From assembly GCA_020723325.1 (NCBI GenBank), contig DYJD01000010.1:62001-126000 (forward strand): 64,000 nt of DNA, given 5' to 3'. The notes under the pieces are model-generated. The model worked only from the letters and a program-made list of their open reading frames with translations, was not told the origin of the DNA and searched no databases. This DNA is from Desulfosudis oleivorans (GTDB taxonomy: Bacteria; Desulfobacterota; Desulfobacteria; Desulfobacterales; SURF-7). Positions 1 through 64,000 of the stretch are shown here, one piece after another (positions within the stretch are counted from its first letter, which is position 1; every line of letters begins with the position of its first letter). Position numbers and translations under genes: made by a program.

Positions 1-38
1 CCGCCTTGATTAAAGAGGCGGGTTCGGGTTTTTTTGTG
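1..38 (+). terminator. Rho-independent terminator of an upstream gene
   Basis: The window opens with inverted hexamers CCGCCT and AGGCGG around a short A/T-rich loop, followed by a run of seven T. It would end a plus-strand gene lying before the window and separates it from the small peptide gene that follows. Confidence 0.7.
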
Positions 39-74
39 GACAACTGTAAACACCAAACAAAAGGAGAAATCATC

Positions 75-179
75 ATGAAGAAAATGAAAATCATTTCCTA
101 CCGTCGTCGTTGCCGTAAAATCGGAACCGGCTTGTCCCATTACATCCTGCTTGCGCCCCAAAAAGCAGCTAAAAAGTAA
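75..179 (+). CDS. 34-aa Arg/Lys-rich peptide, probable RiPP precursor (CbpA-like)
   Basis: A 34-codon gene begins at ATG 75 after a clear AAGGAG ribosome site and stops at 177-179. The peptide starts MKKMKIISYRRRCRK and continues with GTGLSHYILL, ending AAKK. It has one cysteine (residue 13) inside an Arg/Lys cluster, two tyrosines and one histidine. It has no leader of the double-glycine type and no membrane segment. Only 12 bases separate it from a radical SAM/SPASM peptide-maturase-like gene, the usual layout of a ribosomally made, post-translationally modified peptide. From memory it resembles the precursor called CbpA, paired with the enzyme CbpB in Desulfobacterota; I could not check this. 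The modification and the function of the product are unknown. Confidence 0.7.
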   Translation: MKKMKIISYRRRCRKIGTGLSHYILLAPQKAAKK

Positions 180-191
180 AGAGGGAAATCC

Positions 192-1610
192 ATGTTCACT
201 GCTCAAGAAGCAAATGCAGACAGCCGGAATATACGTTATGCCAATACCGGTTATGGCCCCAATCTGGCGGTGTTGGATGTGGGGCTGGCGGATAAAGTCG
301 CGGTGGTGGAGGCGGATACAGCCTTCTGGGCCCTGGTGGAAAAAGACGCCATCCAGGAGGCTTTGGCCGGTGAGTTGGTGCACGGTTTTCAGGTCCGGGC
401 TGCGGAACTCCAAGAGGAGATGGCGCATCTGCGTTTCGGTCTGAAGCCTTCCGCAGTGTATCTGAATCCCACGGATCGCTGCAATTTCAACTGTTCTTAC
501 TGCTACCTGCCGGCGGAAATGCGCGCCGAAGGCAAGACCATGACGGCAGAGGAATTATGCGCGGTGTTGGGACAGTTGGCCGTTTTTTTTACGGAAACCC
601 TGCCGCCGGCGACCAAGCCCCAGATCATTTTCCACGGCAGCGAGCCGTTGCTGGCCCGGCAGGCTGTGTTTGCAGGTATAAGCTGCTTCAGCGACATTTT
701 TCATTTCGGCTTGCAGACCAATGCCATGCTGCTGGATGATGACGCCATTTCCTTTTTGAAGGAACATGGGGTAGGCATCGGCATTTCCCTGGACGGGCCC
801 ACGGCGGAAATCGCCGACCGTACCCGCAAAAACTGGGGGAATGAAGGCGGTTTCAGCCAGGTTACGGCGGTGATGGAAAAGCTTGCGGATTATCCGGCCT
901 TTAATGTGATCACCACCGTCACGGCCGCCAATGTGCGGACCTTGCCGCAGATGGTTGATTTTTACCATCAGCATGGAGTGAAAACGGTCATGTTCAACCC
1001 GGTGCGTTGCACCCAGGCCGGTGGGCGGGAATTGAAGCCGGACAATGCAGAATTGGCCCATTATTTTTTCCAGGCCCTGGATAAAACCTGGGACTACTAT
1101 GAAAAAACCGGCCAAAAACTAGTCGTGGCCAATTTCGCCAATGTCCTGGCCGGCATTGCCGGGCCCACCAGCCGGCGTCTGATGTGCGACATCTCGCCCT
1201 GCGGCGGGGGCCGGTGCTTTTTTGCCGTCTCCGCTGCCGGCGATGTTTTCCCTTGCAGTGAATTCATCGGTTTTGATGAATTCAAGGGCGGGAACCTGCA
1301 TGCGCAAGATCTTGGCACCATATTGGTCTCCAAACCGTTTAAAGATGTTGTTACCCGCAGGATCGAAAAAATCGTGCCCTGCGGCAACTGCGTGATCCGT
1401 CATTTCTGCGGGGCCCCCTGCCCGGCAGAAGTAAAGGCGGTATACGGAACCCTGGATGCACCCAGTCCCTATTGTTCCTTTTATGAGGAGCAGGTGCGCT
1501 ATGCCTTTCGCGTAATTGCCGCCGGCCGGGAAGAGGCTTATCTGTGGGATGGGTGGCGGGAGGAAACGGAAGAGGTGCTGAAACAGAAGGGAGCTGAAAC
1601 AAGTGACTAA
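192..1610 (+). CDS. Radical SAM/SPASM peptide-modifying enzyme (CbpB-like)
   Basis: This 472-residue protein has the radical SAM [4Fe-4S] motif CNFNCSYCY (Cys97, Cys101, Cys104) after an unusual 90-residue N-terminal region that could act as a precursor-recognition domain. The C-terminal third is cysteine-rich (CDISPCGGGRC, then FPCSEF, VPCGNC, HFCGAPC and a last Cys near residue 440), which fits a SPASM domain holding auxiliary [4Fe-4S] clusters. Such enzymes make radical-based crosslinks or other changes in short peptides. The start at ATG 192 has a GAGGGA ribosome site, and the gene lies 12 bases after the 34-aa peptide, so the two are probably co-transcribed. I think it belongs to the family named CbpB, but that name is from memory. 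A sulfatase-maturase-type enzyme is the alternative; no sulfatase is nearby. Confidence 0.78.
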   Translation: MFTAQEANADSRNIRYANTGYGPNLAVLDVGLADKVAVVEADTAFWALVEKDAIQEALAGELVHGFQVRAAELQEEMAHLRFGLKPSAVYLNPTDRCNFNCSYCYLPAEMRAEGKTMTAEELCAVLGQLAVFFTETLPPATKPQIIFHGSEPLLARQAVFAGISCFSDIFHFGLQTNAMLLDDDAISFLKEHGVGIGISLDGPTAEIADRTRKNWGNEGGFSQVTAVMEKLADYPAFNVITTVTAANVRTLPQMVDFYHQHGVKTVMFNPVRCTQAGGRELKPDNAELAHYFFQALDKTWDYYEKTGQKLVVANFANVLAGIAGPTSRRLMCDISPCGGGRCFFAVSAAGDVFPCSEFIGFDEFKGGNLHAQDLGTILVSKPFKDVVTRRIEKIVPCGNCVIRHFCGAPCPAEVKAVYGTLDAPSPYCSFYEEQVRYAFRVIAAGREEAYLWDGWREETEEVLKQKGAETSD

Positions 1611-1616
1611 AATTTT

Positions 1617-1735
1617 AAGTGACTAAAGTGAGCTAAAGTTGAGGTGTCGCTGCGCTCCATCAATTTGTAAATTGATAGAATTCCTCAACTTTAGTCACTT
1701 TAGTTCACTTTAGTCACTTTAGCTCACTTTTTTTG
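1617..1735. repeat. Intergenic inverted repeat with CTTTAGTCACTTTAG units
   Basis: Between two convergent genes the left arm (1617-1644) and right arm (1683-1710) are near-perfect inverted copies, ending in GTTGAGG and CCTCAAC. The right side goes on with further 10-11-base units of the type CTTTAGTCAC, CTTTAGTTCAC and CTTTAGCTCAC. The loop holds a perfect palindrome, ATCAATTTGTAAATTGAT, at 1659-1676. It can fold into one long hairpin and may serve as a bidirectional terminator. Its last bases overlap the end of the minus-strand gene. Confidence 0.7.
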
Positions 1736-2854
1736 TCTTTTCAGAGTGTTGAAGTCAGGATGTCGCATGGCGGGCGCCTGAATGGACCGCAGCCGCAGGG
1801 CGAATTCGGAATCAGAAAGGCGGCCTTGCCAATAGCCGGAAATGTTGGCCGTAAAAACAATGCCTATGTAGAGCAGCAAAATTGTTGTGCCAAGAGCCGG
1901 CGCTGTCCAGCCAAGGCCCGTCAAGCCTTTTGTGGATAGATCTAAGGCGCCTTGCGCGGGGCAGGCGACCACGCAATCCATGCAGCCTGTGCATTCAGGG
2001 CTGCGGATCACGGCTTTTTTTGAAACAGGCAGCAGGGCCGGACAGGTTTGGTCGCATTTGCGGCAACCGGTGCAGTGGCCTTGGTTTCGAACAATACGGG
2101 TGGGGCTTAGGAAACCGAAGATACCCATCAACGCACCGTAAGGGCATGCATAGCGGCACCAGAAGTTTTTGTAAAACAGGGACAGGAGTATAAGGATAGA
2201 AAGAACAATAAAAGTGAGGCGGGTCATTTGGGTGAAAAAATACAGCATTTTCACGTCCGCCAATTGATAGTACGGACCTTGCTGAAATTCGGCGATTTGT
2301 CCCGGGCGCATGGCAAGGATCACCCATAGGAAAAAGCCCAAGAGCACATATTTAATCGATCGCAGGATTCCATCCATATATCTTGGAATTTGATAATTCC
2401 GTCCCAGCAGGAGACGGCCGAGTTTCCACACCCCTTCGGAAAGCGTACCCACCGGACAAAACCAGGCGCAAAAGGATTTCCGGAATAGAAAGGAAATCAG
2501 GACGGCAAAGCCAAGGATAACCATGGCGGCCGGATGCACCGGGTCCCACTGACCGGTCAGAAGAAAATACTTCCATCCCATGAGGGCGCCGATGGGCAGA
2601 AATCCTTCCACTCCCGCCGGCCGGCTGACGGTGACCATGGAATTCGTCGCGGCCTGATGAACATAGATGTAGAATTGAATTCCGATTCCAAGGGTTGCAA
2701 GTAGAACCAGGCCTTGAATGATCGGGCGGAAAGGGAGTCCGAAGCCCTTGATGCCCTTCGCCACCGCCGCGTAAGTAAAAGGTTTTGCCATTTGTCGTGT
2801 CTCGCTGTATATTTGATGATATGCTTTTAAATCTTGCTGTTTTATAGCAAACAT
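1724..2854 (-). CDS. NapH/CcoG-type membrane polyferredoxin (4Fe-4S)
   Basis: This 376-residue protein is an integral-membrane iron-sulfur protein of the NapH/NosR C-terminal type. It has about five hydrophobic segments. Two cysteine pairs sit next to membrane segments (SFCAWFCPVG near residue 128 and FWCRYACPYG near 235). Two 4Fe-4S ferredoxin motifs lie in the soluble part (CTGCRKCDQTCP and CTGCMDCVVACP, residues about 265-310). Such proteins pass electrons across or along the inner membrane, often to FMN-binding partners. Met22 is an alternative start, since the first ATG has only a weak ribosome site. It is divergent from a haem-sensor gene, with an FNR-like palindrome between them. The electron donor and acceptor cannot be told from the sequence. 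Confidence 0.85.
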   Translation of the reverse strand: MFAIKQQDLKAYHQIYSETRQMAKPFTYAAVAKGIKGFGLPFRPIIQGLVLLATLGIGIQFYIYVHQAATNSMVTVSRPAGVEGFLPIGALMGWKYFLLTGQWDPVHPAAMVILGFAVLISFLFRKSFCAWFCPVGTLSEGVWKLGRLLLGRNYQIPRYMDGILRSIKYVLLGFFLWVILAMRPGQIAEFQQGPYYQLADVKMLYFFTQMTRLTFIVLSILILLSLFYKNFWCRYACPYGALMGIFGFLSPTRIVRNQGHCTGCRKCDQTCPALLPVSKKAVIRSPECTGCMDCVVACPAQGALDLSTKGLTGLGWTAPALGTTILLLYIGIVFTANISGYWQGRLSDSEFALRLRSIQAPAMRHPDFNTLKRQKK

Positions 2855-2868
2855 TGAACCCTGCTTTT

Positions 2869-2882
2869 TTGACCTAAGTCAA
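2869..2882. promoter_or_regulatory. FNR/CRP-family-like palindrome between divergent genes
   Basis: TTGACCTAAGTCAA is a perfect 5-4-5 palindrome, extended by a further T and A outside. It resembles the FNR consensus TTGATnnnnATCAA. It lies in the 54-base gap between the membrane polyferredoxin (minus) and the haem/HisKA protein (plus), so one redox-sensing regulator could control both. No FNR-type gene is in the window. Confidence 0.5.
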
Positions 2883-2908
2883 ATAACGACAAAAAAAAGG
2901 TATACACC

Positions 2909-3958
2909 ATGCTGTCTCAAGATAAAGCCGATCAGCCGATTGTGGGCGGACGGTTGCGCCGTCATTTTATTCTGTTGGCCTTGGCTTGGACTATTGCCGT
3001 GGGTCTCTCCTTGTGGTGGAGCATCAGCCGGCAACAACTGGAACTGGAGGAAATGGCGCGTCTCAGTGCCCGGGTGGCCTTTGAAAAGGATGTGATTTAT
3101 CGACGCTGGAACTCTGAAAACGGCGGGGTATATGCCGTGGTCTCCCAACAGATTCAGCCCAATCCCTATCTTGATCCGGAAGAGCGCGACATCGTAACCC
3201 CTGATGGCAAGCACTTGACCCGCATAAACGCCGCATATATGACCCGCATCATCCATGAGATGGCCGAAGGGCAATATGGGCTTAAGAGCCATATCACCAG
3301 CCTGGACCCCATTCGTCCGCAAAACGCCCCTGACCCCTGGGAGAAAAACGCCCTGGTTCATTTTGAAAAGGGCGGCCGGGAATACAGCGAGATTCAAGTC
3401 ATGGAAGGCAAAGAATACATGCGCTTGATGCGGCCGTTGATCACCGAGAAGAGTTGCTTTCAATGTCATTCGGAAAAAAGATATCAGGAAGGTTCCATCC
3501 GCGGCGGCATCAGCATTGCCATTCCGCTGGAGCTTTTGCAGACCTTAAAAAAATCGACCTACTATGGTCTCATGGGCCTGCATGCTCTGGTGTGGGGCTT
3601 GGGACTGGCCGGCATCGGTACAGTGGGCCGCCGGTTGAAGCAAGAGCTGGCGTATCGCAAACAAATTGAGACTGAACGTATTCAACGGGAACGCTTGGAA
3701 GGAGTGCTGGAAATGGCCGGAGCGGTTTCCCATGAATTGAATCAGCCCCTGCAGGCCATTCTCGGATATGCGGAGATCGTATTAATGCACAAGGAACTAG
3801 CAGATCCCCTCAGGCTTAAGCTTGAAAAAATTGTTGAAAAAATCGAGGAACTGGGGGCCATGAGCCAAAAAATCATGAAAATCACCCGCTATGAAACCAA
3901 ACCATACCCAGGCAAACGCCACGTGATCGATATTGAAAAGGCATCTACAAAGGAATGA
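2909..3958 (+). CDS. DUF3365 haem-c sensor with HisKA domain but no ATPase domain
   Basis: The 349-residue protein has a membrane segment at residues 18-40, a periplasmic DUF3365 (Tll0287-like) sensor domain with one haem-c motif CFQCH (183-187), a second membrane segment at about 219-240, a short coiled coil, and a HisKA dimerisation domain with H-box VSHELNQPLQAILGY (His275). It stops about 75 residues after the H-box, at IEKASTKE, and no HATPase_c domain follows in any frame. It therefore cannot phosphorylate itself by the usual route. It may be a substrate of another kinase, or may heterodimerise with one. The domain end is clean, with no sign of a frameshift. It probably senses redox state or a small ligand such as NO through the haem. 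Confidence 0.8.
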   Translation: MLSQDKADQPIVGGRLRRHFILLALAWTIAVGLSLWWSISRQQLELEEMARLSARVAFEKDVIYRRWNSENGGVYAVVSQQIQPNPYLDPEERDIVTPDGKHLTRINAAYMTRIIHEMAEGQYGLKSHITSLDPIRPQNAPDPWEKNALVHFEKGGREYSEIQVMEGKEYMRLMRPLITEKSCFQCHSEKRYQEGSIRGGISIAIPLELLQTLKKSTYYGLMGLHALVWGLGLAGIGTVGRRLKQELAYRKQIETERIQRERLEGVLEMAGAVSHELNQPLQAILGYAEIVLMHKELADPLRLKLEKIVEKIEELGAMSQKIMKITRYETKPYPGKRHVIDIEKASTKE

Positions 3959-4143
3959 AATAATATCATATTATGTCTTTACGACCGCTGATCGCGAAAT
4001 TCGCAAGCATCGCCGGATTGCAGCCGGTTCAATCCCATTGGTTAAAAAGTACTTGGCAAATCAATGCGGTTTGGATATTGCTATAGAAGAAATAATAATT
4101 AAAATTTAAGGTATACTCGGAATCAAACCGCAAGGAGAGAACA

Positions 4144-5517
4144 ATGCGTTTGAAGGGGTGCATTATTCATAAAATTATGGTCTTGATTGTATTGAATATC
4201 TTGGGTATTGGTCCGGTATGGGCGGAGACAACTGCTATACCCACTGAGGATGCTGGGGCCGGTGCTGCAGTTGAAAAGCGCTTGACCAAGGCCCTAACAT
4301 ACTATTATCAGGAAAATTTTCGTGAGGCACTGCCGCTGTTTCAAGGGCTCTCCGAGGAAATAGACGACCTGGATCTTTATTTTTGGACCGCCACTTGTGC
4401 TGCCCATGAAAAAGAATATGATCTGGCCGTGCGTCATTTCCGAAAAATGCTGGCGAAAAATCCGGAACTGCATCGGGTACGTCTGGACCTGGCAGATGTA
4501 TTGATCCAATCAGGTGATGTGGACGCCGCCCGCTTGGAACTTGAAACGGTTAAAAAAACATCGCCGCCGGCAACGGTTCTGGAAAAAATCGAGAACCGCC
4601 TGAAGTTGTTGGACCAACCTCCCGAGCGTTTCATGGTGGCAGCCTTGTTTACCACCGGGCTGCAATGGGACGACAACATCAGCAGCGGTCCGGGTTCCAT
4701 TGAGATTGACGATGCCATAACCACCATCACCATCGACAAGAACAGTCGTAAAAAGAGCGGCAAAAGCCGGCTCACCGGATTTACATTAAATACCTGCTAT
4801 GATCCAGGGCGTCCCAAGGAATTCATGTGGAACAATGCAATCTATTTCTATGACAACCACCACCTGGATGATTATCCTGCTTCTGAATTCAACTACCGGA
4901 CGGTGGATCTCATTACCGGACCTTGGTGGATGACCGGCGGGAGTTTAATCAAATTCCCCGTGGGCTATAATGACAAACGCTATGGCAATGAACGCCTATC
5001 AAACAGCCTGCATGTGGATCCGAGCGTGGAATATTTTCTTTCACCGCGTTTCAGCCTGACCGGCGCCTATACTTTTATCAACGAAAAATTTGCGCCCAAG
5101 CTTTATCATGGTAGTGATCATCAACACCATCGCTTCGCATTCGGACCGACTTATTACATAGACAAGCAGATGCACTTGGCAGCAGGATATCTGAATTTTG
5201 AAAAGCACCATGCTGATTCGGATTATCTGACCTATGATTCCATTGGTCTGACCTTGTCGTATGCCATCACTTTCCCGACCGGCACGGAAGCCAAGATCCT
5301 GGGCAACTGGGCCCACAGGCGCTATGCCGAAGAACCGCCCCTTTATACGGAGATCCGCAAAGACCAACGCAGCCTGCTCACCCTCGCCCTCAACCAGCGC
5401 TTTCTGAAATACGGTTTTGCTTCCCTGGAATTGGGTTCCATCGAAAACCGGTCCAATGCGGAGCTTTTCCAATATCGAAAAAACTTTTTGGCCGTTAACC
5501 TTGGAATGATCTATTGA
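4144..5517 (+). CDS. Slam-like outer-membrane protein: TPR domain plus beta-barrel (DUF560 type)
   Basis: The 457-residue protein has a signal peptide ending near GPVWA-ET. Residues about 40-165 form TPR repeats (ALTYYYQENFREALPLF, FWTATCAAHEKEYDLAVRHF, RVRLDLADVLIQSGDVDAAR). About 280 residues of alternating polar and aromatic strands follow, ending in LAVNLGMIY, as in an outer-membrane beta-barrel. This is the plan of the surface lipoprotein assembly modifier (Slam) family, which moves substrates carrying a TbpB-like C-terminal barrel to the cell surface. The next gene, overlapping or nearly so, encodes such a barrel, which supports the call. The start has an AAGGAGAGAACA leader. A general TPR/OM barrel protein unrelated to Slam is the alternative. 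Confidence 0.68.
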   Translation: MRLKGCIIHKIMVLIVLNILGIGPVWAETTAIPTEDAGAGAAVEKRLTKALTYYYQENFREALPLFQGLSEEIDDLDLYFWTATCAAHEKEYDLAVRHFRKMLAKNPELHRVRLDLADVLIQSGDVDAARLELETVKKTSPPATVLEKIENRLKLLDQPPERFMVAALFTTGLQWDDNISSGPGSIEIDDAITTITIDKNSRKKSGKSRLTGFTLNTCYDPGRPKEFMWNNAIYFYDNHHLDDYPASEFNYRTVDLITGPWWMTGGSLIKFPVGYNDKRYGNERLSNSLHVDPSVEYFLSPRFSLTGAYTFINEKFAPKLYHGSDHQHHRFAFGPTYYIDKQMHLAAGYLNFEKHHADSDYLTYDSIGLTLSYAITFPTGTEAKILGNWAHRRYAEEPPLYTEIRKDQRSLLTLALNQRFLKYGFASLELGSIENRSNAELFQYRKNFLAVNLGMIY

Positions 5518-5561
5518 TCTGCTGCAACCCAGGGAAATACGGCTTACTGGAGGGTAAGAAA

Positions 5562-7829
5562 ATGAAAACCAAAATCCAACAACAAAAAAGGCAACCCTCG
5601 AAAATAATGGTTCATGGCAGGATATTTTTTTGGGGCCTCGCCATCTTTTTGTCCACTGGACTTTTTATTGAAAGAGCAGTTGCGGATGTGGAAAAAGAAC
5701 CCGGTCCGGGCAAGTTGAGCCTGGTTGAATATCTGCAGAAAGCCAGCTTGGCAGATCCTGCTGATTACGCCCTGTCCTTCTATCTCGGCCAGTTGTATCT
5801 GCAGCAAGGAGAGACAGACCTGGCCATTGCCGCCTGGGAAAATTTTTTGAGCAAGGCGCCTGCCGAGAGCAGTAAAACCATTGCTGTAAAGGAACGGCTC
5901 ACGGTGTTGAAAATCGCTTCAGCCGAAGCATTTGCCAGGGATGCTGTTCGCCGCAAAACCACCGGCCCCATGTTCAAAACCCCTGAAAACAGCGTGGCGG
6001 TGGTGGATTTCATCAACAACGGCGGCCAAGCTTATACCCCCTTTGTCAAGGGCCTGACTGCCATGATCATGACGGATTTATCCAAGGCGCCGCAGTTAAA
6101 GGTGGTGGAGCGCGAGAAGATTCAAGCCCTCATGCGGGAAATGCAACTTGCACGCTTGGGGGTCGTTGATCCCAAAACCAGTGTGGACATGGGCCGAATG
6201 TTGATGGCCGGCAAGATTACATCCGGCAGCATGAACATGAGTGAAGCAACGGATCTGGCTATCCAAGCCATGGTCAGCGATACCGAGCACGCTAAAACCA
6301 TTGGCAATGTAACTTCAAAAGGAGATCCAAAACGTTTTTTTGAACTTGAAAAGGAGATAGTGTTGGGATTGTTGAAGGTGCTCGGCATTGCGGAGGAAAA
6401 ACTCGATCCCAATGTGCGGGCGTTGATCCGCAAGGAACATACAAAAGCAATCGATGCCTTGATATCTTACGGCAACGGTTTGCAGTATCTTGAAGAAAAG
6501 AATTTCGGCCCGGCCAGGGCGGCTTTTATTAAAGCCCTGGAAATCGATCCGAATTTCGACCTGGCCCGTGAGGCGTTAGAATCCACACCGGCGGTACTGG
6601 CCGTGGGCCAGGAACTTGGATATGACAGATGGTTTCTGACAGGACCGGTTGCTACGGCGGATCTGCGAGCCCGATCCACTGCCGGAACAGCTCCGGCGGA
6701 CAGTCCAGCAGCCGTTGATTCATCTTCAGATGTTCTGTCGGATAAGAATAGAGCCACGCCTATGGTCAATTCGGTGCAACATGCTGCGGAAGTCAAACGA
6801 TTGTCCCACATCCAAGATCTGGGTCAAATACCGATGGATCTGAATGCAATATCGCCTCAACCAACACCCCAGCCCCAACCCGGCGCTAATCCACAACCCG
6901 GGCCGCAACCCAGTCCGCAGCCGGCGCCGCAGCCGACACCGCAACCTGTGCCGCAACCCACACCGCAGCCGGCACCTCAGGCGACACATCCAACATCCAA
7001 AATGGGCTTTATAGTGGCTGCTGTGGATCAAATAACAACTCCGCCCTCACCACCGGCACCACCGACCGGGCCGACAGGACCGCCCCCTGCCCCTGTCCCT
7101 GCCCCTACACCCGTGACCTCTTTATCAGGTGTTTATCAGACCTTATCCATTCAGGATCTCAACCAGAATGTATTTTGTAACGGCACCAATTCAGATCAAT
7201 TGACCCTCAACGGCGGAAATAGTCAAGTGATTGGTTATCTGCCTCAATCAGGTTCCGTGACCTCAAGTTCTTTGCCATATAACATCACCTTTACATCCAT
7301 AGGTTATAACAGCTACTTGGAATGGGGCTATTGGCTGGGAAATAGTTCAGTGCCCATGACCAATGGCACCAATACAGATTATATTATTTTTTCTCGAAGC
7401 TATTTTGTACAAGGTGAGCCGACAACTAACCTTCAAATGAACAACCTGAGTACAAATAATATCACCGGGTCATATCAAGGCAGCGCCCATGCAACATTAT
7501 GGAATAATGCCGGCGGTATCAATATGAACGGAAGCTACAGCGCCGATGTCGCTTTTCAGAACGGCCGGATCAGCAATTTCAATCTTTCCGCAAGTGACCC
7601 CAGCGGGCATACCGTTGCCATATCTAATGCGGAAGGCAATTTTGCTGGTAGCAGCGCCGTTTTTTCGATCAATGCGAATTCCGGAACTTGGACCATAGAT
7701 ACTGGAAATACCATAACTAGGAATTGCCGCGGTGCGGTTTACGGTCCCAATGCAGAGCACATGGGCGGGATCTTCTCCATGACCACAGCATCCCAAACCG
7801 CAAGTGGAGCATTTGCCGGAACGCGTTGA
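5562..7829 (+). CDS. CsgG-like / proline-rich / TbpB-like barrel fusion, putative Slam substrate
   Basis: I start this protein at ATG 5562 (755 residues) because CTGGAGGG precedes it; an earlier in-frame ATG at 5514 has no ribosome site. A signal peptide ends near AVA-DV. A TPR-like region (about 40-110) comes next, then a CsgG/TolB-like domain (about 140-285, SVAVVDFINNGG and VVEREKIQALMREMQ) and another TPR-like helical stretch. Proline-rich PQP/PQPT repeats follow at about 433-475, with a second Pro stretch at 491-518. The last 235 residues are beta-rich and end GPNAEHMGGIFSMTT and GAFAGTR. That ending looks like the C-terminal barrel of TbpB-type Slam substrates. I infer it is exported by the preceding gene product. 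The fusion with a CsgG-like domain is unusual. There is no lipobox. Confidence 0.65.
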   Translation: MKTKIQQQKRQPSKIMVHGRIFFWGLAIFLSTGLFIERAVADVEKEPGPGKLSLVEYLQKASLADPADYALSFYLGQLYLQQGETDLAIAAWENFLSKAPAESSKTIAVKERLTVLKIASAEAFARDAVRRKTTGPMFKTPENSVAVVDFINNGGQAYTPFVKGLTAMIMTDLSKAPQLKVVEREKIQALMREMQLARLGVVDPKTSVDMGRMLMAGKITSGSMNMSEATDLAIQAMVSDTEHAKTIGNVTSKGDPKRFFELEKEIVLGLLKVLGIAEEKLDPNVRALIRKEHTKAIDALISYGNGLQYLEEKNFGPARAAFIKALEIDPNFDLAREALESTPAVLAVGQELGYDRWFLTGPVATADLRARSTAGTAPADSPAAVDSSSDVLSDKNRATPMVNSVQHAAEVKRLSHIQDLGQIPMDLNAISPQPTPQPQPGANPQPGPQPSPQPAPQPTPQPVPQPTPQPAPQATHPTSKMGFIVAAVDQITTPPSPPAPPTGPTGPPPAPVPAPTPVTSLSGVYQTLSIQDLNQNVFCNGTNSDQLTLNGGNSQVIGYLPQSGSVTSSSLPYNITFTSIGYNSYLEWGYWLGNSSVPMTNGTNTDYIIFSRSYFVQGEPTTNLQMNNLSTNNITGSYQGSAHATLWNNAGGINMNGSYSADVAFQNGRISNFNLSASDPSGHTVAISNAEGNFAGSSAVFSINANSGTWTIDTGNTITRNCRGAVYGPNAEHMGGIFSMTTASQTASGAFAGTR

Positions 7830-7930
7830 GTAGCAAGGGATATGGACAAGTTCAAAGCGATTTGTGAAAAAGGCCTTTGTTCGGGAACAAGATGGATCTG
7901 CGTTCGTAGGGTAGTAAAGGATCAGAATTC

Positions 7931-8653
7931 ATGAGCCAGAAACGAAATTGGATTGAATGTGTTGCGTTGATCTGTCTGTTGGCGGTGGTGGGATGTGCCG
8001 AGACCCGCCGGCAGGGAGCGGAAGCATCCAGTGCAGTGAAGGAAATAGACGGCAAGCCTAAAACCCTGGCCATCCTGCCCTTTGAGAACAATGCCGTAAC
8101 CGATGCGGAGCGCTACGAACCCTTGAGCAAGGGCTTGGCCGCCATGTTGATTACCGATCTCAATAAGAGCGGCAGCTCCCTGAAATTGATCGAACGTACC
8201 AAAATCGATGCCCTGTTAAAGGAGATCGCCCTGGGTCAGACCGGTAATATCGATCCATCCACAGCCGTTCAAGTGGGCCGGCTCCTCGGCGCCCAGAGCA
8301 TTGCCTTTGGTGCTTTCATGGTCCTTGGTTCCGAGGTGCGCATCGATGTGCGTATCGTCAAGGTAGAAACCGGCGAACTGATCGTTTCCGAAGCGATCCT
8401 GGGCAGCAGCAGCGCCTTTATCGAATTGGAACGTAATTTGGCAGGGAAAATAGCGGATTCATTGCGCGTGGCCTTTCATCCGGAAACAGCCGCTTCCACA
8501 GGTAATATCGAGGCGGCATTATTTTTCTCAAAGGGTCTGGCAGCCTTGGACAAGGGAGATCGGGCCGCTGCCACCGCCTTATTCCAAAAATGTGTTGCCC
8601 TTGATCCGGCTTATCAGAAACAAGTAGACAAGGCATGGGAGGGGCAAAGCTGA
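7931..8653 (+). CDS. CsgG-like lipoprotein
   Basis: This 240-residue protein has a lipoprotein signal peptide with lipobox LAVVGCAE (Cys24). It then has a CsgG/TolB-like domain (KTLAILPFENNAV, SLKLIERTKIDALLKEIA, AQSIAFGAFMVLGSEVRIDVR) and a short C-terminal TPR-like pair of helices (AALFFSKGLAALDKGDRAAATALF). The CsgG-like part matches the region about 140-285 of the preceding fusion protein, including the order FVxGLxAMxxTDL/LIERxKIxALL and TAVQVGRLLGA, so the two genes are diverged relatives. CsgG itself is the curli export pore, but many relatives are only periplasmic or outer-membrane lipoproteins of unknown role. It likely belongs to the same operon as the Slam-like gene. Confidence 0.75.
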   Translation: MSQKRNWIECVALICLLAVVGCAETRRQGAEASSAVKEIDGKPKTLAILPFENNAVTDAERYEPLSKGLAAMLITDLNKSGSSLKLIERTKIDALLKEIALGQTGNIDPSTAVQVGRLLGAQSIAFGAFMVLGSEVRIDVRIVKVETGELIVSEAILGSSSAFIELERNLAGKIADSLRVAFHPETAASTGNIEAALFFSKGLAALDKGDRAAATALFQKCVALDPAYQKQVDKAWEGQS

Positions 8654-8816
8654 TAGTTTTTTATTTTTTGCAAAAGCCCCGACCATCTGTTATGATGCAT
8701 CCAAATATGGGAAGCGGTCCTGTCGTTCGACATTATACCTGTAGTTATAAAAATCCAAAATAATTCAAAATATTTTTTCTATCCAATTCCTGAAAACAGC
8801 CGGACAGGAGGAATTC

Positions 8817-10523
8817 ATGACCATCCAGCGCAAAATGGCTTCACTCTATATGGGTTTTCTTGGTATCAGCCTGTTGAATTTTTTTATTTTTATTTTAAAT
8901 GATCAGTCCCGGGAAGCCACAGCCATCAATGTGGCCGGCCGGCAACGCATGCTGTCCCAAAAAATGACCAAAGAGGCCATACTGATTTCCAGTCTGGCTG
9001 ATGATGTCGAGCGCAAACGCCTTGGTGAGCTGTTCAGCCGCACCCATGCCATGTTTTTCAATTCATTGACAGCGCTGCTAAAAGGGGGAGAGGTGGAAAA
9101 AATGGGGATACTGGATCCGCCGCAGAGCCGGGAAGTCAACAGTGCGGCCCAGGAGCTGAAGACCATCTGGGAGCAGTTCGATCCCCATTGCCGCATCATC
9201 ATGGACCCCGCCGCTCAGCAAGCGGCCGTGCAAAAGGCTGCGGCTGAAATGGTGCGAACCAATGAGGCGGTCCTTGACAAGGCCAATGTTCTGACCTCGG
9301 CCCTTACCCAGGATTCCCATGCCAAAGCACAGCGCATGTGGTTTTTTCAATTGGGCGGGAATGTGGCAATCCTGGCCTTGATTGCGGCGGCCTTTTTTTT
9401 CATCAATGTGCCCATGGGCCGCAGGCTGCGGAAGATAACCGATATCGCTGATGAATTTGCCGACGGCGTCACCCAGAAGAGCGCTTTGGATGCACTGCAA
9501 GCCAAAGATGAAATCGGTGAACTGGCTGCGGCTTTTTCAAAAATGCAGGCCCTGCAGATGGACCGCATCGCCATGGCGGAAAATATTGCCGGCGGGGATT
9601 TGCGCCATATGATTTCCATTGCCTCGGAAGCCGATACTTTTGGAAAAGCCCTGGTCCAGATGACAATGGAATTGAACCGTATCATTCTTTCCGTTCGTCA
9701 GACAGCTAAAATTGTGGCCCAGCGGTCCATTGAATTGTCCGATTCCAGCCAGAGCCTTTCCCAGGGAGCCACGGAGCAAGCCGCCACGCTGGAGGAGATC
9801 AGCAGCTCCATGGAGGAAATTTCCATTCAGAACAAAACCAGTGCAGACCACGCCGAACAGGCCAACCAACTGGCGGCAACCGCCAGAACTGCTGCTGAAA
9901 AAGGCAATGCCCTGATGCAGAAGATGGTTCAGGCCATGGAAGGTATAAACGCCTCCAGCAAGGAGATTTCAAAAATCATCAAGGTTATTGATGATATCGC
10001 CTTCCAGACCAACCTGCTGGCCCTCAATGCCGCGGTTGAGGCGGCCAGAGCAGGCCGGCACGGCAAGGGGTTTGCCGTGGTGGCCCAGGAAGTACGTTCC
10101 TTGGCTGCCCGCAGCGCCAAGGCTGCCCAGGAGACTACTGCCTTGATTGAAGGTTCCATTCAAAGGGTGGCGGATGGCTCCCAGATCGCCAAACAGACCG
10201 CCGAATCCTTGAATGAAATCGCCGAGGGCGTACATAAGGTAACGGATCTGGTGGGTGAGATTGCCGCGTCGTCAAAAGAGCAAGCCCTGGGAAGCGCCCA
10301 GGTCAATCACGGCCTTACCCAACTCAGTCAAATCACCCAACTAAACGCGGACACTTCGGAAAAAACAGCGAATTCCAGTACGGAGTTATCCAATCAGGCG
10401 GTTTCGGTGAGCCGAATTCTGGATGGATTCAAACTCCAAGGAACTGAGGAAGAAATGATTCCGGCATTCAAAAAGACGGTTCCGCAACCAGGGCGGAAGG
10501 TGAAAATGTTGGGAGCGAAGTGA
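8817..10523 (+). CDS. Methyl-accepting chemotaxis protein with PilJ-type sensor domain
   Basis: The 568-residue chemoreceptor has a membrane segment at residues 10-27 and a periplasmic four-helix sensor of the PilJ/NarX type (ATAINVAGRQRMLSQKMTKEA, then a second copy-like helix). A second membrane segment lies at about 180-198, then HAMP-like helices and a full cytoplasmic signalling domain. The hairpin tip is at IAFQTNLLALNAAVEAARAG and the motif GFAVVAQEVRSLAARSAKAA follows. It would bind a periplasmic ligand and control CheA. The ribosome site GACAGGAGG is strong. There are no che genes in the window, so it signals to components elsewhere. The ligand cannot be named; this sensor type is associated with nitrate/nitrite or pilus signals in some families. 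Confidence 0.92.
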   Translation: MTIQRKMASLYMGFLGISLLNFFIFILNDQSREATAINVAGRQRMLSQKMTKEAILISSLADDVERKRLGELFSRTHAMFFNSLTALLKGGEVEKMGILDPPQSREVNSAAQELKTIWEQFDPHCRIIMDPAAQQAAVQKAAAEMVRTNEAVLDKANVLTSALTQDSHAKAQRMWFFQLGGNVAILALIAAAFFFINVPMGRRLRKITDIADEFADGVTQKSALDALQAKDEIGELAAAFSKMQALQMDRIAMAENIAGGDLRHMISIASEADTFGKALVQMTMELNRIILSVRQTAKIVAQRSIELSDSSQSLSQGATEQAATLEEISSSMEEISIQNKTSADHAEQANQLAATARTAAEKGNALMQKMVQAMEGINASSKEISKIIKVIDDIAFQTNLLALNAAVEAARAGRHGKGFAVVAQEVRSLAARSAKAAQETTALIEGSIQRVADGSQIAKQTAESLNEIAEGVHKVTDLVGEIAASSKEQALGSAQVNHGLTQLSQITQLNADTSEKTANSSTELSNQAVSVSRILDGFKLQGTEEEMIPAFKKTVPQPGRKVKMLGAK

Positions 10524-10570
10524 GTTTTAGACTATAGGCTATAGACTGAAGGCTGAAGGAAAGGTGACAT

Positions 10571-10948
10571 TTGAAACAGATCTGGATTATTTGGGTTCTA
10601 CTGATAGTGAGTAGTTGTGCCACACAGGAGATGTTGGCGGTGCGTGAGATGCAGATCAAGGATGTGGATTTGCGTTCACTTGCCGATGGTGATTATGTGG
10701 GCGCTTTTTCCTACGGCGGATTTGAATACCGGGTTAAAACCGTGGTGAAAGAACGCCGGATTGTGGATGTCGTTGTTCTGCAAAATCGCGATACGGATTA
10801 TGCCAAGGAGGCTGAAGGGGTTTTGCCGGAAATGGTAAAACGGCAGACTCCCAACGTGGATGCGATCTCCGGCGCTACCACCACCAGCAAGGCCTTGATG
10901 AAAGCTGTGGAGAATGCGCTCATTTCAGGACCTGTGAAGGCTCGATAA
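10571..10948 (+). CDS. FMN-binding-domain lipoprotein
   Basis: The 125-residue protein starts at TTG 10571 behind GGAAAGGTG. A short hydrophobic segment leads to a lipobox-like LLIVSSCATQ. The rest is an FMN_bind domain with the motif DAISGATTTSKALMKAV, in which the Thr after SGAT is the usual site where ApbE attaches FMN covalently. Such domains carry electrons outside the inner membrane, often with NapH/RnfG-type partners. One candidate, the polyferredoxin at 1724-2854, is in the window but not adjacent. A terminator follows at once, so it is the last gene of its unit. Confidence 0.82.
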   Translation: MKQIWIIWVLLIVSSCATQEMLAVREMQIKDVDLRSLADGDYVGAFSYGGFEYRVKTVVKERRIVDVVVLQNRDTDYAKEAEGVLPEMVKRQTPNVDAISGATTTSKALMKAVENALISGPVKAR

Positions 10949-10949
10949 T

Positions 10950-10996
10950 ACCGAATATCGAAATCCGAAACAAACGATCTCGATATTCGGTTTTTA
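10950..10996 (+). terminator. Rho-independent terminator after the FMN-binding gene
   Basis: Perfect inverted arms ACCGAATATCGA (10950-10961) and TCGATATTCGGT (10980-10991) are followed by TTTT. The left arm belongs to the same AATCCGAAA sequence family as the larger inverted repeat at 50316-50487. Confidence 0.75.
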
Positions 10997-11003
10997 GGTG
11001 TGG

Positions 11004-11048
11004 GACCGGCTTCCAGTCGCGATTTACGCGTTTCTGGAAGCCAAGCCC
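11004..11048. repeat. REP-like hairpin, variant copy
   Basis: Arms GGCTTCCAG (11008-11016) and CTGGAAGCC (11034-11042), with flanking GTGGG and CCCAC, form a hairpin. The sequence is a variant of the GCGGCTGGAAGCCGC elements at 28941-29017 and 35763-35842. Confidence 0.6.
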
Positions 11049-11072
11049 CACAGGGGGGGGCGTAATAAAGTG

Positions 11073-11933
11073 TTAAATCAGTGCCCGGGATTTTAGGACC
11101 GGACGCGGATCCACCAGATGTCGTGAGAACCAGTTGTTGTGGCTTTCAACATCAAAGGCCAGGGATAAAATCTCGGAAAAATGCAGCACCGGCACGGGCT
11201 GCTTCAGGGTACAGCGCACTTCCAGATTCATGTGGCACATGGCGCAGGCGGTGATGATACAGTCAGCGCCGGTTTTGGCGGCATCGTCCATCATGCGGTT
11301 GACGATGGAAGTGACCAGTTCCGGGCGGGCCACTGACAGAAAAGTGCCACAGCATTGGGAAGCAAATGACCAATCCAGGGCCTGGGCTCCCAGACCGGTC
11401 AGAATTTTTTCCATCAGCCCCTTATAATTTTTTTCATTGCGCAGGGTGTTGGGACGGTTCAGCATGCAACCGTAGTAGGGCACGAATTTGAGTTGTTTCA
11501 ATTTTTCAGAAACTTCTTTGCCCATATATTCGGGGATGCGATTTTCCATCAGTTCAAAGAAATGCAGAATTTTCAAATCGCGATTATAGGGCTTGTCCCA
11601 TTTTTTTTCAAAACGGTAACGCATGAGCTCGTTGCGGCTCAATTCCTGGTGGGCCAAGCGCAGCCGGATGATGCAATTGGGGCAGGCCACTAGCAGCGGG
11701 CGGTCCGGCGAAGCCATAAACAGATTACGGGCAGCCAGACCAAGCGCCAAATCATGATCTACGGCGTAGGCCGAAGAGCTGCCGCAGCAATTCCAGTCAT
11801 CCAGTTCCACGAGATTGACGCCGATGCGACGGCACAATTCTCGCAGGGAATGATCGTTTTCCTTGGCCGTGGTGGCCAGGGAACAACCAGGGAAGTAGGA
11901 AACATCCATAATTGGAGAAGTATTCATGGTCAA
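11073..11933 (-). CDS. hdrB: HdrB-like heterodisulfide reductase subunit (CCG domains)
   Basis: The 286-residue protein has two cysteine-rich CCG-type domains. The first runs through SYFPGCSLATT, WNCCGSSSAY and ACPNC; the second through YGCMLNRP, SQCCGTFLS and TACAMCHMNLE. In HdrB these cysteines hold noncubane [4Fe-4S] clusters that reduce disulfides. It follows the HdrC-like gene with a 4-base overlap, so the two are translationally coupled. No HdrA is in the window, so the electron source must be encoded elsewhere. In sulfate reducers HdrBC-like pairs act in energy metabolism on disulfides that are often unknown; I cannot name the substrate. Confidence 0.87.
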   Translation of the reverse strand: MTMNTSPIMDVSYFPGCSLATTAKENDHSLRELCRRIGVNLVELDDWNCCGSSSAYAVDHDLALGLAARNLFMASPDRPLLVACPNCIIRLRLAHQELSRNELMRYRFEKKWDKPYNRDLKILHFFELMENRIPEYMGKEVSEKLKQLKFVPYYGCMLNRPNTLRNEKNYKGLMEKILTGLGAQALDWSFASQCCGTFLSVARPELVTSIVNRMMDDAAKTGADCIITACAMCHMNLEVRCTLKQPVPVLHFSEILSLAFDVESHNNWFSRHLVDPRPVLKSRALI

Positions 11934-12496
11934 CCTGCCTGTTTTTGATTGAATGCGAATTTGACATCCTTCATCTGCGTCACCCGTGAGGGGAGCAGTT
12001 CCAGTTTGCGTCTAGCCAGCATTTTCATGCCCACACCCATGTCGCTGAACCAATCTTTCTTGTAAAATTTGTAGCGCAGCATGATTTCGAGCTTATGGGT
12101 GCGGCCGTAACGATGAACCGTATTCAAGACTTCCTGATGAAATTTCAGGATATCCGGCTCGGCCACAGTAACTTTTTCCTCCACCGCCATCTGGCAAAGG
12201 GCATGGGTGACGGCTGAAATGTCCACACTGTTGGGACATTGAACCGAACAATTGTTGCAACCCACACAGATCCAGATGGAGGAAGATTCCAGAACCTCTT
12301 TTTTGCGTCCCAATTGAACCAGGCGGATGATCTGGTTGGGCAGATAATCCATGGCTTCTGAAAAAGGGCAACCGCCGCCGCAGCTCAGGCAATGGTAGCA
12401 GGCGTTGAAGTCGGTTCCGGCTCTTTGTTTGACTTCTTTTGCAAAATCCGAACCTGTGTAGATTTCGGTGATGGTTTCGTTCTGGTTTTTTGTCAT
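11930..12496 (-). CDS. hdrC: HdrC-like ferredoxin subunit
   Basis: I place the start at ATG 12496 because GGGAGGGGAAACAG precedes it, giving 188 residues; an upstream in-frame start at 12529 has no such site. Two 4Fe-4S motifs (CYHCLSCGGGCP and CVGCNNCSVQCP) mark it as the HdrC-type electron carrier that feeds HdrB. It overlaps hdrB by 4 bases. A leader of about 125 bases separates it from a promoter with the palindromic operator shared with the kinase and PLP-enzyme promoters. Confidence 0.87.
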   Translation of the reverse strand: MTKNQNETITEIYTGSDFAKEVKQRAGTDFNACYHCLSCGGGCPFSEAMDYLPNQIIRLVQLGRKKEVLESSSIWICVGCNNCSVQCPNSVDISAVTHALCQMAVEEKVTVAEPDILKFHQEVLNTVHRYGRTHKLEIMLRYKFYKKDWFSDMGVGMKMLARRKLELLPSRVTQMKDVKFAFNQKQAG

Positions 12497-12626
12497 TCTG
12501 TTTCCCCTCCCATAAACTCCACGCCGCACTCTGTATTTTCAGGATGCCTGCATTTTTTCTTCTGGGCGGGATGGTTGTTTCGGGCTCTATTCAGCCGGAT
12601 TATCCCGCATGATCAGTGTCTGAAGC

Positions 12627-12656
12627 TATATGTCACAATGTGGTATAGTTTGTCAA
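12627..12656 (-). promoter_or_regulatory. hdrCB promoter with palindromic operator
   Basis: Read on the minus strand: -35 TTGACA (12656-12651), an 18-base spacer and -10 CATATA (12632-12627). Between them is the palindrome TATACCACATTGTGACATA (12647-12629, centre 12638). The same kind of site occurs at 15172-15201 and 15243-15272, each time between -35 and -10. That placement suggests a repressor or a MerR-like spacer-acting regulator. Confidence 0.65.
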
Positions 12657-12705
12657 TCATTTTTTTTTCGGGGCAGGGGGGCATGATCCGGAATGGAAAA
12701 TGAAT

Positions 12706-13488
12706 TCATATATCAGCGACCCTTGCGATGACCGCGGTGCGATCATCCCTGGAGCCTGTTTGCAAAGCAGCATCCAAAAGGGCGCCCGCGAGTTTGGGAA
12801 GTTCCGTCTCCCTGTTCAGGATTTTGCTCATGATTTCAAGCCCCATGGAATTGTGAACACCGTCGGTGGTCAGCAGGAGGATGTCCCCCGGCCGGGTTTC
12901 CAAAAGGAATTGTTCCGGCTGGCAATCACCGCAGCCCACGCATTGGTCCAAAAGACGTCTGGCCTCATGGCTGCGGGCCTCCTCCGGCGTAATTTTGCCT
13001 TCTTCCACCAAAAATTGGGCCATATTCTGGTCACGGGTGATCTGGTGCAGTCGGCCACTGCGCAACAGATACAAGCGGCTGTCGCCCACATGCACGCCGC
13101 AGGCAAGGCCAGGCTTCAACACGACTATTGTACAGGTTGTTCCGGCCCCGATCGGAACAGAGCCGCAGATGGCCTTATCGGTTTCCATCACCAGATTTGT
13201 TAGCTGGTTGAGAATTTGATCCGCGCCGTGAAATTGAGTCAACTGTTCCAACAAACGCTGGGCAATATCAGATCCCCCGTTTCCAATACCCATGCCGTCC
13301 GCAACCGCCAGGAGCATTGCGCCGTCCGGCCATGCTGAAATCAGAAAACGATCTTCGTTGGCTTTTCGTCCCTGGCCCATGGCGCTGCAACCAAAGGCGC
13401 GATCCGTCATTTCAGCCCTGATCGTGGGATCGGACATTCCTGCTGAAAATGCTCCCAAGCCTTTATTTCCCAACAGATCAGGCGCCAT
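12706..13488 (-). CDS. PP2C-family protein Ser/Thr phosphatase
   Basis: The 260-residue protein has the PP2C metal-binding motifs: NEDRF near residue 44, VADGMG near 63, HVGDSRLYLL near 132 and SRDDRTAVI near 248, as in Stp/PrpC phosphatases. It removes phosphate from Ser/Thr of proteins. Its start lies inside the 3' end of the kinase gene (11-base overlap), so the pair is an operon and the phosphatase probably reverses that kinase. An inserted Cys-containing stretch (LLDQCVGCGDCQPEQF) at about residues 178-194 is not typical; four acidic or cysteine residues there could bind metal. There is no membrane segment. Confidence 0.9.
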   Translation of the reverse strand: MAPDLLGNKGLGAFSAGMSDPTIRAEMTDRAFGCSAMGQGRKANEDRFLISAWPDGAMLLAVADGMGIGNGGSDIAQRLLEQLTQFHGADQILNQLTNLVMETDKAICGSVPIGAGTTCTIVVLKPGLACGVHVGDSRLYLLRSGRLHQITRDQNMAQFLVEEGKITPEEARSHEARRLLDQCVGCGDCQPEQFLLETRPGDILLLTTDGVHNSMGLEIMSKILNRETELPKLAGALLDAALQTGSRDDRTAVIARVADI

Positions 13489-15124
13489 TCAGCGTTTCCG
13501 CATTTTTAAAATCAGCCACTTTGGCAACCACACCCAAACGTTTTATTTCCATGAAAAACTCTTCCATTCTGCGGCTGAGGGTCAGTTGTTGTTCCTCGGT
13601 ATAGATCAGGCAAATGTTTTTCATGATCAAAGCCTTTGCCGATTCCTTGTGGATGATGCCGAAACGGTTTGCCAAGGGCTGCAAGGCGGCTCGGACTTGC
13701 GCCATGTTCTGATAACGCCTGTCCATGTCCACTCGTCCGCAGGTCATGATGAAATTTCGTAACTCCATAGGTACATCCGGATCAAGGGGGGCTGGATCCG
13801 GAATATCCTGGGTTAAGTGCAAATCCATCAGTTGGTGGATATCCTCTTCTGGAAAGGGACGCTGTCCTGTCACCATTTCATAGGCCACAATCCCCAGGGA
13901 ATAAATATCTGTGCGCGGATCAACCGGGTCACAATTGATTTGTTCTGGCGCCATATAAGCCACTGTGCCGGAAAAGGAGAAATCTTCCGTGCCGATGGGG
14001 CAGGCCAGCCCGAAATCCAGGATTTTCACTCGATCGCCTTTTGCAATGAAAATATTGTCTGTATTGATATCACGGTGAATGATGCCTTTTTCATGGGCGT
14101 ATTCCAAACCGTTGCAGATCTGCAGCAGAAAGTTGACCGTAAGAGGCACCGATAATTTTCCCAGGCGGGGCAGCAGATCCATCAGGCTCTCGCCTTCCAA
14201 CAACTCCATGATGATGAAGAGGGTGCGATAGCGTTCCTCAAAATCATAAACCCGCAATATATTTTCATGGTTCAGGGCAGCAATGGTTTGGGCTTCCACG
14301 CGGAAGCTGTTGATAAAATCTTTGTCCATAGCCATGTTGTGGCGCATCATCTTGATGGCCACCGGCATATTCAGGGTTTTGTGAATGCCTTGGTAGACAA
14401 TGCTGTATCCGCCCCGGCCGATGATATTAGTTGCCAAATATTTACCGATGGTCCTGTAGGCGGTGGGTCTTCTGGAATCAAAGCGGTCGGCAACCACTTC
14501 CGTGAGAAAGGCAAGCACGTCCGGATCTTTTGCGGAAATATCCTCAAAGTGCTTGCGGTTCAGGACCCATACTTCCATGTTGGTTTCCGCTTCCACATGG
14601 GCGTGCCGTGGTTCACCAGTTAATATGCCTAAGCCGCCGGCAATATCGCCCTCGCCGTAATGATCCACCGGATGCAATTCCCCATCTTTTTCCACCAGTA
14701 CTAGGCAAGAGCCTTTTTCAATGATATAGGCATTGTCTTCAACGGCCCCCTGGGTTATGAAGCGGGTGCCGGCCGGGATGCAAACCAAGGTCATGTTGTC
14801 GAAATACGGGCTGCGCTCTTCGTCGGATATAAAACGCAGAAATTTTTGATTGAGTTTGGCGGGGCCCTCATCCTTTTGGACAAGCCTGAAAAAGGAGCAG
14901 TCCAAACAGGATGCTCTTTTTTCAGCATAAGTGCCTTGGATCTTATTCCCGCAGAAAGTACCGGCCACGGCCCAGCAAAATCTGCCGCCGTTTTTTCCAC
15001 CGTTGATCCCATTGTAGGATGGGTCCATGGCCGCCGGGCAGACTCCAAGGGTGGCCGCGTTCACACCTTCCGGCTCACGGCCGCATTGCCGGTATTCCCA
15101 ACAGTTTTTTCGAACGGCTTTCAT
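13478..15124 (-). CDS. Two-CW domain / cyclic-nucleotide-binding / Ser-Thr protein kinase
   Basis: With the start at ATG 15124 the protein has 548 residues. ATGs at 15139 and 15181 are possible, but 15181 overlaps the promoter -10. Residues 8-76 are a two-CW cysteine domain (Cys8-Trp9, Cys14, Cys29, Cys50-Trp51, Cys58, Cys73, Cys76). Residues about 105-220 are a cyclic-nucleotide-binding domain (AGTRFITQGAVEDNAYIIEKG, GEGDIAGGLGILTGEPR). The rest is a Hanks-type kinase with a glycine loop (IGRGGYSIVYQG), HRDINTDN catalytic loop, DFGLA and an APE motif (MAPEQ). All catalytic residues are present, with no membrane segment. The Cys domain may sense redox state or metal and gate kinase activity. 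The PP2C gene overlaps its end. Confidence 0.88.
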   Translation of the reverse strand: MKAVRKNCWEYRQCGREPEGVNAATLGVCPAAMDPSYNGINGGKNGGRFCWAVAGTFCGNKIQGTYAEKRASCLDCSFFRLVQKDEGPAKLNQKFLRFISDEERSPYFDNMTLVCIPAGTRFITQGAVEDNAYIIEKGSCLVLVEKDGELHPVDHYGEGDIAGGLGILTGEPRHAHVEAETNMEVWVLNRKHFEDISAKDPDVLAFLTEVVADRFDSRRPTAYRTIGKYLATNIIGRGGYSIVYQGIHKTLNMPVAIKMMRHNMAMDKDFINSFRVEAQTIAALNHENILRVYDFEERYRTLFIIMELLEGESLMDLLPRLGKLSVPLTVNFLLQICNGLEYAHEKGIIHRDINTDNIFIAKGDRVKILDFGLACPIGTEDFSFSGTVAYMAPEQINCDPVDPRTDIYSLGIVAYEMVTGQRPFPEEDIHQLMDLHLTQDIPDPAPLDPDVPMELRNFIMTCGRVDMDRRYQNMAQVRAALQPLANRFGIIHKESAKALIMKNICLIYTEEQQLTLSRRMEEFFMEIKRLGVVAKVADFKNAETLNGA

Positions 15125-15171
15125 TTTTCGTCCATGCATCCGGTAAATGATGTCTTGGTTCTTTTTTATGG

Positions 15172-15201
15172 ATACTGCCACAATGTGATATATTGAGTCA
15201 A
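15172..15201 (-). promoter_or_regulatory. Kinase-phosphatase promoter with variant operator
   Basis: On the minus strand: -35 TTGACT (15201-15196), an 18-base spacer, -10 CAGTAT (15177-15172). The spacer holds ATATCACATTGTGGC (centre 15183). One half matches the hdrCB operator well and the other is degenerate. The deduced start of transcription lies downstream of ATG 15181, which argues for a later kinase start. Confidence 0.55.
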
Positions 15202-15242
15202 TCCTTTTCTTTTGGCGGCGTATTAAATTTTAAAATCATCCA

Positions 15243-15272
15243 TTGACAAAATACCACAAAGTGACATATAAA
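15243..15272 (+). promoter_or_regulatory. Promoter of the PLP enzyme/HTH operon with the shared operator
   Basis: TTGACA (15243-15248), an 18-base spacer and TATAAA (15267-15272) form a strong sigma-70 promoter. ATACCACAAAGTGACATA sits in the spacer (centre 15259), one mismatch in the core from the hdrCB operator. It lies back to back with the kinase promoter, about 40 bases apart. Confidence 0.65.
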
Positions 15273-15337
15273 AAACTGTGAATCAGGATGAACGCACTCT
15301 GAAAATATGAACATCAAAAAAGGAGAGGAAAGGGGAC

Positions 15338-16594
15338 ATGCATTCACCAGCCAAGCACCGCTTCCACACACAGGTTATTCATGCCGGTCAAAAGCCGGCG
15401 GAATGGCAGGGCGCGACTTTGCCGCCCATTTATCAAACCGCATCCCACCGACATGCCACGGCGGAGAACATGAGCAGCACGTTTTCCGGAAAGACCACCG
15501 ACCATATTTATATGCGGCTTACCAATCCCACCAACCGTGTTTTGGAAGAAAAATTGTGCTGCCTTGAAGGCGGGAAAGGCGCGGTGGTGATGGCATCGGG
15601 CATGGCGGCCGTGACCAATACTTGTCTGGCCTTGCTGCGCGCCGGCGATGAATTCGTGGCCGGGAATTCCCTGTTCATGTCCACATATTTGCTTTTCAGC
15701 GGCGTTTTTCAGAAATTCGGGATCACCGCGCGGCTGGTGGACCCCACTCGTCTTGACGAACTGGCAGGGGCCATCAACGATAAGACCCGCCTGGTTTTTC
15801 TGGAAACCATCGGAAATCCCAAAATGGATGTACCGGATCTGGCTCGTGCTGCCGAAATCGCCCACGCCCATGATATCCCCCTGGTGGTGGACAATACCCT
15901 GGCTTCGCCCTATTTATGCCGGCCTTTGGAACTCGGCGCCGACGTGGTTCTGCATTCCACCACAAAATACCTGAGCGGTCACGGCGCAGCCACCGGCGGT
16001 GTGGTCATCGACGGCGGTCGTTTTGTTTGGGGGGCGCGCAAATTTCCGGATTTCAAAGCTTTCATTGATCGCAAAGGCGAACTGGCCCTTTTGGATAAAA
16101 TCTGGCGGGAACAGCATATCAATTTCGGCACTACCCAGGCACCCTGGCACTCTTATTTGACCATGCTCGGACTGGATACCTTGGCCCTGCGCATGGAGCG
16201 CCACCTGGCCAATGCCGCGGCCGTGGCCCAATTCCTTCTGAAACAAAAAGAAGTGACCTGGGTGAACTTTCCCGGTCTTGCCGATCATCCCTGCCATACT
16301 GTTGCGCAAAAACAATTCCAGGGGCTGGGGTTCGGCGCCCTGTTGACCTTTGGTCTGAAAGACCAGGACGCTTGTTTCCGTTTCATCAACAATCTGAAGC
16401 TCATCTATCATCTTGCCAATCTAGGGGATTGCAAAACCCTGGTGATTCATCCGTATTCTTCCCAGTATCTGTCCTTTACTGAAGAAACCCGGGCGAACCT
16501 CAGTATCCTGCCGAACATGATCCGGCTGTCCGTGGGAATCGAAGCCGTGGAAGATATTTGTGAAGACATCCAGCAAGCCCTGGCGGCACTATGA
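15338..16594 (+). CDS. Cys/Met-metabolism PLP-dependent enzyme (trans-sulfuration family)
   Basis: The 418-residue protein is a cystathionine gamma-synthase/lyase-type enzyme. The PLP-binding lysine lies in HSTTKYLSGHG (about Lys210). Other conserved parts are YMRLTNPTNRVLEEKL, the substrate/PLP region VMASGMAAVTNTCLALL, and VDNTLASPY. It would interconvert homoserine esters, cystathionine, homocysteine or methionine with release or uptake of a sulfur compound; which one cannot be read from the sequence. It shares a promoter with the downstream two-CW HTH gene (27-base gap), which suggests that gene regulates it. Confidence 0.88.
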   Translation: MHSPAKHRFHTQVIHAGQKPAEWQGATLPPIYQTASHRHATAENMSSTFSGKTTDHIYMRLTNPTNRVLEEKLCCLEGGKGAVVMASGMAAVTNTCLALLRAGDEFVAGNSLFMSTYLLFSGVFQKFGITARLVDPTRLDELAGAINDKTRLVFLETIGNPKMDVPDLARAAEIAHAHDIPLVVDNTLASPYLCRPLELGADVVLHSTTKYLSGHGAATGGVVIDGGRFVWGARKFPDFKAFIDRKGELALLDKIWREQHINFGTTQAPWHSYLTMLGLDTLALRMERHLANAAAVAQFLLKQKEVTWVNFPGLADHPCHTVAQKQFQGLGFGALLTFGLKDQDACFRFINNLKLIYHLANLGDCKTLVIHPYSSQYLSFTEETRANLSILPNMIRLSVGIEAVEDICEDIQQALAAL

Positions 16595-16620
16595 CCGTGA
16601 ACAAAATAGAGGTTTTCTAA

Positions 16621-17016
16621 ATGACAAAACAGGAATTTCAATCTTGCCGCAAGCTGCTTGAAAGAACCCAAGTAGAGCTGGCGCGCCTTTTGGGAACCTC
16701 CCTCAAGGCGATTCACAGCTATGAGCAGGGCTGGCGCAATGTCCCCGCCCATGTGGAACGTCAGCTCTATTTCCTGATCAGCCGGCTGCGGGACAGCAAG
16801 GACACGCAAAAGTCCTGCTGGGTGGTGAAGAACTGCCCGCCCGAGCAAAGAAAACAATGCCCGGCCTGGGAGTTCAGGGCCGGCAAGCTCTGTTGGTTCA
16901 TCAACGGCACCATCTGTGATGGAAAGGTGCAGGAGAACTGGGATGAAAAGATGCGGATCTGCCGCCAGTGCGAGGTTTTGGCCGTTTGGCGGAATCAGAT
17001 CATGAATTTGGATTGA
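16621..17016 (+). CDS. HTH regulator with two-CW cysteine domain
   Basis: This 131-residue protein joins an N-terminal helix-turn-helix of XRE-like type (QVELARLLGTSLKAIHSYEQ, residues 17-36) to a two-CW cysteine domain (Cys66-Trp67, Cys72, Cys80, Cys91-Trp92, Cys99, Cys114, Cys117). The cysteine spacing follows the same order as in the kinase at 13478-15124. I infer that it senses the same signal, redox state or metal, and controls transcription. It is encoded in an operon behind the PLP enzyme, whose promoter carries the palindrome also seen at hdrCB and the kinase, so it is the best candidate for the factor that binds that palindrome. This is inference from position alone. Confidence 0.75.
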   Translation: MTKQEFQSCRKLLERTQVELARLLGTSLKAIHSYEQGWRNVPAHVERQLYFLISRLRDSKDTQKSCWVVKNCPPEQRKQCPAWEFRAGKLCWFINGTICDGKVQENWDEKMRICRQCEVLAVWRNQIMNLD

Positions 17017-17039
17017 ATCAGCGGCGGCCGTCCTGTTGG

Positions 17040-17438
17040 TCAGAAGCCGAATTTTTCGATTTTTTCAATGAGAATGTTGACGTCAAAGGGTTTGACGATG
17101 TAGTCATTGCAGCCGGCCTTGAGACTGGCCAGGACCCGGCCTTTGTCGGCATGAGAGGTCACCATGATGATCTTGGCCCGTTTGTCCGCGGCTATACCCT
17201 TGTCGGTTTCGATTTTGCGCAGGATGCGCAATACATCGATGCCTTCCATGTCCGGCAGACTGATGTCCAGGGTCACCAGGTCAAAAACATGGCCGGCCTC
17301 CATCCATTTAAAAAAGGCGGCAACAGCTTCCTTGCCGGTCCCGGATTGCTGGCAATCCCCGAGTTCTTCCATAATCGCCGTCATTTTATTCAGGCTCACG
17401 GCATCGTCGTCCACACAGAGTACGTTGATTCTTCTCAT
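17040..17438 (-). CDS. CheY-like single-domain response regulator
   Basis: The 132-residue receiver has VDDDAVS near the N-terminus, the phosphate-accepting Asp in LVTLDISLPDMEG (about Asp58), the conserved Thr/Ser in IIMVTSHAD and Lys in IVKPFDV. No output domain is present. It starts with a 4-base overlap with the end of the hybrid kinase gene upstream, so the two act as a phosphorelay pair. The hybrid kinase ends in an HPt domain, which could pass phosphate to this receiver. Confidence 0.9.
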   Translation of the reverse strand: MRRINVLCVDDDAVSLNKMTAIMEELGDCQQSGTGKEAVAAFFKWMEAGHVFDLVTLDISLPDMEGIDVLRILRKIETDKGIAADKRAKIIMVTSHADKGRVLASLKAGCNDYIVKPFDVNILIEKIEKFGF

Positions 17439-20400
17439 GATCTTCCCTCGCCGGCTATGTGATCTTCCAGGGCTTTGAATTCCAATTTAAAGTCATCCAT
17501 GGCGGCTACGGCATGCCCAAGGTCGCCGGCGGCTGCGGCTTTTTCAAGCTCATGGGCACAGCGGGCCAGCCGATGGGCAGTTAAATTGGCAGCCCCCCCT
17601 TTGATTTTATGGGCTTCCTGCCGGATGACCGGGGCATTGCCGTCCACCAGGGCTTTTTGAATGGTCTCAATCTGGGCCCGGCCGGCTTCCAGAAAATGCC
17701 TAAGGGTTTTCAGCAGCAGATCCCGCTTGCCCATGAATTCCTTGAGAGCGCAAGCAAGATCCATGGGCTCTGCGGAAAGATCGGCCGGATCAGCCGCTTG
17801 CGGAGCTTCCGCCGCCGAATTCCTTTTGCCGTTTGATGGGTGGAGGCCCATCCATTTAGCCACCATGGCCAGCAGTTCGGCGCGTTTAAAAGGTTTGGTG
17901 ATATAGTCGTCCATGCCGGCTTCCAGGCAGGTCTGGTGATAGCCTTTTACAGCGTGGGCGGTCATGGCGATGATGGGGGTACGTTTGGAATGCTTGTCTT
18001 GCGCTTGGACGGCGCTTTCCAATATCCGGATCTCCCGGGTGGCGCCAAAACCGTCCAGGACCGGCATTTGAACATCCATCAGAATCAGATCATAGCCGTC
18101 CTTTGCAAAGGCTTCAACTGCCTGCCGGCCGTTCTCTGCCAGATCCACCTGATACCCGGCTCCATTGAGATGCATCTTGACCACTTGTTGATTGACCGGG
18201 TAATCTTCCACCAGTAAAATCTGCGCCTTTTTGCGGAAGGTCTCGGCAATGGTATGTTTGGTGATCAGTCCGCCCACAGAATCGAAATTGTCTTTGCGGG
18301 CGCAGTCCATGAGCAATTGCACGGCGTTATACAGATCATCCGGGCCCACCGGCCTGGTCAGATAACAGCGGATCCCGACTTCCTTGCAGCGCTTGCCGTC
18401 CCCCAAATTGCCTACGGAGGTCAGCATGGCGATGGGGATATGGCGCAAGTCATCAAAGGCCCGCAGCTCCAAGGCCAAGTCAAATCCGGTTACATCTCCG
18501 ATGCGGCGATCCGTGATGATCAAATCAAAGGGTCGGGGCGGCGCGCTTGGGACTGTCAGCAGGGAAACCGCGGTCCGGTAATCGGCTGCCCAAGCCGTTC
18601 GGCATCCCTTATTTTTTAAGTATTCATCTATTATGTTACGGTTTACGGCATTTTCATCAATGATCAATATCTCCATGCCGCTGTAAATTTCTTCTACAGC
18701 CGGCACTACTTCGGTGGCAGGGTCCTGGAGCAGCAATACCGTCGTAAACCGGAATATGGTCCCCTTATTGACTTCACTTTCCACGCTGATTCGGCCGCCC
18801 ATCAATTCCACTATCTCCCGGCAGATGGTGGTCCCCAGACCTGTGCCGCCGTATTTGCGGGTGGTGGATTCATCCGCCTGGGTGAAACGGTTGAAGATGA
18901 TTTCCAGTTTATCCCTGGGAATGCCGACACCGGTATCCTTTACCTGAAATTTCAATTGAACCCGTTTATGCTCATCCGCGGTTCCTGCTACGGTCACGCT
19001 GATGCGGCCCTTATGGGTGAATTTCATGGCATTCCCGATGAGATTGATCAGTACCTGGCGGAGGCGGCCGGGATCACCTTTGAGGCGGGTGGGCAGGTCT
19101 GCCGGTATATTGATATCAAAAGCCAGACCTTTGTGTCTGGCTTGTTTGCCCAGGCTCATGTCCACGTCATGGAGCATGGTGCGCAGATCAAAAGGGATTT
19201 CCTCCAATTCCACCTTGCCGGATTCCACCTTGGACAGATCCAAAATATCGTTGATGATGCGTAACAATGAACCGGCTTCCGCGGTGATCAGTCCGATCAG
19301 TTTGCGTTGCTCCTCATCCGTGCTGTAATTCCCGGCGATTTCAGCCATGCCGATGATACCGTTCAGGGGGGTGCGTAATTCGTGGCTCATGTTGGCCAGA
19401 AAATCACTTTTGGCCTTGTTGGCTGATTCCGCTTTTGCCCGGATTCGATCCGCCTCGGCCATGGCATTTTTCAGTTCCAGGGTGCGCTCCTCGATCAAGG
19501 CCTCAATATAGGCGGTTTTGCGGCGCATGCCGAAAACATAATCTGCCAGGAAAAAGGCCAGCAAAAGCCCCACGCTGGTGATGGTGATCAGCACTGAAAA
19601 AGATGCCAGTCTGCCCATGGATATACCCCGGGCCATGATATCCCGGGGCACGTGGGCGGTTACAAGCAAGGCCGGCTTGCCATAAATATCTTGCATGGCC
19701 CCAAAAACCGTCATGAACGTATCTTTTTTCTCAATAACGGTCACGGCCCCATCCCCAAGGCGGGTCAGCAGCTCCAATTCATCCCGGCTGAAAGCAGACT
19801 GTTTCAGATCCTGCACAGTAAAGCGCACATGGATCTGCTCTGCCAGGGTTTGGAGAATTTTTCGGTTCAGAAAGCGTCCCATGATAAAAACACCATTGCT
19901 GGGTCCGGTGCCGTTGCTTTTCACGATGGGTCGGGAAAAAACCATCAAAGGCCCTTGGGAGGTCAATAGGATGCCGACATGTTCACTGTTGATGGAGTCA
20001 TGGCGGATCAGATAATTGGATGAATTCAGAAACGCTGGTGATAACTCCTCCAACCGCACTTGTCCATCCTGTTCGGAATCATAAACTTCTCCCCAAACGA
20101 TTTCCCCCTGTGAAGTGCAAAAATATACCAGGTTGACACCGGTGCTTTTCTCCAATGTCTCCCATTGCAGATTGGAGTCGATGAATTCCTGATTCCTGTC
20201 TTCCATGAATCGATAGGAATCATCCCAAATGGCCCAATCTCCGGCCAGTTTGCCCAGGTGATGGCCTTCCCGGCGGATGGCATCCAGGCAGCGCTGCAAA
20301 TCTTTCCTGGCCAGCTCATCTTCCAATTCCACAAAACTCGGCAGGATCACCCAATTTTGCAGGGCATAAAGTCCGGCTCCACAGAGAACCATGATCAGCA

Positions 20401-20491
20401 TGCCGATTAAAAACCATTTCAAATTTTTATTGGATTTGACCAGCATGGTTGCCCGTGGCTTTCCCCCTGGAAGTGCCGCCGCTGCTTTCAT
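17435..20491 (-). CDS. Hybrid sensor histidine kinase (CHASE4-HisKA-HATPase-REC-REC-HPt)
   Basis: The 1018-residue protein has membrane segments at about 26-50 and 299-325 flanking a periplasmic CHASE4-like sensor domain. A coiled coil comes next, then HisKA with H-box [12 protein letters not shown] (His near 370) and HATPase_c ([28 protein letters not shown]). A first receiver at about 610-730 may be degenerate, since its Asp region reads [11 protein letters not shown] second, canonical receiver has [13 protein letters not shown] (about Asp804), and a C-terminal HPt has [12 protein letters not shown] (His near 960). It would autophosphorylate and relay to its own HPt and then to the coupled CheY-like protein. 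The signal is unknown. Met16 is an alternative start. Confidence 0.92.
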
Positions 20492-20826
20492 GCCGGAGCG
20501 GCGGCAAGCATTATTCGGTAAGATGATACAAATTCGTCTGGAAAAAATACGATACGAAAATACGGATAAGAAAGATACGGATAAGCGCCAAGTTTTCTTT
20601 GGAATCAGTATATTTCAGCGGGCGGGAAGGTGTCAACAGCGAAATAGTATCAATTATCAAAAAAAGTAATTGCGTTTTTCAAATAATCTGGATAGATATC
20701 TCGCCTAATACTGTTTAAAAGTTGAAATCGACTCTGAAGCGGGCCGGCCGGAATCCGGGAATTCCAACAGCGGCCGAAACCACAACCCAATCGGGACGAC
20801 CAGCTATGTTGAAAAGGATGTTTGGA
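20492..20826. other. Intergenic region between hybrid kinase and decarboxylase operon
   Basis: This 335-base stretch separates two divergent transcription units. It holds short direct repeats of the type ATACGGATAAG at about 20555-20585 and a small A/T hairpin, CAATTA...TAATTG, near 20652-20673. An AAGGA ribosome site at 20814-20818 serves the decarboxylase alpha gene. I see no convincing ORF or strong consensus promoter. Confidence 0.5.
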
Positions 20827-22378
<1,552 letters not shown>

Positions 22379-22402
22379 TGCAAATGAAAGAGATGGATCA
22401 TC

Positions 22403-23551
22403 ATGTCATGGGATTATGTGTTTGAATTGATTAAGAGCATTTTACTCACCCAAACCGGCATTCCGCACTTTACCGGCAAGGAACTGCTGATGCTGTTGAT
22501 TGCCTTCTTTTTTCTTTACCTGGCCGTGGCCAAAGGCTATGAGCCGTTGCTGCTGGTGCCCATCGGATTCGGCATTTTTCTAGTCAATTTTCCATTGGTA
22601 CCCCTTATGGGATTTTCCGAGAACGGCACGCCGGAATTGATCCGGGCTTTCTACAAATACGGCGTGGAATGGGAGATCATCCCTTGTGTGATCTTTCTGG
22701 GTTTGGGGGCCATGACCGATTTCGGACCGTTGATCGCCAATCCAAAAACTCTGCTCATCGGCGCCGGCGCCCAACTGGGGGTCTTCATTACCTATATCGG
22801 CACCTTGTTTTTCGGTTTCACCCTGAAGGAAGCGGCTTCCGTGGGCATCATTGGTGGTGCCGACGGACCCACCACCATTTACCTTACTTCAAAACTGGCG
22901 CCTCATTTGCTGGGGGCCAACGCCCTGGCCGCCTATTCCTACATGGCCATGGTGCCCCTGATCCAGCCCCCGATAATGCGCCTGATGACCACCCCCGAAC
23001 AGCGCCGCATCCGCATGCGTCAGTTGCGGCCGGTTTCCGCACGGGAAAAACTGCTTTTCCCACTGGTAGCTACCATACTCATTGTTCTACTGATTCCGGC
23101 AGTGGCCCCCCTGATGGGCATGTTCATGTTCGGCAATTTCATGCGCGAATGCCTAGTGGTCAAACGGTTGACCGACACAGCCCAGAATGCCCTGATGAAC
23201 ATCGTCACCATTTTCCTGGGTATCTCCGTGGGCGCTACCATGCAGGCCGAAGTGTTCCTGAACTGGAAGCCCCTGTTCATTTTCGGCTTTGGTCTGTTCG
23301 ATTTTGTGGTGTGCACCTTCGGCGGGATTCTCACCGTGCATATCATGAATATTTTCCTGAAGGAGAAAATCAATCCCCTGATCGGATCTGCCGGGGTTTC
23401 AGCCGTGCCCATGTCGGCCAGGGTCTCCCATGTGGAGGGGTTGCGGGCGGACCCGAGTAATTGGCTGCTGATGCATGCCATGGGGCCTAATCTGGCCGGT
23501 GTGATCGGATCAGCCGCCGCCGCCGGCATGTTCATCGCCATGTTTCAATAA
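22403..23551 (+). CDS. Sodium-pump decarboxylase beta subunit (OadB/MmdB/GcdB family)
   Basis: The 382-residue integral-membrane protein has about 9-11 hydrophobic segments and the family motifs GFSENG, GLGAMTDFGPLI and GGADGPTTIY, then NFMRECLVVKRLTDTAQNAL. Members of this family decarboxylate carboxybiotin and pump Na+ outward. It follows the broken alpha-subunit gene by 24 bases and precedes the gamma-like and biotin-carrier genes. Together these make a membrane-bound Na+-translocating acyl-CoA decarboxylase, probably methylmalonyl-CoA, though malonyl- or glutaconyl-type cannot be excluded. The protein shows no lesion. Confidence 0.92.
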   Translation: MSWDYVFELIKSILLTQTGIPHFTGKELLMLLIAFFFLYLAVAKGYEPLLLVPIGFGIFLVNFPLVPLMGFSENGTPELIRAFYKYGVEWEIIPCVIFLGLGAMTDFGPLIANPKTLLIGAGAQLGVFITYIGTLFFGFTLKEAASVGIIGGADGPTTIYLTSKLAPHLLGANALAAYSYMAMVPLIQPPIMRLMTTPEQRRIRMRQLRPVSAREKLLFPLVATILIVLLIPAVAPLMGMFMFGNFMRECLVVKRLTDTAQNALMNIVTIFLGISVGATMQAEVFLNWKPLFIFGFGLFDFVVCTFGGILTVHIMNIFLKEKINPLIGSAGVSAVPMSARVSHVEGLRADPSNWLLMHAMGPNLAGVIGSAAAAGMFIAMFQ

Positions 23552-23565
23552 TTAAAGGAGGAGCG

Positions 23566-24561
23566 ATGCGATCTAAAAAATATGTGCAATGGCCGGCGGT
23601 CATGATCCTGGCAGTGATCATGATGGGATCTGTTCCTTCAGCGTGGGCCGCCTTTGGTGAAGACCCTGAAAAGCCGAAACCGGAATTCACCCGGAAAGGG
23701 GAAGATATAAACGCCCGTTTGATTCCAAGAGGTAAAAGTTTGAGCGTGCTGATTCATTTCCGGGCGGCAGGAGCCGCATTGAATGAGGTTGAAGTCGCGG
23801 ATTTTGCTGAAGGCGAGGAACCGGATGTGGATTTAAAGGATTTCCGCTCCGGCTTTTTCAAGATGCGGCTGGTCACACCGACTCCGGGTGCCGAGGCCCA
23901 CCTGACAATCTCATCTGCCTATTTCAATTCTTCCACCCAATTGTGGGGCGGAAATCCGAAGCAAAAAGCTTCCTGGAAGGATTGCCGGGCCGACAACAAA
24001 AGCCTGCCGGATAGGGTGAACGAGCTGACCATAACGGTACAGGACGGCGGTTCGCTGGATGCCGATGGAGCGGTCAACGGAAAAATCGAGATTTATACAG
24101 GACCCCATGATTCCTTTTGGGGCTATGCCATCGGTACTTTGTTCATTCGTTTTTTCGGTGTTTTTATCGTGCTGGGGGTTTTACAATTGGGCATGTTGAT
24201 TTCAGGAGCGGTTTTCCAGCGTTTGGAAAGCCGCAACCAGCAGACTGCGGCAGCAAGCATTCCTGCTGAAATTTTGTCGGAAAAGGAACCGGTTCCTGGA
24301 TTCCGGATAGAAGAGCACCAGACACCGCCGGCAATCGATCCCGGTGTTTCAGGGGAAGTGGCGGCAGCCATAGCCCTGGCCCTGCACTTGCATGGCGAGT
24401 CTCAAAACCGGCAACAATCCGTCGGGGCCAAGCCCCAGACAACAGGGCCCAGCCAGGCCGGCCCATCCCCTTGGTCCATGTTCGGCCGGGGCGCACTCAT
24501 GGCCGACCGTTTAAGGACCTTTGACCGAATTCATTTTCAACCTGCGAGGACAAGCAAATGA
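23566..24561 (+). CDS. OadG-like gamma subunit with periplasmic domain
   Basis: The 331-residue protein has a signal peptide (SVPSAWAA) and then a roughly 150-residue domain of unrecognised fold, likely outside the inner membrane. One membrane segment follows (TLFIRFFGVFIVLGVLQLGML, about residues 185-205) and then a cytoplasmic tail rich in Ala/Pro. The single membrane helix followed by GEVAAAIALALHLH matches OadG-type small subunits, which anchor the alpha and beta subunits. The N-terminal domain makes it much longer than ordinary OadG (about 80-100 residues). The ribosome site AAAGGAGG is strong and the gene overlaps the biotin carrier by 4 bases. Confidence 0.75.
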   Translation: MRSKKYVQWPAVMILAVIMMGSVPSAWAAFGEDPEKPKPEFTRKGEDINARLIPRGKSLSVLIHFRAAGAALNEVEVADFAEGEEPDVDLKDFRSGFFKMRLVTPTPGAEAHLTISSAYFNSSTQLWGGNPKQKASWKDCRADNKSLPDRVNELTITVQDGGSLDADGAVNGKIEIYTGPHDSFWGYAIGTLFIRFFGVFIVLGVLQLGMLISGAVFQRLESRNQQTAAASIPAEILSEKEPVPGFRIEEHQTPPAIDPGVSGEVAAAIALALHLHGESQNRQQSVGAKPQTTGPSQAGPSPWSMFGRGALMADRLRTFDRIHFQPARTSK

Positions 24562-25049
24562 GCCGATATACTTTTACCATCAACGAACAATCCTTTGACG
24601 TGGAAATCCAGTCTGTCCAGGGCGGCACAGCCCGTGTGACGGTGAATCATGTGCCCTATACGGTGACCATGGCCGGCGGTGCAAGGGCGGCGGCGGCCCC
24701 CACCAGAATCCAGTCCATGGCGGCCGCCCCCATTCGGGTGCAACCCACTGCTGCTCCGACTCCGGCCGCAACCCGGGTTCGTAGCGGACCTGCCCCGGCT
24801 GTTCCAGCTAAAGCCGCTGCGCCGAGTGCCTCCGGCGCCGGGACCATTACCGCCCAAATCCCAGGCAAAATCATCAATGTGGGTGTAAATGTGGGCGACC
24901 AGGTGGCCCCTGGTCAGGTGGTGGCCATCATGGAGGCTATGAAAATGGAGAATAATATTTTAAGCCCCATATCCGGCATGGTCAAGGATGTGCGCGTGAG
25001 CAAGGACATGGACGTGGCCACCGGGGATGTGCTCATGATCATTGCCTGA
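24558..25049 (+). CDS. Biotin carrier protein of the decarboxylase complex
   Basis: The 163-residue protein has a short N-terminal beta region, an Ala/Pro-rich linker (about residues 40-95) and a biotinyl domain. The domain carries the biotin-accepting lysine in EAMKMENNI. It takes carboxyl groups from the alpha subunit and delivers them to the membrane beta subunit. ATGA overlap with the preceding gene couples the two. It is the last gene of the operon; the next gene is convergent, two bases away, with no visible terminator. Confidence 0.93.
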   Translation: MSRYTFTINEQSFDVEIQSVQGGTARVTVNHVPYTVTMAGGARAAAAPTRIQSMAAAPIRVQPTAAPTPAATRVRSGPAPAVPAKAAAPSASGAGTITAQIPGKIINVGVNVGDQVAPGQVVAIMEAMKMENNILSPISGMVKDVRVSKDMDVATGDVLMIIA

Positions 25050-25051
25050 TT

Positions 25052-25927
25052 TCAGGATGGTTTCCTGCGGATGACGCGAACGGTTCGCTTGGTACTTTCA
25101 TCCGGCGGTTCCCGCAGCGGATTGCGAGCCGGCGGGGTCAGGGAGTTTTGCCGGAAGGAGCATTCCAGGCGGGGGCATTTCAGGCCCGGCGTGTTGCTAC
25201 CTTCCACCATGAATTCGATCAGGAAAGGATTATTGCATTCCGGGCAGCTCAGGCGGTAGGGCTTCTGCCGGCTGATAAAACTGCAACCAGCATTGGAGCA
25301 GGCAAAATAGGGGATTTTTTCCGCGCTGGTTTTTAGAAGGATTTTGCCTAGGGCGCAAAGCGGACAGGGGATGGCGATTTTGTTTTGAAACGCCAGAATT
25401 CTTTCTGCGATGACAGCGTCGGGCATACGCTTGCCAGGTTGGATGGAGTAATCCATCGGTCCGGAATCAGCCTTGACCCAGGCTGATTCCGGAGCTTGGA
25501 GCGGAGCGCCTTCGTTTTCCAAATCCAGCTCTTCATCCGAAAGAAATAGATCGTCTTCTGCTTCTATCTCATTTTGATCTTCAACAGATTCCGCGGGCGG
25601 CCGTCCGGCCAGGCTTTCATCTTTGACCCGCAACCCGTCCATAAGGATGTTCATCAGCGGCATGTTGATTTCATTGACAGTTTTTTTGACTTCCTTTTCA
25701 ATCTCGATGATCGGTTCCTCCCAACTGATGATCCGATAGGCGGCTTCCAGATTCTTGAGCTGCCCGGTTTCTGCCGCGATCAGCCGACCTTTCAAAAGAT
25801 ACAAGAAACCCATTTCATCGTTTTTTGAAGTGATTTTCAAGGTGCAGGAAGTCTCCTCCATTTCCGACATCTGTAGAAATGCTGAAAGACTGAGTCCTTT
25901 GATGCGGCCTTCTAGGTTGCTGCCCAT
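25052..25927 (-). CDS. DUF4388 (PATAN) protein with C-terminal zinc ribbons
   Basis: I start at ATG 25927 because CGGAGGAATCAACTC precedes it (291 residues). Residues about 1-115 resemble the DUF4388/PATAN domain (GRIKGLSLSAFLQMSEMEETSCTL, GFLYLLKGRLIAAETG), often found in bacterial signalling proteins. An acidic linker follows. The C-terminal hundred residues hold three CxxC/CxxxxC groups (CPLCALGK, CSNAGCSF, CPECNNPF, CPRLECSF) that look like tandem zinc ribbons. No catalytic motif is visible. It is probably an adaptor in signalling; I cannot name a partner. Confidence 0.7.
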   Translation of the reverse strand: MGSNLEGRIKGLSLSAFLQMSEMEETSCTLKITSKNDEMGFLYLLKGRLIAAETGQLKNLEAAYRIISWEEPIIEIEKEVKKTVNEINMPLMNILMDGLRVKDESLAGRPPAESVEDQNEIEAEDDLFLSDEELDLENEGAPLQAPESAWVKADSGPMDYSIQPGKRMPDAVIAERILAFQNKIAIPCPLCALGKILLKTSAEKIPYFACSNAGCSFISRQKPYRLSCPECNNPFLIEFMVEGSNTPGLKCPRLECSFRQNSLTPPARNPLREPPDESTKRTVRVIRRKPS

Positions 25928-26111
25928 TGAGTTGATTCCTCCGGAATGATGCAAAAAATAGCATAATCAACAGTGGGATTGCAACTGATAGCACCTCACC
26001 ATCTTTCATTTCAATCCAGATTATGCTACAAAAAGCCCATTAGCCGGATTCGACGCGAGGGTCGAGCAAATTTTTCTCCAGAATTTCAATCCTGAAACGA
26101 AAGCAGCGCCC

Positions 26112-27134
26112 ATGAGCCAGGAGCGCAAACATCAGCAAGGTTGCCGGGAAGTGCTGCCCGGTGTTTTCCAGATCCGATTGCCCCTGCCCGGCAAAAAACC
26201 CGGTCCGGTGAATGCCTATCTATTCAAGGGCGTAAACATTTCCCTTTTGGATACCGGAACATTTCAAACCACGGCGAATCTGAGGGCCGCCCTGCATGAG
26301 CTCCAATGCGATTTTGCCGATATCCACCAGGTCGTTATCACCCATGGCCATGTGGATCATTATGGCGCGGCCAATCGCATTATTCGTCAGAAAGACAGCA
26401 AGGCCTTGGTGGGCGTCCATCCTGCGGATAAGCGCCGGATAGAAACCGGTGCCGAAGCTTCCCGGAAAACCTACCACCGCTTCATTTCCCTGATGGGGGT
26501 GCCCTTGGGTTATCGCCTGGGCATCCGGCTGATGAGCCGGGTCTTTCGCTCCATGGCCGAGGACTGCCGGGTTCATTTCGCGTTGAATGACGGGGATAAA
26601 ATTCAACTGGGCGATTATACGGCCACGGTCATTGCCACGCCGGGCCATTCCAAGGGGTCGGTCTGTCTGTACCTGGAAAAGGAAAACGTGCTTTTTTCCG
26701 GCGATCATATCTTGGGACATATCACGCCCAATGCCTTTGTGATGCTGGAGCGCGACGAGGAATTGCCCCGGCGCAGCAGTCAGGCGGAATATTATGCGTC
26801 CGTGGCCAAGATTGAAAACCTTTCGCCGGCCCTGATTTTTCCGGCCCATGGTCCCCGCGTCGATGACATCATGGGCATTGCCGCCGGCTATCGCCGCAGT
26901 TTCCTTGTGCGCCAGCAGCGTATTTTAGCCATTGTGGCGGCAGGACCCAAAACCGTTTATCAGATCGTCTGCGGCGTATTTCCGGAACTGGGCGGTAAAC
27001 GCATTGTCCTGGATGTTTTCCTGGCGGTTTCGGAAGTGTATACCCATCTCCAGATCCTGTGCTCAGACGGCCGGGTGCGCATGGAGCGGGAGAGAAACCG
27101 GTTGTTTTTTCAATTTCAACCTTCAGCGCGTTAG
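26112..27134 (+). CDS. Metallo-beta-lactamase-fold hydrolase
   Basis: The 340-residue protein has the MBL metal-binding motif THGHVDHYG (about residues 75-83), a second histidine in TPGHSKGS, the aspartate in FSGDHILG and a last histidine in PAHGPRV. A C-terminal winged-helix-like region (about 255-335) follows. This is the layout of LACTB2-like hydrolases. The substrate is unknown. A universal stress protein gene follows nine bases later and is probably co-transcribed. Confidence 0.87.
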   Translation: MSQERKHQQGCREVLPGVFQIRLPLPGKKPGPVNAYLFKGVNISLLDTGTFQTTANLRAALHELQCDFADIHQVVITHGHVDHYGAANRIIRQKDSKALVGVHPADKRRIETGAEASRKTYHRFISLMGVPLGYRLGIRLMSRVFRSMAEDCRVHFALNDGDKIQLGDYTATVIATPGHSKGSVCLYLEKENVLFSGDHILGHITPNAFVMLERDEELPRRSSQAEYYASVAKIENLSPALIFPAHGPRVDDIMGIAAGYRRSFLVRQQRILAIVAAGPKTVYQIVCGVFPELGGKRIVLDVFLAVSEVYTHLQILCSDGRVRMERERNRLFFQFQPSAR

Positions 27135-27143
27135 GAGACCACC

Positions 27144-27596
27144 ATGATTAAACAAATTCTGGTACCCATCGATGGATCAGAGCATGCCTTAAAGCCATTG
27201 TCCATTGCCGATGATCTGGCGGCCCGGTACGGCGCTGGTTTGACGGTATTATCGGTGATCGAAAAACCCGATGCAGGTTCAAAGGAAGCGATAGAGAGTT
27301 TTATCGAAAGCGAGTATCCCAAGTCTGAAAAGATGACGGTGGCGGCTTATTTGAGCAAACTGGCCGAGAAAACCATCCAGGAAACTATGGAAAAGGCCAG
27401 GGTGAAATCCGGTGTTCAAACGGTTATCCTGAGCGGTGATCCGGCTGCAACAATCATCGACTATGTCAAAGCCAATGAAATCGACATGGTGGTCATGAGC
27501 AGTCGTGGGAAAAGCAAGATCAGTCAATTTTTAGTGGGCAGCGTCACTTATAAAGTCAGCCGTTCCATCGAGTGTTCCTGCGCCATCATTCGTTGA
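27144..27596 (+). CDS. Universal stress protein (UspA family)
   Basis: The 150-residue protein has the Usp fold signature: LVPIDGSEHALKPL at the start and VMSSRGKSKISQFLVGSVTYKV near the end, where the G-x2-G-x9-G nucleotide-binding pattern is loosely kept. It probably binds ATP or AMP in the cytoplasm under stress. It lies right after the MBL hydrolase gene with a GGAGACC ribosome site. Confidence 0.9.
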   Translation: MIKQILVPIDGSEHALKPLSIADDLAARYGAGLTVLSVIEKPDAGSKEAIESFIESEYPKSEKMTVAAYLSKLAEKTIQETMEKARVKSGVQTVILSGDPAATIIDYVKANEIDMVVMSSRGKSKISQFLVGSVTYKVSRSIECSCAIIR

Positions 27597-27602
27597 GAGT
27601 TG

Positions 27603-28898
27603 TTATGGCATCAGCTTTGAGCGGATCAGCCGGATGATATGGTCCAGCTCGTCTTCGCCGGCATGGGAAAAATCCAAGCGGTTGTTGCGCAGATAGGGCT
27701 GGAGGAATTGTCCGATATCGGCCGTGATCCCGCCGTATTGACCCATAAAAGCCATAAGCCTGGCCTGGACGCTGAAAATTTTTTGTTCAAACGGTTTGAG
27801 GATGAGGTAAGCATCGATTTGTTTCAGCATGGCTTCACGATCTTCCGGAAGCCGGCCGTTGATTTGCAACAGGTTGGCGGCGCTGTCGCTCACAAATTCC
27901 GTCTTGCAGCCGGTTTCTTCCACTAGTATGCGGATTTCCCGGACCAGGTCGGTTTCCGAAGCTTCGATAAAGGCACCGCTCTGGGCGGCTGCTTCCAGGG
28001 GCGTGCGCGGAAAGATTTCAAGGGAACGCAGGCGCACATAGTCCGGCGCCATGCGGGTGAGCACTGCGGCCGTATCTCGGGCATGGATTTCCGACCATTG
28101 TTTGCCGCCCAGGCCGGGCATGACATACACCGAGCAGGAAAGCCCGGCTTCTCTGGTTTTCAAACCAGCCTCAATATGCTCACTTGCACAGACGCCTTTG
28201 TCCATGAACTTCAGAACAGTGTCGCAGCCGGATTCCAGGCCGAAATGAATGCGATCCAAGCCGGCCAGACGCAATTCCAGAAGTTCGGCCGGGGAACGGA
28301 GCTTTGCCGCAGTCTGGGTGCGGCCATAGATGGTGAAGCGCAGCAAGGATGGAAATTGCGCTTTGATGTGATGGATGGTCCGGATCAGGAACTCAGGCGG
28401 GAGAATCAGCCCGTCAGCATCTCCCAGAAAACAAGTCTGACCGCCGGCCTTGCGCCAGGTCAAGATATGCTGGAAACTGTCCGCGAGGGTTGGTTTATCC
28501 TTGAACCAGGTCAGGAACCAGGCCAAACGCGGGTCCAAATCTTCAGGCAGGTCGGCCGCATCCTCCGTTTCCGGATTTTCCGGTGATGAAGTTTCCCGGG
28601 CTGCATGGATTCGTTCCAACAAGTCCTGAACTTGGGCCTCCGGATCACCCATGGCAAAACCCGGGATGATCCCGTGGTCCAGAAGCAGGTCATCGATTTG
28701 TTTGGCTCGCTGGATGTCTTCCAGTACATCCTCCTGGCTCCTTCGGTTGAAACGCGCCCCCAGTTTATACACCGGGCAGAATTTGCAGCGGTTCCAATGG
28801 CAGTTGCGCGTCAGCCGGAAGGTCAGACTGTAGTTTTCCGTGGGCGGGCGGATGGAGCAGATTTCAAAAGGCTCAATGGCGGCAAGGGCAGGGGGCAT
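27603..28898 (-). CDS. Radical SAM protein with CX4CX2C cluster motif
   Basis: The 431-residue protein has its cluster-binding cysteines as CHWNRCKFC (Cys33, Cys38, Cys41). The spacing is CX4CX2C, one residue longer than the usual CX3CX2C. GLESGC near residue 218 and a beta/alpha barrel pattern typical of the radical SAM core follow (RIHFGLESGCDTVLKFMDKG). The family of such LTRNCxWNRCxFCPxYK proteins occurs in anaerobes and is uncharacterised as far as I know. A C-terminal region of about 130 residues contains helical stretches. It is alone on its strand; the preceding USP gene converges with it. Confidence 0.83.
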   Translation of the reverse strand: MPPALAAIEPFEICSIRPPTENYSLTFRLTRNCHWNRCKFCPVYKLGARFNRRSQEDVLEDIQRAKQIDDLLLDHGIIPGFAMGDPEAQVQDLLERIHAARETSSPENPETEDAADLPEDLDPRLAWFLTWFKDKPTLADSFQHILTWRKAGGQTCFLGDADGLILPPEFLIRTIHHIKAQFPSLLRFTIYGRTQTAAKLRSPAELLELRLAGLDRIHFGLESGCDTVLKFMDKGVCASEHIEAGLKTREAGLSCSVYVMPGLGGKQWSEIHARDTAAVLTRMAPDYVRLRSLEIFPRTPLEAAAQSGAFIEASETDLVREIRILVEETGCKTEFVSDSAANLLQINGRLPEDREAMLKQIDAYLILKPFEQKIFSVQARLMAFMGQYGGITADIGQFLQPYLRNNRLDFSHAGEDELDHIIRLIRSKLMP

Positions 28899-28940
28899 GG
28901 AAAAGACCTTTTTCTATGTGAAACTTTATGTGAAACTCCG

Positions 28941-29017
28941 ACCTTGATCATCGTTTCGGCCGAATCGCGGCTGGAAGCCGCTCCCACAAAGGAGGATGGC
29001 CGAATGGATGATCAAGG
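28941..29017. repeat. REP-like element, copy A
   Basis: Outer inverted arms CCTTGATCATC (28942-28952) and GATGATCAAGG (29007-29017) enclose CGGCC/GGCCG and an inner hairpin GCGGCTGGAAGCCGC (28967-28981) followed by TCCCAC. The same design recurs at 35763-35842 and, more diverged, at 61627-61710; a variant lies at 11004-11048. Confidence 0.75.
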
Positions 29018-29027
29018 CTGAACCCCA

Positions 29028-29977
29028 TCATTTATTGCCTGCAACCGAAAATCCAAACGGAATTTTCAGATTGAAAATGATATCCGGTGCATCATCACCA
29101 AAGCCGAAATAAATACGCGGGCTGACCAATACCCGGCTGATTTTAAAACCGAAGCCGAAATTAAACATGGTAATTGCTGTTTCGTTTATGGGTATTGATC
29201 CGATATTATAAATATATTCTCCGTCAAAAGAATAGGAATAATCAAGCCCGACCAGATAGGAAATGGATTCTCCGATGGAACCGGTGAGGCCGAGTTCCAC
29301 TTGCAGTTCGCTGCCTGGTTTGACTTTTTTAAGCAATTGACCATAAAGTTTTTTTTCACTTTCTCAGTCAGATTATAGGAGTATTGTAGGTTGCAGAAGG
29401 GGGTAACAGGGTTGAAGCGTTTACTTATAGTTACTCCGCCGATATAGGAATTGTAACCCCTGCTTGTGGCAATTTCCTCTTGAGGGTCTAATTCATAAGG
29501 GCTTTTGCCGCCTTTAAATCGGTATCCCAGGATGAAATTCACCAAAGGTATATCCTCATTGGATTCTGTTATTTGAATTTTGGTGGCGACAAGTATGTCC
29601 CCCAAGTCGCTGACTTGGTCATCTCCGTCATATTCATAGCGATAGTTTTTGTATACGAAAGGGATATTTGTGAACAATGAGATCCGGTTGATTGGAGTGT
29701 AACTGATCAATAATGAATTTTCAATCTCTATACGATCGACTTCCTGGGGCTTTGAAAGGCGAGCGTAATAGTAATCGTAATAGTTAAGGAATGGATAATC
29801 CGACTCAGGCTTGGTGTCACGGTCAAAAAGTAATTGACAATTATATTCAAATCCAAGCACACCTGCTTCCGTGGGTGTGTATACAAATCCGATTCCGGCC
29901 AGCAGGTCTTTATTCTCCATTGATAAGGCGATTGAAGAATAAAGCATCAATAAGATAGTCCAAATCAGTTTTTTCAT
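29028..29977 (-). pseudogene. Outer-membrane barrel-like protein, frameshifted in an A8 tract
   Basis: Reading on the minus strand from ATG 29977, the protein begins MKKLIWTILLMLYSSIALS (signal peptide) and is similar throughout to the next paralogue at 30157-31104. The frame breaks in a run of eight A (plus-strand T, 29349-29356), just after LQYSYNLTEKVKK. With nine A the frame would continue through LYGQLLKKVKPGSELQVEL to the natural end PFGFSVAGNK. The joined product would be about 316 residues, like its neighbour. It could be a pseudogene, a phase-variable gene or a slippage product. The fold looks like a beta-barrel of the phenol-degradation MetA/transporter type; the function is unknown. 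Confidence 0.75.
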
Positions 29978-30156
29978 TTTTGCCTTTCCTGAATTCTTAA
30001 GTTGTTTTTCATTTCCGGCATAAAATCCTCACAAATCATGGTTCTGGATCTGGGTCAATATGGTTTCAGGTTTGAAGTCCTGGATAGCGACCCCGACGCT
30101 GATAATGGACAGAATCGCTCCCATCTCATATGAACAGTTACCATTGCGCTGGCAAG

Positions 30157-31104
30157 TCATTTTTTGCTTGAAACAGAAAATCCAAACGGAATTTTCAGAT
30201 TGAACATGAAATCCGGTGAATCATCGGTCATACCAAAGGAGATACGGGGACTGATCAGTACTCGACTAATCTTGAATCCGGCACCGAGATTGATCAAGGC
30301 GATCACTTGCCCATCATCAAACGGTAGTGATCCGGTGACATAGTTATAGTCAGATTCTGAACTATAATAATATTTTCTTTTGAAACAATTTGTATAATCG
30401 ATGCCGGCCAGATATGAAATGGTTTCTGAAATCGAACCGGTTAGGCCTAGTTCCAACTTCAATTCACTACCCGGTCTCATTTCTTTAACAAAATAATGAT
30501 GATAATCAAAGCCGGTTTTTTCGTTCAGATGATAAGAATACTGAAGGTGGCAAAATGGCGTGACCGGATCAAAGTTTTTGCTGATGGCTATTCCTCCGAT
30601 TATTGACTGATAACCCCGACCTGTTTTTTGGATTCCATGAAAATATGAGCCTTGTCCTGTGTTAATGCGGTATTCCAGCAGAAAGTTCACCAATGGCAAG
30701 ATGTTATTCGGTTCTGTTACTTGTATTTTCATACCGACTTTAATGTCTCCAAACCAGAATTCTGATAGATAATCATAATGATAGTTGTATCTATAATCAT
30801 CAATTGCATACACACAGGGAATATTTGTGAATAGAGAAACTCGGTTAACCGGATTGAAGCCGATTAGAAACGCATTTTCGATTTCTCCCCGATTTATTCT
30901 ATTTCGTGAATTGGACTCTTTATAAAAATTGTCGAGCAGACGATCATGATAATATCGGAACTGCAAATTATATTCGCCCCCCAAAATACCGCCTTCCACC
31001 GGTGTATACGGAAATCCGATCCCGGCCAGCAGGTCGGTATTCTCCATGGATAGGGCGGTTGCAGGGCAAAGCATCAAGACAATGATCCAGATCAGTTTTT
31101 TCAT
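30157..31104 (-). CDS. Outer-membrane beta-barrel-like protein (paralogue, intact)
   Basis: The 315-residue protein has a signal peptide (MKKLIWIIVLMLCPATALS) and then many short amphipathic strands with aromatic ends (YNLQFRYYHD, FCHLQYSYHLNEK, KLELGLTGSISETISYLAG, RVLISPRISFG). It ends in MFNLKIPFGFSVSSKK, which suggests an outer-membrane barrel. It is a tandem copy of the gene at 29028-29977. Not only the genes but also the DNA just upstream of each (TTTTTGCCTTTCCTGAATT, TCACAAATCATG) is alike, so the whole unit was duplicated. No terminal motif for a sorting system is seen. Confidence 0.7.
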   Translation of the reverse strand: MKKLIWIIVLMLCPATALSMENTDLLAGIGFPYTPVEGGILGGEYNLQFRYYHDRLLDNFYKESNSRNRINRGEIENAFLIGFNPVNRVSLFTNIPCVYAIDDYRYNYHYDYLSEFWFGDIKVGMKIQVTEPNNILPLVNFLLEYRINTGQGSYFHGIQKTGRGYQSIIGGIAISKNFDPVTPFCHLQYSYHLNEKTGFDYHHYFVKEMRPGSELKLELGLTGSISETISYLAGIDYTNCFKRKYYYSSESDYNYVTGSLPFDDGQVIALINLGAGFKISRVLISPRISFGMTDDSPDFMFNLKIPFGFSVSSKK

Positions 31105-31497
31105 TTTTGCCTTTCCTGAATTTCTGAGTTTTTTTGGTCAAAAAAATTCACAAATCATGAATAGGTATGTCCGTCAACTTGGTTTTTAGGGGAGGGGAAT
31201 CGATTTTTTTCCGACCCCGATTCCGATAGCGACCCCGACCCCGATGATGGACGGAATCTTCTCAGTCCTATAGCCCCTAAGAATCAGTCGACTTGTGAGT
31301 AAAAATGGTTCATCTCTTCCATGCCGCCTCTCGGGGTCGGGGTCGCTATCGGAATCGGTATCGAGTTTTTTTTTGATCCTGCTCCCCGATATAAAAGGCC
31401 GGTCATTCCCCGTCATTTAATTTAATGAATAGGGACTACCAAGATCCGGCTGATTATGGTAAGAGCCGGTTATCCAAATCAGGATGAAAGGGTTGTT
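31105..31497. other. Repeat-bearing intergenic region before murJ
   Basis: This 393-base gap holds the duplicated 5' region of the outer-membrane paralogue, a pair of inverted 6-bp-periodic repeats (31211-31366) and the ribosome site GGATGAAAGGG for murJ. I see no ORF or strong promoter. Confidence 0.5.
31211..31366. repeat. Inverted pair of 6-bp-periodic repeats
   Basis: Two copies of a 35-40 base sequence made of hexamers such as GGTCGG, TATCGG and CTATCG lie in opposite orientation, at 31211-31250 and 31331-31366, about 80 bases apart. The core shared by copies is CGGGGTCGGGGTCGCTATCG. A degenerate copy is at about 30083-30101. Confidence 0.75.
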
Positions 31498-33063
31498 ATG
31501 CCGTCGGAAAAGAAGCACATCGCCCGGGCCGCGGGCATTCTGGGTTTTGCCACGATTCTGTCCCGGATCATGGGCATGGTGCGGGATATGGTGGTCTCCC
31601 GCCTGTTCGGGGCCGGTATGGCAACGGATGCCTTCTTTGCTGCTTTTCAGATTCCCAACATGCTGCGCCGGTTTTTTGCCGAGGGGGCCCTGACCTCTGC
31701 CTTTGTTCCGATTTTTTCCGAATGCTACACCCAGAAAGGGGAGCAATCAGCCCGTGAGCTGGCCAATACCTGCTTCACCCTTTTGACCATGATCATGGCC
31801 GGGGTGACCATAATCGGGATTCTGCTTTCACCCTATATCGTCACCATCATGTTTCCCGGCTTCCGCAGCGACCCTGCCAAATTCGGCCTCACGGTCTTGT
31901 TGAACCGCCTCATGTTCCCGTATATCTTTTTTGTAAGCCTGGTGGCCCTTTGCATGGGTATCCTGAATACCGTCCGGCATTTTTTTACCCCGGCCATTTC
32001 CACGGTATTTCTCAATCTTTCCATGATCGCCTGCGCGCTTTTGTTGCACACTCATTTTGCCATACCCATCCTGGCCCTGGCCGTGGGAGTGCTCCTGGGA
32101 GGCTGCCTGCAATTGTTGCTGCAATTGCCCACCCTTTACCAAAAAGGCTTTCCCATCCGTTTCCGCTTTGATCCCCGGCATCCGGCGGTGCGGCGCATCG
32201 CCCTGCTCATGGGCCCCTCCGTATTCGGCGTGGGCGTGTATTATCTGAATTTGACCGTCAGCAATATCCTGGCCTCCCTCCTGCCACAGGGGAGTGTGTC
32301 CTATCTTTACTATGCCCAGCGACTGTTCGAATTCCCCCAGGGCATTTTCACGGTTTCCCTGGCCCAGGCAGTGCTGCCTTCCATGAGTCGCCAGGCCAGT
32401 AGCGGGGATATGGCGGCTTTCAAGGAATCCTTGTCCTTTGGCCTTAAATTGGTGCTGTTCATCACCATTCCGGCCACTGTGGGGCTCATGGTCTGTTCAA
32501 CCCCGATTTTCAGCCTGCTGTTCATGGACGGCGCTTTTGACTATGAGAAAACCCTGCGATCGGCCGAAGCGCTTTTTGCATATGCCGCAGGACTAACCCT
32601 GGTGGCCATGGTGCGCATCCTGGTGGCGGCTTTTTACTCTCTGAAGGATACTAGGACACCGGTGAAGATCGCTTTTGCTGCCTTCATTTTGAATGCCTTG
32701 TTCGGCCTGGCTCTGATGGGTCCCCTGAAACACACTGGACTGGCCTTGGCTTCTAGTCTTTCGGCCTTGTGCAACATGATCATGTTGATTTGGTACCTGC
32801 GGCGGAAAATCGGCCCTTTCGGCGGTCGGGCGGCCCTAACCACAGGAATCAAAGCGTTGATGGCCTCTTTGCCCATGGGGCTGGCCGCATATTATGGAAC
32901 TGGTTTGGCGGATTGGTCACTGACAGGTCATAAACTGCAAAAAGCCGGCATACTGCTGGCCACTATTGCCATCAGCGCCGGCCTTTTTTTTGTTGCAGCC
33001 CAGCTCCTTCGTTGCGAAGAAGCCCGGGAGATCACGCGGCAAGTAAAAAAACGTCTGGGTTGA
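31498..33063 (+). CDS. murJ: Lipid II flippase MurJ
   Basis: I choose ATG 31498 (521 residues) because AAAGGG precedes it; an in-frame ATG at 31456 has no such site. The protein is polytopic with about 14 membrane segments, begins ARAAGILGFATILSRIMGMVRD and contains FGAGMATDAFFAAFQIPNML and RRFFAEGALTSAFVPIF. These are typical MurJ/MviN motifs. MurJ flips the peptidoglycan precursor lipid II across the inner membrane. The length is normal. It stands alone between repeats and a small convergent gene. Confidence 0.94.
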   Translation: MPSEKKHIARAAGILGFATILSRIMGMVRDMVVSRLFGAGMATDAFFAAFQIPNMLRRFFAEGALTSAFVPIFSECYTQKGEQSARELANTCFTLLTMIMAGVTIIGILLSPYIVTIMFPGFRSDPAKFGLTVLLNRLMFPYIFFVSLVALCMGILNTVRHFFTPAISTVFLNLSMIACALLLHTHFAIPILALAVGVLLGGCLQLLLQLPTLYQKGFPIRFRFDPRHPAVRRIALLMGPSVFGVGVYYLNLTVSNILASLLPQGSVSYLYYAQRLFEFPQGIFTVSLAQAVLPSMSRQASSGDMAAFKESLSFGLKLVLFITIPATVGLMVCSTPIFSLLFMDGAFDYEKTLRSAEALFAYAAGLTLVAMVRILVAAFYSLKDTRTPVKIAFAAFILNALFGLALMGPLKHTGLALASSLSALCNMIMLIWYLRRKIGPFGGRAALTTGIKALMASLPMGLAAYYGTGLADWSLTGHKLQKAGILLATIAISAGLFFVAAQLLRCEEAREITRQVKKRLG

Positions 33064-33070
33064 TCTACTC

Positions 33071-33364
33071 TTATTTGGTGGGTACGTTCTCGTCTTTTAC
33101 TCTGGCAAGCTCGCTTTCGTCTTCGATGACGTCTTCACCGTCGGGCGCGACGGAGATGATATGGGCCTTATTCAGAATGACGACTTTGGTTCCTCCCTGG
33201 GCGGTTACGCCATAAAGAGTGATAAAGGGGTTTTTGCCTTTAACGAACATGTCGCTGAGCCGATCAATAGGCTCGCATTCGCCTTTAAGGTTTATTTTGC
33301 CTCTATATCGAACACCATTGGTCGCTTCAATGATGACGTTTACATTCCTTTTGTATTGCTTCAT
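33071..33364 (-). CDS. Small protein, possible DUF6812 type
   Basis: The start is ATG 33364: GGGAGG lies six bases upstream, whereas the in-frame TTG at 33370 overlaps that site. The 97-residue product is predicted all-beta (NVNVIIEATNGVRYRGKINL, NPFITLYGVTA, GTKVVILNKAHIISVAP) with an acidic tail, and no cysteine cluster or membrane segment. It resembles short Desulfobacterota proteins of the DUF6812 type as I recall them. The role is unknown. It converges with murJ, eight bases away. Confidence 0.65.
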   Translation of the reverse strand: MKQYKRNVNVIIEATNGVRYRGKINLKGECEPIDRLSDMFVKGKNPFITLYGVTAQGGTKVVILNKAHIISVAPDGEDVIEDESELARVKDENVPTK

Positions 33365-33454
33365 CGTCAACCTCCCTGAGCACGAATGATATAGACGGCG
33401 TTCAAAGCATTTTTTCGCGGTAAAGTATATTCAAGGGGCGATGAAGTGTCAATG

Positions 33455-34624
33455 TTAATCATCGATAATTGTCAATTCAAGGGGCGTTTTGCACAGCATT
33501 TCACCGCCGGAAGCCGTTACCCGCACCGGACATTCCAGGCGCATGCCGCCAACCCCGGGCACATTGATCACCAGGGCCGCCACTTCCACCACATTTTCCT
33601 GCAGGACCACATCCCGGAACTCGTCGCTGTTCACGATGGCCGGGTACCATTCATGGCCGATCACTCCCAGGCCATGACCGAAAGCCGGCAGGGTGTAGGC
33701 TGCGTAGCCGGAAGCACTGACGCTTTCATTGGCCGCCTGCCAGACCTGGCCCACGGTATTGCCGGCTTTGAATGCGGAAATCAGGATTTCAGCGGCACGC
33801 ACATAGGCCTCGGCCAGTTTGCGCTGTTCCGGGCTCGGCTGGCCGATGATGTAGTTATGGGACAGATCGGAATAATATTGCTTGTAAGTGGGGTGCATAT
33901 CAATCAGAATGTTTTCCCCGCGCTGCACGATTTTTTCCGAGGGTGGCGTGCACCCGCCCATGTTGTACCAGGTGCGATGGCCTGAGGCGATCTCGTTGGA
34001 GCCGGTCACGGGCCAATGAAATTCACTACCCAGCCTGCGCATCTCCAGCTCACCGATGCCGGCGATCTCCATCTCGCTGATGCCCACATACAGGGCCTCC
34101 CTGGTGCGTTCCTGGGCCGCGTCGGCAATGGCCGCGGCCTGGCGCATGAGCTTGATTTCTCCGGGCTCCTTGACAAAGGTGACCTCATCCATCAGATCCA
34201 GGGCGTCCACGAATTTGGCCTGGGGCAATTGTTCCTTCAGATAAGCGTATTCCGTGGCGAACAGATACCCGGCAATCAGGCGCGGGGAATGGCCCAGTTC
34301 AACGCCGATGACGCCTTTTTCAAAACCTTGGGCCTTGATTTGCCGGACCGTGGTTTCCCAAAGCTCCATGCCGGGCAGGGGCGCGCACGGCACGATTTCG
34401 GCAAGCCAGGAATCATCCTTGATGCGTTCGGCATCCATCACCAGGGTGTTCAAACCCACATAACCGTCCTTTGACACCTGTGCCACGCTGCGCCAGGGCA
34501 CAAAAGCGCCGGCAATGTAATTGGTGCTGACCCCGCGGGTGCCCAGGAACAGGTCAAGGCCCCGTTTGGCCATGGCGTCTCGGATTTTTTGAATGCGGCC
34601 GGGGTAATCAATATGAATGTTCAT
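33455..34624 (-). CDS. M24-family metallopeptidase (Xaa-Pro aminopeptidase type)
   Basis: The 389-residue protein has an N-terminal creatinase-like domain (about residues 1-150) and a pita-bread M24 domain. Metal ligands appear in ILIDMHPTYKQYYSDLSH (two Asp), AFGHGLGVIGHEWYP (His) and later Glu positions (VVEVAALVINVPGVGGMRLEC). It may cleave X-Pro peptides, but creatinase-type or other C-N hydrolases share this fold. It is coupled by a 4-base overlap to the upstream TetR gene, which probably controls it. Confidence 0.85.
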   Translation of the reverse strand: MNIHIDYPGRIQKIRDAMAKRGLDLFLGTRGVSTNYIAGAFVPWRSVAQVSKDGYVGLNTLVMDAERIKDDSWLAEIVPCAPLPGMELWETTVRQIKAQGFEKGVIGVELGHSPRLIAGYLFATEYAYLKEQLPQAKFVDALDLMDEVTFVKEPGEIKLMRQAAAIADAAQERTREALYVGISEMEIAGIGELEMRRLGSEFHWPVTGSNEIASGHRTWYNMGGCTPPSEKIVQRGENILIDMHPTYKQYYSDLSHNYIIGQPSPEQRKLAEAYVRAAEILISAFKAGNTVGQVWQAANESVSASGYAAYTLPAFGHGLGVIGHEWYPAIVNSDEFRDVVLQENVVEVAALVINVPGVGGMRLECPVRVTASGGEMLCKTPLELTIIDD

Positions 34625-35223
34625 GTTTCCTCCTTGCGGATGGGATTGGCCAGCAGGCCGGTTAAAATCAGTTCAAGCCCTTCGTCGAACATCTGTTGGG
34701 TCAGGTCCGGATCGGATTTGACATAGGTTTTAATGATGAGCATGACATAAACCGAATAAAGCAATTCGGCCACATGCTCCACATTTATGGGGCGAAAGAT
34801 TTTTTGCTCCACACCTTTTTGCAGGATGGCTTTGATCAAGGCTATGGAAGCTGTGTCAATATCCGGAAAACGCTGCTTGCGGGGCGACAAAGGGAAAATG
34901 GTGGGATCATTGATCAGAAGCTTGCGCAAATCCTTGTCTGCAGCCAGATAGCCATACCCCTTGCGGCCCATGATGAGGAATTGCTCGATGACATCTTCTG
35001 TTTGTTCGACCGCATCGAATACTTTGTGCTGCCAGCGGCGGATGGCGTGGGCCACGGCTTTTTCGTATAAATCCAGTTTATCCTTGACATAGCGGTACAG
35101 GGTTCCTGTGGCCATGTCCAGTTCCGCAGCGATGTCTTCCATGCGGGCGCGGCGCAGGCCGTAGCGCGCGAACACTTTCAGGGCAGCCTCAAAAATTTGT
35201 TCCGGTGTGGTCTTTTTTGCCAT
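34621..35223 (-). CDS. TetR/AcrR-family regulator
   Basis: The 200-residue protein has the TetR N-terminal HTH (ALKVFARYGLRRARMEDIAAEL followed by ATGTLYRYVKDKLDLYEKAV) and an all-helical ligand domain. It is transcribed just ahead of the M24 peptidase gene with ATGA overlap, so it probably regulates this unit. The A/T-rich hairpin of ATATGAAAATATG repeats just upstream (about 35225-35275) may contain its promoter. Confidence 0.9.
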   Translation of the reverse strand: MAKKTTPEQIFEAALKVFARYGLRRARMEDIAAELDMATGTLYRYVKDKLDLYEKAVAHAIRRWQHKVFDAVEQTEDVIEQFLIMGRKGYGYLAADKDLRKLLINDPTIFPLSPRKQRFPDIDTASIALIKAILQKGVEQKIFRPINVEHVAELLYSVYVMLIIKTYVKSDPDLTQQMFDEGLELILTGLLANPIRKEET

Positions 35224-35260
35224 AATTCAAAATGAAAATATGAAAATATGAATTAATTTT

Positions 35261-35746
35261 TCATTTTTTCATATCAGGGATGATGATGGTTGTCAAGGCA
35301 TGAATTAATACATGGAACACGGCTTGATAGATCCGCGGATCTTCAGATGCCCGCGGGCCGGCCACGTTCAATGTCCGGACGCCGCTTTCCGCCAGCCATT
35401 CCTGCAGCAGAGCGGCGGCATGTTCCAAGGCTAGTTTGTTGAGATTGAGATGCAGACAGGGCTTGCAATGCTTCAGGGCCAGGGTTTCCGTGAGTTTGGA
35501 ACCGCCCAGGAGTTTACCGTGGGAAACGATCAGGGTGGCGTCGGCATCCAGGACGTTTTGTTCAGTGCGTTTGGGATATGAAGTGGTGGGCATTTCCCTG
35601 AGCTTGTATCGGGCAGGCAAGGGGCCGGCCTCGGTCCGACGACCCTTGGGGATCGAGCCGCCATGGGGGATTCCCAGATGAATGGCGGCATCCAGACCGG
35701 CCTGGTCTGCGCCGGTCTGACCGCCGGAAATGATTTTTTTCAGCAC
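35261..35746 (-). CDS. YpsA-like / putative molybdenum carrier protein
   Basis: The 161-residue protein begins LKKIISGGQTGADQAGLDAA, the hallmark of the YpsA-like/putative molybdenum-carrier family with a Rossmann-like fold. It goes on with DADATLIVSHGKLLGGSKLT and LNVAGPRASEDPRIY. The family is thought to bind a nucleotide or nucleotide-derived ligand, and its role is not settled. The reading frame ends inside an A/T-rich inverted repeat. Confidence 0.82.
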   Translation of the reverse strand: MLKKIISGGQTGADQAGLDAAIHLGIPHGGSIPKGRRTEAGPLPARYKLREMPTTSYPKRTEQNVLDADATLIVSHGKLLGGSKLTETLALKHCKPCLHLNLNKLALEHAAALLQEWLAESGVRTLNVAGPRASEDPRIYQAVFHVLIHALTTIIIPDMKK

Positions 35747-35762
35747 AGGGATTTGTCCTTTT

Positions 35763-35842
35763 AGGCCTTGTCAACGCTTCAACCGAATCGCGGCTGGAAG
35801 CCGCTCCCACCATGGAGGGCGATCGTAGCTAGGATCAAGGCC
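35763..35842. repeat. REP-like element, copy B
   Basis: Outer arms AGGCCTTG (35763-35770) and CAAGGCC (35836-35842) enclose the hairpin GCGGCTGGAAGCCGC (35790-35804) and CTCCCACCATGGAGGG. It is the same design as 28941-29017. Confidence 0.72.
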
Positions 35843-35963
35843 ATCCGTTGGTTTTTTCGATTTCACCAATTTTTCATGATTAATTCATTTTCGCTTCATT
35901 GCTCCTATGCATAATCGCCTCAGAGGTCAAGGGGTTTTGCGGCCAGATCAAAGGCGTTTGGTT

Positions 35964-36000
35964 TTCGGGGTCGGGGTCGCTATCGGTATCGGGGTCGAGG
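35964..36000. repeat. Single 6-bp-periodic repeat
   Basis: One copy of the hexameric repeat (CGGGGTCGGGGTCGCTATCG, then GTATCGGGGTCGAG) lies just upstream of the ribosome site AAGGAGGA of the VIT/VWA gene. Confidence 0.7.
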
Positions 36001-36044
36001 TGATAGTCGATTAAACAAGTCAAAGCTCTTAAGGAGGAAGAAAC

Positions 36045-38063
36045 ATGATCGGCAATTTCGGAAAATGGTTATGCATGGCACTTATGGTTCTGGCGTTTGC
36101 CGGGCAGGGATATGCGGAAAGTCCCGGCGATCAAACGCTTTCACCGTATTTTTATATTGAAAACGGTGATCCTTTGGTGGATCGCTTCCCATTGAAAAAG
36201 ACGGAGGTGGTGGTGGGTATAAACGGCGTCATCGCTGATGTGACCGTGACCCAGCAGTATGTCAATGACGGCATCCGGCCCATCAACGCCCGTTATATCT
36301 TTCCAGCCTCCACCAGGGCCGCGGTGCACGGCATGACCATGAAAATCGGCGACAAGCTCATCCGGGCCAAAATCAAGGAGCGCGAGGCGGCCCAGCAGGA
36401 ATTTCAGCAAGCCCAAAAAGAAGGTAAAAGCGCTTCGCTGCTCAACCAGCAGCGGCCCAATGTGTTCAGCATGAACCTCACCAACATTCTGCCCAAGGAC
36501 GTGGTGGAAATTGAATTGCGTTATACGGAATTGCTGATTCCCACCAGCAACATCTATCAGTTCGTCTATCCCACGGTGGTGGGGCCGCGCTATTCCAGCC
36601 AGAAAGAAGCAGAAGCACCGGAAACGGATCAATGGGTCAAGAATCCGTATTTGAAAGCCGGTGAGGAAGCCAAAAGCGCCTTTCACATGGCCGTGCAGAT
36701 CTCCACCGGGCTGGCCATTCAGGAAGTCACCTGTCCCTCCCATGAAACCGAAACCATATGGGAGAGCGATTCCATGGTAAAAATCATGCTGGCGGACGGG
36801 GCGCCCTTTGGCGGCAACCGGGATTTCATCCTGAACTATCGCCTGGCAGGTCAAAAAATTCAAACCGGTCTGCTACTGTACGAGGGCCGGGAAGAGAATT
36901 TCTTTCTGCTGATGGTACAGCCGCCGGAACGGGTGCAGCCGGCCGACATCCCGCCCCGGGAATACATTTTTGTGGTGGATGTGTCCGGCTCCATGCGCGG
37001 TTTTCCGTTGAATACCGCCAAGACGCTCCTGAAACAGCTCATCGGTCAGCTCAAGGAAACGGAAAAATTCAATGTGATCCTCTTTGCCGGTGGTTCCCAA
37101 GTCATGGCGCCGGCCTCTGTTCAGGCTAATACAACCAACATTGACAAGGCGCTGCGCCTTTTGGACAATGAGCAAGGCTGCGGCGGAACGGAATTGCTGG
37201 CCGGGCTGGAACGCGGATTCGCCTTGCCCAGGGATGAGGCCTTTTCCCGCACTGTTTTGGTCATTACCGACGGTTTCATCGAGGCGGAAAAGAAAGTGTT
37301 TGAACAAATTCAGGCCAATTTGAACCGCACCAATGTTTTTTCCTTCGGAATCGGTACCAGCGTGAACCGCTACCTCATCGAGGGTATGGCCAAGGCCGGC
37401 CAGGGCGAGCCCTTTGTAGTGACCACTCCGGAGGAAGCGCCGGTTGCGGCCAAGCGTTTCCTGGAATATGTGCAGGCCCCGGTCCTTACCAATATTGCGG
37501 TGGCCTATGAAGGCTTTGACGCCTATGATGTGGAACCCATCCGGATTCCGGATCTTTTTGCCCAGCGGCCCCTGGTGGTTTTCGGCAAATATCACGGCCG
37601 ACCCGGCGGTGTCGTTTCCCTGCGCGGCATGGGCGGCGCCGGTGCCTTTGAACGTATTTTCAATGTTGCGGAAAGCCGGCCTGCGGACCAAAACAGGGCC
37701 CTGCGCTATCTCTGGGCCAGAACCCGCATCGCGCGTCTTTCCGATGCCCGTTTTCGCGGAAATCCCGAGGCAGACACCAAGGCCCAGGTAACCTCCCTGG
37801 GGTTGACCTATAATCTCCTCACCCAAAATACCGCCTTCATCGCTGTTACGGAAGAAATCCGCAATACCCTGGAGCCGGTCCAGGGTGTGGATCAGCCGCT
37901 GCCCTTGCCCCAGCATGTGTCCAATTTAGCTGTGGGCGGCGGGGTGGCCAATGTCCCGGAACCGGAATTGATGCTGGTGCTGGGCGCCATGCTGCTCCTG
38001 GTATTGCGGAATTCGCTGAAAATTTATCAGAACCGGCCGGGCAGGGGAACGGCATGCAAATGA
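36045..38063 (+). CDS. VIT/VWA-domain surface protein with VPEP C-terminal sorting signal
   Basis: The 672-residue protein has a signal peptide (LAFAGQGYAES), a VIT domain (about residues 45-175, VVGINGVIADVTVTQQY, RPNVFSMNLTNILP) and a VWA domain with metal site DVSGSMRG (about 312-319). A further beta-rich region ends in a C-terminal VPEPELM, a hydrophobic run LVLGAMLLLVL and basic residues (RNSLKIYQNRPGRG). That tail is a PEP-CTERM-like exosortase signal. The exosortase gene overlaps its end, so it is the likely sole target. A LPXTG-type sortase is not involved: no LPXTG is present. The ribosome site AAGGAGGA is strong. Confidence 0.85.
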   Translation: MIGNFGKWLCMALMVLAFAGQGYAESPGDQTLSPYFYIENGDPLVDRFPLKKTEVVVGINGVIADVTVTQQYVNDGIRPINARYIFPASTRAAVHGMTMKIGDKLIRAKIKEREAAQQEFQQAQKEGKSASLLNQQRPNVFSMNLTNILPKDVVEIELRYTELLIPTSNIYQFVYPTVVGPRYSSQKEAEAPETDQWVKNPYLKAGEEAKSAFHMAVQISTGLAIQEVTCPSHETETIWESDSMVKIMLADGAPFGGNRDFILNYRLAGQKIQTGLLLYEGREENFFLLMVQPPERVQPADIPPREYIFVVDVSGSMRGFPLNTAKTLLKQLIGQLKETEKFNVILFAGGSQVMAPASVQANTTNIDKALRLLDNEQGCGGTELLAGLERGFALPRDEAFSRTVLVITDGFIEAEKKVFEQIQANLNRTNVFSFGIGTSVNRYLIEGMAKAGQGEPFVVTTPEEAPVAAKRFLEYVQAPVLTNIAVAYEGFDAYDVEPIRIPDLFAQRPLVVFGKYHGRPGGVVSLRGMGGAGAFERIFNVAESRPADQNRALRYLWARTRIARLSDARFRGNPEADTKAQVTSLGLTYNLLTQNTAFIAVTEEIRNTLEPVQGVDQPLPLPQHVSNLAVGGGVANVPEPELMLVLGAMLLLVLRNSLKIYQNRPGRGTACK

Positions 38064-38860
38064 GCACCTCTTTGGAAAAAAGCCGGCCTGCTCTGATCCA
38101 GGAACTGGTCTTTGCATTGCTGATCCTCGCCATGGGGATGGGTCTGAAATATCACTACAGCCGGGCGAGCAGTGGGGCCCTGGATTGGATCCTGGGCCCC
38201 ACTGCAAAACTGGTGGAGGTCATCAGCGGGCACACCTTTGAAAGGGAAACCGGCGCCGGCTATGTCCGCGCGGATAAAACCATCATCATCGCGCCGGCTT
38301 GCGCCGGCGTGAATTTCATGATCACGGCTTTCTTTATAACGGCTTTTACAGGTTTTCACAGGCGCAAAGGCATCCGGCCACAAATTCAATGGCTGGGGAC
38401 GAGTCTGGCAGCGGCATATATTCTGACCATTGTGGTGAATGCTGTGAGAATTCAGGTGACCGTTGGGCTGTATGAAGCCCATATCCATTATGGCCCATTG
38501 ACGCCGGAAAGGCTCCATCGGCTGGCGGGTTGTGTGATCTATCTGTCGGCCTTAGCCGTGTTCTATTGGGGTGTTGAAAAAATCACCCGGCCGGCTGTGA
38601 AGTCGCCCTCCACCGGATTCGGCCGAACCATGGCGGCCGGCAAGTACCCGGCCCTTATCAGCTTGCTTCCGCTGGTTTGCTATGGCCTGATCACCATAAT
38701 TATTCCTGTCCTGAATGGCGCTTTCCAGAAGAACGGCCGGCTGCTTGCGGAACATTGCGCAACGCTCTTTTTGGTTTCAGGCGTTGTTTTTTTACTGGTC
38801 TTTTTGATAAGATCCATGACATTGCGACTCGCTCGACCAAGACAAACCCCAAAACCCTAG
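38054..38860 (+). CDS. Exosortase, XrtK-like
   Basis: The 268-residue membrane protein keeps the exosortase catalytic residues: Cys83 in APACAGVNFMI, Arg132 in NAVRIQ and His155 in RLHRLAG, each at the membrane face expected. It would cleave the VPEP-tail protein upstream and pass it on to the envelope. The gene overlaps the VIT/VWA gene by ten bases, and its start has GGGGAACGGC. I believe the family is exosortase K, which serves a dedicated neighbouring target, but the subfamily name is from memory. A CreBC-like regulator pair follows. Confidence 0.85.
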   Translation: MQMSTSLEKSRPALIQELVFALLILAMGMGLKYHYSRASSGALDWILGPTAKLVEVISGHTFERETGAGYVRADKTIIIAPACAGVNFMITAFFITAFTGFHRRKGIRPQIQWLGTSLAAAYILTIVVNAVRIQVTVGLYEAHIHYGPLTPERLHRLAGCVIYLSALAVFYWGVEKITRPAVKSPSTGFGRTMAAGKYPALISLLPLVCYGLITIIIPVLNGAFQKNGRLLAEHCATLFLVSGVVFLLVFLIRSMTLRLARPRQTPKP

Positions 38861-38872
38861 GGAACCTAAGCA

Positions 38873-39553
38873 ATGAAAGCAAAGATCCTGATCGTGGAAG
38901 ATGAGCCGGCCATTGCCGATGCCATCCAATACGCCCTTGAAACCGAAGGGTTCGACACCATCCGGCGTTCTTCCGGTTCCGAAGTGCCGTTTTTGCTGGC
39001 CAAGGAATCCATTCGGCTGATCCTGCTGGACATCGGCTTGCCGGATATCAGCGGTTTGGAGCTGTGCAAGCACATCCGCAAAACCCATGACACCCCGATC
39101 ATTTTTCTCACTGCTCGCACCGAGGAGATCGATCGGGTGGTGGGGCTGGAAATCGGGGCGGATGATTATATCACCAAACCTTTCAGCCCCCGGGAGCTGA
39201 CCGCCAGAGTGAAAGCCGTGCTGCGACGCACGGAGCATTTCCACGCTGATGCGCCGGCCAATCCGGATTTCCAGGTGAACGAGTCCAAATGCCGGATCAC
39301 CTATTGCGGCCGGGACCTGGATTTGTCCCGCTACGAATACCGCATCCTGCAAACTTTTCTGTCACGGCCGGGTCATGTTTTCACCCGCAATCAATTGATG
39401 GATCTGGCCTGGGAGGAACCGGAAGCCAGCATGGACCGCACGGTGGACGCCCATATTAAAAACATCCGCGCCAAGCTCAAAGCCATCCGGCCGGACCTGG
39501 ATCCCATTCTCACCCACCGCGGCGTGGGCTATTCCTTAAAAGAGGGTTTATGA
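38873..39553 (+). CDS. creB: OmpR-family response regulator, CreB-like
   Basis: The 226-residue protein has a receiver domain with the phosphate-accepting Asp in LILLDIGLPDISGLEL (about Asp53), Thr in LTARTEE and Lys in ITKPFSP. A winged-helix DNA-binding domain follows (RYEYRILQTFLSRPG, VDAHIKNIRAKL, HRGVGYSL). It begins 12 bases after the exosortase gene and overlaps its sensor kinase by 4 bases. CreB is the best match by overall sequence, but ordinary OmpR-type regulators look alike. It may control the exosortase/VWA operon. Confidence 0.82.
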   Translation: MKAKILIVEDEPAIADAIQYALETEGFDTIRRSSGSEVPFLLAKESIRLILLDIGLPDISGLELCKHIRKTHDTPIIFLTARTEEIDRVVGLEIGADDYITKPFSPRELTARVKAVLRRTEHFHADAPANPDFQVNESKCRITYCGRDLDLSRYEYRILQTFLSRPGHVFTRNQLMDLAWEEPEASMDRTVDAHIKNIRAKLKAIRPDLDPILTHRGVGYSLKEGL

Positions 39554-40983
39554 AACTCGGTGCGCGTATTTTTTTCTGCTATCTGCTGATTTTCTGCGCC
39601 TGCTTTTACTACCCCATCGACTGGACCCTGGGGACCTTGCGCATCCGCTATCTGGAAGGGGTGGAAGATCCTTTGGTGGATCAGGCCAATATATTGGCGG
39701 CCGTGGTGGGCAACGAAATGGAGCGGGGGGTCTTTCATCCCGGTAACCTTGCTCAGATCTTTAGAGATGTTTATAGCCGCTCCTTGCAGGCCGATATTTA
39801 TAACTTCAAGAAGACCTCGGTGGATATACGGGTTTATATCACCGATCAAGCCGGTCTGGTGGTTTTTGATTCGGAAAACAAGGCCAACATGGGCCGGGAT
39901 TTTTCCAAGTGGCGGGATGTGCGCTTGACCCTGGACGGCAAATACGGCGCCCGCACAACCCAAAGAAATAAGGCTGAGCCGACATCTTCCGTGCTGTATG
40001 TGGCCGCGCCCATCCGGGTGCACGGCGAGCCGGCCGGGGTTTTGACCGTGGCCAAGCCCACAACCAACATCAATAATTTTTTAAGCAGCGCCAAGCCCCG
40101 GATTTCCATGAAGGGTGCGGTCTCATTGCTGATAGCGGCGGTTTTGAGCCTGCTGGCATCCGTTTGGCTAACCCGGCCCATCAAGCGCCTGACTCAATAT
40201 GCCCATAGTATCCGGGAGGGCCGGCGCGCGGATTTCCCCAAGCTGGACCGCAGCGAGATCGGCGAAATGGGCGAGGCCCTGCGCAAGATGCAGGAAGCCC
40301 TGGAAGGCAAGCGCTATATTGAGGAGTATGTTCAAACCCTCACCCATGAACTCAAGAGCCCGCTTTCCGCCATCCGCGGGGCTGCTGAACTGCTGGAAGA
40401 AGACATGGAGCCGGCCCAGCGGGACCGTTTTCTATCCAACATCCGCAACGAGACCAACCGGATTCAGAATCTGGTGGAGCGCTTGCTGGAGCTGGCCTAC
40501 TTGGAAAATCTGAAAATGCTGCCCAAGCAGGAAAAGATATCCCTTGGGGCCATGCTCAATACCGTTGTGGAAAGCAAACAGCCCCTGTTGACCCGCAAGG
40601 AAATCAATCTCACAATCCAAATGGAGGCGGATATAAATCTAAAGGGCGACCCTTTCCTGCTTCACCAGGCCATTGCCAATATCCTGCAGAATGCCGTGGA
40701 CTTCAGCCCGCAGCAGGGCCGTATAGTTATTTGCATGCAACCTGATGGGAATCGGATTGTCATACAGGTGGACGACCAGGGGCCGGGAATTCCGGACTAT
40801 GCTGTGGAGAAAGTTTTTGAGAAATTCTTTTCCCTGGAGCGGCCCGGCACTGGCAAGAAGAGTACCGGTTTAGGCTTGAATTTTGTCCGGGAGGTGATGC
40901 ATCTCCATCAGGGTGAAGTACTGCTGCAAAAGCAATCCCAGGGCGGATTGCGCGCTACACTGATACTACCCAATGATCAATAG
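39550..40983 (+). CDS. creC: Sensor histidine kinase, CreC-like
   Basis: The 477-residue protein has a membrane segment at residues 8-28 and a periplasmic sensor region of about 165 residues. A second membrane segment at about 190-212 (AVSLLIAAVLSLLASVWL) leads to a HAMP-like helix. The HisKA H-box is THELKSPLSAIRGAAELLEED (His near 265), and the HATPase has NAVDFSPQQG, DDQGPGIPD and TGKKSTGLGLNFV. The start is coupled to creB by a 4-base overlap. The N-terminal part (VEDPLVDQANILAAVV) resembles CreC. The signal is unknown. Confidence 0.82.
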   Translation: MKLGARIFFCYLLIFCACFYYPIDWTLGTLRIRYLEGVEDPLVDQANILAAVVGNEMERGVFHPGNLAQIFRDVYSRSLQADIYNFKKTSVDIRVYITDQAGLVVFDSENKANMGRDFSKWRDVRLTLDGKYGARTTQRNKAEPTSSVLYVAAPIRVHGEPAGVLTVAKPTTNINNFLSSAKPRISMKGAVSLLIAAVLSLLASVWLTRPIKRLTQYAHSIREGRRADFPKLDRSEIGEMGEALRKMQEALEGKRYIEEYVQTLTHELKSPLSAIRGAAELLEEDMEPAQRDRFLSNIRNETNRIQNLVERLLELAYLENLKMLPKQEKISLGAMLNTVVESKQPLLTRKEINLTIQMEADINLKGDPFLLHQAIANILQNAVDFSPQQGRIVICMQPDGNRIVIQVDDQGPGIPDYAVEKVFEKFFSLERPGTGKKSTGLGLNFVREVMHLHQGEVLLQKQSQGGLRATLILPNDQ

Positions 40984-41012
40984 TGAGGGTTCAGGGGGTG
41001 GTATGTGGTTTT

Positions 41013-41163
41013 TTCGGGGTCGGTATCGGTATCGGGGTCGGCATCGAAAATTATTTCCCTTTTAAAGCACCGCTAAAGCAGATGGTTCATGATAGAAAGA
41101 GCCCTGATTTGTAAGATTATTTGGCATCTCGACCCCGATACCGATAGCGACCCCGACCCCGAA
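41013..41163. repeat. Inverted pair of 6-bp-periodic repeats
   Basis: Copies at 41013-41047 and, inverted, 41128-41163 flank an 80-base spacer between the creC-like and TetR genes. They belong to the family at 31211-31366 and 35964-36000. Confidence 0.72.
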
Positions 41164-41193
41164 AACCCAAAATGGATTGACCTGAAAAAAGGT

Positions 41194-41223
41194 TTGACAA
41201 CTATACCGTCTGGACGGTATAGG
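41194..41223 (+). promoter_or_regulatory. TetR promoter with 10-bp-arm palindrome
   Basis: TTGACA (41194-41199), an 18-base spacer and TATAGG (41218-41223) form a promoter. The arms CTATACCGTC (41201-41210) and GACGGTATAG (41213-41222) form a nearly perfect palindrome with a two-base centre, lying between and over the promoter elements. It is the likely operator of the TetR protein encoded just downstream, giving autorepression. Confidence 0.75.
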
Positions 41224-41261
41224 CTTTTGAAATTGATACCACGAAAAGAAAGGTATGGCTC

Positions 41262-41837
41262 ATGAGAGGTAAAACAGATACCCGCAAAAAGATTCTGGAT
41301 GCAGCCTCGACGGTGGTTCTGCGTGACGGAGCGCCGGGTCTGACTCTGGAACAGGTGGCCAAGGAGGCGGGGGTCAGCAAGGGCGGCTTGCTCTATCATT
41401 TCCCTTCCAAGGAGGCCTTGCTGCGGGGAATGGTCGAAAGGGTGATCGCAGATTTCGAGGGCGGGGTGCTGGAGCGCGTTGCCGCTGATCCGGCCAAGAA
41501 AGGGCGCTTTTTGCGGGCCTATCTTTCCGAGGTGGCGGCGTCGGCGGAATCCGGCTCGCCTCAGGAGCGGCGCATCCGTTTGCAGAGCGCCTTGATCGCG
41601 GCGGTGGCGGTGGACAAGCGGCTGCTGGACCCCCTGCGGGAACGGTATAAGATTTACCAGGAATTTGTGGAAAAGGACGGGGTCGATGCTGTCCAGGCAA
41701 CCATCATCCGGGTTGTGGCCGATGCCATGTGGCTGGCGTCCTTGTTCGACATGCCCTCTTTGAGCGCGGAAATGCAGACCAAGGTTTTGCAATATCTTTA
41801 TACCATGTCACACGGACGGAAAAAGGAGAATCCATGA
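41262..41837 (+). CDS. TetR-family autoregulator of the reductase operon
   Basis: The 191-residue protein has a TetR HTH (GLTLEQVAKEAGVSKGGLLYHFPSKEALL) and a helical C-terminal domain with few conserved residues. A palindromic operator lies in its own promoter. Its stop overlaps the ATG of the reductase gene (ATGA), so regulator and enzyme are made together. The ligand may be an enzyme substrate. Confidence 0.92.
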   Translation: MRGKTDTRKKILDAASTVVLRDGAPGLTLEQVAKEAGVSKGGLLYHFPSKEALLRGMVERVIADFEGGVLERVAADPAKKGRFLRAYLSEVAASAESGSPQERRIRLQSALIAAVAVDKRLLDPLRERYKIYQEFVEKDGVDAVQATIIRVVADAMWLASLFDMPSLSAEMQTKVLQYLYTMSHGRKKENP

Positions 41838-43231
41838 AAGCAAATCGCATTGGGAAAATGGTTTTTCCTGAAACCATGACCCGCAGGGATTTTGTAAAAT
41901 ACAGTTCTTCAGCCGCAGTGGGGTTGTGGTCCATGGCCAATCTTAGCAGCTGCAGCTTTTTGAAACCATCCCTGGTAAAAGAAGGTTACCGGGCCTGCAT
42001 TCATCAGAATGGTATTTTATCAGTACCAGGGTTGAAGGCAAGTCAGATTTTTGAGAGCAGTACGATAAACGGCATCCAGTTTAAGAACCGCATCATCCGT
42101 TCCGGAACCGTATTGGGATTAGGGGATAAAGCGGGCCGCCCCACACCTGATTCCATTGCAAAGCATGTGGCCCTGGCCCAAGGCGGTGTCGGCGCCATCA
42201 TCACCGAGGGCATAGCGGTCCGCCATGATGGGATTCATATCGGCATTAATCCCTTGTGGTTTGATGACGACGAGGACATTGCGGATTATCAGAACTTGAC
42301 CGCGGCGGTTCATGAACACAACACCTCCATCATCATGCAGGTCTTTCATGCCGGACGGCAGACGCGTTCGCTGGTCACAGGCGCACCGACCATCGCGCCG
42401 TCAGCCATCCGGGATGGTTTTTATGTGGAAGACATGCCCAAGGAGTTGACTGAAATCGGCATCGAAACAGTCATCGAGAATTTCGTTTCCGCCATCGAAC
42501 GGGCCAGAAAAGCGCAATTCGACGGAGTGCAATTGATGGCCGGTCATGGTTACCTGTTATCGGAATTCCTGTCGCCATCCATGAATCGCCGTGAGGATCG
42601 CTGGGGTGGTTCAACCGAAAACCGTTTCCGGATTATCCGGGAAATCTATACAAAAGCACGGCAACGCGTGGGCACTTTCCCGATTTTGATCAAAATGAAT
42701 GCCTACGATTTTCAGAATGATGGCATGCGCTTGGATGAATCCATCCGGATTGCCGGACTGCTTGAAGAAGTCGGATGCGATGCCATCGAGATTTCCTGCG
42801 GTGTCATGGAAGATGGTTTCGCCACCATCCGTATACCGGAATTGCTCACCGGCCCCATTTCCGAATACAGTTTCAGATTAAGGGATAAACCTTTTATCAT
42901 CAAGGAAATGATGGCCTCCATGCTGCCGCTGGTCGTGACGCTGCATGAGCCGATCTATAATTACAATGTTTGTGCCGCCGGAGAGATCAAAAAGCATGTC
43001 CGTATTCCGGTGATCGTGGTAGGCGGAATCCGGGACATGGAGGATATCCAAAGGATTATCGCGTTCAATATGGCGGATTATGTGGCCATGAGCCGACCCT
43101 TTCTCATCGAGCCTGATATCGTCAACAGCTTTAAAGAGGGGCAGCAACCGGCATCGGAATGCGTTTCCTGTGGCATGTGCATGTTTTGTCTGGATCAGAT
43201 GCCGGTTGAGTGCCATCGGGACTTGCTGTAA
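41834..43231 (+). CDS. Tat-exported old-yellow-enzyme-type NADH:flavin oxidoreductase
   Basis: I place the start at ATG 41834 (465 residues) because AAGGAG is six bases upstream. A Tat-type signal (MTRRDFVKYSSSAAVGLW, twin arginines 17-18) is followed by an old-yellow-enzyme FMN barrel (NRIIRSGTVLGLG, GVGAIITEGIAVRHDG, MAGHGYLLSEFLSPSMNRR, PVIVVGGIRDMED). It ends with four cysteines, CVSCGMCMFC and VECH, that could bind an iron-sulfur cluster as in dienoyl-CoA reductases. The usual C-terminal NAD(P)H domain is absent. A Tat signal on such an enzyme is unusual. The electron donor and substrate are unknown. Confidence 0.82.
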   Translation: MKANRIGKMVFPETMTRRDFVKYSSSAAVGLWSMANLSSCSFLKPSLVKEGYRACIHQNGILSVPGLKASQIFESSTINGIQFKNRIIRSGTVLGLGDKAGRPTPDSIAKHVALAQGGVGAIITEGIAVRHDGIHIGINPLWFDDDEDIADYQNLTAAVHEHNTSIIMQVFHAGRQTRSLVTGAPTIAPSAIRDGFYVEDMPKELTEIGIETVIENFVSAIERARKAQFDGVQLMAGHGYLLSEFLSPSMNRREDRWGGSTENRFRIIREIYTKARQRVGTFPILIKMNAYDFQNDGMRLDESIRIAGLLEEVGCDAIEISCGVMEDGFATIRIPELLTGPISEYSFRLRDKPFIIKEMMASMLPLVVTLHEPIYNYNVCAAGEIKKHVRIPVIVVGGIRDMEDIQRIIAFNMADYVAMSRPFLIEPDIVNSFKEGQQPASECVSCGMCMFCLDQMPVECHRDLL

Positions 43232-43631
43232 CGCGCCATTTCAATTTCTAAAACTTGGGCGCTTGCATGGGAATCGGCGGTGGATTGACTATATTTGAGT
43301 TGGAGTGATCAGCGATCGAATTGGAGGAGTAAATTAGAAACAGCACATCACCAACCCTCAGACAACAAGCGATCTATAGAACTGTTCCGTTTTTGGTTTC
43401 CTACAAAAACAGTATAGTATAAACAATTCAATATTTTATTGACAAGCTACTGGTTTTTAGATTTAGTGAGAATCACTTAATTGCTTTGCGGCCATTCATT
43501 CACTTCCATCAATCCATAGACTTGTTTATAGTGATAGAAGTGTCACGGACAGGAAACATTCTCTCATGCTTGAGAAGGTAATCGGAGAGCTGTCTGCACG
43601 CTGTTGGAAAAAGAAGGCAAGGAGGAAATTT
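43232..43631. other. Intergenic region before the sulfur gene cluster
   Basis: This 400-base gap is A/T-rich. It holds the short hairpin GCGCC...GGCGC near 43233-43262 and the promoter/operator at 43439-43480. A long 5' leader of about 160 bases runs to the ribosome site AAGGAGGA. No other ORF has a ribosome site. Confidence 0.5.
43439..43480 (+). promoter_or_regulatory. Candidate promoter and AGTGA-GAA-TCACT palindrome
   Basis: TTGACA (43439-43444), a 17-base spacer and TTTAGT (43462-43467) could be a promoter. The palindrome TTAGTGAGAATCACTTAA (43463-43480) covers the -10 and fits a repressor site. It may control the persulfide genes downstream. The -10 match is weak. Confidence 0.4.
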
Positions 43632-45647
43632 ATGGGACAGATTAAATGGTTGGTAATTCTGTTGTGCTGCCTTTCAGCATCCTCAATGGTGAACGCAGCG
43701 GAGATCAAAGATTCGGAGTCCGCCTCGCATGGGACGGATGCGGCCTCTCACACGATTGTCGCCACATACGACTTTCCGGGGTTCAAAGTCATCCAATTTG
43801 ATCTGCCGGTATTATCGGTATATTCGTATCTGCTGGTCAGCGATGGCGAAGCCCTCATGGTGGATCCGCTTAGAGACATTTTCACCTATCTGGAAACTGC
43901 CAAAAAGGAGAATGTCACCATAAAAGGAGTTTATCTTACCCATTCCCATGCGGATTTTATCGCAGGTCATACGGAAATGGTTAAGGCGCTTGGGTGCTCG
44001 ATTTATCAGAGTAAAAAAAGTGGGGTATCCTATCAAATCGAAGCATTGAAAGATGGATCAACGCTTACCATCGGCAACTCCCTGATTAAATTTATAGATA
44101 CACCTGGACATACACCGGACGGCATGTGCGCTCTGGTTTTTCCCAAAGGAAAAACCGATGTGCCTGAAATGATGTTCACTGGAGATGTGCTGTTTGTGGG
44201 CAGTGTGGGGCGTCCGGATTTGATGGGCGGTTCCATCTCGGCAGCATGGCTGGCGTCTGCCATGTTCGATTCGTGGACAAACAAACTCTCCAAATTGAAT
44301 GATGCTGTCAAGATATTTCCTGCTCATGGCGCTGGATCCCTGTGCGGCGCACATCTAAGCGATGAACCGTCATCAACCATCGGCAAAGAAAAGGCGTCCA
44401 ATCCCTATTTAAAATACACCAAACGGAGTGAGTTTATCACTGCGCTGCTGGATGGAATTCCTGAAGCACCCCAGTATTTCAAGCACAATGCCCGCATGAA
44501 CCAGGAAGGGCCGCCGCTCATAGACTGGCATGCTCCCATTCCGGTTGAAATCAAAGCGGATAAAAATCTGACCGATCCCCAAAAATACTATATGGCGGAT
44601 ATACGGGACGCAAAGCGCTATGCCGAAGGCCATATTCCCAATTCCGTGAATATCGGACTTCGGGGACGTTTGGAAACATGGACCGGTATCATGGTTCCGT
44701 GGGGGGCCGACCTGGTGCTGTGCGGCGGCCCGGCGGAACTTAAAGAAGCCTTGTACCGTCTCCATCGGGTGGGGTACAAGGCCGGCACCATTGCACCTGA
44801 AACCTGGAAAAAAGCGAATCTGCCGGTAATTGCAGGCCAGCCGATTTCACCTCGCGAACTCTATGATCTCATGCGAAGAGGTGAGGCTCCCGTGATTGTG
44901 GATGTCCGGCTTCCGGCAGAGTGGATGGCATTGCGAATCAGCACCATTCTCAATATGCCACTGACTCATCTGGCAGAGCTCTCGGCCCAGCTTGATCCTG
45001 CGGAACCGGTTGTCACGGTTTGCAACTCCGCCTATCGCTCCAGCATGGCCGCTGGAATTCTGGAGCGCAACGGATTTAAAAAACCACGAAACCTTGAAGG
45101 CGGCAGCGAGGCATGGATCAAAGCCGGATTTCCGGTGTTTGAAGGCGTAAAAGCAGACAAGGGAGCGGTGGCGGCTCCAAAACGGCAGGTCAGTCTTCCA
45201 GAACGGATTTCGGCTTCGGAACTTAAGCGCATGATGATGGATCTTCCTGGAACGTTTGAAATGGCAGACATCAGACCCCCGGAGCATTTCAGAGATTACA
45301 GCCTTCCCGGCTCCAAAAATGTTGATATTGCCGATCTGATTGACAATGCGGCGTATCTTGCCGGTTCAATCCCCTTGGTTATTGTGGATCGGGATGGCTC
45401 CATCGCCATGAGTGTCGGCGGTATTTTGTCCCAGAAAACCAAGCGTCCCATAAAGGTTTTATACGGCGGGCTTGAAAGCTACTGGGCGGAAACCCATGAG
45501 AGTTTCGGAATCCTACCGTCATCTCTGAAATCAATTGCTCCTTCAGTTCAAACACCCGCAAAACCGGCCGCTCCGGTGCCGCAGTCTCCGGAACAGCCTC
45601 CTGCAAATCAGCCTCAGGCGCCGAAAAAGAAGAGCGCAGGCTGCTGA
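43632..45647 (+). CDS. Exported CstB-like persulfide dioxygenase with rhodanese domains
   Basis: I start at ATG 43632 (671 residues), preceded by AAGGAGGA, rather than at 43566. A signal peptide ends near MVNA-AE. The MBL domain has the metal motif THSHADFIAGH (about residues 102-112), then TPGHTPDG and FTGDVLFVG. HADF-x-GH is typical of CstB-type persulfide dioxygenases. Three rhodanese-like regions follow, with VLCGGP, VTVCNSAYRSS (a full Cys loop) and LVIVDRDG (no Cys), and the protein ends KKKSAGC. It would oxidise persulfides outside the cytoplasm and move sulfur between carriers. Oxygen use by an anaerobe is puzzling; it may have a detoxifying role. Confidence 0.8.
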   Translation: MGQIKWLVILLCCLSASSMVNAAEIKDSESASHGTDAASHTIVATYDFPGFKVIQFDLPVLSVYSYLLVSDGEALMVDPLRDIFTYLETAKKENVTIKGVYLTHSHADFIAGHTEMVKALGCSIYQSKKSGVSYQIEALKDGSTLTIGNSLIKFIDTPGHTPDGMCALVFPKGKTDVPEMMFTGDVLFVGSVGRPDLMGGSISAAWLASAMFDSWTNKLSKLNDAVKIFPAHGAGSLCGAHLSDEPSSTIGKEKASNPYLKYTKRSEFITALLDGIPEAPQYFKHNARMNQEGPPLIDWHAPIPVEIKADKNLTDPQKYYMADIRDAKRYAEGHIPNSVNIGLRGRLETWTGIMVPWGADLVLCGGPAELKEALYRLHRVGYKAGTIAPETWKKANLPVIAGQPISPRELYDLMRRGEAPVIVDVRLPAEWMALRISTILNMPLTHLAELSAQLDPAEPVVTVCNSAYRSSMAAGILERNGFKKPRNLEGGSEAWIKAGFPVFEGVKADKGAVAAPKRQVSLPERISASELKRMMMDLPGTFEMADIRPPEHFRDYSLPGSKNVDIADLIDNAAYLAGSIPLVIVDRDGSIAMSVGGILSQKTKRPIKVLYGGLESYWAETHESFGILPSSLKSIAPSVQTPAKPAAPVPQSPEQPPANQPQAPKKKSAGC

Positions 45648-45667
45648 CAGAGAAAGGAGAGATCCCC

Positions 45668-46186
45668 ATGTCATCTGGAAATCAGAAACCATACAGCAAT
45701 CCCTATCTTGCTGGGGTGTTTCTCGGTGTGGTTCTGCTGGCGTCTTTTTTGCTTCTCGGGGCCGGACTCGGAGCGTCGTCGGGTATTGCCCGGCTCGGCG
45801 CGTTCTTATCCGGACTCATCTTGCCGACGCATACCTTTTCTTCGGAATATTTCGGCGCGTGGGGTGAAAAACCCCTGCATTACTACCTGGTATTTATGCT
45901 CCTAGGGGTGTTTCTGGGAGGATTGTTTTCTGCAATTCTGTCCCGGCGGGTGCAAAAATCGGTTGTTGAAAAAGGCAATGCGATTTCATCCAAAATCCGT
46001 CTGATATATGCCCTGACCGGCGGAATCCTGGTGGGTTTTGCCAGCCGTCTTGCCGGAGGCTGTACGTCGGGTCAGGCCTTGACCGGAGGCGCGCTGCTCC
46101 TGACCGGCAGTCTGATCTTTCTGATCTGCGTTTTTGCAGGGGGGTATGCCGCGGCGTACTTTGTAAGGAGGCAATGGCATGATTAG
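45668..46186 (+). CDS. YeeE/TsuA-type sulfur transporter, N-terminal-half-like
   Basis: The 172-residue protein has about four membrane segments and the YeeE/YedE motif GGCTSGQALTGGALL with its conserved cysteine. Family members bring thiosulfate or related sulfur compounds into the cell. It is half the usual length of about 350 residues, and the next gene supplies a second such half, so the two may pair. The ribosome site is AAAGGAGAG; the stop overlaps the next start by 8 bases. Confidence 0.85.
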   Translation: MSSGNQKPYSNPYLAGVFLGVVLLASFLLLGAGLGASSGIARLGAFLSGLILPTHTFSSEYFGAWGEKPLHYYLVFMLLGVFLGGLFSAILSRRVQKSVVEKGNAISSKIRLIYALTGGILVGFASRLAGGCTSGQALTGGALLLTGSLIFLICVFAGGYAAAYFVRRQWHD

Positions 46187-47684
46187 GACATTTTATGGCA
46201 CAGATACCCTGAATTCACCGGCGGCGTTTTTTATTGCATTGACAATCGGTTTTTTCTTCGGACTGACGCTTGAACGCGCAGGATTTGGAAGCTCCCGACG
46301 GCTTGCCGGCATTTTTTATTTCAAAGATATGGCGGTTCTCAAAGTGATGTTCACGGCTCTGCTAACCGCAATGATCGGGTTGTCGTTTTGTATCGGGCTG
46401 GGGGTGATTGATCCCTCAACCGAGATCTATTTTATGAAAACCTACTACGGCGCATACATTATTGCCGGTCTGATATTCGGGGTGGGATTTGTCATGAGCG
46501 GCTGGTGCCCGGGAACCGCGACCGTCGGCATGGCATCTGGAAAACTGGATGCCGTTGTGTTTCTTGCCGGTTCGGTCCTTGGCAGCATTTTTTTTAATGA
46601 ACTGTTTTCGATTGTGAAACCTTTAGTCACATGGGGACAAAGCACCCAGCAGAATATGGGCCAGGAGGGACTGGCTTTTGTCTATAATAGTCTGGGCATG
46701 TCAAAATCTGCATTCGGGTTTTTATTCACGCTGATCGCTGTCGTCTGCTTCTGGGGATCGGAATATATTGAACAACAACATTCGGATGAAATAGGGAAAA
46801 CCGGCTATTTCAACACTCCGTTTTTACGAGCCTTCAGCCTGATTCTGATGGTGAGCGCAGGTGGTTTGTTTGTGCTGGATGGCAGCGTAAATGCTGAAAA
46901 GCACAAAGCGGTTTCATCATCGTATGGGTTGCATATGTCTGAAAAAGCCCTTCTAAGGGATGTCGCCTCTGCTGTCGATCATGTGGAACCCGAAGAACTG
47001 GCAGACTATCTTTCTAATCAAGACCCGGCTGTGATCGCCGTGGATGTTCGTCCGGCAAAGGAATTCAATGCCTTTCATATCCGGGGCGCATTCAATGCTG
47101 AACTGCCGGATCTGCCTCAGTTTGTCCAACACCATACGGATAAACGGATGATTGTGCTGTATTCCAATGGCATGACACATCCGGCACAAGCAAGAGATTC
47201 TCTGGCCCGCATGGGATTTAGAAATGTGTATCTGCTGACGAACGGCTTGGGCGGATTTATCGAGCGCTGTCTAAAACCGGTTTCTCTCCGCAAAGAACCC
47301 ATGCCGGAGAATAGCATCCGGCAAATCAACTTGTGGCGCGCCTATTTCTATTCATTCGACAATGCTCGGCCTTCTGTCATCGGATCGAATCCGTCGGCTG
47401 ACAGCGCCAAATTTTCGGATATGCCGCCTTTTCTGCCGGGATTTGTGGATGCCGACTGGCTGGCGGTGCTTATGGAAAAACCGGGTTTGAAGATGATTGA
47501 TTTCAGAGATCAGCCGGAATACAATACCAATCATATCTCCGGCTCATATGCCATGTCGATAGAGAATTTCAGAGGGGTTCTGGATGGTGTGCCCTCTATG
47601 CTGATGCCCGCCAACGTGATTGCCGCCAGGCTGTCGCTGATGGGTATAGAGCCTGTTTTCAGATTTTCACAAAAGAGGCGATAA
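46179..47684 (+). CDS. YeeE/TsuA-type transporter fused to rhodanese domains, 3' end truncated
   Basis: The 501-residue protein has a YeeE half (residues about 1-215, with AGFGSSRRLAGIFYFKDM and MSGWCPGTATVGMASG), two more membrane segments and then two rhodanese-like domains outside the membrane. The first rhodanese loop reads LYSNGMTHPAQ, so the catalytic cysteine is missing. The second breaks off after ANVIAARLSLMGI with a tail PVFRFSQKRR that does not resemble a rhodanese end. The last codons overlap the convergent cardiolipin synthase gene by 18 bases. I infer that the 3' end was lost by rearrangement. It likely works with the preceding half-transporter. Confidence 0.8.
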   Translation: MIRTFYGTDTLNSPAAFFIALTIGFFFGLTLERAGFGSSRRLAGIFYFKDMAVLKVMFTALLTAMIGLSFCIGLGVIDPSTEIYFMKTYYGAYIIAGLIFGVGFVMSGWCPGTATVGMASGKLDAVVFLAGSVLGSIFFNELFSIVKPLVTWGQSTQQNMGQEGLAFVYNSLGMSKSAFGFLFTLIAVVCFWGSEYIEQQHSDEIGKTGYFNTPFLRAFSLILMVSAGGLFVLDGSVNAEKHKAVSSSYGLHMSEKALLRDVASAVDHVEPEELADYLSNQDPAVIAVDVRPAKEFNAFHIRGAFNAELPDLPQFVQHHTDKRMIVLYSNGMTHPAQARDSLARMGFRNVYLLTNGLGGFIERCLKPVSLRKEPMPENSIRQINLWRAYFYSFDNARPSVIGSNPSADSAKFSDMPPFLPGFVDADWLAVLMEKPGLKMIDFRDQPEYNTNHISGSYAMSIENFRGVLDGVPSMLMPANVIAARLSLMGIEPVFRFSQKRR

Positions 47685-49082
47685 TAAGCGACATAACCCT
47701 TGCCATAATCGTTCTGTAACACCTCTTTGATAAAGATCTTCTACCCTGATTTCTTTACTTTGACTCAAATCTTGAAAAAATCTGTTCTCAAGGTGCTGTG
47801 CAAAGATATCATCGGTTATAATAACCCCGAGCTCGAAATTGAGTCTGAAACTTCTGATATCTGCATTTGCAGAGCCGACTATCCCCCAGGCGCCGTCAAC
47901 GGCAAGCGACTTGGAATGAAGCATGGAAGCTTGATATTCAAATATTCGGACACCTGCATGAATCAGTTTGGGATAGTAAGAACGGGCCGCTAATCCGACA
48001 ATTGCGATATCGGTCCTTTCCGGAACAAGCATCCGAACATCTACGCCCCTTACGGCAGCGCTTATCAGCGCTTGCAGGGTGGGTTCATCCGGAATGAAAT
48101 AAGGGGTTGACAGGTAGCAGCATTTTTGTGCCGAGGTAATTCCTGAAAAGTAAACAAGGCTGCTTGCATTATATTTCTGATCAGGACCGCTTGGCACAAC
48201 TGCTACAACAGATGCCCCTTGTTCATAAATAGCCGATGGTTCTGGGCAAGGCAGAGTCTCGTCGGTAGCAAATTTCCAGTCTTCCTTAAAAATTTGCGAA
48301 AGATCGTATACGGCTGGACCCCTTACTGCCAAATGCGTGTCACGGAAATGGGTTATGGTTTTTTTTCTCCATTTTCGCCCTGAGTATTCATTGCCCATGT
48401 TCATTCCGCCGGTAAAACCTATTTTTCCATCTATAATAATAATTTTTCGATGGTTTCGCAGATGCACCGACCATCGCTTTTTTAATGGATTGACAGGGAG
48501 GAAGGGTTCTGCCCGTCCACCCGCTGCCCTGATCTCGGATAGACGCTTTTTATCGATACCCAGGGAGCCAATGGCATCGTATAACAGCAGAACTTCAATA
48601 CCCTTGCTTGCTTTTGCCGCAAGAAGATCTAAAAAGTGGCGACCGGTTTCATCGTTGCTGATAATATAGTATTCAGCCCATATGGATTGTTTCGCTTCCT
48701 CTATAGCCTGCTCGATTTGATCGAAGGCATTCTTGTTTTCTGTGAGCAGATCGACCGAGTTTCCAGTGGTCGGCAGAAGCCCTGTTAGTGCCGAAGAGAG
48801 GTGTAAAACAGAACCTTGGTCTTTGATGGAGTTAACACCAATTCTTGCTGTCATTGCCTTACGCACTGCCTCCGCTGTCAGGCGTTTTCTCCGGGTCGTT
48901 GATTTTATGCTCGGATTTGCAAAAAGAAGGTATGAAAACGCGCCTATTCCTGGAAAGGCAATTATCGCAAATATCCACGCAAGCGTGCCCTCTACACCAT
49001 GTCCACGCGAAATCGCGCGGAAAATGGCATAAAAATCCAAGGCAATAATAAATATGCTGATGTCTAAAAAAAAGTTTAACAT
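47667..49082 (-). CDS. cls: Cardiolipin synthase (phospholipase D family)
   Basis: The 471-residue protein has two N-terminal membrane segments (about residues 5-55) and two HKD motifs: NHRKIIIIDGKIGFTGGMN (about 222-240) and MLHSKSLAVDGAWGIVGSAN. These are the two catalytic motifs of ClsA-type enzymes, which join phosphatidylglycerol molecules into cardiolipin. Its start ATG shares one base with the stop of the glycosyltransferase gene upstream (TAATG), so it is translationally coupled to it. The end overlaps the transporter gene on the other strand. Confidence 0.92.
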   Translation of the reverse strand: MLNFFLDISIFIIALDFYAIFRAISRGHGVEGTLAWIFAIIAFPGIGAFSYLLFANPSIKSTTRRKRLTAEAVRKAMTARIGVNSIKDQGSVLHLSSALTGLLPTTGNSVDLLTENKNAFDQIEQAIEEAKQSIWAEYYIISNDETGRHFLDLLAAKASKGIEVLLLYDAIGSLGIDKKRLSEIRAAGGRAEPFLPVNPLKKRWSVHLRNHRKIIIIDGKIGFTGGMNMGNEYSGRKWRKKTITHFRDTHLAVRGPAVYDLSQIFKEDWKFATDETLPCPEPSAIYEQGASVVAVVPSGPDQKYNASSLVYFSGITSAQKCCYLSTPYFIPDEPTLQALISAAVRGVDVRMLVPERTDIAIVGLAARSYYPKLIHAGVRIFEYQASMLHSKSLAVDGAWGIVGSANADIRSFRLNFELGVIITDDIFAQHLENRFFQDLSQSKEIRVEDLYQRGVTERLWQGLCRLLSPLL

Positions 49083-50260
49083 TATCCGCTTGTCATGATT
49101 TGCACTATGCCGGCTGCGGCATTTTCAGCTCCGTAAAGATTGACAGAAAAATTTGCGACCGGTCTTGCGGATAGTTGCTTCTCCAAGTCCGCGGCAAGAT
49201 CTTGAACGGTGCTCTTTTTTTCCGTCAGGCTGATGAAACCGAAGCCGGCATCGTTCAACCGCTGCAGATGAAGTTCCTGCTCGTGGTCCTGCATGCCCCG
49301 CAGGATTACGACCGAAGGAACAGCGGCAAATAGCACGTCCGTCAGGCTGTTGTAGCCGCCGTAAATGAGGGCGGCTTTGGAGCAGAGCAGTGAACGAAAA
49401 TATTCTTCTCCGATGGGCCTGATATGACAAAAGGGCAAGTCTTGAAATAAATCCCTGACAAGTTGTTGTTGGTCCTGGTCTTCACCGAAGCCGATATAGA
49501 TATGCCAGTTGCCGAAACCGGAGCCGATCTGTTTTACGGCCTGGGCCAGGTTGGGCAAGAATGACAGGGTGTCGGAACTGATCCAGGGAATGGAAACCGT
49601 GACGGCAGGGTCGGCTGCTCCATAAGGCGGATTCCAGGCTTGCCAGTACCGGCTTTCGGATAACCGCGAAACATAACCGGTTTCCATGGGCCGGATTCCA
49701 AAGCGCGCCTGGATGGACTGCAATTGCTCATGGCCAAGCACGGCAACATCCCCGTACCATAAAACGGCCTGGTAGTAATCCCGGAATAAGTCAAGGGCCA
49801 AGTCCGACCAGAGGCCGGGCACATGGCCCACAATGCCCCGGATTCCCAGCACCCATTTGGTGCCCAGGTCCCTTGAAACCTGCAAGGCCCCGCGCAATTC
49901 CTTGTGTTTGCCCTGGGGCAGGTGGTCGCTGAGCACACAGCGGGGGCGATACAGATCCACCAATTGCCGCAGCATCTCTGTTCGAAAAGCGCCAAGCTCC
50001 GCATCCGGGATGTTGGCGGCACCGGGGCGGCCCTTGGAAATCCCTTGAGTAACCTGGGTCTCATAAGCCGGCAGCTTGATCCAGTCCAGGGGTGCCGGGC
50101 CGATCAGGTCGGCGATTTGCCTTGAGCCGGAAACCAAGAGGATTTTGAGGTCCGGAAACAGCCGGCGGCAGGCCATGCCGATGGCCACACTGCGGCTCAC
50201 ATGTCCGAGGCCGCGGCCGTCATGGGCGTAAATAAGCAGATCCAGGTGGGGCAGGGGCAT
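49082..50260 (-). CDS. MurG-like glycosyltransferase
   Basis: The start is ATG 50260: GGAGGAG lies 7-8 bases upstream, inside the longer alternative ORF starting at 50275. The 392-residue protein begins with a GDRGLGHVSRS-like pattern (YAHDGRGLGHVSRSVAIGMA). Its C-terminal half ends with YGGYNSLTDVLFAAVPSVVILR and QLHLQRLNDAGF, as in the donor-binding part of GT28/MurG-type enzymes. The sugar and acceptor cannot be told. It is coupled to cls. Confidence 0.82.
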   Translation of the reverse strand: MPLPHLDLLIYAHDGRGLGHVSRSVAIGMACRRLFPDLKILLVSGSRQIADLIGPAPLDWIKLPAYETQVTQGISKGRPGAANIPDAELGAFRTEMLRQLVDLYRPRCVLSDHLPQGKHKELRGALQVSRDLGTKWVLGIRGIVGHVPGLWSDLALDLFRDYYQAVLWYGDVAVLGHEQLQSIQARFGIRPMETGYVSRLSESRYWQAWNPPYGAADPAVTVSIPWISSDTLSFLPNLAQAVKQIGSGFGNWHIYIGFGEDQDQQQLVRDLFQDLPFCHIRPIGEEYFRSLLCSKAALIYGGYNSLTDVLFAAVPSVVILRGMQDHEQELHLQRLNDAGFGFISLTEKKSTVQDLAADLEKQLSARPVANFSVNLYGAENAAAGIVQIMTSG

Positions 50261-50315
50261 GAATTGCTCCTCCATAAAATTTTCTATCTTGGTCCTTATT
50301 TCAACCGATAAAAAT

Positions 50316-50487
50316 TAAAATCCGAATGACTAAATCCGAAATCCGAAACAAATTCAAATTTATAATAAGCAAATAATCAAAACAATAAAACAATTATCCC
50401 ATAGCCATCCAGTTTGCTAAGGCTGTTTAATTTGAATTTTGGAAATTCGAATTTGTTTCGTATTTCGATATTCGGATTTCGGATTTT
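50316..50487. repeat. A/T-rich long inverted repeat with ATCCGAAA units
   Basis: The left arm (50316-50361, AAATCCGAAATCCGAAACAA, then ATTCAAATTT) and the right arm (50443-50487) are inverted copies with small differences, about 80 bases apart. The right arm contains TTCGATATTCGGATTTCGGA and ends in T5. It sits between two minus-strand glycosyltransferase genes and may act as a terminator. Confidence 0.72.
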
Positions 50488-50494
50488 TGGCTCT

Positions 50495-51622
50495 TCAGTT
50501 ACCACCTTTTCCCCCAGCCCATGCTATTTTCCTTAACTTCTCTTCCATGATACCGTAATTCCTGTCCAGGTCATGCTCCCTGCGGATATAAGCCATGGCT
50601 GCCGTGCCCATTTCGCGGCGCAGCCCTGGATCGGCGATCAGGCTCAGCAGGGCCTGATCAAAGGGTTCCGCTGCCGGCAAGGGGGTCAGGAATCCGGTTC
50701 GATTGTGTTGCACGGCTTGGGGCACGCCGGCATTGTCAAAAGCCACCACCGGCAGACCGCAGGACTGGGCCTCCAGATACACCATTCCCAGGGATTCGTC
50801 TATACCTGGAAAAGCGAATACATCCGCGGCGCTGTAATAGTGTTGTAGTTCCGCCCGTGGGACCAGGCCGGTGAAAATGGTTTGCCCAGGGAGGCGGCTG
50901 TCCGCCAGTTGTCTCAAGGCCGCCTTTTCCCGGCCGTCACCCACGATTACAAGCTTGAGCTTCTGCCCCTGGTTGCTCAGCCGGCCGCAGGCCTGGATGA
51001 CCCAGGCCAGACCGTCGGCTTTTACACCGGGCCGGAACATGGCCACGGACAGGACCACCGGGGTTTCCCCGACCTGCCACCGGCCACGGAGTCGGGTGCG
51101 CCAATTGTCATCAAAACAGAAATCGCCGGGCTTTATCCCAGGCGCCACATAGGTGATGCGCTCCTCTGGTAAAAGGCGTTTTAAATTGAGCAGATCGATT
51201 TTTTTATTGGTGAAAACATGATCCGCTTTGGTAAGGGCGCGGCGGTTCAGATAGAAGCCCGGGGCTGTTTTCAGGCTTTTTTTTCTTTTGGTGGCGTAAA
51301 TCCCCTGGAAGATGACATAGGGGATATGCAGGCCGGCGGCGGATGGACCCAGCAAGTCCGGGGCCTTGTGATAGGAGTGATAGGTGAACCACAGGTCCGG
51401 CTTTTGTAATGGAAGACGCCGGCGAAGTTTTTGATGCTCCCGCAGCAATACCGGCAACAGCCATGGTTTCCAGTAAATCCAGCGGCAGCGCAGACGACTG
51501 GGAATTATAACCGTATGCTTGCGCCGCTCTAGATAATCCACAATGCCCGCGGCCGTCATCTGGTCGCCGGAAGGATTGTGGTGGTCCAGGGGCTTAAAGG
51601 GCGCATAAAAGCAAATGTTCAT
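50495..51622 (-). CDS. GT4-family glycosyltransferase
   Basis: The 375-residue protein has a GT-B fold with the GT4 signature: NPSGDQMTAAGIVDYLERRKH at the N-terminus, then PVVLSVAMFRPGVKADGLAW, LVIVGDGREKAALRQLA and AADVFAFPGIDESLGMVYLEAQSCGLPVVA, the family's E-x7-E motif. It adds a sugar from a nucleotide donor to a lipid or glycan acceptor, probably in surface glycoconjugate synthesis. It is separated from the MurG-like gene by an A/T-rich inverted repeat, so the two may not share a transcript. The ribosome site is weak. Confidence 0.9.
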   Translation of the reverse strand: MNICFYAPFKPLDHHNPSGDQMTAAGIVDYLERRKHTVIIPSRLRCRWIYWKPWLLPVLLREHQKLRRRLPLQKPDLWFTYHSYHKAPDLLGPSAAGLHIPYVIFQGIYATKRKKSLKTAPGFYLNRRALTKADHVFTNKKIDLLNLKRLLPEERITYVAPGIKPGDFCFDDNWRTRLRGRWQVGETPVVLSVAMFRPGVKADGLAWVIQACGRLSNQGQKLKLVIVGDGREKAALRQLADSRLPGQTIFTGLVPRAELQHYYSAADVFAFPGIDESLGMVYLEAQSCGLPVVAFDNAGVPQAVQHNRTGFLTPLPAAEPFDQALLSLIADPGLRREMGTAAMAYIRREHDLDRNYGIMEEKLRKIAWAGGKGGN

Positions 51623-51637
51623 ATTTATACATTCTTT

Positions 51638-51720
51638 GGAGTGCGGCGACTTGTCGCCGCTTTCAGCAAGCAGTGCACCGCTTCAATTCTGGAAAAAGCG
51701 CAGACAAGTCTGCGCACTCC
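51638..51720. repeat. REP-like element with GCGGCGAC hairpins
   Basis: Outer arms GGAGTGCG (51638-51645) and CGCACTCC (51713-51720) enclose two hairpins: GCGGCGACTTGTCGCCGC (51643-51660) and GCGCAGACAAGTCTGCGC (51698-51715). It is a different family from the GCGGCTGGAAGCCGC elements. Confidence 0.72.
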
Positions 51721-51893
51721 GAAAAAGGCATCGACCAGGAAAATATCCCAGTCCTGGGGGGGTGTCAATCTTTCGGAACAAGGGGATTTTGAAACCTGCA
51801 AAATTGTGCTACGATGGCGCGACATTCATGGCGCCCGGAAAACAAGTCAGAGTTTGGTCTGAAATCTATTCCCCCTAACCCTAGTGAGGCTGG

Positions 51894-52409
51894 ATGGATC
51901 GACAAAATATTCTGGTGGTTGACGATGATGAAATGGTGCTGGAGGTGATCCAGCGGGGACTGCAAACCGACGGCCATACGGTTTTCACAGCCGCCAGCGG
52001 TGAAGCCGGTCTGCAGATTCTGCGCAAACGTGAAGCGGCCCTGGTGATCAGCGATCAAAAAATGGGGGGCATGTCCGGCATTGAGTTCCTGAAACAGGTT
52101 AAGATCAATTATCCGGACATTCTCACCATCATGATGACCGGCTATGCGGATCTGGAAACCGCCATGGAGGCCATCAATACCTCCGGCGTTTATAAATTCC
52201 TGGTCAAGCCCCTGAATATATATGACCTGCGGATCACGGTCAGGCGCGCCCTGGAAACCCGGCGTCTGATGAAGGAAAGGGACCTGCTGCTGAATACCAT
52301 CAAAAGCCATGAGGCCAGATTACAGGAACTGGAGAAAAAAAGTCCGGGCATAACCAGGGTGGAACGGGATGGGGATGGCAATGTTGTGTTGAACCTGGAT
52401 GAATCCTGA
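51894..52409 (+). CDS. Response regulator with short helical tail
   Basis: The 171-residue protein has a receiver domain (VVDDDEMVLEVIQRGLQ, phosphate-accepting Asp in LVISDQKMGGMSGIEFL, near Asp54; TGYADLETAMEA; KFLVKPLN) followed by about 45 residues of helix without an output domain. The receiver resembles those of RpfG/HD-GYP and AAA+ regulators. No kinase is adjacent. It may signal by protein interaction. Confidence 0.88.
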   Translation: MDRQNILVVDDDEMVLEVIQRGLQTDGHTVFTAASGEAGLQILRKREAALVISDQKMGGMSGIEFLKQVKINYPDILTIMMTGYADLETAMEAINTSGVYKFLVKPLNIYDLRITVRRALETRRLMKERDLLLNTIKSHEARLQELEKKSPGITRVERDGDGNVVLNLDES

Positions 52410-52415
52410 ACAATT

Positions 52416-52497
52416 ATCGGGGGTGGTATCGGTATCGAGGTCGCAATCGAATCCACAACTGGAATCGATACCGATAGCGATAGCGACCCCGACCCTG
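52416..52497. repeat. Inverted pair of 6-bp-periodic repeats before recC
   Basis: Copies at 52416-52450 and, inverted, 52462-52497 lie with only about 11 bases between them. They could form a hairpin of about 33 base pairs just upstream of recC. They belong to the family at 31211-31366. Confidence 0.7.
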
Positions 52498-52540
52498 AAT
52501 TAAATATAAAGCGGGCAAATCGTCTTATCCGGAGCGCGGC

Positions 52541-55500
52541 GTGGCATCCTTTCAGCTATATACCGGCAACCGTTTGGAAAAATTGGTGGAGATCCTGGCC
52601 GAAACCATCCGCAGACCCCTGTCTTCCCCCTTTCAGCCCGAAGTGATTGTGGTGCAAAGTTCGGGCATGGCCCGTTGGGTGTCCATGGCCGTGGCCCGCC
52701 GGCTTGGAATCTGCGCCAACACCCGTTTCTACTACCCCAATGAATTTGTTTCCGAAATCCTGGGCGGGGTTTTGGGGCAGGGCTCTGCAGGGGATTGGTT
52801 TGAACCGGAAATCATGACCTTTCGGATCATGCGCTTGCTGCCGGACCTGTTGACCGAACCCGGCTTTGAATCCCTGGGTCGATATCTCGGCGGGGACAGG
52901 GCGCCGGTCAAACTTCTGCAATTGTCCGGCCGCATTGCCGATTTGTTTGATCAATATACCCTGTTCCGGCCGGAAATGATTTTCCTTTGGGAAGCCGGCC
53001 GGGAGGACCACTGGCAGGCGGTTTTGTGGCGCGCCCTGGCCCGGCAAGCCCAGGGCCTTCATCGACCGGCCATGCTCAAAAAGGTTCAGGAAGTCATTGG
53101 ATCCGGTTCATGCCCATGCGGGCAGATACCGGCGCGCATCTCGGTCTTCGGCATCTCGGCGTTGCCGCGCTTTCATGTGGATGTGCTGGCTGCCGTGGCC
53201 CGGACAGCGGAAGTCAACCTGTTCGTGATGAATCCTTGTGCCGAATACTGGGGGGATTTGCCCAGTCCCGGGGAAGTCAAACGGGCCGCGGCCAGGGCCC
53301 TGCGTGAAAACATCCCCCGGGAATTGCTGTATCTTGACCAGGGCAATTCCCTCCTGGCCGGGCTGGGCACCCTGGGCCGCGATTTCATGGAGCTGCTGCA
53401 AGCCCATGAAATCGAACAACAGGCTTTTTTTCAAGAGCCGGGGGAGGATTCCCTGCTGCACTGTATCCAGTCCGACATCCTATATCTCCGCCCTCCGGCT
53501 GCCGACCCGGCCCAGGCCAAAAGGGAAATCCGGGCCGGGGATGACTCCATCCGCGTTCATGCCTGCCACAGCCCCATGCGGGAAATCGAAGTCCTGTATG
53601 ATCATCTGCTGGACTGGTTCCAGCAGGACCCGGACTTGGTCCCCGGCGACATCCTGGTGATGATGCCGGATATCGAAACTTATGCGCCGTATATCCAGGC
53701 TGTGCTGGATACCCCCGAAGAAGAGCGGCGCCGCATTCCCTACAGCATTGCCGATCGCAGCCTGCAAGCGGAAAGCGCGCTGATCAACACTTTTATGGAC
53801 CTGCTTGACCTGTTGAAAAGCCGTTTCACTCTTGGGGAAGTCATGGCCGTGCTGGAATGCGAAGCGGTGCGCAATTGCTTTGATCTGGATGAAAGGGATT
53901 ACAACCTGATCCTGAAATGGGTCCGGGAAACCAATATCCGCTGGGGCCTGAACGGACGCCACCGCGCTGCTTTGGGTTTGCCGGCAACCATGGAAAACAC
54001 CTGGCAGGCCGGCTTGGAAAGAATGCTGCTGGGTTATGCCATGGCCGGTGAAGGCCGGCATTTGTTCGCCGGCCGTCTGCCCTATGACCCATTGGAGGGC
54101 GAAGCTGCCCTGGCCCTTGGAAAACTGGCCGAATTCATGGCTGTGCTGGCCCGGACTGCGCAAAATTTTTCCCATTCCAAAACATTGGCGCAATGGTCCG
54201 CGGCCTTGGCCGACCTGTTGGATGCGGTCTTCCGCAGCGCTGATGAAGGCGAAAGCGGGATTCAGTCCCTTCGGGAGCAGGTTCTGGCCCTGGAAGAGCT
54301 TGCCCGCTTGTCCGGCTTTGACCAGTCCGTGCCGTTGGAGGTAATCCAGCAGCATCTGTTGGAACAGTTCGGCAAAAAAGGCTTTGGCTTCGGCTTCATC
54401 ACCGGCGGCGTAACCTTTTGCGCCATGGTGCCCATGCGCAGCATCCCTTTCAAGATCATCTGCCTGTTGGGCATGGACCACAATGCTTACCCCCGGGAAA
54501 ACCGGCGGATCAGTTTTGACCTCATGGCGGCTGCGCCCAAGCCTGGGGACCGCTCCCGCCGCCATGACGACCAGTATCTTTTCCTGGAGGCCCTGGTATC
54601 AGCCAGGCAGCGCCTGTATATCAGCCATGTGGGCCAGAGCATTCAGGACAACAGCTTGTCACCGCCCTCGGTTTTGGTGAGCGCGCTTATGGATTATATC
54701 CGTCTGGGGTTTTACCGGCCGGATGATGCCCAACTGGAACAGATTCATATCCACCAGCGCTTGCAGCCTTTCAGCCCGGCCTATTTTTCAGACCCATGGG
54801 AACAATCCGGAAACAGCCAAGCCCGCCGGTTGTTCAGCTATTCCCTGGAAAACAAGACCGCGGCCGCCACCCTGCTTTCCCAACGCAAAGCCAGGCGGCC
54901 GTTTTTGACCCATGAGCTGCCCCCGGCCGGGGAGAATTTCCGTTCCATCACCCTGGCGGAATTGTGCCGATTCTTTGTGAATCCGGCCCGCTACTGGATG
55001 CAGGAGCGCCTGGGCATTGTTTTGGAGGTTGGCGAAGAGGTTTTGGAGGAGCGCGAGCCTTTTGCAATCCAGGGACTGTCACGCTATTTGATGGAGCAGG
55101 AAATGCTGGCAGCCGCCTTGGGCGGCGGGTCGGCCATGGAAATCAAGGCGGTCAAGCGCGCAGCCGGAGAATTGCCCCATGGGACCGTGGGGGAATGCCG
55201 GTTTGAAAAACTGGCCGGCGCTGCCGATGAATTCGCCCAAAAGGTCCTGAATTTTACCGATGGGGCAATCCTGCCGCGCCTGCCGGTGGACTTGGACCTG
55301 GCCGGCTTCCGCCTTACCGGGCAATTGGACGATATTTTTGGCCGGTATCTGCTGCGCTGTCGTTACGCCCGCATAAAGCCAGGGGACATTCTGTCTGCCT
55401 GGATCAGCCATTTGATTTTGAATCTGCTCCGCCCCCAGGATTATCCCCACACCACCATGCTGTTGGGACTCAAGGGCACCAGCCGCTCCCAGAGCCGGCC

Positions 55501-55849
55501 CTGGACCTGGACTTTTTCAGAGGTTGCCGACAGTCGCGGCCTTTTGCAAAGCCTGCTTACGATCTACTGGGAAGGATTGCGCAGGCCCCTGCCTTTTTTT
55601 CCATTGGCCGCCATGGCATATATGGAGGCCGTAATGGATCAGAAAAAAAACCAAGCCCAGGCCCTGGACCGGGCCCAGGCCGCATGGGAAGGGGGTGAAT
55701 ACAAAACCGGCGAGAAAAACGAGCCCTATTTTCAGCGCTGTTTCGGTGACCAGGTCGTGCTGGACGAGGCCTTCACCCACTTGACCCACAAGATTCTGCA
55801 ACCCCTTTACGCGCACCTGACGGAAAAACCTTGTGATGAAGAGTTTTGA
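52541..55849 (+). CDS. recC: RecBCD subunit RecC
   Basis: The 1102-residue protein starts with GTG 52541 behind GGAG. It has the RecC plan: an inactive helicase-like N-terminal part (LYTGNRLEKLVEIL, VVQSSGMARWVSMAVARR), a PDDAQL/DLFDQY-type middle region and the inactivated nuclease-like C-terminus. RecC holds RecB and RecD together and reads Chi. It is the first gene of recC-recB-recD; the recB start lies inside its end. Confidence 0.92.
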   Translation: MASFQLYTGNRLEKLVEILAETIRRPLSSPFQPEVIVVQSSGMARWVSMAVARRLGICANTRFYYPNEFVSEILGGVLGQGSAGDWFEPEIMTFRIMRLLPDLLTEPGFESLGRYLGGDRAPVKLLQLSGRIADLFDQYTLFRPEMIFLWEAGREDHWQAVLWRALARQAQGLHRPAMLKKVQEVIGSGSCPCGQIPARISVFGISALPRFHVDVLAAVARTAEVNLFVMNPCAEYWGDLPSPGEVKRAAARALRENIPRELLYLDQGNSLLAGLGTLGRDFMELLQAHEIEQQAFFQEPGEDSLLHCIQSDILYLRPPAADPAQAKREIRAGDDSIRVHACHSPMREIEVLYDHLLDWFQQDPDLVPGDILVMMPDIETYAPYIQAVLDTPEEERRRIPYSIADRSLQAESALINTFMDLLDLLKSRFTLGEVMAVLECEAVRNCFDLDERDYNLILKWVRETNIRWGLNGRHRAALGLPATMENTWQAGLERMLLGYAMAGEGRHLFAGRLPYDPLEGEAALALGKLAEFMAVLARTAQNFSHSKTLAQWSAALADLLDAVFRSADEGESGIQSLREQVLALEELARLSGFDQSVPLEVIQQHLLEQFGKKGFGFGFITGGVTFCAMVPMRSIPFKIICLLGMDHNAYPRENRRISFDLMAAAPKPGDRSRRHDDQYLFLEALVSARQRLYISHVGQSIQDNSLSPPSVLVSALMDYIRLGFYRPDDAQLEQIHIHQRLQPFSPAYFSDPWEQSGNSQARRLFSYSLENKTAAATLLSQRKARRPFLTHELPPAGENFRSITLAELCRFFVNPARYWMQERLGIVLEVGEEVLEEREPFAIQGLSRYLMEQEMLAAALGGGSAMEIKAVKRAAGELPHGTVGECRFEKLAGAADEFAQKVLNFTDGAILPRLPVDLDLAGFRLTGQLDDIFGRYLLRCRYARIKPGDILSAWISHLILNLLRPQDYPHTTMLLGLKGTSRSQSRPWTWTFSEVADSRGLLQSLLTIYWEGLRRPLPFFPLAAMAYMEAVMDQKKNQAQALDRAQAAWEGGEYKTGEKNEPYFQRCFGDQVVLDEAFTHLTHKILQPLYAHLTEKPCDEEF

Positions 55850-58800
55850 TATATTCGCGAGCCCTCTCAGCGGCACCTGTTTAATCGAGGCCAATGCCGG
55901 AACCGGAAAAACCTATACCATAACCGGCCTGGTGATCCGGCTACTTTTGGAAAAGGAGTTGAGCATTGATCGCATTCTGGTGGTGACTTTCACGGAAGCA
56001 GCCACCGCTGAATTAAAGAGCCGCATCCGGGAACGTTTGCGGGCGGCCCGTACGGCTTTGACCACCGGGGCAGCCACAGACCCTTTTCTTGCGGCCCTGG
56101 CAACGCGGTACGGCAGTGATGCCCGGGCCGGGCAGCGCCTGGAGGACGCCATCCGGGGATTTGACCAGGCCGCCATTTTCACCATTCACGGTTTTTGTCT
56201 GCGCATGCTGGCCGAGCATGCCTTTGAAAGCGGTTTTTTATTCAATACGGAATTATCCCCGGATACGGAAAAGCTGAAGCTGGAAGTAACCGAAGACTAC
56301 TGGCGCCGGGAAATCTATCCAGCCGGCCCCCTGTTCGTCAATTATCTTCTCAACCGGAGGATCACACCGGAGATCCTTCTGAAACCACTGGGCCGCCATT
56401 TGATTCATCCGCGCTTGCGCCTTGAGCCTGAGGTGGAACCGGCCCTTCAGACCCAGGACGGGGAAAAGGCCTTTGAAGCCGCCCTGACAGCCGTGGCCGC
56501 GGCTTGGCAAGCGGAACGGGAAAAATTGCGGGAGCTCCTGCTTACCGACAAAAGCCTAAACCGGAATGTATTGCGCCCCGGCAAGGTCAGGCGTCTGATC
56601 GCTCAAATGGACCGCCTGTGCCGCACCCTGCCCAAAGATCCGGATATATCCGCCCTCATCGACAATTTTACCACCGCGGCCATGGCCAAAGCTGTCAAAA
56701 AAAATCAGTCCCCGCCGGAATCGGTTTTTTTTCGGCAGTGCGATGACCTGGCACGCTGTTGTGAAGATTTGCAGAACCGGTTCCAGCAACGTTTGATCGC
56801 TCTCAAAACCGGCTTGTTGCACTATTTGCGGAAGGAACTGGACCAGCGCAAGCGGGAAAAAAATATCCGTGGTTTTGACGATCTCCTGTCCCACCTGCAC
56901 CGGGCGCTCACGAGTCCCAAGGGCGCCGACCTGGCTGCAGCCGTACGGCGGACCTATGGTGCGGCCCTGATCGACGAATTTCAGGATACGGATTTGCTTC
57001 AATACGGCATTTTCAACCGTATTTTCCAGCACGAGGACGGTCTGCTGTTTCTCATCGGTGATCCCAAACAAGCCATCTACGGGTTCCGGGGGGCGGATAT
57101 TTTCGCTTACCTGGAAGCGGCCGGCAAGGTCAAGGCCCGCTATACCTTGACGGAAAACTGGCGTTCGGACCCGGCCCTGATCCAGGTCCTGAATACGGTT
57201 TTTCAAGAGCCGGCCTTTCCCTTTGTTTTTAAAGACATCCGGTTTGAAGCCAGCCGGGTTCCCAGGGACAAGCAGGAATCCGAAACCCTGAAGGAAGCCG
57301 GGCGTTGCGAACAGCCTTTGCGGATCTGGTTTTTGGATCCGGGGCCGGATGCCAAGCCCCTTGCTAAAACCGCGGCCCGGCCCCGGATCATCCAGGCCGT
57401 GGCCGGCGAGATCGCCCGGCTGTTGTCCTGGTCCCGGCAGGGTTTGATTACCTTGGGCCAGGGGCCCCTGGAACCCGGCCACGTGGCCGTGCTGGTGCGC
57501 CGCAACGAGGAAGCTGTTCTGATCAAGGCGGCCCTGGCCGACCGCGGCATTCCGGCCGTGGTCTACAACAGCGGCAATATTTTTGAAACCCAGGAGGCTT
57601 TTGAAATGGAGCTGCTGCTGCGCGGCCTGCTTTTCCACGACAATCCCAAGGTTTTGAAAGCAGCCATGACCACCGACCTTTACGGTTTGAGCGCGGATGA
57701 AGTGGCTGAGATGGAAGCAAACGAAAGCCTCTGGGAAGAACGGGTGGCGGCCTTTAAGCACTACCATGGGATCTGGCAGCGGGAAGGATTCATGCGCATG
57801 TTTCGGCAGTGCCTGCGCGCGGAAAAAATGCGCTTGCGGCTTATGGAATTGCCTGATGGTGAGCGCCGCAATACCAATGTGGCTCAATTGGCCGAGATTC
57901 TCCACCAGGAAAGCCTTGTCCGGCACGACGGCCTGGAGGGATTGTTGCAATGGTTCGCCCGCCGGCGGGGGCCCGGACAGGCTGAGCAGGAGGAGCATCA
58001 GCTCCGGCTGGAGAGCGATGCCCAGGCTGTCAAGCTGATCACCATGCACAAAAGCAAAGGCCTGGAATTTCCCATTGTGTTTTGTCCGTTTACCTGGGAC
58101 GGGTCCGGCTTGGGCCAGGGCGCGGACTGCTTCAGTTTTCATGACCCGGGCCGGAACAATGAACTGGTCCTGGATTTGAACCCGGCGGCCGGGTCGCCCA
58201 ATCAGGCTGCGGCGGAAAGAGAACTGTTGGCGGAAAATCTGCGGCTTTTCTACGTGGCCCTTACCCGGGCCAAAAACCGCTGCTATCTGGTGTGGGGTCG
58301 TTTGCGGGATGCCCAGACATCCGCGCCGGCCCATGTGCTGCATCATCAGGCAGCTTCCGGGCCGGAGGAGGCCATGGCCGCCCACCGGGAAAAAGCTCCG
58401 GCAAATGCCGGGGATGCTCTATGGACCGACCTTAAGGGCCTGGCAGCCAAAGCCCAAAATCAAATCAAGATCGAAAAGATGCCGGAAGAATGGGCGCCGT
58501 TTACATGGCAAGGGCATGCGAAAAATTTGGCAATGACCTGTCGCGATTTTACCGGAACCATCCGGCGCGAATTCCGCATCGCCAGTTTTTCCGGCTTTGT
58601 ACACCGTCATCCCCATGCTGCTGAAGCAGCGGATCGGGATGCGCTGCTCACTCCAATGGGTCCGGAGACGGTGGATTCGGCCCACGGGTCATCCGGTTCC
58701 ATGGATATATTCACCTTTCCCAAAGGGGCCAGACCCGGTACGTGCCTGCACGGGATTTTTGAACGGCTCGATTTTTCGGCCGATGATCCGGTGCGCATTA

Positions 58801-59441
58801 AGAATCTGGTGGAGGAGCAATTAAAAGCTTTTTGTTTTGATCCTGGTTTTGAACCGGCTGTCACCCGCATGGTTCAGAACGTTCTCGCTGTTCCCCTGGA
58901 TGCCGGTGCGCCGGAATTGCGTTTGGAAAGAATCCGCCTGGAAGAATGTCTGCATGAAATGGAATTTTATTTTCCCCTGGCCAGGATTCGGCCCACGGAG
59001 TTGAAAGGGATTTTCCAGGATTTTGCCGGTGCCAAATTTTCCAGCCGGGCCTTAAGCCGTTTGGAGCACTTGGACTCCGCTGCTGTTCAGGGATACATGA
59101 AAGGCTTTATGGATCTGGTTTTCCGCTACCAAGGCCGATTTTATATTTTGGACTGGAAGTCCAATCATTTGGGCATTCGGCCGGAGGATTACAACCAGGA
59201 TCGCATGACCCAGGTGATGGAAGCTGAACTTTATTTTCTCCAGTATCATATCTACACCGTAGCCTTAACTCGCTATTTACAAGTGCGTCTAACGGATTTT
59301 GACTACCAAAGCCATTTCGGCGGCGTATGGTATATTTTTTTGCGCGGGGTTGATCCGCAGAAGCCCCATTTGGGAATTTACCACGATCGACCGGAGGAGG
59401 ATTTGATCCGCCGATTGACCGGCTATTTGACGGAATCTTGA
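55836..59441 (+). CDS. recB: RecBCD subunit RecB (helicase-nuclease)
   Basis: The protein starts at ATG 55836 or GTG 55833, inside the recC end (1201 residues). A UvrD-type helicase has Walker A ANAGTGKTYTITG near residue 20, a DEFQDTD-type Walker B (LIDEFQDTDLLQYG) and motif VI VALTRAKNRCYL. The C-terminal nuclease has the RecB motif ILDWKSNHLG (about residue 1106), in place of the E. coli DYKSNWLG, so catalytic Asp and Lys are kept. Overlap with recC means coupled translation. It unwinds and degrades broken duplex ends in recombinational repair. Confidence 0.94.
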   Translation: MKSFDIFASPLSGTCLIEANAGTGKTYTITGLVIRLLLEKELSIDRILVVTFTEAATAELKSRIRERLRAARTALTTGAATDPFLAALATRYGSDARAGQRLEDAIRGFDQAAIFTIHGFCLRMLAEHAFESGFLFNTELSPDTEKLKLEVTEDYWRREIYPAGPLFVNYLLNRRITPEILLKPLGRHLIHPRLRLEPEVEPALQTQDGEKAFEAALTAVAAAWQAEREKLRELLLTDKSLNRNVLRPGKVRRLIAQMDRLCRTLPKDPDISALIDNFTTAAMAKAVKKNQSPPESVFFRQCDDLARCCEDLQNRFQQRLIALKTGLLHYLRKELDQRKREKNIRGFDDLLSHLHRALTSPKGADLAAAVRRTYGAALIDEFQDTDLLQYGIFNRIFQHEDGLLFLIGDPKQAIYGFRGADIFAYLEAAGKVKARYTLTENWRSDPALIQVLNTVFQEPAFPFVFKDIRFEASRVPRDKQESETLKEAGRCEQPLRIWFLDPGPDAKPLAKTAARPRIIQAVAGEIARLLSWSRQGLITLGQGPLEPGHVAVLVRRNEEAVLIKAALADRGIPAVVYNSGNIFETQEAFEMELLLRGLLFHDNPKVLKAAMTTDLYGLSADEVAEMEANESLWEERVAAFKHYHGIWQREGFMRMFRQCLRAEKMRLRLMELPDGERRNTNVAQLAEILHQESLVRHDGLEGLLQWFARRRGPGQAEQEEHQLRLESDAQAVKLITMHKSKGLEFPIVFCPFTWDGSGLGQGADCFSFHDPGRNNELVLDLNPAAGSPNQAAAERELLAENLRLFYVALTRAKNRCYLVWGRLRDAQTSAPAHVLHHQAASGPEEAMAAHREKAPANAGDALWTDLKGLAAKAQNQIKIEKMPEEWAPFTWQGHAKNLAMTCRDFTGTIRREFRIASFSGFVHRHPHAAEAADRDALLTPMGPETVDSAHGSSGSMDIFTFPKGARPGTCLHGIFERLDFSADDPVRIKNLVEEQLKAFCFDPGFEPAVTRMVQNVLAVPLDAGAPELRLERIRLEECLHEMEFYFPLARIRPTELKGIFQDFAGAKFSSRALSRLEHLDSAAVQGYMKGFMDLVFRYQGRFYILDWKSNHLGIRPEDYNQDRMTQVMEAELYFLQYHIYTVALTRYLQVRLTDFDYQSHFGGVWYIFLRGVDPQKPHLGIYHDRPEEDLIRRLTGYLTES

Positions 59442-59456
59442 ATGCTTAATTGAGCC

Positions 59457-61346
59457 ATGATGAGCCCTGAACAACACCCGACCCCGATTTCGGACAAGGA
59501 TTTATCTTCAGACGAAAAATCCCGGCGGCGCCTGGAGTCCACCGGTTATTTCAGTCATCTGGACCTGCATTTTGCCGCTTTCATGGAGCGGCTGGACGGC
59601 CGGGGGCAGGCAGATATTTTCCTGGCAGCGGCCCTGGTGAGTCGTTGTAACCGCGCCGGGCACGTTTGTGCGGATTTGACGGTATATGCCGGTCAGAAAA
59701 TACCAGGGGTGGGCGATATCGGCTGCCCGGCTTTGAAAGACTGGCTGAAACTACTTGAAAACAGCCCGGTGGTGGGCCGGCCGGAGGAATTCAAACCATT
59801 GATTTTGGACCATGGGCAGCGCCTGTATTTGCAGCGCTACTGGAAATACGAAAACCTGCTGGCCCGGGCCTTGCTGAACAGAGCGGCCAAGGCGCCCTTT
59901 GTGGACCCGGCCGGCGTGCGGGCTAATCTGGCCCGGCTTTTTCCGGATCAAAGCCCCTCCCTTGAGGTGAACTGGCAAAAAGTGGCGGCAGCAGTGGCGG
60001 CCTGCAAGGGTTTTTGCGTTATTTCCGGCGGACCCGGCACGGGCAAGACCACCACCATCGCCCGCATCATGGCACTGCTGCTCAGCCTTGAACCCGGCCT
60101 GGCCGGACGGATCGCCTTGGCTGCGCCTACCGGCAAGGCCGCGGACCGCATGGGCGCCGCCATTCGCCAGGCGAAATTGAACATGGATTGTCCGGAAGAA
60201 GTGCGTCGGCACATTCCGGAAGCGGCCGCAACCATCCACCGCCTGCTGGGCACTATCCCGGATTCACCATATTTCCGGCATCATTCCGAAAACCCGCTGC
60301 CGGTTTCCCTGGCCATTGTGGACGAAGCCTCCATGGTGGATCTGGCCTTGCTGGCCAAATTGGTCCAAGCCCTGCCGGATGAGGCCCGCCTGATTCTTGT
60401 GGGCGATCGCAACCAATTGGCTTCTGTGGAAGCCGGTGCCGTTCTGGGGGATATTTGCGGCCCGGCTGATCAGAACCTTTTTTCAAAGGACTTTGCCGAT
60501 TACTTGGATCAAATCACCGGGAGCCCGCTAAGTGCTTGCGCCATTGCACCCTGGGACAATACCCTGGGGGATTGTATCGTGCGCTTGCAGCACAATTACC
60601 GTTTCCCAGGGGACGGGTCGTTTGCCGCGGTCGGTGGGGCCATCCGCCAAGGGGACGGGCAGGCGGCCTTTGAGGCTTTGTTGTCGGCGGATTCCGCGGT
60701 CCTCACCCGGCAGCCACTGCCACCACCTGCTGATCTGGAGCGGGAATTAACCGCCACGGTGATTGGGGAATACTGTTCTGGTCTGGCCGGTTCGGATCCC
60801 CGCACAGCCCTGCTGGGGCTGAATCGCTTCCGCTTGTTGTGCGCCCTGCGGGAGGGCCCGTACGGCGTGGTTGCCATCAACCGTCTGGTGGAAAAAATCC
60901 TGTATAAAGCCGGCTTGATATCCTCCCCAGGGGGCTGGTATGCCGGCCGCCTGATCATGGTCACGGCCAATGATTATCATCTGCGGCTGTTTAACGGTGA
61001 TATCGGCATGGCCTTGCCTGATCCCCTGGAAAATTCAGAATTGCGGGTTTTTTTCCAGGGCGGGGACGGCCTGTTGCGCAAATTCCATCCTGCCCGATTA
61101 ACAGCCCATGAAACCGCCTTTGCCGTCACTGTTCATAAAAGTCAGGGATCGGAATACGATGGGGTGCTTTTGCTGTTGCCGGCCCATGATGCTCCGGTTC
61201 TGACCCGGGAATTGGTCTATACCGGCCTGACCCGCGCCAGGTCCCATGCCGCGGTCTGGACCGACGAAGCCGTTTTCCAAAGCGCTGTTTCAAGACGTGT
61301 GGAAAGGTTTTCCGGTTTGGGCAATGGTTTTTGGCAGGTCAAATAA
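59457..61346 (+). CDS. recD: RecBCD subunit RecD (5'-3' helicase)
   Basis: The 629-residue protein has a Walker A ISGGPGTGKTTTIARIMAL (about residues 186-204), a Walker B IVDEASMVDLALLAK and motif V/VI HKSQGSEYDGVLLLLP and YTGLTRAR. These are features of RecD-type superfamily 1B helicases. The N-terminal part (about 180 residues) binds RecC. It follows recB by 15 bases with a weak ribosome site. The length is like E. coli RecD (608). Confidence 0.94.
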   Translation: MMSPEQHPTPISDKDLSSDEKSRRRLESTGYFSHLDLHFAAFMERLDGRGQADIFLAAALVSRCNRAGHVCADLTVYAGQKIPGVGDIGCPALKDWLKLLENSPVVGRPEEFKPLILDHGQRLYLQRYWKYENLLARALLNRAAKAPFVDPAGVRANLARLFPDQSPSLEVNWQKVAAAVAACKGFCVISGGPGTGKTTTIARIMALLLSLEPGLAGRIALAAPTGKAADRMGAAIRQAKLNMDCPEEVRRHIPEAAATIHRLLGTIPDSPYFRHHSENPLPVSLAIVDEASMVDLALLAKLVQALPDEARLILVGDRNQLASVEAGAVLGDICGPADQNLFSKDFADYLDQITGSPLSACAIAPWDNTLGDCIVRLQHNYRFPGDGSFAAVGGAIRQGDGQAAFEALLSADSAVLTRQPLPPPADLERELTATVIGEYCSGLAGSDPRTALLGLNRFRLLCALREGPYGVVAINRLVEKILYKAGLISSPGGWYAGRLIMVTANDYHLRLFNGDIGMALPDPLENSELRVFFQGGDGLLRKFHPARLTAHETAFAVTVHKSQGSEYDGVLLLLPAHDAPVLTRELVYTGLTRARSHAAVWTDEAVFQSAVSRRVERFSGLGNGFWQVK

Positions 61347-61773
61347 GCCTCATATTTGGGAAATGATTTACCGGTTGATATGAAACACTATTCACATCTG
61401 ACTGAAAAAATTAGTGCTACGAAATATTTATAATGATGTTATTTTAATAAAAAGCAAATAATTATGAAAAGAATACAATCGCCTAATGATTTAATATGAT
61501 TATGGTATGAATTGTGCTTAAGTTTCCATTCTACATGAAAATTATGGATTCAAAGCTATAAATCTATTTATTTAAAATATAATATTTGATAATTATAGAA
61601 CTTTAAGAGTTGTAGATACTAATTTTAAGGCCTTGAGCATTGCATCGGCCGAGTCTCAGCGCGAAAGCCGCACCATAAATAGACAGTAGCCTAGCGATGA
61701 TCAAGGCCTTCATTGATTCACACTCAAGGTTACCATTGAATCCGCACGAAATGTGAGGCTGGCGGCCAAGAAT
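61347..61773. other. A/T-rich gap before the polysaccharide genes
   Basis: This 427-base gap is much more A/T-rich than the neighbouring recD gene, especially 61380-61620. It holds a diverged REP-like element at 61627-61710 and no ORF with a ribosome site. The drop in G+C could mark a junction with a separately acquired polysaccharide region. Confidence 0.5.
61627..61710. repeat. REP-like element, diverged copy C
   Basis: Outer arms AAGGCCTTGA (61627-61636) and TCAAGGCCTT (61701-61710) are perfect inverted repeats. CATCGGCCGAG and GATGATCAAGG inside match copy A at 28941-29017. The central hairpin has decayed to CAGCGCGAAAGCCGC. Confidence 0.65.
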
Positions 61774-63351
61774 ATGGATGACAACAAAGAAGCGATAAAA
61801 ATAGGCCAATTAGTTGAAATTGTTTTACGAAGAAGATGGTTTGTCCTGGTACCATTTTGTTTGGCACTGATAACCGGGATTATTTTAGAAATAAAACTAC
61901 CAAAAATATATGAGGCAAGCACATTGATTTTGGTAGAAGCCCAGCGTGTTCCGCAAAACTATGTCCAGCCGGTTGTATCCATTGATTTTGACGCCCGAAT
62001 TAATACGATTTCCCAGCAAATACTCAGTCGCACAAATCTTGAAAAAATCATTACTCAGTTCAATCTTTATTCTGACCATGCATCTAAAAAAATGTTTTTG
62101 GAAGAAAAAATTGAAGATCTTCGTAAACGAATATCGGTTGCGGTGACCCAATCCAAAAGCAGAAATGATACTGGCGCTGAGTCCTTTACGATTTCTTTCA
62201 AGTGGAAGGATGCTGAAGAGATTGTTAAAGTCGTCAACACATTGGCGAGCTATTTTATTGATGAAAATTTAAAGATTAGAGAAGAACAAGCGGTTGGGAC
62301 CAGTGATTTTCTTGAAGGCGAGCTGATTTCTGAGCGCAAGAAGCTTGAAGAAGTTGAAGAAAAAATGAAAGAATATCGGCGAAATTACATGGGTGAGCTG
62401 CCGGAACAGCTTGAAAGCAATTTGCGCCTTCTGGATCGGATAGAGCAGCAGCTCAGCGAGCGGAAACAACGCTTAAGCGAAGAAAAACAGAGGCTTATTG
62501 TCTTTGAAAATCAGTTGGCAACCGGATCGCAACAGAATATTCCACCTGCACCGGTTGTCACAGACACCAATGCCAACCAGCCTACTAATTTAGCACAGTT
62601 AAAAGAAAGACTCGCTGCTCTTAAAACCAAATACACTGATCGGCATCCGGATATTGTACGGCTTGCAAAGGCTGTTGAAGAATTAGAAAAGGCGGAAAAT
62701 GATAAAAAGATAACGTCAGACAAAGATATGCTCTCAACTGCAAGCCAACGATTGAATGCAATGAATCAAAGGCAAATTGGAGACATGAAAAAACTGATCA
62801 ATGACTTAGAAAGGGAGATAAACGAGCTTAATAGCCAAAAAGCCGAATATAAATTGCGTGTAGAAACTACTCCCAAACGCGAGCAGGAATTGATGTCTTT
62901 GAAGCGGGATTATAAAAATATCCAAGACTCATATAATTCACTCTTAAAACGCAAGTTGGAAGCTGAAATCTCGGTAAACATGGAAAAGAAACAAAAGGGA
63001 GAAAGGTTCCGGGTGATTGATTCCGCCAAAAAGCCGGAGAAGCCGGTTGAGCCGAACATGAAAAAGCTCTTTTTACTGACGATAGTAGCCGGCTTAGGTC
63101 TCGGCGCAGTCATGATTACATTGCTTGAATTTGCCGATACTTCCTTCCGGCAGACCGAAGAAATAGAATCGTATTTGGACCTGCCGGTAGTTGCGACAAT
63201 TCCGTTGATCGTACATCCAAGAGATCTATACTTACGTAAACTTAATCAATTGGCATCCGGGTTTATGGCTATGATTTCAATCGGGCTTTTATCTGTTTTT
63301 GCCCTTATAATAATAATGGGACATGAACCCTTTCTGAAATTTTTTCGATAA
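61774..63351 (+). CDS. Polysaccharide chain-length determinant (Wzz/XrtA-EPS type)
   Basis: I choose ATG 61774 (525 residues); a GTG at 61753 is an in-frame alternative. The protein has a membrane segment near residue 25 (WFVLVPFCLALITGIIL), a large periplasmic region with a long coiled coil (about residues 160-350) and a C-terminal membrane segment (about 430-450). A further hydrophobic run lies near the end. VPQNYVQPVVSIDFDARINTI and the C-terminal KPEKPVEPNMKK are typical of chain-length proteins from exosortase-linked EPS clusters. With the BY-kinase downstream it sets the length of exported polysaccharide. Confidence 0.85.
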   Translation: MDDNKEAIKIGQLVEIVLRRRWFVLVPFCLALITGIILEIKLPKIYEASTLILVEAQRVPQNYVQPVVSIDFDARINTISQQILSRTNLEKIITQFNLYSDHASKKMFLEEKIEDLRKRISVAVTQSKSRNDTGAESFTISFKWKDAEEIVKVVNTLASYFIDENLKIREEQAVGTSDFLEGELISERKKLEEVEEKMKEYRRNYMGELPEQLESNLRLLDRIEQQLSERKQRLSEEKQRLIVFENQLATGSQQNIPPAPVVTDTNANQPTNLAQLKERLAALKTKYTDRHPDIVRLAKAVEELEKAENDKKITSDKDMLSTASQRLNAMNQRQIGDMKKLINDLEREINELNSQKAEYKLRVETTPKREQELMSLKRDYKNIQDSYNSLLKRKLEAEISVNMEKKQKGERFRVIDSAKKPEKPVEPNMKKLFLLTIVAGLGLGAVMITLLEFADTSFRQTEEIESYLDLPVVATIPLIVHPRDLYLRKLNQLASGFMAMISIGLLSVFALIIIMGHEPFLKFFR

Positions 63352-63407
63352 GTACTAAAATGAATAAGTGTTATTGAATTTCCGATGGAATTATATAGGC
63401 GAAATAT

Positions 63408-64000
63408 ATGGGCAAGATTTTTGATGCATTGAAAAAAGAGCATGCAAATCGAAAAATGATTTCCGCTGTATCAGAACAAAAAGATGATGAACACATCACC
63501 ATTCCCATCGATACTGAAACGACGGTTGCGAGCCCATCGCAGGTTGGAAGTTTTGCGCTTGATAAAAATCTCGTTTGTTTTCTCAACAACCAGTCTTTTG
63601 AGGCCGAACAATTCAAACTACTGAAGACCAACCTTCTTTTCCCTGCAAAAGGCGAGACGCCGCGCATCATTATGGTGACAAGTGCGGCCCCCAACGAAGG
63701 CAAGTCGTTTGTTGCGGCCAATTTAGCAATCAGTATTTCACAAAATATCGATGAGCATGTTTTGTTGTTAGATTGTGACTTGCGTTTGCCTACAATCCAT
63801 AAATTGTTCGGTCTAGGCGAAGGATCGGGGTTGAGTGATTATTTATCAAAGAATACCCCGATTAAAACCCTTTTGAGGAAAACGAATATCGGCAAATTAA
63901 GTATTTTAACAGCCGGCGCACCACCTAAAAATCCTGCTGAACTGCTGACTTCGGAGAAAATGGCTCAGTTGCTCACCGAAGTAAAAGAAAGATATTCCGA
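63408..64000 (+). CDS. BY-kinase / capsular tyrosine autokinase (partial)
   Basis: The gene starts at ATG 63408 and runs past the window end (about 197 codons seen). It has the N-terminal MGKIFDALKK typical of EPS-linked kinases, a Walker A SAAPNEGKSFVAANLA (about residues 90-105) and Walker A' LLLDCDLRLPTIHKLFG. The Tyr-rich tail is outside the window. It would phosphorylate itself on tyrosines and, with the chain-length protein upstream, control polymer export. Confidence 0.85.
   Translation, partial: MGKIFDALKKEHANRKMISAVSEQKDDEHITIPIDTETTVASPSQVGSFALDKNLVCFLNNQSFEAEQFKLLKTNLLFPAKGETPRIIMVTSAAPNEGKSFVAANLAISISQNIDEHVLLLDCDLRLPTIHKLFGLGEGSGLSDYLSKNTPIKTLLRKTNIGKLSILTAGAPPKNPAELLTSEKMAQLLTEVKERYS

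Follow-up and report, generated by a model that had tools for sequence, protein, structure and literature searches.

A cobalamin riboswitch and an intrinsic terminator precede two adjacent genes, cbpA and cbpB, in the stretch of Desulfosudis oleivorans DNA analyzed here (the window, 64,000 nucleotides). We interpret the riboswitch-cbpA-cbpB unit as a B12-repressed two-gene RiPP module that serves cobalt or corrinoid supply, a reading that, taken as a whole, we consider probable but only just. The gene pair, its conservation, the riboswitch with its terminator, two cases in which the pair lies inside a B12 operon, and co-occurrence with B12 synthesis are all features that can be read from genome sequence.

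The first gene, cbpA (75-179, + strand), encodes a 34-residue precursor peptide, MKKMKIISYRRRCRKIGTGLSHYILLAPQKAAKK. Its ribosome-binding site, AAGGAG at 61-66 (+), was read from the sequence, and similar sites lie 5' of nearly all of its relatives. After a gap of 12 bases, with a purine-rich ribosome site before each gene, cbpB follows at 192-1610 (+), the arrangement described in the original prediction. The sole NCBIfam match of the peptide is TIGR04164 (CbpA), at 31 bits (E = 1.2e-7), short of the cut-off of 35. Among ten cbpB-linked peptides from other loci, two passed this cut-off and eight scored below it, indicating that the cut-off is narrow and that most CbpA peptides of this pair would go unannotated. 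Because they are both short and under the public model's cut-off (9 of the 11 CbpAs scanned), such peptides are overlooked by gene finders, as had been anticipated. The window peptide is a CbpA homologue by synteny and by its invariant core, both read from sequence, and not by the TIGR04164 model.

A single CbpA carrying the motif RxxC...GL[SA]H[YF] lies 5' of cbpB in all 52 loci that have upstream sequence, the window's own included, indicating that cbpA is not a chance open reading frame. Absence of the peptide beside related enzymes, which would have refuted the original prediction, was thus looked for and not found. The conserved core, R10xxC13 ... G19-L20-S21-H22-Y23 (102-143, +), was defined from an alignment of 50 distinct peptides, a comparison that had been proposed as a check and that yields five invariant positions: Arg10, Cys13, Gly19, Leu20 and His22. 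Ser21 is kept in 49 of the 50, and position 23 is Tyr or Phe in every one. The core is also present in the two CbpAs that pass the TIGR04164 cut-off. The five invariant residues are encoded by two to six synonymous codons each, and this change of codons under constant residues shows that selection acts on the peptide itself. The segment GTGLSHYILL, singled out from the window alone, proves to be the conserved core. His is invariant, and one Cys per peptide is present in 48 of the 50 peptides (two in the remainder), at a spacing of 5, 6 or 7 to the GL pair. The Arg/Lys richness of the window peptide does not extend to the family, since net charge among the 50 peptides ranges from 0 to +11. In a model of CbpA read through in frame into CbpB, residues 6-13 of the peptide, in its leader, are predicted to form a strand, a point in favor of the proposed reading; disorder of the core in the same model counts against it. 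The two genes share a reading frame in the window locus (75-1610) and in its close relatives L010, L011, L012, L014, L016, L018 and L023; the frames differ in L013 and L019-L022, so the shared frame is most likely a coincidence or a product of shared descent.

The product of cbpB is a radical SAM/SPASM peptide maturase of 472 residues. It matches TIGR04163 at 668.1 bits (cut-off 375), with residues 25-451 aligned to positions 1-428 of the 428 in the profile, so the family names CbpA/CbpB and the accession given in the original prediction were correct. The radical SAM and SPASM features named there were recovered as Radical_SAM (PF04055, 59.5 bits) and SPASM (PF13186, 27.2 bits) domains, both above cut-off. 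The radical SAM motif, C97xxxC101xxC104 (480-503, +), is invariant in the CbpB alignment, as are the cysteines of the SPASM region (1185-1475, +; Cys 332, 337, 342, 355, 397, 400, 406, 410 and 428), which was compared with CteB and anSME. Two auxiliary clusters are predicted from this sequence pattern. CbpB has all of the SPASM cysteines plus C332, and C342 occupies a position at which CteB has no cysteine; for this reason a full set of ligands is probable for auxiliary cluster I, and the thioether mechanism of CteB is not simply transferable to CbpB.

An AlphaFold2 model of CbpB (pLDDT 82) has CteB as its nearest fold, followed by anSME and ChlB; residues 24-444 align with CteB 2-448 over 377 residues (Z = 33, rmsd 3.3 Å). 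The N-terminal domain (approximately residues 22-85; 255-446, +), delimited from the model and the alignment to CteB, consists of three strands followed by two helices and occupies the place of the CteB N-terminal domain, which is a leader-binding RRE. That the CbpB domain is likewise an RRE is an inference; a profile comparison (hhalign) with one PqqD gave no match.

In the absence of mass spectrometry data, modification of CbpA by CbpB is inferred, and we regard it as very likely. We propose that CbpB, probably through the N-terminal domain, binds CbpA at its conserved I-x-Y/I-R leader, and that a 5'-deoxyadenosyl radical together with the two auxiliary Fe-S clusters would then introduce a crosslink in the C13...GLSHY core. 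The bond itself is likewise inferred. A crosslink involving Cys13 is the single most likely modification, a tentative assignment that we would not back against all others combined; a C-C crosslink at aromatic residues or some other radical change remains open.

Control of cbpAB by B12 is the best supported part of the reading, and we regard it as nearly certain. The riboswitch (RF00174, 68.0 bits against a gathering threshold of 31.5) lies at 61814-61952 of contig C85 in the window's own genome, wholly upstream of the window, whose first base is 62001 of that contig; its 3' end sits 48 bases ahead of that base. It was therefore out of sight of the original prediction, and it offers the strongest pointer to function. 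A terminator hairpin straddles the window edge, starting 8 bases before it and ending with its 3' part at 1-35 (+). Direct folding gave a stem of about 14 bp (-26.4 kcal/mol) followed by a run of seven T residues; an automated terminator scan had missed it, probably because loops were limited to 3-8 bases. A cobalamin riboswitch precedes cbpA in 47 of the 50 loci with enough upstream sequence to be tested, and in all 47 the riboswitch is separated from cbpA by a hairpin resembling a terminator, with a T-run. Two of the 52 loci were too short for the test: L011, where a partial match is cut off (30.8 bits), and L020, with fewer than 150 bases. The window's own genome carries only five cobalamin riboswitches in 7.2 Mb, so the association with cbpAB is not due to chance; two of the other four stand ahead of a TonB receptor and a gene of the CbiA type, as judged by reading of the ORFs.

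The direction of control, with B12 turning cbpAB off, is an inference from the layout of the terminator. With ample cobalamin, the riboswitch would let the terminator form and transcription would end before cbpA; when cobalamin is scarce the terminator would be released and both proteins made. A short ORF between a riboswitch and an enzyme gene might also be a mere leader of a riboswitch attenuator and no substrate at all. We find this hardly credible, since the terminator comes before cbpA, conservation falls on residues rather than codons, and the L167 and L168 pairs lie inside an operon with no riboswitch directly before them.

These last two loci account for two of the three riboswitch exceptions, and in both the pair lies within a B12-biosynthesis operon, flanked by cbiC on one side and cbiX-cbiM on the other. 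In L168 (genome G524) the gene order is a BtuB-type TonB receptor, a cobD/cobQ fusion, cobA, cbiA, cbiC, cbpA and cbpB, followed by cbiX, cbiM, a small gene in the place of cbiN, a ThiC-family gene, cbiQ, cbiO and cbiD; a riboswitch precedes the receptor gene by approximately 0.2 kb. L167 (genome G702) is parallel, with cbpAB between cbiC and cbiX-cbiM-cbiQ-cbiO-cbiD. Some of the names in L168 are weaker than others: the receptor, CobA-type and CbiC-type genes score under equivalog cut-offs, the small gene in the cbiN place has no family match, and the ThiC-family gene matches ThiC better than BzaB. L168 (1-17001) and L167 are long anaerobic B12 operons. The cobD-cobQ fusion in L168 is a single protein of 857 residues, and a parallel match occurs in L167 and L169. 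In three further genomes (L162, L169 and L159) no more than 8 kb separates cbpAB from genes for B12 synthesis; in L162 the pair and a TP_methylase-cbiC-cbiA cluster with its own riboswitch are divergent. In L190 a CbiK chelatase and an FecCD permease follow cbpAB, behind a second riboswitch. The position of cbpAB inside a B12-making operon in two genomes suggests a modified peptide that helps cells to get or to build vitamin B12.

The distribution of B12 genes among genomes points the same way. CbiD is present in 37 of 40 genomes with cbpAB and 14 of 40 without (Fisher p = 9e-8), or, counted by family, in 15 of 16 versus 12 of 31 (p = 4e-4); CobS is present in 39 of 40 versus 26 of 40. None of these comparisons was corrected for phylogeny. 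CbiM was uninformative as a co-occurring gene (39 of 40 versus 30 of 40). In two genomes with cbpAB, G146 and G093, CbiC and CbiD are missing and TP_methylase hits number only two, yet CobS and the riboswitch-cbpAB unit are retained. The module can therefore persist without corrin-ring synthesis, which speaks against a role confined to cobalt insertion. If these absences are real and are not assembly gaps, they point to a use for the product outside ring synthesis, for example in corrinoid uptake or late steps.

Besides G146 and G093, a further point against the proposed reading is the third riboswitch exception, L156, on a Methylovirgula plasmid, which has neither a riboswitch nor B12 genes nearby. 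In one alternative, the modified peptide acts as a signal or as a B12-sparing factor, adjusting or replacing a B12-dependent process during shortage rather than aiding synthesis or import. Riboswitch control alone would fit this alternative, and so would retention of cbpAB in two genomes without ring synthesis and the fact that most cbpAB loci are stand-alone two-gene units. It is nonetheless unlikely in our judgment, because the strong co-occurrence with CbiD, and in two genomes a position within a cbi operon beside a chelatase and a cobalt transporter, point to supply and not to replacement.

A role for the product in cobamide supply is an inference, which we hold with modest confidence. The small product would aid in restoring supply by binding or carrying cobalt or corrinoids, or by assisting a late corrinoid step. 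The two invariant donor residues, Cys13 and His22, fit a metal or corrinoid ligand, and a cobalt chaperone, a cobalophore or a corrinoid carrier built around them is possible; with no binding data, this remains speculative. Another proposal, which we consider improbable, is that CbpA matures into an enzyme-type redox cofactor, like PQQ or mycofactocin, for one corrinoid step such as cobalt reduction before adenosylation. In its favor are the SPASM maturase and, in contrast to bacteriocins, a strongly conserved core, together with cobA in the same operon in L168; however, the loci share no conserved dedicated protease, additional maturation enzyme or dehydrogenase, and Tyr23 and Ser21 are replaceable.

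Of the genomes sampled, 11 of 389 from the class and 36 of 395 from the phylum carry a CbpB orthologue above cut-off. Named genomes with an orthologue include Desulfacinum, Desulfoferrobacter, Syntrophobacteraceae MAGs and the one Methylovirgula plasmid. Beyond synteny among close relatives, no third conserved gene was found at cbpAB loci. Nor do the loci share a conserved transporter, immunity gene or protease, a result that weighs against CbpA being a bacteriocin or other secreted antimicrobial. Many members are indeed short cationic peptides with a radical SAM maturase, but the charge falls as low as 0, the core is nearly invariant across families and the genes are under B12 control, and we give this alternative very little credence.

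Spread of the pair by phage or plasmid was considered and rejected: there was no phage match, one plasmid, and only distant relatives in viral contigs. On the plasmid of Methylovirgula sp. HY1 (L156, 5804-7383), cbpAB lacks a riboswitch, and a Crp/Fnr regulator and a pqqA-pqqD-pqqE set come after it. In the window, a palindromic, internally repetitive intergenic element composed of TCACTTTAG-type units (1597-1735) begins within the last cbpB codons. The element has more than 20 dispersed matches in its own genome. One of them, C85:61664-61722, lies a short distance ahead of the riboswitch, so that cbpAB is flanked by copies. Convergent with cbpB is a gene for a NapH/NosR-like membrane ferredoxin (1724-2854, - strand; Fer4_5; TIGR02163 at 75 bits, below cut-off). 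The ORF at 2909-3958 (+) combines a Tll0287-like sensor with a HisKA domain and stops shortly after the latter, without a reported HATPase match, indicating a truncated or atypical sensor kinase.

CbpA/CbpB is already a named pair, and thus not a new gene family. A literature search returned no paper on CbpA/CbpB or its B12 link, and the B12 control and operon placement described here were not found in the literature searched; subscription journals were poorly covered, so prior knowledge is not excluded. Text matches to 'cbpa' and 'cbpb' were journal DOI codes and not the genes, and the passages considered from general papers on RiPPs, B12-radical-SAM enzymes and riboswitches do not mention the pair. 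The NCBI short name 'cobopep' may allude to cobalamin, and the B12 link may already be known to the family's curators. RiPPs have mostly been studied as antimicrobials. Direct B12 control, and a position among methylmutase and chelatase-transporter genes of an operon in two lineages, turn a named pair without a known product into a testable hypothesis. If it is true, the pair would yield a RiPP devoted to supplying vitamin B12, adding an overlooked component to anaerobic B12 synthesis or salvage.

Comparison with known systems places the pair most directly in TIGR04163/TIGR04164, a family with no known product or reaction: CbpB is a clear member (668 bits), and the window CbpA shares the family core and gene order although it falls below the peptide cut-off. 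Among solved structures, CteB of the SCIFF system (CteA/CteB; PDB 5WGG, 5WHY) is closest in fold to the whole CbpB chain, N-terminal domain included, and SCIFF likewise combines a small peptide that does not resemble a bacteriocin with an adjacent SPASM maturase. The SCIFF precursor, however, has six Cys in about 45 residues whereas CbpA usually has one, CteB lacks the extra auxiliary-cluster Cys, C342, and assignment of CbpB as a SCIFF (six-Cys) maturase was rejected on score (TIGR03974, 97.4 bits versus a cut-off of 425). Methanobactin is a RiPP of metal acquisition whose expression is tied to metal. Its likeness to CbpAB is a functional analogy only, as it is made by other enzymes, has no radical SAM maturase and has dedicated transport genes, while no metal binding has been shown for CbpA. 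Cobalamin riboswitch operons share the RNA family (RF00174) and the terminator-type layout; elsewhere these riboswitches adjoin btuB or cbi genes, whereas at cbpAB loci the target is not a transporter, a pathway enzyme or a B12-independent isozyme, but a peptide and its maturase.

Follow-up and report, generated by a model that had tools for sequence, protein, structure and literature searches.

A Slam-linked fusion of a TPR-CsgG head to a TbpB-type barrel is a predicted type XI secretion cargo in Desulfosudis oleivorans

Three consecutive plus-strand genes at positions 4144–8653 of the window (the 64,000-nucleotide stretch analysed here, from a genome of 7.2 Mb in 113 contigs) raise the question of whether a protein with TPR and CsgG-like domains and a TbpB-like tail is cargo of the Slam-like protein encoded directly upstream of it. 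An earlier note had proposed that it is, and that the locus may be a new surface-display system. We favour a narrower explanation, to which as a whole we give a probability of about 0.7: the locus comprises a type XI secretion (Slam) pair of genes and a lipoprotein partner. Most probably the adjacent Slam carries the fusion, which is not lipidated; this export is predicted. Table 1 lists the features of the locus.

Table 1. Features of the Slam/fusion/lipoprotein locus (positions in the window).
Feature	Position	Strand	Basis
Slam / T11SS outer-membrane protein, 457 aa	4144..5517	+	PF24575 + PF04575; signal peptide, likely cut between VWA and E
Slam periplasmic TPR domain, residues 42-157	4267..4614	+	TPR_Slam 42-130; model helices 40-157
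Slam 14-stranded outer-membrane barrel, residues 163-456	4630..5511	+	Strand list of the model; OmpG among top Foldseek matches
Shine-Dalgarno GGAGGG of the fusion gene	5549..5554	+	Sequence
Predicted T11SS cargo, TPR-CsgG-TPR / Pro-rich linker / TbpB-type barrel, 755 aa	5562..7829	+	Pfam; same architecture in relatives
Sec signal peptide, residues 1-41, cut between AVA and D, no lipobox	5562..5684	+	Sequence, judged by eye
Head, first TPR region	5727..5870	+	TPR_2/TPR_19 matches
Head, CsgG-like domain	5976..6230	+	PF03783, 32.2 bits; N-terminal half only, positions 6-102 of 210
Head, second TPR	6468..6557	+	TPR_1/TPR_2 matches
Pro-rich PQP linker	6855..7115	+	35% Pro, residues 431-530
C-terminal handle + barrel, predicted Slam targeting domain	7113..7826	+	Ends YGPNAEHMGGIF...GAFAGTR; PF01298, profile, AlphaFold2, Foldseek
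CsgG-TPR lipoprotein, 240 aa, lipobox VVGC	7931..8653	+	PF03783, 47.7 bits; TPR

The first gene matches both Pfam families of Slam proteins above their cut-offs, TPR_Slam (46.1 bits, cut-off 35.2) and SlipAM/DUF560 (24.4 bits, cut-off 22). The 7.2-Mb genome has just one other SlipAM match, and none of 14 control genomes has any. Within its own clade, TPR_Slam matches all 19 members and SlipAM 18 of them. An AlphaFold2 model built from 19 homologues (mean pLDDT 87) shows seven helices and then 14 strands, the broken strands 267–280 and 283–300 each being counted once. The TPR-plus-barrel plan that the earlier note had recognised is thus borne out by both the family matches and the model. We conclude by homology and predicted fold that this gene encodes a Slam/T11SS outer-membrane protein, for which cargo transport is a prediction.

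The tail of the second gene product had been likened to the barrel of TbpB, and here Pfam, PDB profile search and fold agree. This C-terminal beta domain of 235 residues scores modestly with TbpB_B_D (PF01298): 25.6 bits in the context of the whole protein, just below the cut-off of 26, and 26.3 bits, just above it, when the 238-residue tail is searched alone. In a scan of the genome with the same family the fusion, at 27.1 bits, was the sole match. Profile and fold tests were clear. A profile of 21 homologous barrel domains found TbpB in the PDB at 3.8e-7, the first 25 distinct PDB sequences all being TbpB, LbpB or NHBA, and a profile from only the four CsgG-headed proteins found TbpB at 8.7e-8. 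The AlphaFold2 model of the tail is confident in its C-terminal beta domain (pLDDT above 90 across most of model residues 92–238), and the 50 best Foldseek matches listed for it are all NHBA, TbpB, fHbp, LbpB or hemophilin. Judged by profile and modelled fold, the tail is a Slam-cargo barrel.

We place the start of the fusion at the ATG at 5562 rather than at 5514, given the GGAGGG upstream of it, which leaves 44 bp between the Slam stop codon at 5517 and the fusion. The N-terminal half is as first described, with TPR, CsgG and TPR matches in Pfam (the CsgG score lying well over its cut-off of 20.8) and a proline-rich joint of PQP repeats. The likeness to TbpB does not extend to the anchor. 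The first cysteine of the fusion is residue 539, so the protein has no lipid anchor and cannot be a lipoprotein; we therefore reject a surface lipoprotein of the TbpB class, a reading that also sits badly with the cleavable, lipobox-free signal peptide. For the same reason the fusion is classed with soluble (signal peptidase I) cargo and not with the Slam-dependent surface lipoproteins. Since it lacks a lipid anchor, surface display is not implied.

The Slam and fusion pair recurs in other genomes. The full architecture (TPR-CsgG-TPR head, Pro-rich linker and barrel) with a Slam gene directly upstream was found in three, all of the same order as the window's genome: L061/L100 (Desulfobacterales MAG8), L060/L101 (Desulfobacterales MAG) and L068/L120 (a MAG labelled Desulfonema limicola). 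Of 49 barrel genes at loci selected independently of Slam, 39 lie no more than 3.5 kb from a Slam, and 37 of these no more than 600 bp from it; six of the remaining ten lie near contig ends. In a separate sample of 395 Desulfobacterota genomes the barrel occurs in 16 and SlipAM in 44. In 11 of those 16 the barrel and a SlipAM match share a contig and lie ~3 kb or less apart. Genome G534 has the barrel and no SlipAM match. SlipAM alone misses Slams that are found by the clade model (e.g. the one in L091, genome G095), so that the SlipAM counts from the 395 genomes are lower bounds.

The barrel is joined to heads of several kinds: FecR, CsgG-TPR, CHAP and VWA. FecR is the head on most barrels of the order and phylum, often beside a CHASE2-adenylate cyclase gene (23 of 37 FecR-barrel genes); one CsgG-barrel gene, L068/L120, also adjoins a CHASE2-cyclase gene. 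The claim that the fusion is a Slam substrate is therefore strongly supported by association, through phylum-wide linkage and head swaps, while translocation itself is what we infer.

Several individual loci illustrate this variety. A Slam / FecR-barrel / CHASE2-adenylate cyclase module recurs across the phylum (L085 3241–8816, L094, L092, L137–L144, L177, L181–L190), which may point to a possible link of type XI export with cAMP signalling. FecR-headed cargo can carry tandem Slam-type barrels, six in a 2074-aa protein (L088 1686–7910) and three in one of 1183 aa (L105 7267–10818). Barrel-tailed proteins with a CHAP (amidase/peptidase-type) head (L180 783–2462) and a VWA head (L146 152–3454) each lie beside a Slam gene. 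The other SlipAM gene of the window's genome (L031 6297–14666, contig C90) is a Slam-like gene without barrel cargo; its neighbours encode a FecR protein that lacks the barrel and a beta-helix protein of 1918 aa.

The third gene encodes, as had been noted, a lipoprotein with a related CsgG-like domain, matched at positions 13–104 of the 210-position model. Barrel-less CsgG-TPR proteins are common in the order, and a CsgG lipoprotein of this kind neighbours 10 of 31 of their genes. A Slam neighbour was found for all four CsgG-TPR heads with a barrel versus two of the 31 without (Fisher p = 3e-4, a guide only, the sequences compared being related). In those two cases (L062 4585–9559, genome G033; L064 1953–4626, genome G024) Slams of the same clade adjoin barrel-less CsgG-TPR proteins, and no barrel match was found anywhere in G033, which is 97% complete. 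The model of the earlier note does not predict such pairs. A link between Slam and CsgG-TPR can thus exist without the barrel tag, which counts against the export model; either the tag was lost while the Slam remained, or the Slam also handles the head.

We also asked how often this fusion has arisen. A single clade of the four CsgG-headed fusions is rejected by the AU test in the head tree (p = 3e-53), the Slam tree (p = 0.0016) and the barrel tree (p = 0.014), and we accordingly discard a single origin. In each of the three trees L068 sits among members of its own family, a placement that is supported for barrel and Slam and weaker for the head. Its Slam and barrel are placed with those of a FecR/CHASE2 module, and its head with CsgG-TPR proteins of local origin that lack the barrel. 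The window, together with L060 and L061, makes up a second set in the trees of heads and of Slams, which the barrel tree leaves unresolved. The fusion was therefore assembled on at least two occasions out of local components: the export tag is conserved and the heads on it are exchanged.

Because of the published Slam mechanism and the anatomy of the locus, we propose that the fusion is exported by means of its barrel. Slam is an outer-membrane translocon aided by the holdase Skp (PMC9090332), and its cargo is united by an eight-stranded C-terminal barrel (PMC5449769, PMC12282271). Slam can also release soluble cargo (PMC8406197); where cargo is cut by signal peptidase I and has a single barrel, release is the precedent. 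Here, Sec would export the fusion, the signal peptide would be cut without lipidation, and the protein would be kept unfolded in the periplasm. Its barrel may then dock to the neighbouring Slam, whose 14-stranded barrel would pass the fusion, head included, across the outer membrane. The barrel would thus serve as the export tag and the TPR-CsgG head as the passenger, the latter probably recruited from an envelope CsgG-TPR family that often works with a small CsgG lipoprotein, such as the one that the third gene still encodes here. Outside the cell our best guess for the head is a putative role as adaptor or scaffold with the CsgG lipoprotein as its partner. The head might be set free, or be retained on the cell surface through this lipoprotein or through Slam.

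Two alternatives concern the identity of single components. The first gene could encode a porin or an exopolysaccharide secretin of the BcsC/PgaA type, unrelated in function to the second. BcsC, which like PgaA combines TPR and barrel, is the top Foldseek match of the model, followed by porins such as the 14-stranded OmpG, with no Slam structure among the matches listed, and DUF2860 matches the protein as well as SlipAM. However, Slam/DUF560 proteins have 14 strands and PgaA 16 (PMC5449769, PMC8406197); the strand number of the model, the presence of TPR_Slam throughout the clade and the recurrent linkage to TbpB-type barrels make a secretin very improbable, and on strand count and TPR_Slam we reject it. 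The CsgG matches in both the second and the third gene might instead suggest a curli-type pore and a curli-like secretion system. In each protein only about half of the CsgG model is matched, the pore-forming half being unmatched, and on this ground we reject the pore. The same domain type sits in many TPR proteins elsewhere, the sequence matches include no CsgG structure, and no curli-subunit matches were found among the neighbouring genes tested with Pfam, so that a curli system is extremely improbable.

A third alternative concerns where the head ends up. FecR and CsgG-type domains mostly occur in the periplasm, which makes them odd as exported heads. The barrel might dock to or plug Slam from the periplasm, or cross the outer membrane by itself, with the TPR-CsgG or FecR head left behind as a periplasmic adaptor or sensor. 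A FecR head would then signal to the adenylate cyclase encoded next to it, through the CHASE2 domain of that enzyme. The heads being of periplasmic type, the CHASE2-cyclase genes adjoining most FecR-barrel genes and one CsgG-barrel gene, the occurrence of Slam with barrel-less CsgG-TPR and FecR proteins (the latter in the window's own genome, L031) and the missing lipid anchor all suit this arrangement. Against it, known T11SS cargo crosses in one piece, the CHAP and VWA heads joined to the same barrel fit an exported protein, and no CHASE2 cyclase was seen in the first 16 kb of the window, the part examined. Given the barrel-less pairs, the periplasmic-type domains and the CHASE2 neighbours, we regard a periplasmic sensor or plug as unlikely and yet deserving of some weight. 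Taken further, and more doubtful still, the Desulfobacterota Slam barrel could have been turned into a trans-envelope signalling device, with a periplasmic FecR or CsgG-TPR head reporting to envelope partners such as a CHASE2 adenylate cyclase or the CsgG lipoprotein. If so, outer-membrane protein export or surface contact would be coupled to cAMP signalling through a barrel seated in, or passed by, Slam.

Our preferred reading, export of the fusion by Slam, sets the locus beside known type XI systems. Like Slam1/Slam2, NilB and HrpB (T11SS, DUF560/SlipAM), it combines a TPR N-terminal domain and a 14-stranded barrel with an adjacent gene for a TbpB-type barrel. Unlike them, its Slam belongs to a divergent Desulfobacterota clade, beside which CsgG-TPR or FecR proteins and CHASE2 cyclases are encoded in place of TonB receptors or metal uptake. 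The fusion shares with the cargo proteins TbpB, LbpB, fHbp and hemophilin, and with NHBA, the C-terminal eight-stranded barrel and an alignment end of the form YGPxAExxGG...GxFxGxR, but carries a TPR-CsgG-TPR head and PQP linker in place of the usual binding domains, and no lipobox. Variable heads, Pro-rich repeats before a conserved barrel and several barrels in tandem are also features of the T11SS cargo described in PMC12282271, although that cargo comes from T11SS clusters 1 and 3, and the words CsgG, TPR and Desulfo- are absent from the main text of that paper. The head of the fusion and all of the third gene resemble gene pairs found in this order that encode a CsgG-TPR protein and a CsgG lipoprotein; these differ in having no barrel and, in 29 of 31 CsgG-TPR cases, no Slam.

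A literature search that covered few subscription journals found no description of CsgG-TPR or FecR heads on T11SS cargo, and nothing relevant on FecR or CHASE2 with cyclase, FecR with Slam, or CsgG with Slam or TPR. The machinery is known T11SS and the tag is known too; what is new is the passenger architecture with its convergent fusion, and the idea of a new surface-display system is accordingly not supported, all the more as a lipid anchor is missing from the cargo. All T11SS secretors verified by experiment so far belong to cluster 1, which is animal-associated, and their cargo consists of adhesins and of proteins that bind metal or haem (PMC12282271). Here an environmental phylum joins one barrel tag to swapped heads (FecR, CsgG-TPR, CHAP, VWA), which makes the range of Slam cargo a directly testable question. 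It also hints that type XI export is linked to a cyclase, a connection that was not found in the literature searched.

Two further genes of the window lie upstream of the locus. The gene at 192–1610 strongly matches CbpB, a peptide-modifying radical SAM enzyme (TIGR04163, 668 bits). The gene at 2909–3958 combines a Tll0287-like sensor with HisKA, no HATPase domain being found in it, and resembles a truncated histidine kinase.

Follow-up and report, generated by a model that had tools for sequence, protein, structure and literature searches.

A conserved gene module with a predicted exported CstB-type persulfide dioxygenase, a terminal Gly-Cys tail and a split YeeE-type transporter

The three-gene locus and its relatives

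The analysed stretch of Desulfosudis oleivorans DNA, 64,000 nucleotides long and called the window below, carries three consecutive genes with the following features.

43632..45647, + strand: gene 1, 671 aa, predicted exported CstB-type (type III) persulfide dioxygenase/rhodanese
43632..43697, + strand: Sec-type signal peptide of gene 1, residues ~1-22, by eye and by hydropathy heuristic
43809..44441, + strand: gene 1 MBL domain, residues ~60-270, with iron-ligand positions H104, H160 and D185 and motif HxHADF
44343..44345, + strand: codon of gene 1 C238, in HGAGSLCG; Cys at the aligned position in both CstB-type structures
44556..44816, + strand: gene 1 rhodanese-like domain A, without a conserved catalytic Cys (C364 in 13/44)
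44847..45140, + strand: gene 1 rhodanese domain B, catalytic loop CNSAYRSS, C464 in 44/44
45201..45494, + strand: gene 1 rhodanese-like domain C, which has Asp instead of Cys; missing in L046, L047 and L110
45495..45644, + strand: gene 1 Pro/Ala linker and tail KKKSAGC, last residue C671; disordered, pLDDT <50 for 622-671
45668..46186, + strand: gene 2, 172 aa, C-terminal half of a YeeE/TsuA-type transporter, PmpA-like; C132 aligns with StYeeE C293
46179..47684, + strand: gene 3, N-terminal half (PmpB-like) with two extra membrane segments and a probably periplasmic rhodanese tail; truncated in the window
46989..47258, + strand: gene 3 rhodanese-like domain 1, VLYSNGMTHP, Ser where the catalytic Cys is expected
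47430..47651, + strand: remnant of gene 3 rhodanese domain 2; homology stops at 47651-47654
47652..47684, + strand: unrelated codons and stop past the break, overlapping the cardiolipin synthase gene at its 3' end
47667-49082, - strand: cardiolipin synthase gene, convergent with gene 3

A Shine-Dalgarno-like AGGAGG precedes the ATG of gene 1 at 43632. The initial annotation had proposed surveying the operon in related species, and the order 1-2-3 is not due to chance because it is retained in 38 of the 44 distinct relatives, a set to which the window belongs. All three reading frames lie where the initial annotation had put them, and the three genes are a conserved module. No fourth conserved gene was seen beside it among the matches listed from 28 loci, and a search of plasmids returned only relatives below 60% identity.

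Counts of tails, residues and gene order refer to this set of 44 distinct exported relatives. Tail and linker identities, the number of invariant cysteines and the tree were obtained from a 37-row set that predates the last two surveys, and counts of 24 for genes 2 and 3 comprise the window and 23 relatives, out of 38. L026 (identical to the window), L027 (L006), L028 (L007), L080 (L017), L103 (L020), L111 (L014) and L112 (L011) were left out as duplicates; copies within L049-L067 were dropped, as were L068-L079 and L113-L120, which extend loci that the count already includes. Signal peptides and membrane segments were assigned by simple hydropathy rules with a cut-off of 1.8 set by ourselves, not by SignalP or DeepTMHMM.

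The exported relatives are scattered over at least four phyla. Most of those with names are metagenome assemblies of Desulfobacterota, Planctomycetota, Omnitrophota and Verrucomicrobia, many of them from habitats that are likely anoxic. The host genome contains dsrA, in which sense the host is a sulfate reducer, and also a cytochrome bd oxidase. A dioxygenase in an apparent anaerobe had been flagged at the outset as unexpected; persulfide dioxygenases of anaerobes are already in print. The accessible text of PMC13047784 describes Rho-PDO fusions in Desulfobulbales, cable bacteria among them, which are mostly strict anaerobes. Gene 1 shares with them the fusion of PDO and rhodanese, but their rhodanese is N-terminal, and the same portion of PMC13047784 mentions neither a signal peptide nor a tail. 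Oxygen is scarce in the habitat of a sulfate reducer, which counts against the proposal made below.

Gene 1 and its terminal cysteine

Pfam matched Lactamase_B and three rhodanese stretches in gene 1. The sequence matched the CstB-type structures 3tp9 (E 1.6e-65) and 3r2u (E 4.4e-48), the latter of which we take to be CstB of S. aureus, and the same two entries were the best structural matches in Foldseek. Gene 1 thus has the CstB-type arrangement of an MBL domain followed by rhodanese domains with homology to CstB-type structures, and it shares with these proteins the MBL and rhodanese pair, the HADF sequence and cysteines at the positions of C238 and C464. C238, presumably C201 of CstB, was found in all 44 exported relatives and in all seven short forms. 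Unlike the CstB/3tp9 type, gene 1 is exported and has a third rhodanese-like domain, a Pro/Ala linker and a terminal Gly-Cys. Known CstB-type proteins are cytoplasmic, although this is no part of the formal definition; we know of no low-molecular-weight thiol at the location of gene 1, in contrast to that of the CstB type.

Residues H104, D108, F109, H160, D185 and H232 are each conserved in 44/44. The 2-His-1-Asp site together with F109 in place of the third His of the motif (44/44) corresponds to type III, for which we follow the iron-ligand roles and the definition (third motif His replaced by Phe or Tyr) in the available part of PMC6060420. We also considered whether HADF marks a special loss of function and rejected the idea, as 3r2u and 3tp9 share HADF and PMC6060420, in the same part, gives it as a type III feature. 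A signal-peptide-like start was detected by the hydropathy heuristic in 40 of the 44 relatives; L106-L108 fall slightly below the cut-off, and L110 obtained no score, but its export signal is clear by eye. The initial annotation had called gene 1 a secreted, CstB-like MBL/rhodanese protein, and both parts of this description were borne out, by the export signal, which argues against a cytoplasmic location, and by the matches to 3tp9 and 3r2u. Judged from its sequence, gene 1 encodes a CstB-type (type III) persulfide dioxygenase/rhodanese that is exported by Sec, with dioxygenase activity as a prediction.

Gly-Cys forms the C-terminal end of 43 of the 44 distinct exported relatives, usually as K-K-S-A-G-C, whereas a terminal Cys occurs in none of the seven short relatives without a signal peptide and a Gly-Cys end in none of 278 long background frames. 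Exactly three cysteines (C238, C464 and C671) are invariant in the 37-row set. The last two residues are identical in 37/37, and the flexible linker from -9 to -45 has pairwise identities of 0.07-0.40. The tail is retained in L046 and L047 despite the absence of domain C; L110 is the one exported relative without it. A second motif, D27-E29-H33 at the mature N-terminus, accompanies the tail in 43 relatives, and both are absent from L110. A search of 10 genomes for the pattern K-x-A-G-C-stop gave 20 matches, nine of which are gene 1, in 9/10 genomes; the gene 1 copy of G029 does not match the pattern. We rejected the idea that the terminal KSAGC is a sorting tag of general use because the other 11 matches include no plausible long gene. 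We found no description of an exported persulfide dioxygenase or of a terminal-cysteine tail in the portions of the open-licence PMC literature available for searching.

The split transporter and the rhodanese tail of gene 3

The two transporter genes complement each other: gene 2 matches positions 178-309 and gene 3 positions 2-190 of the 310-position sulfur-transport model PF04143, and both exceed its cut-off. This upholds the earlier description of two YeeE/TsuA half-transporters, as neither gene makes up a whole family member. Gene 2 matches YeeE structures weakly (E 0.07), and the predicted model of the membrane part of gene 3 is of low confidence. The first and second pore cysteines, gene 2 C132 and gene 3 C110 (aligned with StYeeE C91), are conserved in 24/24, and the third relay cysteine of StYeeE, C22, is aligned to Gly37 of gene 3. 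We dropped an earlier view that the missing cysteine is the outer one, because C22 is the third, inner cysteine as described in the available text of PMC11073785. With two chains and no third Cys, the pair differs from single-chain YeeE/TsuA, in which one Sulf_transp chain carries three relay cysteines.

Split YeeE halves are a described kind, represented by PmpA/PmpB and YedE1E2 (parts of PMC11582611 and PMC10812762), and we do not claim the split as a novelty, PmpA/PmpB being already in print (PMC11582611). As in these systems, the two genes correspond to the C- and N-terminal halves of YeeE with one invariant pore cysteine each. A plain PmpAB protein has ~130 aa and four membrane segments, whereas gene 2 has 172 aa and gene 3 has six segments and a rhodanese tail. 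Genes 2 and 3 are related to PmpAB and would work like it, but are not a plain PmpAB pair. Also unlike PmpA/PmpB and YedE1E2, the N-terminal half here adds two membrane segments and between one and three rhodanese domains predicted to face outward. The likeness to YedE1E2 extends to the presence of pdo genes in most yedE1E2-bearing genomes, but here the partner PDO is outside and not cytoplasmic.

The initial annotation had placed rhodanese domains on the tail of one half, and they were indeed found on gene 3, as domain 1 and the remnant of domain 2. Gene 3 residue 37 aligns with StYeeE C22, which lies at the cytoplasmic face (PMC11073785, accessible part); with six membrane segments, both ends of gene 3 would therefore lie outside. 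Lys and Arg are clustered in loops 1 and 5, and in five divergent relatives a gene of its own encodes the rhodanese trio, preceded by a single hydrophobic segment at the N-terminus. The outward location of the tail is thus supported by YeeE homology, charge bias and these five relatives.

In the window, gene 3 is 501 residues long, compared with ~650-700 in most relatives, and lacks rhodanese domain 3, with the catalytic cysteine, and part of domain 2. The missing part was not found elsewhere in the genome at >30% identity. Domains 2-3 of full-length gene 3 resemble the Thermus-/bovine-type thiosulfate sulfurtransferases (1uar, 1rhd) as a two-domain unit with the loop HCRTGHQAS (1uar match E 4.2e-49; catalytic Cys in 19/19). 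Full-length relatives have the two domains, with the Cys in the second, that characterize a thiosulfate sulfurtransferase, and gene 3 of the window does not. In contrast to 1uar and 1rhd, the unit would be tethered outside the cell to a transporter half, and in the window its catalytic domain is lost. Gene 3 also lacks domains 2-3 in L008, L009 and L119, and L017, from the isolate Neorhodopirellula pilleata Pla100, has another domain in their place; L019 was rejected as a true short form, as it has a frameshift and domains 2-3 are present. The unit in the window may be impaired, given a truncated gene 3 without the thiosulfate-type rhodanese domain. The Gly-Cys tail of gene 1, the truncation of gene 3 and the outward tail go beyond what the initial annotation had noted.

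A putative cysteine arm and its alternatives

We consider it an even call that the module is a periplasmic sulfur-processing unit with a built-in cysteine arm and a split YeeE-type importer. The CstB-type persulfide dioxygenase/sulfurtransferase would be exported via the Sec route and sulfane sulfur loaded on C464 of rhodanese domain B, from which the cysteine at the C-terminus, borne by a flexible arm of ~35-65 residues, could accept it. The protein's own cysteine is proposed as acceptor because the periplasm is not expected to contain the glutathione or CoA persulfide used by cytoplasmic relatives. The arm would deliver the sulfur to the MBL iron site, where oxygen would yield sulfite, or thiosulfate after a second sulfur. 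The product, or leftover sulfane sulfur, would then be imported by genes 2 and 3; the first cysteine of this importer, gene 2 C132, is expected closest to the outside, where its rhodanese domains would also be. The anatomy is well supported; of the chemistry, we infer what the arm carries, that it reaches the iron site, the use of oxygen and the direction of transport. The initial annotation had suggested external processing of sulfur and its transfer to a two-part transporter: the anatomy fits, including the outward tail of gene 3, and the hand-over itself is so far a proposal. It cannot be the sole role of the arm, because three tailed relatives, all within the window protein's own tree group of 8, have no adjacent genes 2 and 3.

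More tentatively, the C-terminal cysteine arm might carry the persulfide in place of glutathione, CoA or bacillithiol and so permit persulfide oxidation outside the cytoplasm, together with an importer bearing outward-facing sulfurtransferases. As part of this tentative reading, arm and enzyme in one protein could be a catalytic counterpart of the SoxY-type carrier arm. SoxY of the Sox system carries periplasmic sulfur on a cysteine near a flexible C-terminus, with a SoxY domain and a GGCGG-type end. The proposed likeness is one of working only: scans against Pfam and NCBIfam gave no match to the SoxY family down to E 0.1, and the putative arm of gene 1, unlike SoxY, is part of the catalytic protein itself and has Cys as the last residue.

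The terminal cysteine might instead be an anchor or docking thiol, disulfide-bonded to the transporter's rhodanese tail or to another envelope protein, that keeps the enzyme in place. C364 of gene 3, conserved in 21/24 and within the outward tail, is a possible partner, and the shared presence and absence of D27-E29-H33 and the tail would suit a docking pair; but three relatives keep the tail without an adjacent gene 3, L043-L045 keep it though their gene 3 (L073-L075) has Val at 364, and the linker is barely conserved, so that we regard docking as unlikely. We assign a similarly low probability to a defensive role, in which the exported dioxygenase clears toxic polysulfide or scavenges envelope oxygen and the transporter is separate or exports. 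Cytochrome bd and dsrA give the host the means to deal with oxygen and to produce sulfide, and CstB belongs to the S. aureus sulfide oxidation system (PMC5480029, in the part available). Against defence, the accessible parts of PMC11073785 and PMC10812762 report uptake of thiosulfate or zero-valent sulfur by YeeE and YedE1E2 relatives, and genes 1-2-3 stay together in most relatives.

In a third alternative, gene 1 would be no dioxygenase in these hosts and its MBL domain an oxygen-independent sulfurtransferase or hydrolase, for example freeing sulfide or thiosulfate from a carrier persulfide in anaerobes. The likely anoxic habitats of many relatives would favour this idea, but none of the 44 relatives departs from the 2-His-1-Asp positions or the type III motif, and the nearest structures are of the CstB type; we find it quite improbable. 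It is very improbable that the module is simply decaying in this genome, with a deletion beside the cardiolipin synthase gene having cut gene 3 and left the pathway dead. The loss past 47651-47654 is what such decay would leave, but genes 1 and 2 are intact with every invariant residue present, and the relatives with a short or altered gene 3 make the loss less singular.

Known persulfide dioxygenases depend on low-molecular-weight thiols found in the cytoplasm or mitochondrion. If the carrier-arm reading is true, an exported form that is widespread and nearly always ends in cysteine would offer a route for persulfide chemistry outside the cell, and since the arm comes down to one residue, the idea could be tested by a single substitution. 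It would also connect sulfur oxidation in the envelope with a YeeE-type importer in Planctomycetota, Omnitrophota, Verrucomicrobiota and Desulfobacterota, in which, to our knowledge, envelope sulfur metabolism has been little studied.

Gene organisation and the enzyme core

The locus comprises three consecutive genes on the plus strand of the window, encoding a predicted Sec-exported protein of 671 residues and two YeeE/TsuA-type transporter halves, of which the PF04143 matches are complementary to each other.

Gene 1, 43632-45647, plus strand: MBL domain and three rhodanese-like stretches (Pfam; domains A, B and C)
Gene 2, 45668-46186, plus strand: positions 178-309 of 310 of the sulfur-transport model PF04143
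Gene 3, 46179-47684, plus strand: positions 2-190 of 310 of PF04143, plus two rhodanese stretches

The host assembly (7.2 Mb in 113 contigs, window included) encodes dsrA (620 bits; cut-off 393) and a cytochrome bd oxidase (602 bits), so the host is of sulfate-reducing type and has the means to deal with oxygen. Upstream of gene 1, at 41831-43231, lies an Old Yellow Enzyme-type flavoprotein whose start resembles a twin-arginine signal, with a lipobox-like LSSC behind it; its Tat model score is slightly below the cut-off. Elsewhere in the host genome (G000) we observed a further MBL protein with 40% identity to gene 1 residues 73-264 and one in-frame TGA (G000:C113:62765-63319; L002), another two genes resembling sulfur-transport halves that adjoin a rhodanese-type protein (G000:C72:21349-23415; L023, L024), and an open frame of 640 aa that matches the gene 3 rhodanese tail twice and may encode a tandem sulfurtransferase (G000:C15:85572-87275; L022, L025).

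The gene 1 product is a CstB-type protein. Its nearest solved structures by sequence are 3tp9 (E 1.6e-65) and then S. aureus 3r2u (E 4.4e-48), with BpPRF and ETHE1 ranking behind them, and an AlphaFold model (mean pLDDT 75) gave the identical ranking by structure. The motif THSHADF carries Phe where type I and II persulfide dioxygenases (PDOs) carry His, as do both CstB-type structures; passages of PMC6060420 give this Phe as the type III feature. Matched by motifs, H104, H160 and D185 are the counterparts of the A. caldus PDO iron ligands H57, H113 and D130 named in the same passages. These three residues, together with C238, C464 and R469, are invariant in the alignment of all 44 distinct exported forms (signal-peptide-like start in 40 by a hydropathy rule and in L110 by eye, with L106-L108 just under the rule's cut-off; duplicates removed, window included). 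Domains A and C are without a conserved catalytic cysteine.

A terminal-cysteine tail that goes with export

Exactly three cysteines, C238, C464 and C671, are invariant in the first 37 relatives. C238 and C464 are also found in all seven shorter, signal-less CstB-like proteins of the host's relatives, none of which ends in Cys, and C671 is therefore the cysteine that goes with export. A Gly-Cys end was present in 37/37 of the first set and in 43/44 once the last surveys were added, most commonly as KKSAGC (18/37). None of the 278 long frames taken from the loci as background ended in Gly-Cys, and one ended in Cys. Counted from the C-terminus, pairwise identity among the 37 relatives is 1.00 for the last two residues, 0.84 and 0.63 for the next two, and 0.07-0.40 at positions -9 to -45 of the preceding Pro/Ala-rich linker. 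Residues 622-671 have pLDDT below 50, and by a rough rule, applied to 39 of the 44 forms, some 36-66 residues follow domain C.

In a tree, the exported forms fall on one side of a branch and the seven short forms on the other, with support of 100/100. Domain C has been lost from two forms, yet these keep the Gly-Cys end, as SQGC (L046) and EEGC (L047). Because the three solo forms, which lack genes 2 and 3, lie inside a group of eight containing the window protein, the loss of domain C and of genes 2-3 was probably secondary while the tail was retained. One exported form found after tree construction, and hence outside the tree, has 538 residues and a signal peptide by eye, and is without tail, domain C and genes 2-3 (L110).

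We also noted a D-x-E-(x3)-H motif (D27, E29, H33; residues 27-33, window 43710-43730) at the mature N-terminus, immediately ahead of the MBL domain, where the model shows disorder. It occurs in 43/44 exported forms and is absent from L110, the sole form without the tail; the motif is a possible partner of the tail.

The split pore and the rhodanese domains of gene 3

The split is already known, since the SoxT paper (PMC11582611) treats PmpB as the N-half of YeeE and PmpA as its C-half, each with a single conserved cysteine. Gene 3 C110 aligned with StYeeE C91 and gene 2 C132 with C293, the latter through a weak structure match (E 0.07); both are Cys in 24/24 aligned sequences. Excerpts of PMC11073785 order the StYeeE path as C293, C91 and C22, placing C22 at the cytoplasmic face adjoining YeeD; its position in gene 3 is Gly37 by alignment.

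The rhodanese tail of gene 3 is predicted to face outward. Hydropathy gave six segments in 19/24 sequences and five in the other five at the threshold used; a low-confidence model of the L079 protein has six long helices at matching places. Lys and Arg are concentrated in loops 1 and 5 and sparse at the N-terminus and in loop 2. Loop 1 matches the cytoplasmic face of StYeeE, so the N-terminus would lie outside, and with six segments the tail would lie outside too. Five divergent Planctomycetota (L085-L089; longer fetches L113-L117) encode the rhodanese trio separately, with one hydrophobic segment at its start (best 19-residue hydropathy means 2.04-2.64; segments at these loci counted by eye), as expected if it is the sixth segment that exports the tail of the fused protein. 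Their transporter half is a gene of its own that ends without a rhodanese part, with a markedly basic end in 4/5.

Full-length gene 3 has three rhodanese domains, of which the second and third together make up a two-domain thiosulfate sulfurtransferase unit (1uar, E 4.2e-49; Foldseek TM 0.87), and the catalytic Cys occurs solely in domain 3 (19/19 sequences reaching it). In the window, homology ends at 47651-47654 and ten unrelated codons, overlapping the end of a convergent cardiolipin synthase gene, lead to the frame end; the missing part was not found elsewhere in the host genome at >30% identity. Gene 3 stops after domain 1 at L008, L009 and L119, continues into a long Pro/Glu/Thr-rich repeat stretch up to the contig end in genome G541 (L118:3353-4801), and in Neorhodopirellula (L017:10602-12236) carries, in place of domains 2-3, weak phosphatase-like matches below Pfam cut-offs, including BLH_phosphatase, the sulfurtransferase domain type of Blh. 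Domains 2-3 thus resemble an optional addition to a core of gene 1, pore and domain 1.

Distribution and proposed sulfur route

One scan of genome contigs returned 15 relatives. With the centre genome counted in each survey, the long form occurs in 5/59 host relatives (G000, G022, G026, G029, G043; 9/59 have any match at E 1e-60), and in 11/395, 10/294, 8/240 and 2/237 genomes of the phyla of the host, Neorhodopirellula, a Verrucomicrobia assembly and an Omnitrophota assembly, respectively. It was found in none of the 11 other surveyed genomes of the host's own family. Genes 2 and 3 follow gene 1 in 38/44 distinct exported forms, with a gap of ~770 bases between genes 1 and 2 at L082; two contigs stop before they could be seen (L108, L006), and four loci have gene 1 without them (L042, L046, L047, L110). 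No further conserved neighbour emerged among the neighbours listed for 28 loci. At three loci of host relatives (L034, L035, L037), signal-less CstB-like genes adjoin split YeeE halves, so this pairing occurs without export too.

Neither the enzyme core nor the split pore is new in kind, and PDOs in anaerobes are likewise known. According to sections of PMC10812762, cellular sulfane sulfur is raised by the split YedE1E2, and pdo genes occur in 177/212 yedE1E2 genomes; in those systems sulfur is oxidised inside the cell. Searches of open-licence papers turned up no PDO described as exported or as bearing a terminal-cysteine arm, and no YeeE half described with rhodanese domains facing outward. 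From the conserved residues and knowledge of the family, we infer that rhodanese domain B of gene 1 would take up sulfane sulfur, that the terminal cysteine would accept the sulfur and deliver it to the iron site, substituting for the small-thiol persulfide of cytoplasmic enzymes, and that the oxidised product or the remaining sulfane sulfur may enter via the split pore. That the arm is kept where genes 2-3 are absent suggests that it serves the enzyme itself in the first place and hand-over in the second.
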